From positions 1-36,142 of the forward strand of contig JAGHVE010000058.1 of the NCBI GenBank assembly GCA_018064445.1: a stretch of 36,142 nt of DNA. Reading direction: 5' to 3'. The notes beneath the pieces were generated by a model. The model searched no databases and was not told where the DNA came from. It saw nothing but the letters and a program-made list of their open reading frames with translations. The DNA comes from Candidatus Cacconaster equifaecalis (GTDB lineage Bacteria > Bacteroidota > Bacteroidia > Bacteroidales > UBA932). The translations under genes and the position numbers were made by a program. This document shows, in pieces, positions 1 to 36,142 of the stretch (the first letter of the stretch is position 1; each line of letters starts with the position of its first letter).

Positions 1-74
1 TCAAACCATGTCTGTTGTGGGTTGAAAATATTCTGGAGCCAAATTCGTTGACAAAAGATGACAATTTGCCTACG

Positions 75-82
75 TACCTTTG
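75..82 (+). promoter_or_regulatory. Bacteroidetes -7 promoter element for the 107-424 gene
   Basis: TACCTTTG matches the Bacteroidetes -7 consensus TAnnTTTG exactly. The nearest upstream TTG is at 48-50, a 24-base spacing that is longer than the usual 19-21, so the -33 is weak. The predicted transcript starts near 86, about 20 bases before the ATG at 107. Confidence 0.55.
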
Positions 83-106
83 CATCTGTAAACAAAGGGA
101 AAGGCT

Positions 107-424
107 ATGGGCTACAAGGAGTCTCTTAACGACTTCATCAATTCGCAGAATTGGATATTCGCCAAGACAATGGCGGATATTCCGCACTGGTATTGTCTGA
201 AATCGAAGTGCGATGACGAAGATTCCTGGAACTGGTTCGTCCGCTTTATGGATGAATATGGCGTTGAAGGCTCATTCTGCGGCAAGACTTACAAGTATCT
301 CTATTGGGGAGAATACCGGTACTGGATGATGGACCCAACTCCTGAAGAGTGCGACCTCATCAACAGATGCATTATTCCTGATGGCGAACGTAAGCCTGAG
401 AATTTTCCGAATATCATCAGATAA
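107..424 (+). CDS. Small hypothetical protein, acidic and aromatic-rich
   Basis: A 105-residue protein of unknown function. It is rich in Trp, Tyr, Phe and acidic residues, has no signal peptide or membrane segment, and is probably cytoplasmic. It starts MGYKESLNDFINSQNWIFAK and near its end has the segment YRYWMMDPTPEE followed by LINR. I recall similar short proteins scattered through Bacteroidales genomes, typically in accessory regions, but I cannot name a family or a function. The ATG at 107 is preceded by a purine-rich AAAGGGAAAGG stretch and by a TAnnTTTG promoter element at 75. Two more short reading frames follow on the same strand (439 and 494), so these may form a small operon. A longer overlapping frame from 15 to 200 has no promoter or composition to support it. 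Confidence 0.7.
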   Translation: MGYKESLNDFINSQNWIFAKTMADIPHWYCLKSKCDDEDSWNWFVRFMDEYGVEGSFCGKTYKYLYWGEYRYWMMDPTPEECDLINRCIIPDGERKPENFPNIIR

Positions 425-438
425 TCTTTGAGGTCAAT

Positions 439-489
439 ATGGAATACTGGGAATTTTACAATGGTGGCAACACCGATTATGAAGACTAA
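439..489 (+). CDS. Possible 16-residue peptide between two small genes
   Basis: An ATG at 439 opens a 16-codon frame (MEYWEFYNGGNTDYED) that stops at 489. It begins 14 bases after the stop of the 107-424 gene and ends 4 bases before the ATG at 494. A TTTGAGG stretch lies just upstream. Its aromatic and acidic make-up resembles that of its neighbours. It could be a translated leader, the displaced start of the next gene after a frameshift, or chance. No function is suggested. Confidence 0.25.
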   Translation: MEYWEFYNGGNTDYED

Positions 490-493
490 TACT

Positions 494-733
494 ATGGCCA
501 ATATCTACCAGACCTTCCGGCGTTTCCTTCGCGACAACGGTTGCGAGCGGCAATTTGATGCTGCCTTCTATGAGCAGTGCGGGGCCAATGTGCTCGACGA
601 GACCTTAGCGGACATCCTCGTAATCGATGAGGGATTCTTCGGCCGTGTGTTCAGGTGGGACCTGACGCCCGAAGGCCGGGAGTTCTGGAAGGATATTGAT
701 GATAAGTGGTGGAAGAGATATCTCAAATGTTAA
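494..733 (+). CDS. Small hypothetical protein, 79 residues
   Basis: The start is taken at ATG 494 (MANIYQTFRRFLRDNGCERQ), because the 22 codons before it in this frame do not look like protein and the 16-codon ORF at 439 occupies that stretch in another frame. The product is a soluble, acidic and aromatic protein without signal peptide or membrane segment. Its C-terminal half has the pattern TPEGREFWKDIDDKWWKRY. I recall Bacteroidales hypothetical proteins with this kind of FLRENGCE start and TPEGxxFW ending, but know of no assigned function. It may be co-transcribed with 107-424, given the 69-base spacing and no promoter in between. Confidence 0.6.
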   Translation: MANIYQTFRRFLRDNGCERQFDAAFYEQCGANVLDETLADILVIDEGFFGRVFRWDLTPEGREFWKDIDDKWWKRYLKC

Positions 734-740
734 CAGACTG

Positions 741-771
741 TGCATTCTATGTAAAATAATGCATACCTTTG
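741..771 (+). promoter_or_regulatory. -7 element with an upstream inverted repeat
   Basis: TACCTTTG at 764-771 is a perfect TAnnTTTG element. Directly upstream, TGCATT (741-746) and AATGCA (758-763) form a 6-base inverted repeat with an 11-base loop, placed where the promoter spacer would lie. No convincing -33 TTG is present. The only open frame downstream on this strand is the doubtful one at 804. Confidence 0.4.
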
Positions 772-803
772 AATGGCTTGGGGAATAAAAACGCTGAAAT
801 AAT

Positions 804-998
804 ATGCTGCTTATCGTAATAGTCACATTAGGAGTCGCGCTTGTCGCGTCTCTGACATTATTTGCAAAAGAACATTCTTCAAACAAATTTCGCTACGGCC
901 AGTGCCAAAAACAAAAAGAGCAGCAATTTCTTGCTGCTCTCTGCGGTGCGGACGAGGCTCGAACTCGCGACCTCCGGCGTGACAGGCCGGCATTCTAA
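804..998 (+). CDS. Doubtful 64-codon frame with a hydrophobic N-terminus, probably a gene remnant
   Basis: An ATG at 804 lies about 30 bases behind the promoter element at 764-771. It opens a frame whose first 20 residues form a clean hydrophobic helix (MLLIVIVTLGVALVASL). After about residue 36 the frame runs antisense through the tRNA-Asp terminator and tRNA, giving the well-known artefactual tail ARTRDLRRDRPAF. Either it is chance, or it is the 5' end of a small membrane protein gene truncated next to the tRNA. The second reading would fit decay of an element beside the tRNA. Confidence 0.2.
   Translation: MLLIVIVTLGVALVASLTLFAKEHSSNKFRYGQCQKQKEQQFLAALCGADEARTRDLRRDRPAF
906..940 (-). terminator. 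Rho-independent terminator of the tRNA-Asp transcript
   Basis: On the minus strand AGAGCAGCAA and TTGCTGCTCT (917-926 and 931-940 on the plus strand) form a perfect 10-base-pair stem with a four-base loop, followed by TTTTTGTTTT. It starts 3 bases after the tRNA 3' end. It is the only clear intrinsic terminator I found in the window. Confidence 0.9.
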
Positions 999-1018
999 CC
1001 AAGCTGAACTACCGCACC
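944..1018 (-). tRNA. tRNA-Asp (anticodon GTC)
   Basis: A complete 75-base cloverleaf on the minus strand. The acceptor stem GGTGCGG pairs with CCGCACC, with discriminator G at 944. The D arm is AGTTCAGCTTGGTTAGAAT, the anticodon arm is CCGGC-CTGTCAC-GCCGG with anticodon GTC, and the T arm contains GTTCGAGCC. CCA is not encoded (the next bases are CAG), as usual in Bacteroidetes, so it is added after transcription. The gene has its own promoter (1036-1065) and terminator (906-940), so it does not depend on rsmD upstream. Its 3' end faces the accessory genes at 1-800. Confidence 0.97.
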
Positions 1019-1035
1019 ATTCCGTTTTGGGATTG

Positions 1036-1065
1036 CAAATATATGGAGTTTTTTCTTCTATGCAA
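1036..1065 (-). promoter_or_regulatory. Promoter of tRNA-Asp
   Basis: On the minus strand, TTG (1065-1063) is followed after 19 bases by TATATTTG (1043-1036). This fits the Bacteroidetes -33/-7 consensus with ideal spacing. Predicted initiation near 1032 would leave a leader of about 14 bases before the mature tRNA 5' end at 1018. Confidence 0.75.
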
Positions 1066-1074
1066 AATAATTTT

Positions 1075-1614
1075 TCACCTTTTTTCAAAAAAAGTAAAAT
1101 GTACGTTCCCGTACTTCTTCTCCTTGACAAAACAGGGATGTTCCTTGAAGCAGTAATCCGCCGGATGCTCCAGGATGAGCACTCCCCCATCAGCCAGAAT
1201 GGAACCGTCAAGAACTTTGTCGGGTATCGTATCAAGCCCCTCTATCGCATAGGGAGGATCCGCAAACACCACTTCGAACCGACGATGGCATATCGGTAGG
1301 AAATCGAATACGTTGTGATGGACCACCTGCACGGAACCGGCAATGCCCAGAGTTGCGGCCGTCTTCTTTATGAATCCTGCATTCGCCGCATTCATCTCAA
1401 TCGCTATGATATCCCTGCAGCCTCTTGACGCAAATTCAAAAGATATGCTGCCGGTGCCCGAAAACAAATCCAGCAGAGATGACTGTTCGAAATCAATCTC
1501 ATTGACAAGGACGTTGAAAAGCCCCTCCTTGGCAAAATCGGTGGTGGGTCTTGCCTTGTAACCTGCAGGAGGCATAATGCTCCTGCCCTTCAGAAAACCG
1601 CCGATAATCCTCAC
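1075..1614 (-). CDS. rsmD: 16S rRNA (guanine966-N2)-methyltransferase RsmD
   Basis: A 179-residue protein, the usual length for RsmD, which methylates N2 of G966 in 16S rRNA within assembled 30S subunits using S-adenosylmethionine. It begins MRIIGGFLKGR, the characteristic RsmD start, followed by RPTTDFAKEGLFN. The SAM-binding motif DLFSGTG is at residues 49-55, and the catalytic motif DPPY, typical of amino-group methyltransferases, is at 119-122. Its ATG overlaps the stop of the DUF3822 gene by 4 bases, so the two are translationally coupled, and the operon starts at the 2752 gene. The rsmD-DUF3822 pairing is recurrent in Bacteroidetes. Confidence 0.95.
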   Translation of the reverse strand: MRIIGGFLKGRSIMPPAGYKARPTTDFAKEGLFNVLVNEIDFEQSSLLDLFSGTGSISFEFASRGCRDIIAIEMNAANAGFIKKTAATLGIAGSVQVVHHNVFDFLPICHRRFEVVFADPPYAIEGLDTIPDKVLDGSILADGGVLILEHPADYCFKEHPCFVKEKKYGNVHFTFFEKR

Positions 1615-2069
1615 GACACTACCTCCACCCCTTTGAAAAGATGTTCGGCAATACAGGAAATATCCAGAACATCCTTCCCGAATATGTTCAGCACAGTCAT
1701 TCGCGGCTTGAGTCCGAACTGCTCCATAGAGGTCACCAAATAGTAGAGGGCCGTCGCTGAATCGCCGGCACGGAAGGAATTCACAATCTTCAGTTCCTTC
1801 CCCACTGCAATCAGAATGTCCACCATTCCGTCACCGGGAGCATATACCAGGACTTTGTTGTAATATGAAATCCCGGCCAGAGATTCGGTCTCCCTTATCA
1901 TCAGAGAAGCCCTGTCCTCATCCCCATAGTAAACAAGAACTGCCTTGTATTGAGGCAGTTCCTTATATTTGACCGGAAAATCTTCGTTCAACAGAACAAC
2001 GCTTGAGAGATACTCCTCAACAGAGTCCTTTTCGAAGAAACCGGAAGGTACCAGAGTGAACCTGAACAC
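1611..2069 (-). CDS. DUF3822 family protein, shortened
   Basis: A 152-residue protein matching the C-terminal part of DUF3822 proteins, which usually have about 250-270 residues and sit next to rsmD in Bacteroidetes. The segment FTLVPSGFF near the start corresponds to the middle of a normal family member, so roughly the first 90 residues appear to be missing. A stretch where family members have a longer linker also looks short. DUF3822 has been related to the actin-like ATPase fold of PilM-type proteins, but its role is unknown. The start is GTG at 2069, overlapping the TAG stop of the upstream gene by one base (TAGTG). No signal peptide or membrane segment is seen. The family assignment rests on partial resemblance plus context. 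Confidence 0.65.
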   Translation of the reverse strand: MFRFTLVPSGFFEKDSVEEYLSSVVLLNEDFPVKYKELPQYKAVLVYYGDEDRASLMIRETESLAGISYYNKVLVYAPGDGMVDILIAVGKELKIVNSFRAGDSATALYYLVTSMEQFGLKPRMTVLNIFGKDVLDISCIAEHLFKGVEVVS

Positions 2070-2752
2070 TACTCCCAGTTACCCGCGTTGTTGTTAGGAT
2101 TCTCGACACTTCCCACCATCAGGCCGGGATAGCGGTCCGTATCCGTCATCTCTGCATTCAGGTTGACGATAAGCTGATGGTCCATTCCTTTCAGAAGAGA
2201 ATTGTACGGCATCTTGGCTTCGAAAAGAGGTACCTGAACGCCGGAAACGGTCTTGATGACGGAGTCAAAGATAACCTTGTCGCCCTCTGAGAATGGAATG
2301 ACGTCTATCTTATTGATGTCAAAATCATTGCGTCCGACAAGGATGGTTTCGCGAGTGGGAACCTCACTTTCGATGATGAAAACAAGATTCTTCTCACCCT
2401 TCTGATACAAATCGTACAGCTGGGCGTTGGTTATACCCTTCTTCGCCTTCTTGATTCTGTCGGTATTTGCAACGGCGGCGGAGTCATCCGGAGAACCGAT
2501 CTGAAGATCGACCTTCATTTTGCCGTTCAAATAGAAATCCTTGAGAGAATCGGGATCCGAGGTAAAGTGGGTGTAAACGCTCTTGAAAGCCACTTCAAGT
2601 TCGCGGATATCCTTCAGCTGCTGAATGGCAACGGCTTTGCGGGCATCCCTTTCCTTGTCGAATTTTACAGGTTTGCTGATACTTGAATAGACGAGGAACA
2701 CCAGACCTATTATGACAATAGGAAGCAGGACAATGGTAAATAGTTTTTTCAT
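2069..2752 (-). CDS. Membrane-anchored hypothetical protein conserved in Bacteroidales
   Basis: A 227-residue protein with a single N-terminal transmembrane helix (residues about 4-24, LFTIVLLPIVIIGLVFLVY). A positively charged, helical segment follows (residues 30-60), then a mainly polar domain presumably outside the inner membrane. The segment YTHFTSDPDSLKDFY at about 60-75 looks like the conserved core of a Bacteroidales hypothetical family. No catalytic motif can be seen and I do not know its function. It is the first gene of the operon with DUF3822 and rsmD, and the promoter at 2808-2838 precedes it. The long uncleaved hydrophobic N-terminus and lack of a lipobox suggest an inner-membrane anchor. 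Confidence 0.75.
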   Translation of the reverse strand: MKKLFTIVLLPIVIIGLVFLVYSSISKPVKFDKERDARKAVAIQQLKDIRELEVAFKSVYTHFTSDPDSLKDFYLNGKMKVDLQIGSPDDSAAVANTDRIKKAKKGITNAQLYDLYQKGEKNLVFIIESEVPTRETILVGRNDFDINKIDVIPFSEGDKVIFDSVIKTVSGVQVPLFEAKMPYNSLLKGMDHQLIVNLNAEMTDTDRYPGLMVGSVENPNNNAGNWE

Positions 2753-2807
2753 ATTTCGGTATTGTTATATTATCCAAACAAATGTCAAATCACACCTATC
2801 TGAATTA

Positions 2808-2838
2808 CAAAGTTAAAAATAATATTTAGTCCCTGCAA
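2808..2838 (-). promoter_or_regulatory. Promoter for the 2752-1075 operon
   Basis: On the minus strand, TTG (2838-2836) is followed after 20 bases by TAACTTTG (2815-2808), an exact fit to TTG-N19/21-TAnnTTTG. Predicted initiation near 2804 gives a leader of about 50 bases before ATG 2752. Confidence 0.7.
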
Positions 2839-2845
2839 TATTTTT

Positions 2846-2853
2846 TATTTTTG
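2846..2853 (+). promoter_or_regulatory. -7 element for the DHH phosphoesterase gene
   Basis: TATTTTTG matches TAnnTTTG exactly, though no good -33 TTG is visible. It overlaps the upstream TTG codon of the DHH frame, so that codon cannot be the translation start. Initiation near 2857 leaves about 24 bases before ATG 2881. Confidence 0.6.
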
Positions 2854-2880
2854 CAATCAAGAATTTTACTGCATACGGAA

Positions 2881-3912
2881 ATGAAGATAGACTCGACCCA
2901 TTTCGAAAGAGTGATAGAATCCGCAGACAGAATCGCAATTCTGGGACACGTCAATCCCGACGGCGATTCTGTAGGCTGCACGACCGCACTTTTCCATTTT
3001 CTCAATCATATCGGCAAGCACCCCGTAATGATGCTGCCGGGTCCCTACCCTGTCAATCTGCGTTTTTTAGATAATGCAAGAGACCCCCAAAGCCGGATTC
3101 TCATAGACACGGCCGACCACGAAAAAGCCTGCAATGCAATCAGAAGTGCGGATGCGATAATCTGTCTAGATATGCGCTCCCTCTCCCGGACCGGCGGTCT
3201 GGAGAGTGAAATAGAAGCTTCAAGCGCCGTCAAGGTTTTGATAGACCATCATCTCAGCCCGGCATCGGAGCAGTTTGATTTCGTCTATTCAATGACGAAG
3301 ATATCTTCCGCCTGCGAACTGCTGTTCTGGATTCTGATGAACCTGTCATATATCTCGGGCAAAGTCAGAAAGTTGCAAATGGACGTGGCACGTTCACTTT
3401 ACACGGGAATGATGACGGATACCAACAATTTTTCAAATTCGGTATTCCCCTCCACTTTCGAGATGGCCTCCCTGCTGATAGCCAGAGGCGTGGATAAGGA
3501 CCGTCTGCAATCCAGCGTCCTGAACAGTTTCAGTTACCACAGGATGAAACTGATGGGCCATCTCCTGAAAGACAGGATGAATCTCGTAAAGGGAACTTTT
3601 GCCGCATATATGATTCTGTCTGAAAAAGATAAAAGGAGATATCGCTACAAGCAGGGTGACAACGAAGGTTTCGTGAACCTGCCTCTTCAGATCAGGAGCG
3701 TAAGATTGAGCGCACTTTTCACGGAGGACTTCGCAACCGGGCAGGTAAGGGTATCCCTCCGGTCAAAAGGGAATGTCGATGTCAACGCCTTCGCGAAGGA
3801 GTATTTCAACGGAGGCGGGCATAAAAATGCTGCGGGCGGCAGATTGTCGGTCCCTCTTGAAGAATTGCCGGCATATTTCGAGGCATCGCTAAAAAAATTT
3901 TTCAAGGCATAG
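2881..3912 (+). CDS. DHH/DHHA1 phosphoesterase, NrnA-like nanoRNase / pAp phosphatase
   Basis: A 343-residue cytoplasmic protein with the two-domain DHH architecture of NrnA, which degrades 2-5-nucleotide RNAs and dephosphorylates 3'-phosphoadenosine 5'-phosphate with Mn2+. Domain 1 carries the metal ligands HVNPDGD at residues 23-29, Asp and Arg in CLDMRS near 100, and the signature DHH at 122-124. Domain 2 (DHHA1) ends with the substrate-binding GGGHKNAAGG at 311-320. The start is ATG 2881 rather than the in-frame TTG at 2851, because the promoter element covers the TTG. The neighbouring FKBP operon has its own promoter. NrnA function is inferred from family membership. Related Bacteroidetes proteins can instead prefer cyclic dinucleotide products such as pApA, which would fit the pgpH gene further along. 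Confidence 0.9.
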   Translation: MKIDSTHFERVIESADRIAILGHVNPDGDSVGCTTALFHFLNHIGKHPVMMLPGPYPVNLRFLDNARDPQSRILIDTADHEKACNAIRSADAIICLDMRSLSRTGGLESEIEASSAVKVLIDHHLSPASEQFDFVYSMTKISSACELLFWILMNLSYISGKVRKLQMDVARSLYTGMMTDTNNFSNSVFPSTFEMASLLIARGVDKDRLQSSVLNSFSYHRMKLMGHLLKDRMNLVKGTFAAYMILSEKDKRRYRYKQGDNEGFVNLPLQIRSVRLSALFTEDFATGQVRVSLRSKGNVDVNAFAKEYFNGGGHKNAAGGRLSVPLEELPAYFEASLKKFFKA

Positions 3913-3921
3913 GTTTTGTTG

Positions 3922-3929
3922 TATCTTTG
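3922..3929 (+). promoter_or_regulatory. -7 element for the FKBP/DUF3857 operon
   Basis: TATCTTTG fits TAnnTTTG and begins 9 bases after the DHH gene stop. No clear -33 is visible. Initiation near 3933 gives a leader of about 16 bases before ATG 3949. Confidence 0.55.
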
Positions 3930-3948
3930 CGACTGAAGTGTTTTGCTG

Positions 3949-4425
3949 ATGGTCAAGCGTTTATTCCTCATAATATCAATCGCGGTGCTGGCAGTTTCCT
4001 GCGAATCGGAGTACCAGACCACTCTGGTCGATCAGGAAAGCTTCATAGACAAGTACATAACTTCCCAGTTCGCAGACAACACCGTCATCCGCAACGAAGG
4101 GGTGAACCGGGTGATAATCAAGGAAGGAAACGGCCAGACAATAGAGAAGGGGGATCAGGTAAGTTTCTACTATGCGGGGTATGTCCTTACAGCCCAGGGA
4201 CCGTCCACGATTTTCACCACTGACCGGACAACCGTGACAATCGGAAAAGGGGATTTGATAAAGGGACTTGACATCGGACTTGTTGGTGCCCGCAGCGGGG
4301 AGGAGTCCCTGCTGATATTCACCGCCGATTACGGATATGGCAGAAATTCCGTAAACATTGTTCCCGAAGCTTCGGCACTTTTGTTCCAGACCGTTGTCAC
4401 GCACGTTCAGAAAAACAAGAATTGA
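3949..4425 (+). CDS. FKBP-type peptidyl-prolyl isomerase-like lipoprotein
   Basis: A 158-residue lipoprotein. The signal peptide MVKRLFLIISIAVLAVSC ends in a lipobox with the lipidated Cys at 18. One FKBP-type domain covers residues about 50-155. It contains KGDQVSFYYAGYVL, an IKGLDIGLVGARSGEESLLIF segment split around the catalytic strand, and the terminal GYG loop. The ATG at 3949 is chosen over upstream TTG/CTG codons because it lies 20 bases after the promoter element. Periplasmic FKBP proteins help fold exported and outer-membrane proteins; Bacteroidetes have many such lipoproteins, including GldI of the gliding machinery. I cannot assign a specific client. It is the first of four consecutive plus-strand genes for exported proteins. 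Confidence 0.85.
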   Translation: MVKRLFLIISIAVLAVSCESEYQTTLVDQESFIDKYITSQFADNTVIRNEGVNRVIIKEGNGQTIEKGDQVSFYYAGYVLTAQGPSTIFTTDRTTVTIGKGDLIKGLDIGLVGARSGEESLLIFTADYGYGRNSVNIVPEASALLFQTVVTHVQKNKN

Positions 4426-4429
4426 AGAG

Positions 4430-5446
4430 ATGAAAAGAACGACTGCAATACTGATTTACGCTTGTGTGGCGATGCTCGCCCTATCTTGTGCACGGGATGC
4501 CGAGGAGGAATCCCCCATCACATACAAAAGGGTGATGGCGTCCTGGGTCAAGACACACTATCCCGAAAGACTCTCTGACACCACGGCGTCAGGGACCTAC
4601 ATTCTTGAGGAAATACCCGGATTCGGTGAGAAGCCTCAGGATTCCTCGTTCGTGTTCGTACATTACACCAAATATTATCTGGACGGCAACATAAAAAGCA
4701 GCAACCGTGAGGAAATTGCAAGACAGCTGATGCAGTATGAGGAATCCGGTTATTACGGATGTGCAATCTGGCAGCTTGGGAAGGGGTTTATTCCCGTCGG
4801 CATCGAGGAGGTTCTCAGAGAGATGCGGCTCGGCGGTTCTGTCAAGATTGCCCTCCCCCTGTCCGCCTCCACCGTGGACTCCCTCAAGTACAATCTCTTC
4901 ACCGACCGGAAGGATGATGACAATTATCTCTATACTTTGTCTCTTGACGGAATAGAGCAGGATATCGTAAGTTTTGAAGAGAGGACAATGGAATCTTTCA
5001 GAGATTCCCTGTTCCCCGGTTTGGAACCTATGAAAACGGGATTCTATTTCAAGAAGTTGTTTGAGCCGCTCACTGAAGATACGGATGACGCCGACACCAT
5101 CACTGACAAAAGTTCTGTATATGTCCGATATGTCGCCCGACGCCTCTATGATGACAAAGTATTTGACACGAACATCCAGGACACGGCGAAAAAATACGGT
5201 CTGTATATTTCCGGCAAAGGATACAACCCCTTGACCATCACGTTCTACAGAGACTCTTCCACGATGGCCAGCGAGAATTCCATGGTTGCGGGATTCACTT
5301 ATGCAGTCAACCGGATGAAATATAATGAAGTTGCTGTGACCTTCTTCGATTCCGACCACGGATATGGTGACAAGGGCAGCGGAACTTCCGTTCCCGAATA
5401 CGCTCCCCTGTGCTTCACCATCTGGACAAGCAAGGATAACGATTAA
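4430..5446 (+). CDS. Lipoprotein with two FKBP-like domains
   Basis: A 338-residue lipoprotein starting 4 bases after its neighbour's stop. The signal peptide MKRTTAILIYACVAMLALSC puts the lipid-bearing Cys at residue 20. Two FKBP-like modules follow. The first spans about residues 65-175 (SSFVFVHYTKYYLDG... then GIEEVLREMRLGGSVKIALP). The second spans about 225-335 (SSVYVRYVARRLYDDKVFDT... then GYG and a terminal strand CFTIWTS). Both keep the core pattern of strands around the loop that normally holds the active site, but many aromatic active-site positions are changed, so isomerase activity is uncertain and a chaperone or binding role is possible. It presumably acts in the periplasm, alongside the single-domain FKBP protein encoded upstream. 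Confidence 0.8.
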   Translation: MKRTTAILIYACVAMLALSCARDAEEESPITYKRVMASWVKTHYPERLSDTTASGTYILEEIPGFGEKPQDSSFVFVHYTKYYLDGNIKSSNREEIARQLMQYEESGYYGCAIWQLGKGFIPVGIEEVLREMRLGGSVKIALPLSASTVDSLKYNLFTDRKDDDNYLYTLSLDGIEQDIVSFEERTMESFRDSLFPGLEPMKTGFYFKKLFEPLTEDTDDADTITDKSSVYVRYVARRLYDDKVFDTNIQDTAKKYGLYISGKGYNPLTITFYRDSSTMASENSMVAGFTYAVNRMKYNEVAVTFFDSDHGYGDKGSGTSVPEYAPLCFTIWTSKDND

Positions 5447-5465
5447 CCGTTCAATTTCTCCATAA

Positions 5466-7385
5466 ATGAAAAGAACAGCTCTGTTTCTGGGATTCCTGAC
5501 TGGATTCCTTTGTCTCTCATTCAACTCCAATGCCGGCCCGGACACCAGGGTGCTTCTTGACAGCACTTCTGTCAGGATGTTTCCAGACGGGTCAGGGGTA
5601 TTCAACATATATAGGAAAGTCTCTGTCCTCACCCCGCAGGGAGCATTGTCCTACAGGGTACTCAAGTATGATTACGACCCCCTGACCGCCAATGCCTCCT
5701 TCAAATATGCAATTGTCCGCCACAAGGACGGGGCCATTGACTCCGTACGTGTAAGTCAGACACTTGACTATGCCGCACCGGCCCACTTGATTTATTGGGG
5801 CGCGAGGCAGATAATGCTTCAAATCGGGGCGCTGAAAGTCGGGGACACTCTGGAGTATGAGATAGAAAAGAGCGGTTTTTCTTACGCTCTGCTTGCGGGG
5901 GATGACAATGCTGACGGGAGATTCACACCACCGATGAAGGGGGAATTCTACGATATTGTCCCCTTCTGGGTATCGGAACCGACGGACCGCAAGGTTTATT
6001 GCCTGTATGCCCCGTCGTCAAAGGAACTTCAGTTCCAATTCTATAACGGAGTCTGCAGTTCATCGGTCAGATTCACCCCTGACGGTGGAAGGATTTATTC
6101 CTTCGCCGTAAATGACGCCAAACCTTTCAATTCCGAGCCGGGAATGGCCGACCTGTATGATGTTGCCCCGAAGCTTCTGCTGAGCACCACCCGGCAATGG
6201 AAAGAGAAATCCCTGTGGTTCCACGGAATCAATGAGGATTTCGGCAGCTTCTTACCCACTCAGGAGGCCGAAAATCTTGTCAAAGAAATTCTCAAGGGCA
6301 AAAAAGGCGAAATGGAGACAATCTCCGCCCTGACACACTGGGTGGCGGACAATATCCGCTATGCCGGAATATCTATGGGGAAAGGCGAAGGTTACACCCT
6401 GCATCCCCTCAAGATGAACCTCGCAGACCGTTGCGGCGTATGCAAGGATATCGCCGGGACCCTTATAGGTCTGCTCCGGATAGCCGGTTTTGAAGCGTAT
6501 CCGGCTATGACGATGGCCGGAAGCCGCATAGAGAGCATCCCTGCCGACCATTTCAACCATTGCGTGGTTACAGTCAAATTGAAAGACGGGACATATATGC
6601 CACTCGACCCAACCTGGGTGCCATTCACAAGAGAACTCTGGAGCAGTGCGGAACAACAGCAGAATTACCTTCCCGGTATACCGGAGGGGTCTGATCTGCT
6701 GGAAACGCCGGTTGTCGCCGCTGAGAAGAATCCCATAAGCATCGAATCAAACAACATTCTCGATGAAGACGGAACCCTTCACGGCACATTCTCAATCTCC
6801 GCCGAAGGCTGGGCAGACAGAAGCCTTAGAAGCATTTTCACGAGAAATGCCCGCAGGAACTGGAATACCCTGCTTGAGAAGGAATTGCTGGCAATATCCC
6901 CGAAAGCGAAAATGATATCTGTATCATACGGGAAAGACCCTCTTGATTATCAGACGAATCCCGTAACGATTACCTACAAGTTCGAAATTCCGGATTATGC
7001 AGTGGCTGGTGATGGTGAACTGGCCTTCAAGCCCGTAACGGCAAGCGGAATCTTCAGCCGTGTCTTCTCCTTCCGCACACTAGGGGCATACGAAAAAGAC
7101 CGAAACTACAGTTTCAAATGCGATATCGCGAAACTTGTCACCGTCACTGAAAACACCATCGTACCAAAAGGATATCTCCTCGAAGGGGGATCCCGCAAAC
7201 AAAAGAGCGGAGGCACTGACACGTGGTCGGACAACAGCCTGTCGCAGAATTATGCCGGAGTGCATCTCAAACAGAAGATACGGCTTGGAAAGCGCGTGTA
7301 CAGGGCGGAAGACTGGATTGAATTCCGTTCGGCCGTAACAAACTACAACGACTACTGCAATTGGATAATCCTGAAAAAGAAATAG
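5466..7385 (+). CDS. DUF3857 / transglutaminase-like exported protein
   Basis: A 639-residue exported protein with an N-terminal signal peptide (cleaved near FNSNAG). It has an N-terminal DUF3857 beta-sandwich (about 30-230), a central transglutaminase-like cysteine domain (about 265-385), and a C-terminal beta-rich domain resembling DUF3858. The catalytic triad is visible: Cys326 in RCGVCKD, His365 in HFNHC and Asp381 in PLDPTW. Proteins of this type are common in Bacteroidetes, often in pairs as here. Transglutaminase-like domains in bacteria may crosslink, or more often hydrolyse, peptide amide bonds, and the substrate is unknown. It sits in the operon behind the two FKBP lipoproteins and directly before a second DUF3857 protein, which suggests the two proteins work together at the cell surface or in the periplasm. 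Confidence 0.9.
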   Translation: MKRTALFLGFLTGFLCLSFNSNAGPDTRVLLDSTSVRMFPDGSGVFNIYRKVSVLTPQGALSYRVLKYDYDPLTANASFKYAIVRHKDGAIDSVRVSQTLDYAAPAHLIYWGARQIMLQIGALKVGDTLEYEIEKSGFSYALLAGDDNADGRFTPPMKGEFYDIVPFWVSEPTDRKVYCLYAPSSKELQFQFYNGVCSSSVRFTPDGGRIYSFAVNDAKPFNSEPGMADLYDVAPKLLLSTTRQWKEKSLWFHGINEDFGSFLPTQEAENLVKEILKGKKGEMETISALTHWVADNIRYAGISMGKGEGYTLHPLKMNLADRCGVCKDIAGTLIGLLRIAGFEAYPAMTMAGSRIESIPADHFNHCVVTVKLKDGTYMPLDPTWVPFTRELWSSAEQQQNYLPGIPEGSDLLETPVVAAEKNPISIESNNILDEDGTLHGTFSISAEGWADRSLRSIFTRNARRNWNTLLEKELLAISPKAKMISVSYGKDPLDYQTNPVTITYKFEIPDYAVAGDGELAFKPVTASGIFSRVFSFRTLGAYEKDRNYSFKCDIAKLVTVTENTIVPKGYLLEGGSRKQKSGGTDTWSDNSLSQNYAGVHLKQKIRLGKRVYRAEDWIEFRSAVTNYNDYCNWIILKKK

Positions 7386-7387
7386 TG

Positions 7388-8854
7388 ATGAGAAAAGCAT
7401 ATTTGACCATATTGGTTTCCGTAGCATCAGTCAGTCTCAGCCTTGCCGCCCCGAAGGACTGGGATGCGGTGTACAACCATATCTCCAAGGAATACACTCT
7501 CAGTTCCGACGGGTCGCAATCCTGTCGGACGGTCGAGGAGATGACATACTATTCATATCACGCGATTCACGACCTGTATGGCGAAACCTTCATAGACTAC
7601 AATCCCCAATGGCAGGATCTTGTCATAAATTCCTCATACACGAAAAAAGCGGACGGGACAATCGTAATGACACCCGAAAACGCCTTTGTCGGGACACTTC
7701 CCAAATACGCGGAAAACGCGCCTGCGCACAACTCTCTGACAAGACTGGTCGTAGTACATACCGGTCTTGAACCCGGCTGCACGACATATCTTGACTATAC
7801 CATAATCTCCAAGCCGGGATACCTTCCGGAACTGGACATCATCACCCCTGTGGAATACGGGTCTCCTGTTACGGAGTTGACTGTCAGCATCACCGTTCCT
7901 CAGGAAAAACGCCTCCGGTATTCATTTTCAAAAACCGTCCCGGAACCGGCCGTGAGAACTTCAACCGGAAAGACAACTTACTTATGGACACTCAAGAATC
8001 TGGAGGCCGAATCATCCGATCCCGGTGATTATAAGAAATCCCTGTTCACAGCCTCGACTTTTGAATCAGAAGAGTCCGCATTTGCATTCCTGTCATCCCA
8101 GTTCACCAAAACGGAAGAGATAGACAGCACAACAATGGCTTCAATCGAAACAAAAGGATCAGAGAACAATAAAATGATGTCGGTGAGCAGATTCCTGCGT
8201 GAACGGTTCTCAATCGTCCCGATTCCGTTGAAAGCGGCAGGATACAGGCTCAGGAGCATCGTAGAAATTCTGAGAAGCGCTTACGTCACAGCGGATGAGA
8301 GGGAAATGGTCAGATGCGCCCTTCTGAATGCAGCCGGGGTGAAAGCCGAGGTTGTTCCGGTATATTCCTGCGAACCTGTCGGCCTTGGCTCCATCGCAAG
8401 ATTGAGGACTGATGCCGTCTCAGAGAAAGGGATATCCTCATTCGAGAAAAAATTCAGTACAAAGCTGAAATATGGAGAAGGCGATCTGGAGAAAGGGTAT
8501 CTTGTCATTGACCTTCCTTTTGAGAACATGGCGTTCAGCGGGAAGCCTTACACCACCTACCCCTCGACGAGAAGCAATGACCTGAACCTTCACAGAAGTT
8601 TCAATGAGGTACACGAATATGAGATAATCCTTGAAGACGGCCTGATTCCTTCAGGATTGGAGAATCTGAAGACAAGCATATCAAATGATGCCGGCTACTG
8701 CAACGTAACTGCAAGCATAACCGGCAACATCATAACCGTCACAAGAACAATTGAAATCTACAAAGCTACAATCCACCCCGCCGAATATGCGGCATTCCGG
8801 GAACTGATTGCAGCCTGGACTACCGCGAAACGGTTTATTGTAAGGAAGCCATAA
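7388..8854 (+). CDS. DUF3857 protein with a degenerate transglutaminase domain
   Basis: A 488-residue exported protein starting 2 bases after the stop of its paralogue, with a signal peptide MRKAYLTILVSVASVSLSLA. The N-terminal half is a DUF3857 domain (YYSYHAIHDLYGE, then GTLPKYAENAPAHNSLTRLVV). The middle region (about residues 260-350) aligns with the transglutaminase core of the neighbour through ALLNAAGVKAEVVPV, which matches GLLRIAGFEAYPAM. In this alignment the catalytic Cys position falls in TADERE, where Ala stands in its place, and no equivalent of the catalytic His-Asp segment can be found. It therefore looks like a pseudoenzyme, perhaps a binding partner of the active protein. Its 3' end overlaps the convergent adk gene by 20 bases. 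The start is ATG 7388, as the upstream in-frame codons lie inside the previous gene. Confidence 0.85.
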   Translation: MRKAYLTILVSVASVSLSLAAPKDWDAVYNHISKEYTLSSDGSQSCRTVEEMTYYSYHAIHDLYGETFIDYNPQWQDLVINSSYTKKADGTIVMTPENAFVGTLPKYAENAPAHNSLTRLVVVHTGLEPGCTTYLDYTIISKPGYLPELDIITPVEYGSPVTELTVSITVPQEKRLRYSFSKTVPEPAVRTSTGKTTYLWTLKNLEAESSDPGDYKKSLFTASTFESEESAFAFLSSQFTKTEEIDSTTMASIETKGSENNKMMSVSRFLRERFSIVPIPLKAAGYRLRSIVEILRSAYVTADEREMVRCALLNAAGVKAEVVPVYSCEPVGLGSIARLRTDAVSEKGISSFEKKFSTKLKYGEGDLEKGYLVIDLPFENMAFSGKPYTTYPSTRSNDLNLHRSFNEVHEYEIILEDGLIPSGLENLKTSISNDAGYCNVTASITGNIITVTRTIEIYKATIHPAEYAAFRELIAAWTTAKRFIVRKP

Positions 8855-9416
8855 GGTCCAGCACTTTCGCTCTGTTAACCTCTATGGTCGCCCCGTCACC
8901 GAATATCTGGTGATATTTCCCGTTATTCTTGTAGTACTCGATAAGAGGCTCTGTCTGTGCGTGATAGGTGGCTATCCTATTGGATATCGTCGCTTCGGAA
9001 GCATCATCGGCACGACCTTCCACTGCCGCCCGTTTCGCGATTCTTTCCCTGATTACATCATCGGATATCATAATGGAAACCACAGCCGACACCTCTTCCC
9101 CGCGTGCAGCCAGAATCTTGTCCAAGGCCTCGGCCTGTGCAATTGTACGGGGGAAGCCGTCAAGCAGGAATCCGTCCACTCCCTTTACGGTATCGAACAC
9201 GGACTCTATCATCCCTTCGACAATCTCATCGGGAACAAGGGCTCCAGCGTCAATCAAAGCTTTGGCCTGAAGCCCGAGAGGAGAACCGGCGGCTATCTCT
9301 GCCCTGAGAAGCTCACCCGTGGAAACGTGCTTCAGATTGTATTTTTCAGAAATGGCACCGGCGTGGGTACCTTTGCCGGCACCGGGAGGGCCGAAAAGAA
9401 TGTAGTATTTCATCAT
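8835..9416 (-). CDS. adk: Adenylate kinase
   Basis: A 193-residue adenylate kinase, which interconverts ATP + AMP and 2 ADP. The P-loop GPPGAGKGT is at residues 9-17. The AMP-binding region is TGELLRAEI, followed by LLDGFPRT, and Arg-containing segments of the LID region include KRAAVEGRADD. The LID is of the short type without the four-Cys zinc motif. The start is ATG 9416, which shares one base with the hpt TGA stop (TGATG), and a second ATG follows at once. The pair hpt-adk forms a purine-salvage and nucleotide-balance operon driven by the promoter at 9975-10004. Its 3' end overlaps the convergent DUF3857 gene by 20 bases. Confidence 0.96.
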   Translation of the reverse strand: MMKYYILFGPPGAGKGTHAGAISEKYNLKHVSTGELLRAEIAAGSPLGLQAKALIDAGALVPDEIVEGMIESVFDTVKGVDGFLLDGFPRTIAQAEALDKILAARGEEVSAVVSIMISDDVIRERIAKRAAVEGRADDASEATISNRIATYHAQTEPLIEYYKNNGKYHQIFGDGATIEVNRAKVLDLMASLQ

Positions 9417-9955
9417 CAATCAAGAATATAAATGTCTTTGAGATTCCTGCCCAGCTGGTCATAGTCAAGTCCATAGCCGACGATGAACTTGTCTTCGACC
9501 TCCATTGCCACATAATCGATATCTATCGGCTTGTGATATACAGCGGGTTTGAGCAGCAACGTGCAATACCGTACCTCCCTTGCACCTGCTTCAATCATTG
9601 ACTGGGCAAGATCGACAATGGTGTTCCCGGTGTCCACAATATCCTCTATCACAATGACAGTACGGTTCCTGACCGACCTTGCAAGTCCGAGCGTTTCGCT
9701 GACAGTGCCCGTGGACGACAGTCCCTCATACGATGTCCTCCGGATGCAATCCAGCTCGCAATTGAAGTTGAGCCGCTGCAGCAGCGAGGATGTAAACATC
9801 ATCGCACCGTTCAGGACACAGACAAACACCGGAATGTCGTTGGTATTCTTGAAATCCCTGTTGAGTTTCTCCGCCACCTTGTCAATGGCGGCTTCTATCT
9901 TTTTGTTCGGTATGTACGGCACGAAATATTTGTCGTGCAAATGAATTCTTGGCAT
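9416..9955 (-). CDS. hpt: Hypoxanthine phosphoribosyltransferase
   Basis: A 179-residue type I phosphoribosyltransferase that makes IMP (and probably GMP) from hypoxanthine or guanine and PRPP. The PRPP-binding motif VIVIEDIVDTGNT is at residues 100-112. An N-terminal VCVLNGAMMF loop and the C-terminal base-recognition region VEDKFIVGYGLDYD, typical of HPRT, are also present. Length and motif spacing are normal. It is the first gene of an operon with adk, and the two stop/start codons overlap by one base. It is transcribed divergently from the barrel gene at 10028, from an interlocked promoter pair. Confidence 0.95.
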   Translation of the reverse strand: MPRIHLHDKYFVPYIPNKKIEAAIDKVAEKLNRDFKNTNDIPVFVCVLNGAMMFTSSLLQRLNFNCELDCIRRTSYEGLSSTGTVSETLGLARSVRNRTVIVIEDIVDTGNTIVDLAQSMIEAGAREVRYCTLLLKPAVYHKPIDIDYVAMEVEDKFIVGYGLDYDQLGRNLKDIYILD

Positions 9956-9964
9956 AAATCTCTG

Positions 9965-9995
9965 TTTGTTCTAACAAATTTAATGATTATTTTTG
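9965..9995 (+). promoter_or_regulatory. Promoter of the 10028 barrel gene
   Basis: TTTG (9965-9968), 19 bases, then TATTTTTG (9988-9995) gives a complete Bacteroidetes promoter. Initiation near 9999 would leave a leader of about 29 bases before ATG 10028. It is interlocked with the opposing hpt promoter at 9975-10004. Confidence 0.75.
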
Positions 9996-10004
9996 CGGGT
10001 ACAA
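9975..10004 (-). promoter_or_regulatory. Promoter of hpt-adk
   Basis: On the minus strand, TTG (10004-10002), 19 bases, then TAAATTTG (9982-9975) fits the consensus well. Its -7 lies inside the spacer of the plus-strand promoter and its -33 lies beyond the plus-strand -7, so the two polymerase footprints coincide. Confidence 0.75.
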
Positions 10005-10016
10005 AAAAACTTTTTT

Positions 10017-10024
10017 AAAGGAGG
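10017..10024 (+). promoter_or_regulatory. Full Shine-Dalgarno-like sequence AAAGGAGG close to the start codon
   Basis: AAAGGAGG ends only 3 bases before the ATG at 10028. A full anti-SD match is rare in Bacteroidetes, where most starts lack one, and the spacing is shorter than usual. A second in-frame ATG at 10049 (MGILLHLL) gives an equally good signal peptide and would place this element 24 bases upstream. Confidence 0.5.
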
Positions 10025-10027
10025 ATT

Positions 10028-11581
10028 ATGAGGAGAGAGATCGCGGGGATGGGAATCCTGCTTCACTTGTTGGCATCAAACTGTCTGTTTGGCCAAAGCA
10101 CCGACACTTCAGCGGTTTTGACACCCTATCAGAGACAAAGTCTTATCGACTATTGCGAACAATACGGTGATGTAATCTCCGTCAGTGAACTGTCGAACGT
10201 CGACGGGTTTACGGCAGACGAGGCGAAATGGCTGTGGGAGAACGTTAAAAACACGGAAATCGGCACCGGAAAGAGCCGGACTCATTCACTGACGGCCAAA
10301 TTCAAAAAGAAATACGCCTCCGAAGGTTTCTCCATCGCTTCCAAATATGCATATACGGGAACCAAAATTGAGGCAGGGCTGACCGTTGACAACGACCCTA
10401 CGGAGAAATTTCCCGATTTCACAAGCGGTTATGTCAAATGCCGAAATATAATCGCGGGCGACTATTCGGCCAGATTCGGACAGGGGCTGGTTCTGTGGAA
10501 AGCTTTCTCAATGAACACGATGGGTGAACCATCGACCCTTATGCACAAGCAGTCGGGATTTGCAGGGTACAGATCGACGGACGAAAGCAATTTCCTCCGC
10601 GGAGCCTGCGCCTCCATTCCCATAGGGAACAAATGGGAACTCTCCGTGCTGGGCTCATACAAAAAAGAAAATCTCGCCGCCGTTGACAGCGGCAATATTC
10701 ACGGCTATGCAGCCGGGGCCAACCTGAGATATTCATCCGGCAACTTGAGAATCGGATTTACGGCCATCACATACGGATACGACAAGCCTGTCAAAAGAAG
10801 AATACAGGATTACAACAGGCTGCAGATTTATGACGGGATATGGGGCAATGCCGGAATCGACGCGCTTCTCTCTCTTGGCCACTGGAGGCTCTTCGGAGAA
10901 GCCGCCATCGACGCCCACGCGTCACCTGCCATACTTGCCGGAGCAATCTGGAGTCCGTCATACGATCTGGAGCTGTCCGTGGTGGGTAAAGCGTTCTCCC
11001 CTTCATATATAGCCACCCATTCCATCGGAGACACATACAACCGTTTCGGAGGGGAAGCGGCCGTCAGATATGTTTCCGGCAGGTGGAAGTTCAACTTAAA
11101 CGCCGAATATTATCACCATCCCTGGTACCGGTATCACAAGCCTGCCGGCGGCACGACATTCAAGGCAAGGGCCACCGTCCAATATTCATTTACGGCTGAT
11201 GCTTTTTGTCTGGTGCAGGCTTCATATAACGGGATGTTCAAGTTCAGATTTCATACTTCGTTTCCGGCCGGCCCCCTGACGGCATCCTTGCGGTTCGACG
11301 GCAATTTGCAGGGGTATGCCGCCTACGCGGAACTGTCATACCGCAGCGGACGGTTTCAGGCATCCGCCAGGGGCACATTCTACAACACCGACGGGTGGGA
11401 TTCCAGGGTTTGTCTGTATGAAAGGAACGTTCCGGAAAGTTTCAATGTGGAGACATTCTACGGAAAAGGATTGGGGGCATATCTCCTGTTGAGATACACC
11501 CCCGTCAAATTTCTGGATTTATGGCTGAAAGCCAGACACGACTACTCGGCCTTCTTTATCCGGATCTTCTTTCCGGGCTGA
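10028..11581 (+). CDS. Outer-membrane beta-barrel protein with N-terminal helix-hairpin-helix
   Basis: A 517-residue exported protein. The signal peptide ends near LASNCLFGQS. Residues about 32-72 form a ComEA-like helix-hairpin-helix (YQRQSLIDYCEQYGDVISVSEL, then NVDGFTADEAKWLW, as two helices around a VDGF turn). From about residue 90 to the end the sequence alternates short amphipathic strands rich in Tyr, Trp and Phe with polar turns, ending in hydrophobic residues (FFIRIFFPG), as in an outer-membrane barrel. Bacteroidetes encode longer proteins of this helix-hairpin-helix plus barrel type, with unknown function. A role in DNA handling at the surface is only a guess from the domain. Its 3' end overlaps the convergent mltD gene by 40 bases. 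The ATG at 10049 is an alternative start. Confidence 0.75.
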   Translation: MRREIAGMGILLHLLASNCLFGQSTDTSAVLTPYQRQSLIDYCEQYGDVISVSELSNVDGFTADEAKWLWENVKNTEIGTGKSRTHSLTAKFKKKYASEGFSIASKYAYTGTKIEAGLTVDNDPTEKFPDFTSGYVKCRNIIAGDYSARFGQGLVLWKAFSMNTMGEPSTLMHKQSGFAGYRSTDESNFLRGACASIPIGNKWELSVLGSYKKENLAAVDSGNIHGYAAGANLRYSSGNLRIGFTAITYGYDKPVKRRIQDYNRLQIYDGIWGNAGIDALLSLGHWRLFGEAAIDAHASPAILAGAIWSPSYDLELSVVGKAFSPSYIATHSIGDTYNRFGGEAAVRYVSGRWKFNLNAEYYHHPWYRYHKPAGGTTFKARATVQYSFTADAFCLVQASYNGMFKFRFHTSFPAGPLTASLRFDGNLQGYAAYAELSYRSGRFQASARGTFYNTDGWDSRVCLYERNVPESFNVETFYGKGLGAYLLLRYTPVKFLDLWLKARHDYSAFFIRIFFPG

Positions 11582-13152
11582 AGCGTGCTCTTGGCATTCA
11601 TATTATTGAGCTTGTAAAGAGAGGAGAGGCTGACCCCATAACGTGAGGCAATCTTGGAAAGTGTGTCTCCTTTCTTGATGGTGTACATCACATAACCGTC
11701 TTTTGTGTTTGCGGCGGATGTACTCTTGTCCGCCGCAGTTCCGGAATCGCCGGAGCTGACCTTTCCGGCAGAATTGCTGCCATAAATATAGAGCCTCTGT
11801 CCCACTCTGAGGTTATTGCTCTTCAAACCGTTCCATCTCTTGATATTTGCAACCGTGGTACGGTAGCGGCGTGCTATGGAGCCCAGATTGTCACCTGATT
11901 TAACCTTGTACACCACCCGCTGTCCGTCACTGCCTCCCGACTCCTTGATATGCTTGATTCTTACAGGGTTGAAGAAGACCGAATCCTTGTAGGAGTATAT
12001 TTCCTCCTCCTTGTCTGCAAACGCATTGGTATAAGAGTAAGGGATATTCAGAATATATGTCTTCTCGTTTCCGGGAATTATGTCGTGAACATACTGGGGG
12101 TTGATATCACGGAGCTGCTCCACCGGAACTCCGATAACCTCGCTGATCTGATTGAAATGGAGCATCCTGTTGACGTGGAACGTATCGACGTGCGCGGGCA
12201 ATGCAATCTGAGCCGGAGTTATGGCGTGTTCACGATAATATTTCAAGGTATAGAGAGCTGCTATGAATGCCGGGAAATATCCGCGTGTCTCCCTGGGAAG
12301 ATATTCATAGACAGACCAGAAATCGGTTTTGCCGCCGCTCCTGCGGATGGCCTTGTTCACGTTTCCGGTACCGCAGTTATATGATGCAATGGCCAGGGAC
12401 CAGTCTCCGAATATCATATAGCTGTCACGGAGATATTTTGCGGCGGCGTGGCAGGATGCCACGGGGTCGAATCTCTCCTCAACAAATGAATTCATCGTCA
12501 GTCCGTAACTCTTCGCCGTTCCGTACATAAACTGCCACATTCCCTTTGCGCGGACGCGGGAAACGGCTTTGGGGTTGAAGGCAGACTCGATTATTGCCAT
12601 ACATACCAATTCCTTGGGAAGATTGTACTCATCGAAAATCCCCTCCATTATCGGACCGTAATATGAATAGAGGCCGAGAATTCTGGGCGTGATGGACAAC
12701 TTCTCCGTATAAAGTATTATACTGTTCTTTACATATCTGTTGAACTGTACCGGAATGAAAGAGCCCATATTCTCAAGTCTCCGCACATACACTGAATCAG
12801 GAATGTTGCTCATCAGGGTATCCCTGTCAATCTCCTCCATATTGACTTCATTGACATCCATCATCTTCTGCACATAATACAGATTCAGAAGGGAGTCTAT
12901 ATTGTCGGCATTATACTCTATCGTTTGAAGCAACTCGGAGTCAGAGTCTGAATCGTCCCCCTCTCCGTTCACAGGCTGAAGCAAAGCCTGATATTCGACA
13001 TACAGGGAATCGTATGCCTTCTGCAGGGAATCAACCCGAGCCTCAAGCTGATTTATCCTGCTTTTATTTTTGAAAAGGCGCTGGGCATAGGAATTGTCAC
13101 ATAAGAACAGCAGAGTGAAGAAAACGAGAACAAATGTCGAAACCTTTTTCAT
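11542..13152 (-). CDS. mltD: Membrane-bound lytic murein transglycosylase D-like protein with two LysM domains
   Basis: A 536-residue exported lytic transglycosylase that cleaves peptidoglycan glycan strands to 1,6-anhydro products. The signal peptide ends at NSYAQ (about residue 24). A short coiled coil follows (30-60, INQLEARVDSLQKAYDSL), then an acidic linker. The SLT domain (about 165-310) has the catalytic Glu189 in AIIESAFNP and the downstream motifs GMWQFM and SYNCGTGNV. Two LysM repeats bind peptidoglycan, at about 410-457 (YKVKSGDNLGSIARRY) and 488-533 (YTIKKGDTLSKIASRYG). No lipobox is seen, unlike E. coli MltD. It is the last gene of parA-parB-DUF5683-mltD, starting 1 base after the DUF5683 stop. 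This order is common in Bacteroidetes and links segregation to wall growth. Confidence 0.92.
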   Translation of the reverse strand: MKKVSTFVLVFFTLLFLCDNSYAQRLFKNKSRINQLEARVDSLQKAYDSLYVEYQALLQPVNGEGDDSDSDSELLQTIEYNADNIDSLLNLYYVQKMMDVNEVNMEEIDRDTLMSNIPDSVYVRRLENMGSFIPVQFNRYVKNSIILYTEKLSITPRILGLYSYYGPIMEGIFDEYNLPKELVCMAIIESAFNPKAVSRVRAKGMWQFMYGTAKSYGLTMNSFVEERFDPVASCHAAAKYLRDSYMIFGDWSLAIASYNCGTGNVNKAIRRSGGKTDFWSVYEYLPRETRGYFPAFIAALYTLKYYREHAITPAQIALPAHVDTFHVNRMLHFNQISEVIGVPVEQLRDINPQYVHDIIPGNEKTYILNIPYSYTNAFADKEEEIYSYKDSVFFNPVRIKHIKESGGSDGQRVVYKVKSGDNLGSIARRYRTTVANIKRWNGLKSNNLRVGQRLYIYGSNSAGKVSSGDSGTAADKSTSAANTKDGYVMYTIKKGDTLSKIASRYGVSLSSLYKLNNMNAKSTLQPGKKIRIKKAE

Positions 13153-13153
13153 A

Positions 13154-14125
13154 TCAAAAAGTAAATTTAAAGTTCAGGCCCATTGCCGTCGATCCTGAAG
13201 CCGGACTTTGGCAGGCGTATTGGGCGTTCAAAGGTGTTATCACTGTGGGTGAAACCTCCAGAGAAGCAATATTGTCGCTGACGTCGAAATCGTGCATATG
13301 GGCGAAGACGTTGGCATCTATGACGTTGAGTGCGTAAACGAGAACGAAGGCAAGGATGGAATAGTCGCGGTACCGGCGGTATGTGGTCTTGTACCACTCA
13401 GCCTGACTTGCGGTTATTCCCCCGATATATCCGGAAGACTCCTTATTGTTGTCAACGTCATATATATATTTGAATCTTCTGTAATTCATATCATTCTGAT
13501 GGTAAAAATAGCCGCAGGCGGCAAAGCCCCCGTACCAGATGGGAATCTTCCACCAGTCTCCGTTATATGCCTGTCCGAGCCCGGGCAGAAGAGCCGAATA
13601 GAGCGTGGCTTTTGCCGCAACAGGCTTCTTTACGGTAATGTCTGTCTTGTATGACACGACTCCGTCGAGAATCTGACCCCAATAGAAGAGTCCGGCTCCT
13701 ATGTAGCTTGCCGTGCGCAAGGTCTTGTATTTGTCATCCCCGGTTTCGTGGAATTTCTTGTTGAAGGCAATTCCTCCGGCTATGCCGGCCCCTATTCCGC
13801 CATATACTATCGGCAGTTTCCAGTATTGTCTGTTATAAATCTGGGCGGAGCCGGGCAGCACTGCAGTTCCAAGTGCAAGATATCCCAGTTCAAGGGTGTC
13901 CTTGCGGGTGAATCCGCGTACCATTCTCTTTATGGAGAACCCCTGGGTCGAGTCGGTCACCACCTGGTTGTTGTCGGAATCAGTGACTCCGCTGTTCACC
14001 TCGGAGCCGGGAGGGCCTAGCTGGCTGTTACGGCTGTTGCCTGCCATCTTGTCGGTGCGGAACTGGGCATCGGCATTGAAGACGATGCCGACAACCAGAA
14101 TGATGGACAAAAACAGCCTGCGCAC
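13154..14125 (-). CDS. DUF5683 membrane protein with an internal duplication
   Basis: A 323-residue protein with an N-terminal signal peptide (cleaved near FNADAQ), a polar region (25-75), and a DUF5683 region of several short hydrophobic segments. It contains two similar halves: VLPGSAQIYNRQYWKLPIVY near residue 90 and LLPGLGQAYNGDWWKIPIWY near 180. Both share the pattern LPGxxQxYNxxxWKxPIxYGG. The function of DUF5683 is not known. It is regularly encoded between parB and a lytic transglycosylase in Bacteroidetes. The start is GTG at 14125, overlapping the TAG stop of parB by one base. The C-terminal third (about 270-323) ends in aromatic-alternating residues (GLNFKFTF) reminiscent of an outer-membrane terminal strand, so its membrane location is uncertain. 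Confidence 0.8.
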   Translation of the reverse strand: MRRLFLSIILVVGIVFNADAQFRTDKMAGNSRNSQLGPPGSEVNSGVTDSDNNQVVTDSTQGFSIKRMVRGFTRKDTLELGYLALGTAVLPGSAQIYNRQYWKLPIVYGGIGAGIAGGIAFNKKFHETGDDKYKTLRTASYIGAGLFYWGQILDGVVSYKTDITVKKPVAAKATLYSALLPGLGQAYNGDWWKIPIWYGGFAACGYFYHQNDMNYRRFKYIYDVDNNKESSGYIGGITASQAEWYKTTYRRYRDYSILAFVLVYALNVIDANVFAHMHDFDVSDNIASLEVSPTVITPLNAQYACQSPASGSTAMGLNFKFTF

Positions 14126-14967
14126 TATAATGCTTTCAATGTATCCAAAAATATTGATGCCTGAGAGTCATCCTTGAAGCGGACAGTCAAAGTAACGTCC
14201 CCGTTTGAAGAGCGCTTCAATGAGGCCTTGCTGCCGAAATGCTTCTCGAATTCCTCCCCGAGAGATGAATACAGTCCCGGCAGTTCCACTGCCTTTACGG
14301 GAGATTTCATCTTCAGTTGCCCGGAAGACACTTTGCCTTCCAACTGGCGGACTGACCATCCGGACTCCACTGCCTGCCTGCAAAGCCCGATTTGCATCTC
14401 CGGATCCTCAACCGAGAGAATGGCCTTGGCGTGCCCTACAGAAATCCTGCCAAGTTTCAGTTCCTTCTGAATTTCTTCGGGTAACTTGAGAAGACGCAGG
14501 AAGTTGGCAATCGTTGCCCTTTTCTTGCCTACCCTTTCAGCCATCTCCTCCTGAGTGAGGTTGCATTCGTCCATCAAGCGCTGAAAGCTCAAGGCCGTTT
14601 CGATTGCATCAAGATTTTCGCGCTGGATGTTCTCCACGATTGCCATCTCAAGCATCGCCGTATCATCTGCCTGACGTATATATGCGGGGACTGTTTCAAG
14701 ACCGGCCATACCGGCGGCCCTGAAACGACGCTCACCGCTGATAATCTGATATTTACCATCGGCACTCCGACGCAGCGTCAAAGGCTGGATAATACCGAGC
14801 GCCCTTATTGAAGCCGCCAGTTCGGAAAGCGCCTCCTCATCGAAAGTGTCACGCGGCTGATAGGGATTGGGAATTATACTCGACAACCTGACATCGGTCA
14901 CTGCCGCAGGACCGATATCGGGAATCAACGCACTGAGGCCTCTGCCGAGAACATCTTTCTTAGCCAT
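14125..14967 (-). CDS. parB: Chromosome partitioning protein ParB
   Basis: A 280-residue chromosomal ParB, which binds parS sites near the origin, slides and spreads as a CTP-dependent clamp, and works with ParA. The N-terminal conserved start KDVLGRGLSALIP is followed by the ParB/Srx CTPase fold with GERRFRA at residues 78-84 and ENIQRENLDAIE at about 113-124. A helix-turn-helix follows, at about 135-165 (LTQEEMAERVGKKRATIANFL), then a C-terminal dimerisation domain. Its ATG shares one base with the parA stop (TAATG). I saw no parS-like palindrome related to TGTTTCACGTGAAACA in this window. Confidence 0.96.
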   Translation of the reverse strand: MAKKDVLGRGLSALIPDIGPAAVTDVRLSSIIPNPYQPRDTFDEEALSELAASIRALGIIQPLTLRRSADGKYQIISGERRFRAAGMAGLETVPAYIRQADDTAMLEMAIVENIQRENLDAIETALSFQRLMDECNLTQEEMAERVGKKRATIANFLRLLKLPEEIQKELKLGRISVGHAKAILSVEDPEMQIGLCRQAVESGWSVRQLEGKVSSGQLKMKSPVKAVELPGLYSSLGEEFEKHFGSKASLKRSSNGDVTLTVRFKDDSQASIFLDTLKAL

Positions 14968-15734
14968 TATGAATTCTTTTTGATTATTTCCTCAGCCAAT
15001 GCCAGATAGTTGATTGCACCCGCCGAACCGGCATCATACAGGATTATCGGCTTACCGAATGAAGGTGCTTCGCTCAATCTGACGTTCCTTGTAATGACTG
15101 TATCAAACACCATATTCTGGAAATGGCTGTTCACATCCTCCACAACCTGATTGTGCAGCCGGAGACGGCTGTCGAACATAGTGAAGAGGAATCCTTCGAT
15201 ATTCAGTGCAGGATTCAGCCTTGACTGAACCAGTTTTATTGTATTGAGCAGTTTGCCGAGCCCCTCAAGCGCGAAGAACTCCGGCTGTACGGGAATTATC
15301 ACGCTGTCGGAAGCGGTCAGAGCATTGACGGTGATAAGTCCGAGGGAAGGTGCACAATCCAGAATTATGTATTCGTATGAATCCCTTATCCTCTTCAATT
15401 CGCCGGCAAGGACAGACTCCCTGCCATCGATGTCGAGCATCTCAATTTCGGCTCCTACAAGATTGATATGAGATGTGATTACCTTGAGGAATTCTATTTC
15501 CGTGTCCTGTACCGTATCTTCTATCCTCTTCTGACCGATCAGCACCTCATACAACGTGTTCAAATCACCGGAGCCCGGATTGAAACCAAGTCCTGAAGTG
15601 GCATTTGCCTGAGGGTCCGCATCGATGACAAGAGTCCTGTGCTCCATTACGGCGAGGGATGCCGCAAGATTTATTGCCGTGGTCGTCTTTCCCACCCCAC
15701 CTTTCTGATTTGCTATAGCTATTATCTTTCCCAT
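14967..15734 (-). CDS. parA: Chromosome partitioning ATPase ParA (Soj)
   Basis: A 255-residue ParA/Soj ATPase that dimerises on ATP, binds DNA nonspecifically and is stimulated by ParB to segregate origins. The deviant Walker A motif KGGVGKTT is at residues 11-18, Walker A' DADPQANATSGLG at about 40-52, and Walker B in YIILDCAPSLGLIT at about 117-130. There is no N-terminal helix-turn-helix extension, which fits a chromosomal rather than a plasmid ParA. It heads the operon parA-parB-DUF5683-mltD and is driven by the promoter at 15753-15783, which overlaps the promoter of the divergent lipid kinase gene. Confidence 0.96.
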   Translation of the reverse strand: MGKIIAIANQKGGVGKTTTAINLAASLAVMEHRTLVIDADPQANATSGLGFNPGSGDLNTLYEVLIGQKRIEDTVQDTEIEFLKVITSHINLVGAEIEMLDIDGRESVLAGELKRIRDSYEYIILDCAPSLGLITVNALTASDSVIIPVQPEFFALEGLGKLLNTIKLVQSRLNPALNIEGFLFTMFDSRLRLHNQVVEDVNSHFQNMVFDTVITRNVRLSEAPSFGKPIILYDAGSAGAINYLALAEEIIKKNS

Positions 15735-15752
15735 AAGCTAGTATATAACTGA

Positions 15753-15783
15753 CAAAATTACTAAATTTGCGCATCATAAACAA
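15753..15783 (-). promoter_or_regulatory. Promoter of the parA operon
   Basis: On the minus strand, TTG (15783-15781), 20 bases, then TAATTTTG (15760-15753). Initiation near 15749 leaves a leader of about 15 bases before ATG 15734. The -7 lies one base from the opposing -7 at 15762, so the two elements form a near-palindrome. Confidence 0.75.
15762..15769 (+). promoter_or_regulatory. -7 element for the lipid kinase gene
   Basis: TAAATTTG fits TAnnTTTG, without a good -33. It covers the in-frame TTG at 15767, which excludes that codon as a start. Initiation near 15773 leaves about 18 bases before ATG 15791. Confidence 0.6.
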
Positions 15784-15790
15784 GAAGGGT

Positions 15791-16732
15791 ATGACAAAAT
15801 CAGAATGGAAAGTGATTGTCAGCAGAGCCTCCGGAAGCGGCAAGGCTCTCCGCGACTGGCCTGACATCTCCGGTCTTCTGAAGAAAGCGGGAATAGAGTA
15901 CAGCGAAGTGATAACCGAGCATTCGTTCCACGCCATAGAACTTGCAGCACAGGCCGTCAGGGAAGGTTTCCGCAAGATCCTCGTTGTCGGTGGAGACGGA
16001 GCCGTCCACGAAGTGATAAACGGTCTGTTCTCACAGGAGGAGGTCTCCCCCTGCGACGTGACAATCGCTCTGATTCCGGTAGGTTCGGGAAACGACTGGG
16101 CCCGTATGCACAAGATACCCAAGAACTACAAGGCCGCCGTTGCAATGGTGGCCAAGGCCGACGCATTCGCCCGTTTCCAGGACGTTGCCCGAATCGCCAC
16201 TCTTATGGACGGCAAACCGTACAGCAGGTATATGATAAATATCGGCGGATTGGGGTTCGATGCCGAAGTCTGCCGCCGTTTCGATATGGCAAAGGCGCGT
16301 GGAAAGGCGAAGGACCATCAGTATTACAAATCTCTGCTGAGTGGATTTCTGTTCTATCACTGCCTGAAATTCAAGGTTCGCGTCGACGGGAATCTGTTCT
16401 TTGAAGGACCGGCCCTTTCTGTTGCCCTGGGAATCGGCAGATACTGCGGAGGAGGTATGATGCAGACTCCCGATGCAATTCCGGACGACGGTCTGATAAA
16501 CCTGACCGTAATCGAAAGAATCAACAAGTTTTCATTCCTCAAGAAGGTCCCGTCCCTTTTCAAGGGCACGGTCTATCAGTACAAGGAAGCGCATCACACT
16601 GTCGGCAGGCATATAGAGATCGAAGCCGTCCCCTACTCCTATATGGAGGTTGACGGGGAGACTGTAGGCCGCACTCCCGTCACCGTCGACATCATTCCCG
16701 ACGCCATCAAGGTCGTCAGTTGCATGAAATAA
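15791..16732 (+). CDS. Diacylglycerol kinase family lipid kinase (YegS/DagK-like)
   Basis: A 313-residue soluble lipid kinase of the DAGK catalytic family, which phosphorylates lipid substrates such as diacylglycerol or sphingoid lipids with ATP. The nucleotide-binding motif GGDGAVHEVINGL begins at residue 67, and PVGSGNDWAR is at 96-105. The C-terminal beta-sandwich holds NIGGLGFDAEV and ends with the typical MEVDGE and PVTVDIIPDAIKVV segments. The start is ATG 15791, behind the promoter element. Its substrate cannot be told from sequence. In Bacteroidales, diacylglycerol recycling and sphingolipid phosphorylation are both possible. It meets the convergent glnS gene with no base between the two stop codons. 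Confidence 0.88.
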   Translation: MTKSEWKVIVSRASGSGKALRDWPDISGLLKKAGIEYSEVITEHSFHAIELAAQAVREGFRKILVVGGDGAVHEVINGLFSQEEVSPCDVTIALIPVGSGNDWARMHKIPKNYKAAVAMVAKADAFARFQDVARIATLMDGKPYSRYMINIGGLGFDAEVCRRFDMAKARGKAKDHQYYKSLLSGFLFYHCLKFKVRVDGNLFFEGPALSVALGIGRYCGGGMMQTPDAIPDDGLINLTVIERINKFSFLKKVPSLFKGTVYQYKEAHHTVGRHIEIEAVPYSYMEVDGETVGRTPVTVDIIPDAIKVVSCMK

Positions 16733-18406
16733 TTAAAGTTTGAAGCCGTCCTTCAGGCTTGTCGTCTTGTTCATCACAAGCTTTCCGGACGTTGAATCAG
16801 GGTCTTTCCTGTAATACCCCACTCTTTCGAACTGAACGGCGATACCGCTCTCATCTTCAAGAAGAGCAGGCTCGGCATAGCCGGTCTTCACAATGAGGCT
16901 GTCCGGATTCAGAAATTCCTTGTAGTCCCTCTCGGCAGGTATGCCGCCCATATCCGCCTCGGTGAAGAGACGGTCATAATTGCGGCACTCTATCTCCTTC
17001 ATAAAGTCCGTGCTGACCCAATGGATTGTCCCCTTTACGGAACGCCAGACTCCGGAATTGGGACTGGTCTGAGGGTCGTACGTACATTCCAGTTCCACGA
17101 CCTTGCCGTCGGCATCCTTGATTACCTTCTCACATTTGATGATATACGTGTATTTGAGACGGACTTCACCGTCGGGACGGAGACGGAAGAACTTCTTGGG
17201 AGCATCCTCCATAAAGTCGGCCCGGTCGATGAGAAGGGTGCCGGTGAACGGAACCTTGCGTTTCGCACCGTCGGGAGCCGCCGGATTGAGAGGAGCGTCG
17301 AACCACTCGACCTTTCCCATCTCCCAGTTCGTGATCGTCACTCTGATAGGGTCATCGCTGACAACCATATAGCGGTTGCTGCGCTCGTTGAGGTCCTGGC
17401 GCACGCACCATTCCAGAAGTCCGATGTCCATAAGCTGGTCGTGTTTCGTGACTCCGATCTTCTCGCAGAACAACTTCAGGGCCTCGGGCGTGTAGCCCCT
17501 CCTCCTGACGCCGCACAGAGTCGGCATACGGGGGTCATCCCAACCGCTCACCAGACCTTTCTGGACGAGTTCGAGCAGTTTGCGCTTCGACATCAGGGTA
17601 TACGTGAGGTTCAGCCTTGCGAATTCATACTGATGAGAGGGAAAAATGCCCAGAGTCTCTATGAACCAATCATACAGAGGACGGTGCACGTCAAATTCCA
17701 AAGTGCATATCGAGTGTGTGATGTGCTCGATGGAGTCGCACTGCCCGTGGGTGAAGTCGTACATTGGATAGATGCACCACTTGTCCCCTGTCCTGTGGTG
17801 ATGCGCGTGCTTGATTCTGTAAAGAATCGGGTCGCGGAACATCATATTGGGATGGGCCATATCTATCTTTGCGCGGAGCACTTTCTCTCCGTCGGCATAC
17901 TTTCCGTCACGCATCTCGCGGAAAAGACGCAAGTTCTCCTCCACGCTGCGGTTTCTCCAGGGACTGTCCTTTCCGGGAACCTCGACCGTCCCTCTGTTCT
18001 CGCGCATCTGCTCCAGCGTCTGGTCATCCACATAAGCCTGTCCGCGTTCAATCATCATCTCGGCCCACTGATAGAGCTGGTCGAAATAGTCGGAAGCATA
18101 GAGTTCCTTCTCCCACTGGAATCCGAGCCATTTGATATCCTCCTTGATGGCATCCACATACTCGGTATCCTCCTTGGTGGGATTGGTGTCGTCATATCGC
18201 AGATTGGTCTTTCCGCCATATTTGAGAGCTAGGCCGAAGTTTATGCAGAGGCTTTTTGCGTGTCCCAGATGAAGATATCCGTTAGGCTCGGGCGGAAATC
18301 TGGTGAGGATGCTCTCATATTTTCCGCTCGCAAGATCGGATTCTATTATCTCTTCAAGAAAATTGAGTTTCTTTTCGGCGGGTTCAGTCAAAGTCTTTTC
18401 TTCCAT
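16733..18406 (-). CDS. glnS: Glutamine-tRNA ligase
   Basis: A 557-residue class I aminoacyl-tRNA synthetase that charges tRNA-Gln directly, so this organism need not rely on GatCAB for Gln-tRNA. The HIGH motif appears as HLGH at residues 46-49 within RFPPEPNGYLHLGHAKS. The KMSKS counterpart is LMSKR at 271-275. The C-terminal half contains the anticodon-binding beta-barrels (DDPIRVTITNWE, then EPALLEDES and VNKTTSLKDG-like ending). The start is ATG 18406 (MEEKTLTEP); the 34 codons upstream in frame cover the promoter region and lack protein character. It is a single gene, convergent with the lipid kinase and divergent from miaA. Confidence 0.96.
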   Translation of the reverse strand: MEEKTLTEPAEKKLNFLEEIIESDLASGKYESILTRFPPEPNGYLHLGHAKSLCINFGLALKYGGKTNLRYDDTNPTKEDTEYVDAIKEDIKWLGFQWEKELYASDYFDQLYQWAEMMIERGQAYVDDQTLEQMRENRGTVEVPGKDSPWRNRSVEENLRLFREMRDGKYADGEKVLRAKIDMAHPNMMFRDPILYRIKHAHHHRTGDKWCIYPMYDFTHGQCDSIEHITHSICTLEFDVHRPLYDWFIETLGIFPSHQYEFARLNLTYTLMSKRKLLELVQKGLVSGWDDPRMPTLCGVRRRGYTPEALKLFCEKIGVTKHDQLMDIGLLEWCVRQDLNERSNRYMVVSDDPIRVTITNWEMGKVEWFDAPLNPAAPDGAKRKVPFTGTLLIDRADFMEDAPKKFFRLRPDGEVRLKYTYIIKCEKVIKDADGKVVELECTYDPQTSPNSGVWRSVKGTIHWVSTDFMKEIECRNYDRLFTEADMGGIPAERDYKEFLNPDSLIVKTGYAEPALLEDESGIAVQFERVGYYRKDPDSTSGKLVMNKTTSLKDGFKL

Positions 18407-18424
18407 TTCTGATGATTTTATTCG

Positions 18425-18432
18425 CAAAATTA
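18425..18432 (-). promoter_or_regulatory. -7 element for glnS
   Basis: TAATTTTG on the minus strand fits TAnnTTTG. No TTG is found 19-21 bases upstream. Initiation near 18421 leaves about 15 bases before ATG 18406. Confidence 0.5.
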
Positions 18433-18464
18433 CACAAAATCGGTAAAAATTCGACCCTATTTCA

Positions 18465-18472
18465 TAATTTTG
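18465..18472 (+). promoter_or_regulatory. -7 element of miaA, almost touching its start codon
   Basis: TAATTTTG fits TAnnTTTG exactly and ends only 7 bases before ATG 18480. If the element is centred at -7, transcription starts at about 18476 and the mRNA would be nearly leaderless. No -33 TTG is visible. Confidence 0.5.
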
Positions 18473-18479
18473 CAACGAT

Positions 18480-19331
18480 ATGTACGAGGAATACGAACTG
18501 ATTTGCATACTCGGACCGACGGCGAGCGGAAAGACCCGATATGCGGTGGAACTTGCCGGGAGGATTGACGGTGAGATTCTCTCCGGAGATTCCCGCCAGG
18601 TCTACCGGGGAATGGACATAGGGACGGGCAAGGACCTTGAAGAATACGGCTCTGTCCCCTACCATCTGATTGACATAGCGGATGCCGGCACGAAGTACAA
18701 CATCTATCAGTATCAGAAGGATTTCAGCGAAGCGTTCCACGACATTGTCAGCCGTGGGAAGAGGCCGGTTCTCTGCGGCGGAAGCGGGCTGTACATCGAA
18801 GCCGTGACAAGCGGGTATCACCTGCCAGACGTACCCGCTAATGAGGCCTTGCGGAAAGAATTGGCCGCATTGCCGATGGATGAGCTGATTGCCCGCTACG
18901 AGAAGCTCCGCAAACCTCACAACAAGACCGACTACGACACGAAACAGAGGCTGATAAGGGCTCTGGAGATAGCCTTGTATGAAAATGAACATCCCGTGCA
19001 ATACTCTTCCTATCTACCGCAGAAAACCAAATTCATCGGGATAAACGTGTCTCGGGAGGAAAGGAACGCCCGTATAGATGCAAGGTTGGAACGCAGGCTG
19101 GAAAGCGGTATGGTCGAGGAAGTGAGAGGGTTGCTGGAAAGCGGGATTCCGGCCGAAGACCTGATATATTACGGCTTGGAATACAAATACATAACATTAT
19201 ATCTCACCGGAGAGATGAGCTATGCCACGATGGTGGAGAGGCTACGCATCGCCATACATCAGTTCGCCAAGCGGCAGATGACCTGGTTCCGCGGGATGGA
19301 ACGCCGCGGGATTCGTATCGAGTGGATATGA
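18480..19331 (+). CDS. miaA: tRNA dimethylallyltransferase
   Basis: A 283-residue enzyme that transfers a dimethylallyl group to A37 of tRNAs reading U-initial codons. The P-loop GPTASGKT is at residues 12-19, followed by GDSRQVYRGMDIGTGKD (residues about 36-52) and LCGGSGLYIEA (about 99-109). The C-terminal core includes YGLEYKYITLYLTGE and FAKRQMTWFRG. Many Bacteroidetes carry two miaA genes. The DIGTGKD and PYHLIDI variants here resemble what I recall of the second, shorter paralogue, but that is an impression. The start is fixed by the family N-terminus, so the ATG lies about 4 bases from the predicted transcript start. The next gene has its own promoter element. Confidence 0.93.
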   Translation: MYEEYELICILGPTASGKTRYAVELAGRIDGEILSGDSRQVYRGMDIGTGKDLEEYGSVPYHLIDIADAGTKYNIYQYQKDFSEAFHDIVSRGKRPVLCGGSGLYIEAVTSGYHLPDVPANEALRKELAALPMDELIARYEKLRKPHNKTDYDTKQRLIRALEIALYENEHPVQYSSYLPQKTKFIGINVSREERNARIDARLERRLESGMVEEVRGLLESGIPAEDLIYYGLEYKYITLYLTGEMSYATMVERLRIAIHQFAKRQMTWFRGMERRGIRIEWI

Positions 19332-19347
19332 GATATGAGAAAAATAG

Positions 19348-19355
19348 TATATTTG
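19348..19355 (+). promoter_or_regulatory. -7 element for the 19376-smpB unit
   Basis: TATATTTG fits TAnnTTTG, with no clear -33. Initiation near 19359 leaves about 17 bases before ATG 19376. Confidence 0.5.
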
Positions 19356-19375
19356 CTGAAATAATTTGAAGTGTT

Positions 19376-19861
19376 ATGAAATATCTGATAAGGTCGATAA
19401 AGTATCTGGTCTATTTCGTTCTGATTTTCTTTCTGATTGTCGGGCTGATTTATATCTTCTCCACACAGAAGCAGTCGGGGCTTTCTTTCACCGAAATGTT
19501 TCAGGAGGGCTCTTTCCCCAAACTGGCGGTTTTCTTCGTGATAGTGGCGGCGCTCTACCCTGCCCTCGGTTTCGGGAAGAGGAATCTCCATCTCAACGGG
19601 GAATACTCGAAATATGCCGGCATCATCGACCTGGCGATGAGGGATCTGGAGTATGAGAAAACTTCCGAGGAAGGCAACCTTGTCATCTACAGGTGCACAA
19701 ATCACAGCAAACGCCTGGGAAGGATGTATGAAGATGCCATTTCATTCGATGTAAGCGGCAACCCCGTCGTGATAGAAGGCTTCCGGAAAGACACGACCCG
19801 TGTGCTGAGCACGGTCTCCTATCGCATCCGTCAGTTCGAGAACCCTGAAGAACAGGAATAA
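19376..19861 (+). CDS. Two-TM membrane protein of unknown function before smpB
   Basis: A 161-residue protein. Two hydrophobic helices lie near the N-terminus, at about residues 10-30 (YLVYFVLIFFLIVGLIYIF) and 48-67 (LAVFFVIVAALYPALGF). They are separated by a short loop and followed by a mixed polar domain of about 90 residues with a run of predicted strands (GNLVIYRCTN, then AISFDVSGNPVVIEG, then VLSTVSYRIRQF). I do not recognise a named family. Similar proteins may be conserved in Bacteroidales. It has its own promoter element and precedes smpB by 6 bases, so the two are co-transcribed. A membrane protein paired with the trans-translation factor is unusual enough to note, but no functional link is shown. 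Confidence 0.75.
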   Translation: MKYLIRSIKYLVYFVLIFFLIVGLIYIFSTQKQSGLSFTEMFQEGSFPKLAVFFVIVAALYPALGFGKRNLHLNGEYSKYAGIIDLAMRDLEYEKTSEEGNLVIYRCTNHSKRLGRMYEDAISFDVSGNPVVIEGFRKDTTRVLSTVSYRIRQFENPEEQE

Positions 19862-19867
19862 CCGGTT

Positions 19868-20320
19868 ATGGCCAAGGGAAAGAACAGAATAGAGATAAAG
19901 AACAGAAGGGCGGGATTCGAGTTCGAGTTCCTTGAGAATTTCACTGCCGGAATCGTCCTCTCCGGAACGGAAATCAAGTCAATCCGCGAAGGGAAGGCTT
20001 CCCTTGTGGACAGTTACTGCTATTTTGTCGGCACCGAACTTTTCGTCAAGAATATGAACGTGGCGGAATACTGGTGGGGCAGTGCATTCAGCCGTCAGGA
20101 CCCGAGGCGCGACCGCAAGCTTCTGCTGACGAAAAAGGAACTGCGCAAACTGCAGCGCTCCGTCAAGGAGAAGGGACTGACAATAGTAGCCACCCGCCTT
20201 TTCATCTCCGAAAACGGCTACGCCAAACTGAACATCTCCCTCGCCCGGGGCAAGCGCGAATTCGACAAACGCGAGTCCATCAAGGAAAAGGACATGCGCC
20301 GCGACCGCGAACGCGAGTGA
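19868..20320 (+). CDS. smpB: SsrA-binding protein SmpB
   Basis: A 150-residue protein that binds tmRNA and delivers it to stalled ribosomes. The oligonucleotide-binding fold is recognisable from [15 protein letters not shown], then [23 protein letters not shown] and VKNMNVAEY, and the conserved [15 protein letters not shown]. The basic C-terminal tail ([17 protein letters not shown]) fits the family, where it enters the mRNA channel. It follows the two-TM protein by 6 bases. It ends 13 bases before the convergent epimerase gene, with no terminator visible in between. Confidence 0.95.
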
Positions 20321-20333
20321 TTCCCACAACGAA

Positions 20334-21380
20334 TCAGATGCCGTAATAGGCGCCGTACCAGCAGGCGAAGCGGCGGAGGCCTTCACGAAGCGGGATTTGT
20401 GGCGTAAAACCGAAGTCGCGCTCAAGCGGCAGGCTGTCGGCAAAAGTCTCGACCACGTCGCCAGGCTGCATCGGCACAAGCTTCTTGTGCGCTTCGAAGT
20501 CATAATCTGACGGCAGGACACCGGCCCTTACCAGCTCCTCCTGAAGTATTGTCACGAAATCAAGAAGATTTTCCGGACGGGAGCCGCCGATATTATAAAC
20601 CGCATAAGGCGGAACGGGCAGTCCGTCCGGTCCGACGGCACGCTTAGGTGCGCCTGCCATCACGCGGACAACACCCTCCACAATATCATCGATATAGGTG
20701 AAATCCCTGCGGCAATTGCCATAGTTGAATATCTCTATGACCCTGTCGTTCACCAACTTGTCCGTAAAGCTGAAATATGCCATATCCGGACGTCCCGCAG
20801 GCCCGTAAACGGTGAAGAAACGGAGTCCGGTGGAAGGTATGTCATAAAGTTTTGAATATGCGTGCGCGAGCAACTCATTCGATTTCTTTGTGGCGGCATA
20901 AAGGCTTACGGGAGAGTCCACCTTGTCATCCGTGCTGTACGGAACTTTCCTGTTGCCACCATATACGCTGGATGACGATGCATAAACAAGATGCTCCACG
21001 GGGAAGTTACGGCAGGCTTCAAGAATATTGTAGAAGCCGATAATATTGCTCTGTATGTAAGCATCGGGGTTGGTAATACTGTAACGGACACCTGCCTGAG
21101 CGGCAAGGTTGACGACAATATCAGGTCTGAAATCACTGAAAATGCCGTCCAGCTTCCGTTTGTCGGAAATGTCCATACGTACGAACTTCCAGTCACCCCC
21201 TGCATTTTCCAACTGCTCCAGACGCCACTTCTTGAGCGAAACGTCATAGTAATCGTTCATATTGTCAATCCCGACTATGTGAGCGCCGGGAAAATCCGAC
21301 AGAAGCCGTACCGACAGCGAGGCACCGATGAAACCGGCCGCCCCGGTAACAAGTATTTTTTTATTGTTGAAGTCCATCAT
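20334..21380 (-). CDS. NAD-dependent epimerase, probably UDP-glucuronate 4-epimerase
   Basis: A 348-residue short-chain dehydrogenase/reductase of the extended type. The NAD-binding motif GAAGFIG is at residues 13-19. GIDNMNDYYD at 37-46 and NLAAQAGVRYSI at about 91-102 are typical of UDP-glucuronate 4-epimerases of the CapI type. The catalytic Ser lies within SSSSVYG, and Tyr161/Lys165 in YAATK. It would interconvert UDP-glucuronate and UDP-galacturonate for capsule or lipopolysaccharide. No polysaccharide genes are nearby. It is instead the last gene of the lysE-feoAB operon, overlapping the hydrolase stop by 4 bases. A second ATG follows the first directly, so either could be the start. 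Confidence 0.88.
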   Translation of the reverse strand: MMDFNNKKILVTGAAGFIGASLSVRLLSDFPGAHIVGIDNMNDYYDVSLKKWRLEQLENAGGDWKFVRMDISDKRKLDGIFSDFRPDIVVNLAAQAGVRYSITNPDAYIQSNIIGFYNILEACRNFPVEHLVYASSSSVYGGNRKVPYSTDDKVDSPVSLYAATKKSNELLAHAYSKLYDIPSTGLRFFTVYGPAGRPDMAYFSFTDKLVNDRVIEIFNYGNCRRDFTYIDDIVEGVVRVMAGAPKRAVGPDGLPVPPYAVYNIGGSRPENLLDFVTILQEELVRAGVLPSDYDFEAHKKLVPMQPGDVVETFADSLPLERDFGFTPQIPLREGLRRFACWYGAYYGI

Positions 21381-22129
21381 CTGACATTATGTTTTTCAAG
21401 AAATCTCAAAGTTGCCTTGCCCAGTCTGGGATTGCGCTTGATATAACTGCTGTGGCTCGCCCCTTCGAAAACAATCAGTTCAGCCCCGGGAATATTCCCG
21501 GAAATCAGTCTGGTGTGCTCCACGGAAATCAAGTCCTTGCTCCCCACCGTGACAAGTGCGGGACATTTGATTGCGGCAAGATCCGCCGGATTGATGTCGG
21601 GTTCACTGAGCATCATCATCACCAGCGGCGTACCCTGCTCCAGAATCCACGCCTTGAACTCCTCGAACCCCTCTCCGCAGTCAGGAAACAGGTTCGCCCC
21701 GGCCACTACAATCGCCGCACAGGTTCCGGGATGCGCCATTTCAAGCAGAAGCGTATTGATGCCTCCGTCACTCCATCCTCCCACGACAGGCTTCTCAAGT
21801 CCGAGTTTAAGGATGAACTGATAACAGTCCTCGGCCATGTCGGCATAATGATACTCCTCCAGAGGAGCATTCGCCCCCTGCCCTCTCGAATCGGGACAAT
21901 AGACCCTGTATCCGGCCTTTGCGAGCTGGAGCTGCTGTGTAGCCATACTCCTGTGGGAGCCTCCGTTGCCGTGCATCAGCACGACGGGGTATCCGTCCTG
22001 AGGGCCACGGACAGAATAGAGAAGGCTCTGCCCGTTGACTTCGACGGTGGCAAGTTCCTCCTTCAGGCCGCAGCAACTGACCAGCAGAGGAAAATAGTAG
22101 AAATAGGAAAAGAACTTTCTGAAGCTCAT
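21377..22129 (-). CDS. Alpha/beta-hydrolase lipoprotein
   Basis: A 250-residue alpha/beta-hydrolase with an N-terminal signal peptide and a lipobox LLVSC (Cys19), so it is probably a lipoprotein facing the periplasm. The oxyanion loop HGNGG is at 53-57. The nucleophile elbow GGWSDGG has Ser120. The acid is probably Asp199 in GSKDLIS, and the base is His226 in GASHSSY. All triad residues are present. The class fits esterases, lactonases or C-C hydrolases, and the substrate is unknown. The gene starts 12 bases after the FeoB-associated peptide gene and overlaps the epimerase gene, so it belongs to the feo operon, where an exported hydrolase is an uncommon partner. Confidence 0.85.
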   Translation of the reverse strand: MSFRKFFSYFYYFPLLVSCCGLKEELATVEVNGQSLLYSVRGPQDGYPVVLMHGNGGSHRSMATQQLQLAKAGYRVYCPDSRGQGANAPLEEYHYADMAEDCYQFILKLGLEKPVVGGWSDGGINTLLLEMAHPGTCAAIVVAGANLFPDCGEGFEEFKAWILEQGTPLVMMMLSEPDINPADLAAIKCPALVTVGSKDLISVEHTRLISGNIPGAELIVFEGASHSSYIKRNPRLGKATLRFLEKHNVR

Positions 22130-22141
22130 ATTTGTTTTGTA

Positions 22142-22270
22142 TTAACGTTTTCTGCAAACAGATGACAGCGGGCAGCCGGAACACCCCGAACCGCGGTGGA
22201 ACATATGGACCAGAGCTGCCGCAAAGGCGGTCGCAATCACTGCGATGCATATTATCGTCACAGCATTCAT
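22142..22270 (-). CDS. FeoB-associated Cys-rich membrane peptide
   Basis: A 42-residue protein starting at ATG 22270, which overlaps the feoAB stop by 4 bases (ATGA). It has one transmembrane helix (residues about 4-22, VTIICIAVIATAFAAALV). A short basic, Cys-rich tail contains CSGCPLSSVC, matching the pattern of the FeoB-associated family (PF12669), in which CxxC-like cysteines follow a single helix. It probably assists or regulates iron transfer through FeoB, by analogy with FeoC-like factors, but this is not shown. The longer frame upstream lies inside feoAB and is not used. Confidence 0.9.
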   Translation of the reverse strand: MNAVTIICIAVIATAFAAALVHMFHRGSGCSGCPLSSVCRKR

Positions 22271-24561
22271 ATCAGAAGGACAGCAACGGAATATACAGTA
22301 AAAGCCACCAGATAAGCCACGGCGCACTGCAAGATGACCATCCCGACGGCCCACTTGAGTCCGAGTTCACGCTTCACGACGGAAATCGAGGCGACGCAGG
22401 GCGTATAGAGGAGGATGAATACAAGCAGGGAGAGCAAGGCTGCGGGCGGAAGGAACGAGGCGAGAACCGAAGGCCCCTGCCCCAGAAGAACCGACAAGGT
22501 GGACACCACGCTTTCCTTCGCCATGAAACCGGTTATCAGAGCCGTTGACACCTGCCAGTTTCCGAATCCGAGCGGAGTGAACAGAGGAGCGACAAGGCCG
22601 GAAATGACAGCCAGCATACTTCCTTCCGGATCGGAAACCACATTGAGCCGGAAATCAAATGTCTGGAGAAACCAGATGACGATGGATGCCACGAAAATCA
22701 CAGTGAATGCATTCGTGACAAAATCCCGCGCCTTCTCCCAAAGAAGCCTCATCACATTTTTAAGGGACGGCATCCTGTATGGAGGAAGCTCCATCACAAA
22801 CGGCACGGGCTCTCCCTTGAAGATGGTCTTGCGGAAAAGGAAGGCGACCAGAACCCCGCACAATATCCCGAAGAGATAGAGGCCCGGTATCAGGTAAACC
22901 GCCGACCCCGACAGAAAGGCCGCCGCCAGCAGGGTATATACAGGCAATTTGGAGGAGCAACTCATAAAGGGGATAAGCAGAATCGTCATCTTGCGGTCAC
23001 GCACGGAAGGCAGGGTTCGCGTAGCCATTACAGCGGGGACGGTGCATCCGAAACCGGACAGCATAGGAACGATGCTCCCTCCGGAAAGACCTATTTTCCT
23101 GAGCGGTGAATCCATCACAAACGCAATGCGTGCCATATATCCGCTGTCCTCGATAATCGAAAGACAGAAGAAAAGGATTATGATGTAGGGCAGAAAGCAG
23201 AGGACCGTCCCCACACCGTTGAAAATACCGTCAGCCACAAGTGACTGGACGACAGGATTTAGGCCATAGTCCGTCAGCAATGCGTCCGTTTCCGACCAGA
23301 GCCAGCCTATAAAATTCTTGAGAAGATTTTCCAAAGCACTCCCCAGCGGGCCGAACGTCAGGTAAAAAACAGATGCGACTATCAGCACCATTGAAGGAAG
23401 CGCGGTGAAACGACCCGTAAGGATCCTGTCAATCCTCCGGCTGCGCTTCTGCTGACGGCTTTCCACAGGTCTTATCACGGTGGCGTCGCACAGGCGGGAG
23501 ATAAAATCGAACCGCATCTCCGCTATCGCCGCGTTGCGGTCCAGTCCCCTTTCGCTTTCCAGCTGCGATACAAGATGTTCCAGCATCTCCTTCTCATTGC
23601 CGTCAAGTTTCAGAGCCTGAAGGATTGCATTGTCCCCTTCGACAAGTTTGGTAGCGGCGAAACGGCAAGGGATGCCGGCACGGAAAGCGTGGTCCTCGAT
23701 AAGGTGCATTATCGCGTGTATGCAGCGGTGGACGGCTCCACCTCTGGCATCCGAACCGCAGAAGTCATTTCTTCGGGGAGTCTCCCCATATTGGGCAACG
23801 TGGAGCGCGTGCTCCACCAACTCTTCTATCCCCTTGCCTCTGGCTGCCGAAATCGGAATGACAGGCACTCCGAGAATCTCCTCCATCTCATTGACAAGGA
23901 TAGTCCCGCCATTGGCGGAGACCTCATCCATCATATTGAGCGCCACCACCATCGGTATCCCGAGTTCAAGCAGTTGGAGAGTCAGGTAAAGATTGCGTCC
24001 GATATTGGAGGCATCCACTATGTTGATTATGCCGTTGGGCTTTTGTTGGAGGATGAAATCACGGGTGATAACCTCATCATTGCTGAAGGGAGAAAGAGAA
24101 TAGCTCCCGGGCAGATCAGTGACCGAATAAAGGTTCGAACCTTTGATATGGTTGAAGAGAGTGGTCTTGCCGCTGTCCTGATTGCCCACAAGAGCGAAGG
24201 AAATCCGGGTCCCTGCGGGAAGCGGATGTTCGTCCTTCCTGTTGTGATGGATGCCGTCCTCACCCAGACCGGGGTGCGAGGCCGCCTGACGCAAAGGTCT
24301 TTCCTCATCCGGACCGCAGCCAGAATATGCATCGGGCTGCTGAAGGGTTATCTGGATTTTATGGGCGTCCGCCGACCTGAGCGACAGTTCATAGCCGTTA
24401 AGCCGGTATTCGATCGGGTCACCCATAGGCGCAGTCTTGACGAACTCCACTTTCGCGCCCGGGATAATTCCCATATCCAGAAAATGTTGGCGCAAAGCAC
24501 CGTGACCGCCGACGGCGTTGACGATAGCCGTCTGTCCTGCTTTCAGGTCTTTGAGTGTCAT
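22267..24561 (-). CDS. feoB: FeoA-FeoB fusion ferrous iron transporter lacking switch I of the G domain
   Basis: A 764-residue fusion. FeoA (SH3-like) covers about 1-76 (LKDLKAGQTAIV, then LDMGIIPGAKVEF). A His-rich linker spans 84-118. The FeoB G domain starts at about 120, followed by its helical domain and a polytopic membrane region (about 385-764). G1 is GNQDSGKTT (126-134), G3 DLPG (149-152), G4 NMMD (209-212), and SAARGKG is near G5. Between G1 and G3 only about seven residues separate GSN from DLPG, whereas FeoB normally has about 25-30 carrying switch I and the G2 Thr. The usual NPNxGK also reads NQDSGK. The membrane core keeps GFGCTVPA and PFMSCSSKLPVY. The reading frame is intact, so this is an in-frame loss. 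It overlaps lysE (ATGA) upstream and the Cys-rich peptide gene downstream. Confidence 0.92.
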   Translation of the reverse strand: MTLKDLKAGQTAIVNAVGGHGALRQHFLDMGIIPGAKVEFVKTAPMGDPIEYRLNGYELSLRSADAHKIQITLQQPDAYSGCGPDEERPLRQAASHPGLGEDGIHHNRKDEHPLPAGTRISFALVGNQDSGKTTLFNHIKGSNLYSVTDLPGSYSLSPFSNDEVITRDFILQQKPNGIINIVDASNIGRNLYLTLQLLELGIPMVVALNMMDEVSANGGTILVNEMEEILGVPVIPISAARGKGIEELVEHALHVAQYGETPRRNDFCGSDARGGAVHRCIHAIMHLIEDHAFRAGIPCRFAATKLVEGDNAILQALKLDGNEKEMLEHLVSQLESERGLDRNAAIAEMRFDFISRLCDATVIRPVESRQQKRSRRIDRILTGRFTALPSMVLIVASVFYLTFGPLGSALENLLKNFIGWLWSETDALLTDYGLNPVVQSLVADGIFNGVGTVLCFLPYIIILFFCLSIIEDSGYMARIAFVMDSPLRKIGLSGGSIVPMLSGFGCTVPAVMATRTLPSVRDRKMTILLIPFMSCSSKLPVYTLLAAAFLSGSAVYLIPGLYLFGILCGVLVAFLFRKTIFKGEPVPFVMELPPYRMPSLKNVMRLLWEKARDFVTNAFTVIFVASIVIWFLQTFDFRLNVVSDPEGSMLAVISGLVAPLFTPLGFGNWQVSTALITGFMAKESVVSTLSVLLGQGPSVLASFLPPAALLSLLVFILLYTPCVASISVVKRELGLKWAVGMVILQCAVAYLVAFTVYSVAVLLI
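24129..24144. repeat. Perfect 16-base palindrome inside feoAB at the missing switch I segment
   Basis: AAAGGTTCGAACCTTT is its own reverse complement. It encodes the residues around KGSNL, exactly where the FeoB G domain is short. It could be a scar or hairpin-promoted deletion point, a regulatory site, or chance. Confidence 0.6.
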
Positions 24562-25214
24562 ATTTCCATCAGTCTGATAATCCCTTGTATTGCGGATACG
24601 GCGCCAAGCACTGCGATGACCACGCCGGAAATCCTGTTTATCACTATCAACTGCCGTAATCTGAATTTCTTACGGAAGAGATTGATCACCGAAGTGAACG
24701 CCACCCACCACACATTCGTTCCTATTATCACGCCCAAAATGGATGACACAACCCCCGAATAATATGACGGCGCCGCATCTATGTCAAGGTGGAAGAACGC
24801 CACCAGACCGAGCATCAGGACCAGTGCCCCCGGATTGGCCAGGGTCATCAGGAATCCCTGAGATGCACCCTGAAGCATTCCGTTCTCAAAGAAACCCTTC
24901 TTCATCTGGTTCTTCTGGCGTATCTCCGCGACAGGATTGGTCAGTATGATACCGATTCCTATGATCAGTATGATTATGCCTCCCACTACCAGAACCCAGG
25001 CTTTGTGCTCGTCGAGGAACTGACTTATGAAGGCAATCGACAGAACCGATATGGCAGCGAACAGAGTATCTCCGAAAGAAGAGCCGAAACCCACGGAATA
25101 TCCTGTTTTCCAGCCCCGGCTGAGTGTCTTCTGCAGGGCCAGGACAGCGATGGGCCCCAACGGCATGGCGGCACAGAGGCCGACCAATATCGACTTGAGA
25201 AATATCTCTATCAT
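24558..25214 (-). CDS. LysE/RhtB-family exporter
   Basis: A 218-residue inner-membrane protein with about six transmembrane segments, matching the LysE translocator family of amino acid and small-molecule exporters. The N-terminal motif IEIFLKSILVGLCAAMPLGP, with the conserved PLGP turn, is followed by GWKTGYSVGFGSSFGD. A central positively charged loop spans about 95-110. The repeated half contains MTLANPGALVLMLG (about residues 125-138). The exported compound cannot be told. It is the first gene of the feo operon: its stop overlaps the feoAB start by 4 bases (ATGA), so the two are made together. Confidence 0.9.
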   Translation of the reverse strand: MIEIFLKSILVGLCAAMPLGPIAVLALQKTLSRGWKTGYSVGFGSSFGDTLFAAISVLSIAFISQFLDEHKAWVLVVGGIIILIIGIGIILTNPVAEIRQKNQMKKGFFENGMLQGASQGFLMTLANPGALVLMLGLVAFFHLDIDAAPSYYSGVVSSILGVIIGTNVWWVAFTSVINLFRKKFRLRQLIVINRISGVVIAVLGAVSAIQGIIRLMEI

Positions 25215-25238
25215 TGACTGTCAATCCGGTTCAATCTG

Positions 25239-25246
25239 CAAATATA
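25239..25246 (-). promoter_or_regulatory. -7 element of the lysE-feoAB operon
   Basis: TATATTTG on the minus strand fits TAnnTTTG. No -33 TTG lies at the usual distance. Initiation near 25235 leaves about 20 bases before ATG 25214. I saw no obvious Fur-box palindrome in this 73-base divergent region. Confidence 0.5.
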
Positions 25247-25258
25247 GCTTTTTTTTGT

Positions 25259-25266
25259 TATATTTG
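25259..25266 (+). promoter_or_regulatory. -7 element of lnt
   Basis: TATATTTG on the plus strand, identical in sequence to the opposing lysE element 12 bases away. Initiation near 25270 leaves about 18 bases before ATG 25288. Confidence 0.5.
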
Positions 25267-25287
25267 GGCATCTCTTACCGGACGCCT

Positions 25288-26889
25288 ATGAGTGGAAAAT
25301 ACTTCAAACCGCTGATTCCCGCAGCCGCTTTCGCGCTGCTTATGGGAACCCCCTATCTGGTTCCGCACACAGGTTTCCTGTCATTGTTTGCTTTTGTCCC
25401 GCTGTTCCTGATGGCCGACAAATTCGTCAGAGAAGGGAAAAGACACACCTTCCTTCCCTACTATGCGGCGTTCCTCCTGTTCAACATTATTACCACCTGG
25501 TGGATATGGAACGTATCGGCAGCCGGAGCGGTGGCGGCCATAATCCTCAACGCCTTGCAGATGACCGTAATCTTCGCATTGTCGGTACGGGCGGAAAAGG
25601 CAATCGGAAAAGTATCGTCGCTGCTGTTCTTCGCAGTGTTCTGGACAGCCTGGGAACATATCTATTATGAGATAGAAATCTCGTGGCCCTGGCTTGCACT
25701 GGGCAACGCCTTCGCAGGCTCCATCAAATGCGTACAATGGTACGAGATTCTCGGCACCACCGGAGGCACTCTCTGGATTCTGCTATGCAACATCGCGATA
25801 TTTCTGTCCATCACGACAGAGGGACAACGAAGGAAAAAGATTTGCACCACAATCGCAATATCCCTGACGGCCATTCCTCTCATTGCATCTTTCCTGCGTT
25901 ACTGTACGTTCAACGAGCAGGGAGAAAAGATGGAAATCGCCGTAATCCAGCCGAATGTCGACCCTTTCGGCAAATATGGTGTCATACGGCAGGACTCCCT
26001 TGACAGACTCCTGCTCAGACTTGCAGATGAGGCTGTCACTCCGGCAACGGAACTTGTGGTGACCCCCGAGACATTCACATACGGCATTGATATCGACAAT
26101 CCTACGAATCATCCTTCCATATCGGCATATATGGGCTGGCTCCGATCCAAAGGCGATTTGAAAATGCTTCTGGGAGCTCTTTCGACACGTTTCTACACGA
26201 CGGCATTGAAGCCCACCAAAAGTGCGAGACATATCGGAGAGAGAAAATGGTATGACGCATACAACACGGCGATGGTCCTTGACTCGGCGGGTGTTCTCGG
26301 GTCTTATTTCAAGTCCAAACTGGTCCCCGGCGTGGAGATTGCCCCTTATGCCAATGCCTTGCCGTTCCTCGGAAAGATTCTTGAGTTATTCGGAGGATCA
26401 GCGACAAGCTACGCCACCCAGGACAAGATGGAGGCAATCCCCTGCGGAAACGGCCGGAAAGTCGGGACTATGATATGTTATGAGTCTATCTACGGAGACT
26501 ATTGCCGGGATGCAGTCAGAGATGGTGCAGGCTTTATGACCGTGATGACAAACGACGGCTGGTGGGGCGACACGCCGGGATACCGGCAGCATTTCAGCTA
26601 TGCCGCCTTGAGAGCGGTTGAATACAGGAGAGATGTCATCCAGGCCGCGAACACCGGAACATCCGGCCTGATAAGCCAGAGGGGGGACATTGCTCTGTCG
26701 ACACAGTGGTGGACGGAACTCTCGTTCCCGGCACAAGTACACTACAGCACAGACATCACCCCTTTTGCACAATACGGGGACGTTGTCGGCAGGCTCTGCT
26801 CGATAGCCTTAATCCTCTGCCTTATTGCTATCTGTCTCTCGAAGGGTAAGAGATTCTCGTATGGTAGATATGCTGCAGATAAATCTTGA
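25288..26889 (+). CDS. lnt: Apolipoprotein N-acyltransferase
   Basis: A 533-residue inner-membrane enzyme that adds the third acyl chain to the N-terminal Cys of lipoproteins. The N-terminal part (about 1-215) has six to seven hydrophobic segments, with the conserved EISWPWLALGNAF at about 130-143. The nitrilase domain (about 220-500) carries the Glu-Lys-Cys triad: Glu261 in VVTPETF, Lys344 in SKLVPG and Cys397 in MICYES. A final hydrophobic helix (ICSIALILCLIAICL-like, about 500-520) precedes a basic tail. The start is ATG 25288 behind the promoter element. The last 62 bases overlap the convergent pgpH gene. The many lipoproteins encoded in this window would be its substrates. Confidence 0.94.
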   Translation: MSGKYFKPLIPAAAFALLMGTPYLVPHTGFLSLFAFVPLFLMADKFVREGKRHTFLPYYAAFLLFNIITTWWIWNVSAAGAVAAIILNALQMTVIFALSVRAEKAIGKVSSLLFFAVFWTAWEHIYYEIEISWPWLALGNAFAGSIKCVQWYEILGTTGGTLWILLCNIAIFLSITTEGQRRKKICTTIAISLTAIPLIASFLRYCTFNEQGEKMEIAVIQPNVDPFGKYGVIRQDSLDRLLLRLADEAVTPATELVVTPETFTYGIDIDNPTNHPSISAYMGWLRSKGDLKMLLGALSTRFYTTALKPTKSARHIGERKWYDAYNTAMVLDSAGVLGSYFKSKLVPGVEIAPYANALPFLGKILELFGGSATSYATQDKMEAIPCGNGRKVGTMICYESIYGDYCRDAVRDGAGFMTVMTNDGWWGDTPGYRQHFSYAALRAVEYRRDVIQAANTGTSGLISQRGDIALSTQWWTELSFPAQVHYSTDITPFAQYGDVVGRLCSIALILCLIAICLSKGKRFSYGRYAADKS

Positions 26890-28843
26890 ATGATTCCACG
26901 ACAGCATTCAGCTCCTTGTTGGAGATATCGGCCTCCGCGAACTGATTTTCCTTGTTCTTTTTTTCGAAAATTCCGTTGACAAGGGATGACACCGTCTCTT
27001 CGTTATAGTCCTTTATTGTGCGGGCCGCAGCCTCAACTGCATCCGCCAGCATCAGAATGGCGTGCTCCTTTGTCTGGGGTTTCACACCGTGATATGTAAA
27101 ATCGGACACTTCGTTCGGGTCTCCCCCGTTGTTGCAATGGACATTGTAGAAATATTCCACGCAGGTAGTCCCGTGATGGGTTTGGATAAAATCAGACACA
27201 AGGGTTGGAAGCGAGGCCTTTCGTGCCATCTCCATACCGTCATCGACGTGTTTGATGATTGCCATCGCACTCTCCTTGGGCGACAGTTCGGAATGATAAT
27301 TGACGCCACCCGCGGCGTTCTCGATGAAGCACATGGGATTGTCTATCTTGCCCACGTCGTGGTATAGAGCCCCTACTCTGACGAGCAGGACGTTGGCCCC
27401 GATCTGCTTGGCTGCATTCTCTGCCAGGTTTGCAACCTGTAATGAATGCTGGAACGTTCCGGGAACCGTATGCTGCAATTTCTGAAGCAGTTTGTTGTCC
27501 GTATCGGAAAGGTCCTTCAATTTCGAATAGGATACAAACCCGAAAATCTTCTCAAACAGATAAACGAACGGGTACAGAATGATTGTGCCGATAGCATTGA
27601 TTGCCATAGCATACAGGAAATAGGACTTTATTATCTGGGAGAAGTTCATTCCTGCGGACAACTCGAAGGAAATCATCACGACAGACATTCCAAGGAAAGC
27701 TATTGCCGCATTTATGAACTGATGCCATCCGCGATAGAACCTTCTCTGGGTAAAAAGAATGAGCAGACCGCCCGTCAGATTTATCAGATACAGTTGAAGT
27801 CCTCTTTCCGGAATCACCAGTGCGGGAAGAAGGATGGCCGGGAAGAGTATGGCGGTAGTTGTCTTGTTGAAGAATGCATAGATATACATCGCAATCACCG
27901 CGTATGGTATCAGAGGCAGGAACTCACGGTGTGTCTTGTATATCTGCACTGTCACGAAGAAAACTATCAGTTCCAGAAGCAGCATGAAGACAACATTCCG
28001 GAGATCAATGTCGGACGGTCTGAAAACGAACGAGATGCAAAGGCACAGTATCAGGACGAGTACAATCACAGTCAGGATATGACTCGTCCAAAGGGCGAAA
28101 CGGGACCCGGTAAATCCGAAATTGTTGATATACTCAGCCTTGTAGGATTCAAGAGTCTGAAAGATATCCGGTGTTATAATCTCCCCGTTGCTGACAATGA
28201 GCTGTCCTGAATAGACCATCCCCTTGGTCGGTGAAATATTGTTGACAGATTCCCTGTGGACCAGTTTAGTCGTATAATCGTCAAAGAACAGGTTCGGCGA
28301 AATGAAACTTCGGATGTTGAGCCTGTCAATAATGGAGTCACAGGCCTCGCGCTGAAACGAAGAGCGCATACCGGCACAAATATCGTCATAAACCATGGAA
28401 ACGGTGGACAGTTCCTGTATAGGAATCTCCTGCATCCTTTTGTCCCGTTTGATGATCACTACTTTGTCTGCAATCTGCTCGTCCTCAAAATCGGGGAGTA
28501 TCCCCGAACTGTACTCCTGTGCAATTCTTCTGGCAATCGTATCCACCAGAATTGGCGGGACTCCGGCGGATATTGCGGAATGAGTGAACTGCGACACTTT
28601 TTTTGAAGCTATCGACGGCTCCAGATTGTAATAATCGACAATCCTGTTGGACCGTTGCTCCATCTCATTATGAAGTTCCTGCTCTGTCTTGAGAATGGGG
28701 AAATCAAAAGAGGTTATGAGCGTGGGATAGACCCAGGGGCTTCCCTTCTGATATTCATACTCGAACTTTCCTTCCCTGGGATAGAGGAATATCATCGCCA
28801 GAAGGAGAAGGAATACTGAAATATATACCCAGCGGTTCTTCAT
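26828..28843 (-). CDS. pgpH: 7TM-HD family cyclic-di-AMP phosphodiesterase (PgpH-like)
   Basis: A 671-residue membrane protein with the 7TMR-HD architecture. It has one N-terminal helix (7-21), an extracytoplasmic domain (about 22-250), seven transmembrane helices (about 250-430), and a cytoplasmic HD domain (about 455-640). The metal-binding residues are visible as His466 in TFQHSL, His-Asp in YHDVGK (494-499), and HHGTT at 556-560. PgpH proteins hydrolyse c-di-AMP to pApA; the family is widespread in Bacteroidetes and Firmicutes. It is the last gene of the operon TPR-barrel-gyrB-pgpH, 16 bases behind gyrB. Its 3' end overlaps lnt by 62 bases in antisense. The DHH phosphoesterase at 2881 could process the pApA product, though that link is inferred. 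Confidence 0.9.
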   Translation of the reverse strand: MKNRWVYISVFLLLLAMIFLYPREGKFEYEYQKGSPWVYPTLITSFDFPILKTEQELHNEMEQRSNRIVDYYNLEPSIASKKVSQFTHSAISAGVPPILVDTIARRIAQEYSSGILPDFEDEQIADKVVIIKRDKRMQEIPIQELSTVSMVYDDICAGMRSSFQREACDSIIDRLNIRSFISPNLFFDDYTTKLVHRESVNNISPTKGMVYSGQLIVSNGEIITPDIFQTLESYKAEYINNFGFTGSRFALWTSHILTVIVLVLILCLCISFVFRPSDIDLRNVVFMLLLELIVFFVTVQIYKTHREFLPLIPYAVIAMYIYAFFNKTTTAILFPAILLPALVIPERGLQLYLINLTGGLLILFTQRRFYRGWHQFINAAIAFLGMSVVMISFELSAGMNFSQIIKSYFLYAMAINAIGTIILYPFVYLFEKIFGFVSYSKLKDLSDTDNKLLQKLQHTVPGTFQHSLQVANLAENAAKQIGANVLLVRVGALYHDVGKIDNPMCFIENAAGGVNYHSELSPKESAMAIIKHVDDGMEMARKASLPTLVSDFIQTHHGTTCVEYFYNVHCNNGGDPNEVSDFTYHGVKPQTKEHAILMLADAVEAAARTIKDYNEETVSSLVNGIFEKKNKENQFAEADISNKELNAVVESFKIYLQHIYHTRISYPSRDR

Positions 28844-28859
28844 ATGCGGAAATCAGGAA

Positions 28860-30830
<1,971 letters not shown>

Positions 30831-30839
30831 TCAAATATA

Positions 30840-32501
30840 TTAAAAACTTACACAGAGACCACCGCCGAAATTGCGTCCGGGTTCAACATACAAGGGAACG
30901 TACTGGTTCCTCTTGTTAAGAATGTTGCCTATCTTTCCATATACGGCAAGATTTCTGTTGATGATATAATTCAAGTTGAAATCCAGGTCCACGATTGCCG
31001 GGACCGAATAGTGTCCACCTGTCAAACATTTTCCGCTGACGTCGCTTCTGTAATTGAAATCAGCCTGAGCGATGATTCTTTCCCGGAAACTGTACCTGAG
31101 AAATGCGTTCGCTTCGCATTTGGGCAATTCTGTAACAATTTGTTCGTCAGAATCTTTATAGTTATTCAACTGTATCTTGCCGCCCAAACTGAAATCCTGG
31201 GTCTGGAGGAAAGCCTCGGCCCCGAAACCGAAATAATTCATATCACGGTACAGAGCCAATATATGGGGAACATCCGCATTCAGAGCTTCCGGTACGAACG
31301 CCAATTTGTCGTTGAATACCGTAAAAGAGCCGAAAATGTTCAAGGACAAACGACCGAATATATAACTTTCCAAAGCCAGTTTGGCATCAATCGGCCTGTT
31401 TCCGAATTTCAGGTCTGAATACGGAACAAGTACGGGGCACTCTTTCAGCAGTTTGGAATACTGGTTGATATCATTGCCTCCACCGATAAGTGCTCTTACC
31501 CAGAGCACCTTATGCATCAGGGTGAAACGAGCGTCGATATTGGGGCAGAAAGTGCTGTAAGTCTCGCTCTCCATCTCCGTATCCACCTCCTTGCCTTTAA
31601 GCGTATAGTTGTTCCCGAACTTGATTCCGAGCTTGGCATCGAGCCACTTGTTCCGCAACTGATACATAGGTGAGACCTCCACCACTCCGGTAGAGAAATC
31701 GTGCAGGACGGAATATTTGGCGAATTCCAGATTCATATCGATGTACACCCTGTGCTTGTCGAATGATGCGCCGACAAAACCGGCCGCCTTCAGATAATTC
31801 TCTCCCAATGAGTAAAGCGGTTCAATAGTACTCAGATCCTTCTGAGTCACCTTCCGCGAGGTATTCCGGTATGCGAGGGTAACGTCATAGTAGATGCTGT
31901 TCTCCTCGGAATTCGCAGAATTGAATTTAGCCGAAATATCAAACGCATTGTTGTTGTGAATATCAGAAGGGTAATCGAAGCGGTCGAATCCGTAGCTGGC
32001 ATCGAGGCTCATCTCTCCGGTTGCCCACGCATAGGTAAGATTGCCACCCACCTTGTTTTTCATCTTACCGGCATCGTATGTAATATCCTCATTGACCGCC
32101 TGCGGAAGCTTGCCCCAGAAAGAATCGTGCCTTCCATACAGAGTGAAATGGGCTCCTTTGTCAGTCCCCGACTGGAAATAGAGTTCAGCGGAAGGGATAA
32201 GAGGGAATTGCGTGCCGATTCTCGAATAGAACAAAGGGGGACGTTTGGTATCTTTGATGCCCAGACTGGTCGCTTCGAACGGATTGAACTCATAGAGCTC
32301 CGCATACCGCCTGTTGAATATGGAATAATCGAAATTGATGTCGAATCTGTGAAGCGAATCAGCCACGGTCACCGGAAGGTCCGGTTTTACTATGTCTCCG
32401 ATTGCCGCATCGTAACTGCGGTTGACCTCCACCGTCGGGTCAATCTGGGCAAACGATGAGAAGGACAGAAGTGAAGCCGCCAGCAATAATATTCTTTTCA
32501 T
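30840..32501 (-). CDS. TonB-receptor-like outer-membrane beta-barrel without a plug domain
   Basis: A 553-residue exported protein with the signal peptide MKRILLLAASLLSFSSFAQ. After a short linker containing the motif PDLPV, the sequence alternates aromatic and polar residues in strands, as in an outer-membrane barrel. It ends in NRNLAVYGKIGNILNKRNQYVP and a terminal strand GGGLCVSF, the ending typical of TonB-dependent receptors. At 553 residues it lacks the plug domain and TonB box of a real receptor. Such barrels occur next to large TPR proteins in Bacteroidetes, as here (2-base gap), and may work together in the envelope. The ligand and function are unknown. The operon continues into gyrB. 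Confidence 0.8.
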   Translation of the reverse strand: MKRILLLAASLLSFSSFAQIDPTVEVNRSYDAAIGDIVKPDLPVTVADSLHRFDINFDYSIFNRRYAELYEFNPFEATSLGIKDTKRPPLFYSRIGTQFPLIPSAELYFQSGTDKGAHFTLYGRHDSFWGKLPQAVNEDITYDAGKMKNKVGGNLTYAWATGEMSLDASYGFDRFDYPSDIHNNNAFDISAKFNSANSEENSIYYDVTLAYRNTSRKVTQKDLSTIEPLYSLGENYLKAAGFVGASFDKHRVYIDMNLEFAKYSVLHDFSTGVVEVSPMYQLRNKWLDAKLGIKFGNNYTLKGKEVDTEMESETYSTFCPNIDARFTLMHKVLWVRALIGGGNDINQYSKLLKECPVLVPYSDLKFGNRPIDAKLALESYIFGRLSLNIFGSFTVFNDKLAFVPEALNADVPHILALYRDMNYFGFGAEAFLQTQDFSLGGKIQLNNYKDSDEQIVTELPKCEANAFLRYSFRERIIAQADFNYRSDVSGKCLTGGHYSVPAIVDLDFNLNYIINRNLAVYGKIGNILNKRNQYVPLYVEPGRNFGGGLCVSF

Positions 32502-32503
32502 AG

Positions 32504-35500
32504 TTACCTGTTCATTTTGTTCAACAATTCGATACGGCTGTTGACCTGATCGAGGACGTCATCGTTTTCACGAGGAGAGTATTCCTGAAGTATGCTTTCA
32601 AACGTGGCTCTGGCCTGTGTGAAGTCATTGCGGTCCGCAAACGAATCTCCAAGGACAATGAAACTCTTGGCAAGCCAGTAGAGCTGCTTCGAACCTTTGT
32701 CGGCAAAGGCATATACCTTCAGTTCCACATCGGGGAAGTCACCCTTGTCGTATGCTTCGAGGATGAGGATATATGAACTTTCCCCACCATACTGGTCGCT
32801 GCAATCCTTTGCCAGATCCGTAAAGATGGCCCGTGCGAGATCGGTCTCCCCCATCATCCTGTATGATTTGGCCATCAGGAAATTGGCTTCCCTGCGCATA
32901 GAGTTCGCCAATCCGCTCGCCGCAACCAGTCTCTGGGCGTCCTTGACAGCACTGGAATAATGCTTCGTCTCATACAATGCCTTCGTCCGTCCGAGCAGAG
33001 ACTCGTTCCTGACTTCTTCATTTGAAGTCTTCTCAATCAGCTTGTCATAGGCTCTTGCCGCCTGGGAATAGTGCTGAAGGCCGGACTCAATCTTTGCATA
33101 GTTGGCGGTTGCCGGCTCCCATATTTCAGGGTCGGAGGAGGACATCACCTTGAGATAATAGTCGGCAGCAGATTCGGGACGGCCGAGATTCCGCAGACAT
33201 TCACCACAGTAGTACAGGGCTTTCTCCCTGTCGGCCCCTGCCGGATAACTGGCAACGAACTTCTTCAGGGACGGGAGAGCGGTGGCATAATTGCCGGAGA
33301 GGAATTTCTGCTCCACAGAACGGAAAATCATCGCCTCCTTTTCATCGGCACTCTTCAGGTGCGACAGTCCCATCATATCGATATAGGCAAGAAAGTCTTC
33401 CGGCCTGTTCAAGGTCTGATATACGCTTTCCAATCCGGATATGGCATCCTGAGCCTCCCTGGATTGGGGTCTCTCCGAAACAATCGTCTTATAGTATTCG
33501 ATGGCAGCATCATACTTGCGGTTGTTGGTACTGAGCATCGCGAGTTCCAACAGTGTCTTTTCATAGTATGAACTGTCATTGCAGGCGAGAAGTGTATAGA
33601 AACACTCTTCAGCCCTGCTGCCCTTTCCAGTCTGTACGTACGAACGGCCCAGTTCATACAGGGACTGCGGGTACAGTTTTGCGGTAGGATTGCTTCGCAC
33701 TATCTGGTTCAGCAGCGTTATCTTTCTGGACAAATCTCCGGTAAGGCCATACGCAACGGCCGCCTGATAGGCGGGATAGACATCTTCCGAGACGGGGTAT
33801 GAAGTATAAAGGTCCTCATACAGTACTGCAGCCTCACCATAATTCTTCTGCATAAAGCAGGCGTCGGCCAGCCTGCACTTGGCATCCCTGAGCATTGTCT
33901 TTCTCTTGTAGGGACCGTTCACATAATCGCTGAAGAGTTTCTGGGCCTCCTCGTATTCGCCCGTCTTGAGGCGGCAGTAGCCCTGGTTCAGAAGCGCGGA
34001 AGCATATTCCCCGCTTTGCTGGAACTCACCCGAAGCAAGAAGCCCGTTGTTCAGCTCTATTGCCTTTACATACTGTTCATTACGGTAATAGCACTCCGCC
34101 AGCCAGAATCTCGCGAGGTTCTGCAGGCTCGGGTTTCCGGCACCATTTTCTATAGAAATCTCGAGCATGGGAATTGCAGACCTGTATCCGCCGTTCCCAA
34201 TAAGCTGGACAGCCCGGAAGAAGGAAGCCTTCTGCAGATTGGAAAGGTCCGCTTCCGTCGGTCGCTTGATTTTGACGAGAATGTCGACGGCGGAACGGTA
34301 ATCCTTGGAAAGAAGAAACGAATCCGCCATATACCCGTTGATAATGTCCTCCTTCCCCTGATCGGGATACTTTTCCAGATATTCCGTAAACTGTGAGATA
34401 TCCGAGTTGATGTCGAAAGTCAGCTTCGCGTGATTGAAGCAGGCGTCCTCCTTTATCACAGGGTCGAAATCCTTTTCTCCAGCCAGTCTGAACTGTTCCA
34501 TCGCAGTGACCTTGTTCTTCATCTGAAGGTAGCAGTTGGCCATATGGTAATGGGCGCTCTGAGACAATTCATCGTCAGCTTCGAGCACCTTCGTGAATGA
34601 GGCTATCGCATCATCGTACGAATTGAGGTTGGAGGCCAGTATTCCGGAATAGTAATAATCTTTCCTCGACAGTTCCTTTCCGCTGCTCCTGTAGATGTCA
34701 AGGTACCTGCGCGCCTCCGTGTTGTCTCCATCCGCAAAACAGGCCTCGGAAATTATCCTCGCCATACTGATCTGCAGGTCCCTGTCAAGGTCATTCATCA
34801 GTTCCGTCCCGTATTTGCGGACATACTGGTAATCCTTCATCATGAACCGGGATTCAACCGCATAATATCTGGCAAGAAGAGAAAACCTCTGATCCTGGAA
34901 ACACTCTTCGAAAAGAGGTGCGGCCTTCTCGAAATCTTTCGTAAGATAATACGAATAGGCGAGATAGTAGGTGCTGGGGATGGAGAACTTGGAATACTGG
35001 TTGCTGCGTATCTTTTCAAAAGTGCGCTGAGCCGCCTCCCTGTTGCCGTCCCGCAGTTCGCAGTAGGCGTTGCGGAATTCAAAGTCGGTTTTCTGACTCT
35101 TGTCTATATGGGCGGGGTTGATTGTCCTGAACACTTCGAGGGCTGACTTGTAATCGCCCTTGTCGAAATATTTGGAGGCAAGGGCAAACTTCACCTTGTC
35201 CTGCTGAGGTGCGGCCGGATAGCTGGAGCAGTAGTTCGCCACCAATCCTTCCATATTGGGTTTGTCGGTCGCAATCGCGCACAGCGCCAGAAAAGCATCC
35301 ACTTCATACTTCTCCAGAGACTGGTTTTCCTGAAGTGACCGGCTCAACTCCCCGAATGCCTTTTCGGCAGCATAATACGAACCGTTGTAGTAAAGCTTGC
35401 GGGCGGACTCCATTCTGCTTGACAGCTGAGGATCCCTTTCCTGTGCCGCGAGCAGCGTGCAGAACAGCACAAGAGACAGGCTTACAACGGGTTTTATGAA

Positions 35501-35521
35501 TATGTACGGACGTAATTTCAT
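32504..35521 (-). CDS. Large exported tetratricopeptide repeat protein
   Basis: A 1005-residue protein with an N-terminal signal peptide (VVSLSLVLFCTLLAAQ). Nearly its whole length is an array of helical repeats with TPR signatures, such as YYNGSYYAAEKAFGEL, AKYLDKGDYKSALEVF-like units, YYLAYSYYLTKDFEKAAPLF, NQGYCRLKTGEYEEAQKLF, YKTIVSERPQSREAQDAI and ALYYCGECLRNLGRPESAADYY. I estimate about 20 or more repeats. TPR arrays mediate protein-protein contacts. Proteins like this are placed with outer-membrane barrels in Bacteroidetes and may scaffold an envelope complex. Some resemble gliding/type IX-associated TPR proteins, but nothing here proves that. It heads the operon with the barrel protein, gyrB and pgpH. 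The promoter at 35540-35570 lies directly upstream. Confidence 0.85.
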   Translation of the reverse strand: MKLRPYIFIKPVVSLSLVLFCTLLAAQERDPQLSSRMESARKLYYNGSYYAAEKAFGELSRSLQENQSLEKYEVDAFLALCAIATDKPNMEGLVANYCSSYPAAPQQDKVKFALASKYFDKGDYKSALEVFRTINPAHIDKSQKTDFEFRNAYCELRDGNREAAQRTFEKIRSNQYSKFSIPSTYYLAYSYYLTKDFEKAAPLFEECFQDQRFSLLARYYAVESRFMMKDYQYVRKYGTELMNDLDRDLQISMARIISEACFADGDNTEARRYLDIYRSSGKELSRKDYYYSGILASNLNSYDDAIASFTKVLEADDELSQSAHYHMANCYLQMKNKVTAMEQFRLAGEKDFDPVIKEDACFNHAKLTFDINSDISQFTEYLEKYPDQGKEDIINGYMADSFLLSKDYRSAVDILVKIKRPTEADLSNLQKASFFRAVQLIGNGGYRSAIPMLEISIENGAGNPSLQNLARFWLAECYYRNEQYVKAIELNNGLLASGEFQQSGEYASALLNQGYCRLKTGEYEEAQKLFSDYVNGPYKRKTMLRDAKCRLADACFMQKNYGEAAVLYEDLYTSYPVSEDVYPAYQAAVAYGLTGDLSRKITLLNQIVRSNPTAKLYPQSLYELGRSYVQTGKGSRAEECFYTLLACNDSSYYEKTLLELAMLSTNNRKYDAAIEYYKTIVSERPQSREAQDAISGLESVYQTLNRPEDFLAYIDMMGLSHLKSADEKEAMIFRSVEQKFLSGNYATALPSLKKFVASYPAGADREKALYYCGECLRNLGRPESAADYYLKVMSSSDPEIWEPATANYAKIESGLQHYSQAARAYDKLIEKTSNEEVRNESLLGRTKALYETKHYSSAVKDAQRLVAASGLANSMRREANFLMAKSYRMMGETDLARAIFTDLAKDCSDQYGGESSYILILEAYDKGDFPDVELKVYAFADKGSKQLYWLAKSFIVLGDSFADRNDFTQARATFESILQEYSPRENDDVLDQVNSRIELLNKMNR

Positions 35522-35539
35522 AAGTGGAATTTTAATTCG

Positions 35540-35570
35540 TAAAGTTAGCGATAAAATCGTAAATTTGCAA
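35540..35570 (-). promoter_or_regulatory. Promoter of the TPR-barrel-gyrB-pgpH operon
   Basis: On the minus strand, TTG (35570-35568), 20 bases, then TAACTTTA (35547-35540), one mismatch to TAnnTTTG. Initiation near 35536 leaves about 15 bases before ATG 35521. It overlaps the ftsE promoter element. Confidence 0.55.
35560..35567 (+). promoter_or_regulatory. -7 element of ftsE
   Basis: TAAATTTG fits TAnnTTTG exactly. Initiation near 35571 leaves about 16 bases before ATG 35587. An ATG at 35570, which opens a 13-codon frame overlapping ftsE, would sit at or before the transcript start and is probably not translated. Confidence 0.6.
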
Positions 35571-35586
35571 TGAAAAAACTTCTCAT

Positions 35587-36142
35587 ATGCATACGGAAGA
35601 GAGCCCCATAGTGGAATTCAGAAATGCCGACATATCGAACGGAGAGATAGTTATCGTCGAGGATGTCAACTTCACTATAGACCGCGGGGAGTTCGTGTAT
35701 CTCACCGGCAAGGTCGGCTGCGGAAAGACATCCATCATCAGGACTTTGACGGGCGAGAATCCACTCGCCGGAGGATATTGCCGCGTCGGGGATTTCGAAC
35801 TGTCATCTCTCAAAAGGAAGCAGATTCCCTATCTTAGACGCAGTATAGGAATCATATTCCAGGACTTCCAGCTTCTGATGGACCGCTCGATAGAGGACAA
35901 TCTGCGTTTTGTCCTGCGCTCCACCGGATGGAAGGACAGAGTCCTGATGGACGAACGGATAGAGAAGGTTCTCAGAATGGTCGGCCTCTCATCCAAAGGC
36001 CACCGGATGCCTCATCAACTGTCCGGAGGAGAGCAGCAGAGGGCTGTAATCGCCCGCTCCCTCCTCAACGGTCCGGAACTGATACTAGCCGATGAACCGA
36101 CAGGCAATCTTGACGAAGAGACGGCACACGAGATAATGTACC
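35587..36142 (+). CDS. ftsE: Cell-division ATP-binding protein FtsE (cut by the window end)
   Basis: The first 185 codons of an ABC ATPase; the frame runs open to the last base of the window, so the C-terminus is missing. The Walker A motif GKVGCGKTS follows the strand EFVYLT, and a Q-loop appears as [14 protein letters not shown], which is characteristic of FtsE. The ABC signature is LSGGEQQR, and Walker B is [12 protein letters not shown]. FtsE pairs with the membrane protein FtsX to regulate peptidoglycan hydrolysis at the division site; ftsX would be expected downstream, outside the window. Only the D-loop beginning (NLDEET) is visible past Walker B. The start at ATG 35587 fits the promoter at 35560. 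A related LolD-type or MacB-type ATPase is a less likely alternative. Confidence 0.88.

Follow-up and report, generated by a model that had tools for sequence, protein, structure and literature searches.

A FeoA-FeoB fusion lacking switch I of its G domain in two species of a Bacteroidales genus

Here, we identify feoAB of Candidatus Cacconaster equifaecalis, encoded in a stretch of 36,142 nucleotides that was analyzed as a whole (the window), as a FeoA-FeoB fusion whose G domain has lost switch I and strand beta-2, and in which the P-loop Asn that serves as a K+ ligand is replaced by Asp. The deletion is inherited in two species, between which the gene is under purifying selection. We consider it probable that feoAB is a working Fe2+ permease in which the G domain is a non-switching module. 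Judged by sequence, two more FeoB types of the genus are GTPase-less in an even more extreme form.

Results

feoAB (22267..24561, minus strand) is a 764-aa ORF in which a Pfam search matched FeoA, FeoB_N, FeoB_Cyto, FeoB_C, and Gate, bearing out the fusion named in the original prediction, and which scores 508 bits against the TIGR00437 feoB equivalog (cut-off, 315.65). The protein comprises the FeoA domain (24346..24561, minus; PF04023, 74.7 bits), an N-terminal G domain of the FeoB type (residues 118-257; 23791..24210, minus), the FeoB cytosolic helical domain (residues 276-362; 23476..23736, minus; PF17910), and a membrane core (residues 363-764; 22270..23475, minus) that is also of the FeoB type, with Gate PF07670, FeoB_C PF07664, and the GFGC and SCS motifs (GFGCTVP and MSCSSK). 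Within the G domain, which reads GNQDSGKTTLFNHIKGSNLYSVTDLPG without frameshift or stop, the G1 motif or P-loop GNQDSGKTT (residues 126-134; 24160..24186, minus) has Asp at the K+-ligand position, residue 129; G3 DLPG (residues 149-152; 24106..24117, minus) and G4 NMMD (residues 209-212; 23926..23937, minus) are invariant in alignment A2, and alignment places the G5 region SAA at residues 238-240 (23842..23850, minus). The net loss is 22 aa (66 bp), in frame, and the alignments locate it at a junction at residues 143-148 (24118..24135, minus), where switch I and strand beta-2 are missing. G1, G3, G4, G5, FeoA, the helical domain, and the pore motifs all remain.

Several lines of evidence set this G domain apart from those of its relatives. 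First, the GKT-to-DLPG (G1-G3) spacing is 15 aa in the window protein and in its counterpart in a second species of the genus (G020), whereas it is 37 or 38 aa in all 107 other G1-bearing FeoB loci (110 loci were compared, 109 with G1; L020 ends before G1) and 38 aa in 30 of 30 further relatives from the order. Second, the P-loop Asn is present in the same 107 loci and 30 order relatives and is changed to Asp in the window and G020 only; the nine P-loop codons of these two genes show three synonymous and no amino-acid differences. Both the in-frame loss of switch I and the loss of the K+-binding Asn had been predicted originally. The prediction had also put the usual distance from GSN to DLPG at 25-30 residues, absent here; with 27 residues in L003-type relatives and 5 in the window protein, that claim stands with its scale corrected. 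Third, the Pfam FeoB_N alignment starts only at model position 49 in the window protein and G020. A query with a normal G domain matched 167 of 198 sampled genomes of the phylum (E 1e-10), and among the matches listed all but that of the window run from query residue 1-5 to 116-117, i.e., from G1 to G4; the listed match in G139 is ∼5 aa shorter. Open frames of 254-302 aa with a FeoB-like G domain, as if free-standing, were seen in several phylum genomes.

Switch I/G2 with its Mg2+ threonine is absent from the window protein and from that of G020, while all 107 other loci have this segment, and the signature of K+-activated GTPases is lacking, the P-loop Asn being replaced by Asp and the switch I K+ ligands deleted. 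An AlphaFold2 model and a fold search predict that the FeoB G fold is kept minus switch I and beta-2, as a domain of five strands. The window G domain would in this way retain the GTPase fold, which is one criterion for a pseudoGTPase; a lack of GTP binding or hydrolysis is suggested by the missing switch I only, with G1, G3, G4, and G5 still in place.

The start of a 42-aa Cys-rich peptide (22142..22270, minus) overlaps the feoAB stop. It has no Pfam match and is, by position only, a putative FeoB-associated Cys-rich peptide; it shares 52% identity with its G020 counterpart, far below the neighboring genes. On the other side, a LysE-type exporter gene (24558..25214, minus; PF01810) overlaps the feoAB start by ATGA, and lysE adjoins feoAB also in G020, G030, and G002. 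The Lnt ORF (25027-26889, plus) overlaps lysE on the opposite strand, and the aligned G020 copy meets a stop; therefore, translation of Lnt probably begins at a more internal site.

In G020, the gene at the syntenic locus shares both the deletion and the Asp. Of 28 window ORFs compared with the G020 contig that bears it, feoAB, eight neighbors, and the 42-aa peptide (10 in all) had a counterpart; the other 18 had none there. The locus with feoAB, lysE, lnt, 7TM-HD, and gyrB is also common to G030 and G002, both of which have switch I. The two FeoAB proteins are 94% identical and their genes 88.6% identical in DNA, with a dN/dS of 0.063 (dS 0.50, dN 0.032) overall, 0.045 in the G domain, and 0.041 in the membrane part. 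The eight neighbor genes gave dN/dS values of 0.018-0.147, and the 42-aa peptide 0.141 at a dS of 2.9, which is near saturation. Selection on feoAB is, thus, ordinary and comparable to that on its neighbors, arguing that the gene is not decaying, as had been predicted from its otherwise intact appearance.

These data bear on the idea that the deletion is an assembly error or marks a young pseudogene. Both genomes are drafts, of 161 and ∼60 contigs, and the segment is normal in the closest relatives besides these two. However, an assembly error is contradicted by G020, since the same deletion would have had to arise in two species at this DNA divergence, and the marks of a pseudogene, i.e., relaxed selection, stops, and frameshifts, were not found. 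We rejected both explanations; either is next to impossible. An assembly error, which would have refuted the original prediction, is in this way discounted by the second species.

Type 2, the first of the further FeoB types, is present in nine genomes (G004, G007, G008, G014, G021, G023, G026, G028, and G260; loci L122-L129 and L170) as open frames of 670-702 aa (663 aa from ATG in two examined). All nine lack the P-loop and have Thr or Ser in place of the G4 Asn, mostly with the Asp kept, and G3 DxxG is found only in G008 (DLTG). In an alignment of five, 17 columns that follow the place of the P-loop, covering the remainder of alpha-1 plus switch I, are missing, as are nine switch II residues. 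All nine proteins start with Met followed by C-x3-C-x2-C, a motif found in none of 39 canonical FeoBs, of which 37 belong to other genera and two to this genus. dN/dS values of 0.07-0.13 in the membrane part, 0.07-0.27 in the helical part, and 0.075-0.22 in the pseudo-G part indicate purifying selection.

Type 3 is present in seven genomes of the genus (G011, G013, G016, G019, G025, G258, and G259, the last having lost its N-terminal side at a contig end and being assigned by 91% identity). The type 3 loci are L117-L121, L162, L165 (cut), L224, and L225. In the genus, these open frames of 416-446 aa have no G domain and have a short N terminus with 3-7 His; pairs of them have dN/dS values of 0.037-0.045, again indicating purifying selection. 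In each of the 8 loci read, the gene is flanked by dxs and tuf. At L117 (G016), dxs is split (6295-7593 and 7643-8098, minus) by a frameshift or assembly slip; it is intact in G013. G258 (C83, C100) has two FeoBs: one is G-less, and the other, a distant protein of 700 aa, matches FeoB_N over the full length. Two type 3 proteins pass TIGR00437 with 348 bits (cut-off, 315.65), and automatic annotation can, therefore, hide such G-less proteins by calling them FeoB. FeoA was sought in six type 2 or type 3 genomes, three of them of type 2, and found in none, and it was found in all five others; loss of FeoA alone is not special, as FeoB is reported to occur without FeoA in 59 of 326 archaeal genomes (PMC8351635).

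In a tree of the membrane core (INDEPENDENCE), the window type falls in the Clostridia-like FeoAB branch, and types 2 and 3 fall in the Bacteroidales FeoB branch, separated from the window type by branches with 100/100 support. In a scan of named sequences, the best 80 of 584 confirmed relatives are, by title, mostly from Clostridia, and none exceeds 62% identity. In the tree, the window protein and G020 group together with 100/100 support, and this clade nests with G030 and G002 (100/96) and with G035 (99/97). Because canonical FeoBs are present in both branches, the GTPase was damaged at least twice, and the window type arose independently of types 2 and 3. Type 2 is one clade (99/99), as is type 3 (100/100); their joint branch has only 90/79, and we do not claim type 2 as the ancestor of type 3. 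In a gyrB tree of 35 of the 40 genus genomes, the window type is again one clade (100/100) and type 3 is one group with weak support (74/26); type 2 is scattered, with at least four changes forced by the starred branches, so that transfer or repeated loss is involved. The stem of the window type is 0.53 in the membrane-core tree and 0.15 in the gyrB tree. Faster membrane-core evolution after the deletion was considered and rejected, since the gyrB stem is also long and the ratio of ∼3.5 is near those of G030 (∼2.6) and G002 (∼3.1).

We tallied the 40 genus genomes by PF02421 coverage, type 3 search, and loci. In 21 of 40, FeoB_N is matched over a span that starts at model position 2 and reaches at least 148; in two of these (G023 and G258), type 2 or type 3 is present in addition. 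Two genomes have the window type only, eight type 2 only, and six type 3 only (one cut at the relevant end). FeoB was not seen in two of the 40 (G005 and G024), and the FeoB of one (G022) is cut and not assignable to a type. Hence in 16 of 40 genomes, drafts that are 51 to 98% complete, the only FeoB seen is one whose GTPase is damaged or missing; completeness is highest in G260 (98%), G020 (96%), G028 (93%), and G025 (92%).

Outside the genus, the type 3 search of 393 order genomes gave 27 matches (E 1e-118), 25 of which are frames of 781-889 aa. The two short ones are in a sister genus (G460, 471; G541, 457), and G460, a single contig and 99% complete, carries a G-less FeoB; no PF02421 match exceeds 53 bits in G460 and G541, while three other genomes of the family reach at least 200 bits. 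A pseudo-G query matched 212 of 344 order genomes with a best identity of 40%. The matches listed mostly start at query residue 53-57 and a few at 14-49; the 30 that were read are canonical, and no type 2 protein was seen outside the genus among the matches listed from these 344 genomes. Nor was a free-standing FeoB G domain that might act in trans found among the PF02421 matches listed for genomes of the window type and of types 2 and 3. Besides the genomes' own FeoB, these matches score at most 62 bits in frames of mostly ∼300 or 440 aa, and we read them, by size and score, as Era and Der.

Discussion

How GTP acts in FeoB is a puzzle: the G domain is reported to be needed, yet hydrolysis is too slow to power transport, which is why a role of FeoB as a GTP-gated channel has been put forward (PMC4847171). 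In Streptococcus thermophilus NFeoB, switch I contributes Thr35 for Mg2+ binding and Gly29 and Trp31 for K+ binding (PMC3153494). The T35A substitution alone brings kcat below 0.04 per min in both NaCl and KCl, where the wild type has 0.12 and 2.6, respectively. It also slows mant-GTP association (6.8 instead of 24.0 per s) and leaves GDP release unchanged, and mutation of Asn11 abolishes K+ activation (PMC3153494). The window protein lacks both elements, i.e., switch I with the Thr35 equivalent and the P-loop Asn equivalent to Asn11.

We suggest that a single in-frame deletion in the ancestor of the two species removed the 22 aa of switch I and edge strand beta-2, and that the P-loop K+ ligand turned to Asp. 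In the model, the five remaining strands close up as beta1-alpha1-beta3, so that the domain should still fold. Guanine nucleotide would probably still be held by G1, G3, G4, and G5, with GDP likelier than GTP. Because the Mg2+ threonine, the K+ ligands, and the attacking water could not be placed, GTP would be hydrolyzed hardly or not at all. Fe2+ would pass down its gradient through the CNT-like pore, and gating would be left to FeoA and the helical domain or to the metal itself rather than to a GTP cycle.

Several points speak against this proposal. In those other species that were examined, transport is reported to depend on catalysis by NFeoB (PMC10353542), and the conservation of G1, G3, G4, and G5 between the window species and G020 suggests that nucleotide still matters. 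NFeoAB of Bacteroides fragilis retains the Asn residues and is itself a very slow GTPase without K+ stimulation (PMC8980893), so that GTP hydrolysis may have been poor in the ancestral fusion already. A single FeoB match is present in the window genome (G000) and likewise in G020; no second, normal FeoB and no Nramp were found in either, and a FecCD-type permease is present in G020 and was not found in G000. Because the window genome is 88.6% complete, a second FeoB could have escaped notice there, less so in G020.

The original prediction offered two readings, abnormal GTP hydrolysis or use of GTP as a binding switch only. By analogy with T35A, the former is to be expected. The latter, a non-hydrolyzing switch that binds GTP and GDP and whose exchange opens and closes the pore, fits with G1, G3, G4, and G5 being intact and identical in both species, with a mostly kept switch II, and with retention of FeoA, which in B. 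fragilis stabilizes the GTP-bound form (PMC8980893). However, the deletion takes away both the gamma-phosphate sensor, switch I, and the Mg2+ threonine, loss of this threonine alone slows mant-GTP association as described above, and the P-loop Asp would add negative charge beside the phosphates and should disfavor GTP. Such a switch is, therefore, the less supported of the two readings, and we regard it as unlikely. Another route to GTP hydrolysis, with a loop of FeoA, the helical domain, or a neighboring protomer supplying switch I in trans, is suggested by the fused and conserved FeoA and by the trimers formed by Pseudomonas aeruginosa FeoB (PMC4847171). Inspection of the aligned window protein revealed no switch I-like segment elsewhere, and the K+ ligand Asn is lost as well, making this route quite improbable. 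It is even more doubtful that the protein was repurposed as a sensor or a carrier of another metal and no longer imports iron. Seven near-invariant membrane residues, among them S455C, F466C, A537S, and N594P, are changed, but the GFGC and SCS motifs are kept, the TIGR00437 score is far above the cut-off (although this model also passes G-domain-less FeoBs), and the window genome has no other FeoB or Nramp that we could find. We retain the proposal of a permease with a non-switching G domain.

We tentatively extend this proposal to the family, where it is a possibility somewhat short of even: FeoB may have become GTP independent at least twice, once in the Clostridia-type FeoAB without switch I and once in a second lineage that lost the P-loop and G4 Asn or the whole G domain, together with FeoA, and in which the N-terminal CxxxCxxC (type 2) or His-bearing (type 3) motif may gate the pore by metal sensing. 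If so, FeoB would at heart be a metal-gated Fe2+ channel for which GTP control is optional. FeoBs that seem incompetent as GTPases, that are kept by selection, and that are often the only one seen in the genome make the question of GTP directly testable; the window FeoB and the relatives in which more of the motor is lost are natural tests of the need for GTP. Among the matches listed from a mostly open literature, titles and abstract openings contained no report of a FeoB that lacks switch I or the G domain, and the passages of PMC8749426 considered here cover FeoC, gene order, and transfer with G-domain loss unmentioned.

Among known systems, BfFeoAB of B. fragilis resembles the window protein in that FeoA is fused to FeoB; however, BfNFeoAB is reported to keep the conserved Asn residues and to hydrolyze GTP (PMC8980893), whereas both the P-loop Asn and switch I are missing from the window protein. 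Compared to S. thermophilus NFeoB (3tah, 3b1y, and 3ss8), the window protein is naturally without all of switch I and beta-2. Like NFeoB of Gallionella capsiferriformans (3w5i and 3w5j), the window protein is a natural FeoB with an abnormal cytosolic part. The Gallionella protein has no helical domain and retains its GTPase domain; the window protein is the opposite, keeping the helical domain with a damaged GTPase. The GTPase-like domains of p190RhoGAP and the dynein light intermediate chain are described as sharing a GTPase-like fold without a normal cycle, reminiscent of the window protein. Both are eukaryotic regulators and, to our knowledge, neither is fused to a transporter pore. In types 2 and 3, too, the GTPase of a FeoB under purifying selection is damaged or absent; these are of the Bacteroidales type, with a G domain that is P-loop-less or absent and with FeoA not found, whereas the window protein keeps FeoA together with G1, G3, G4, and G5.
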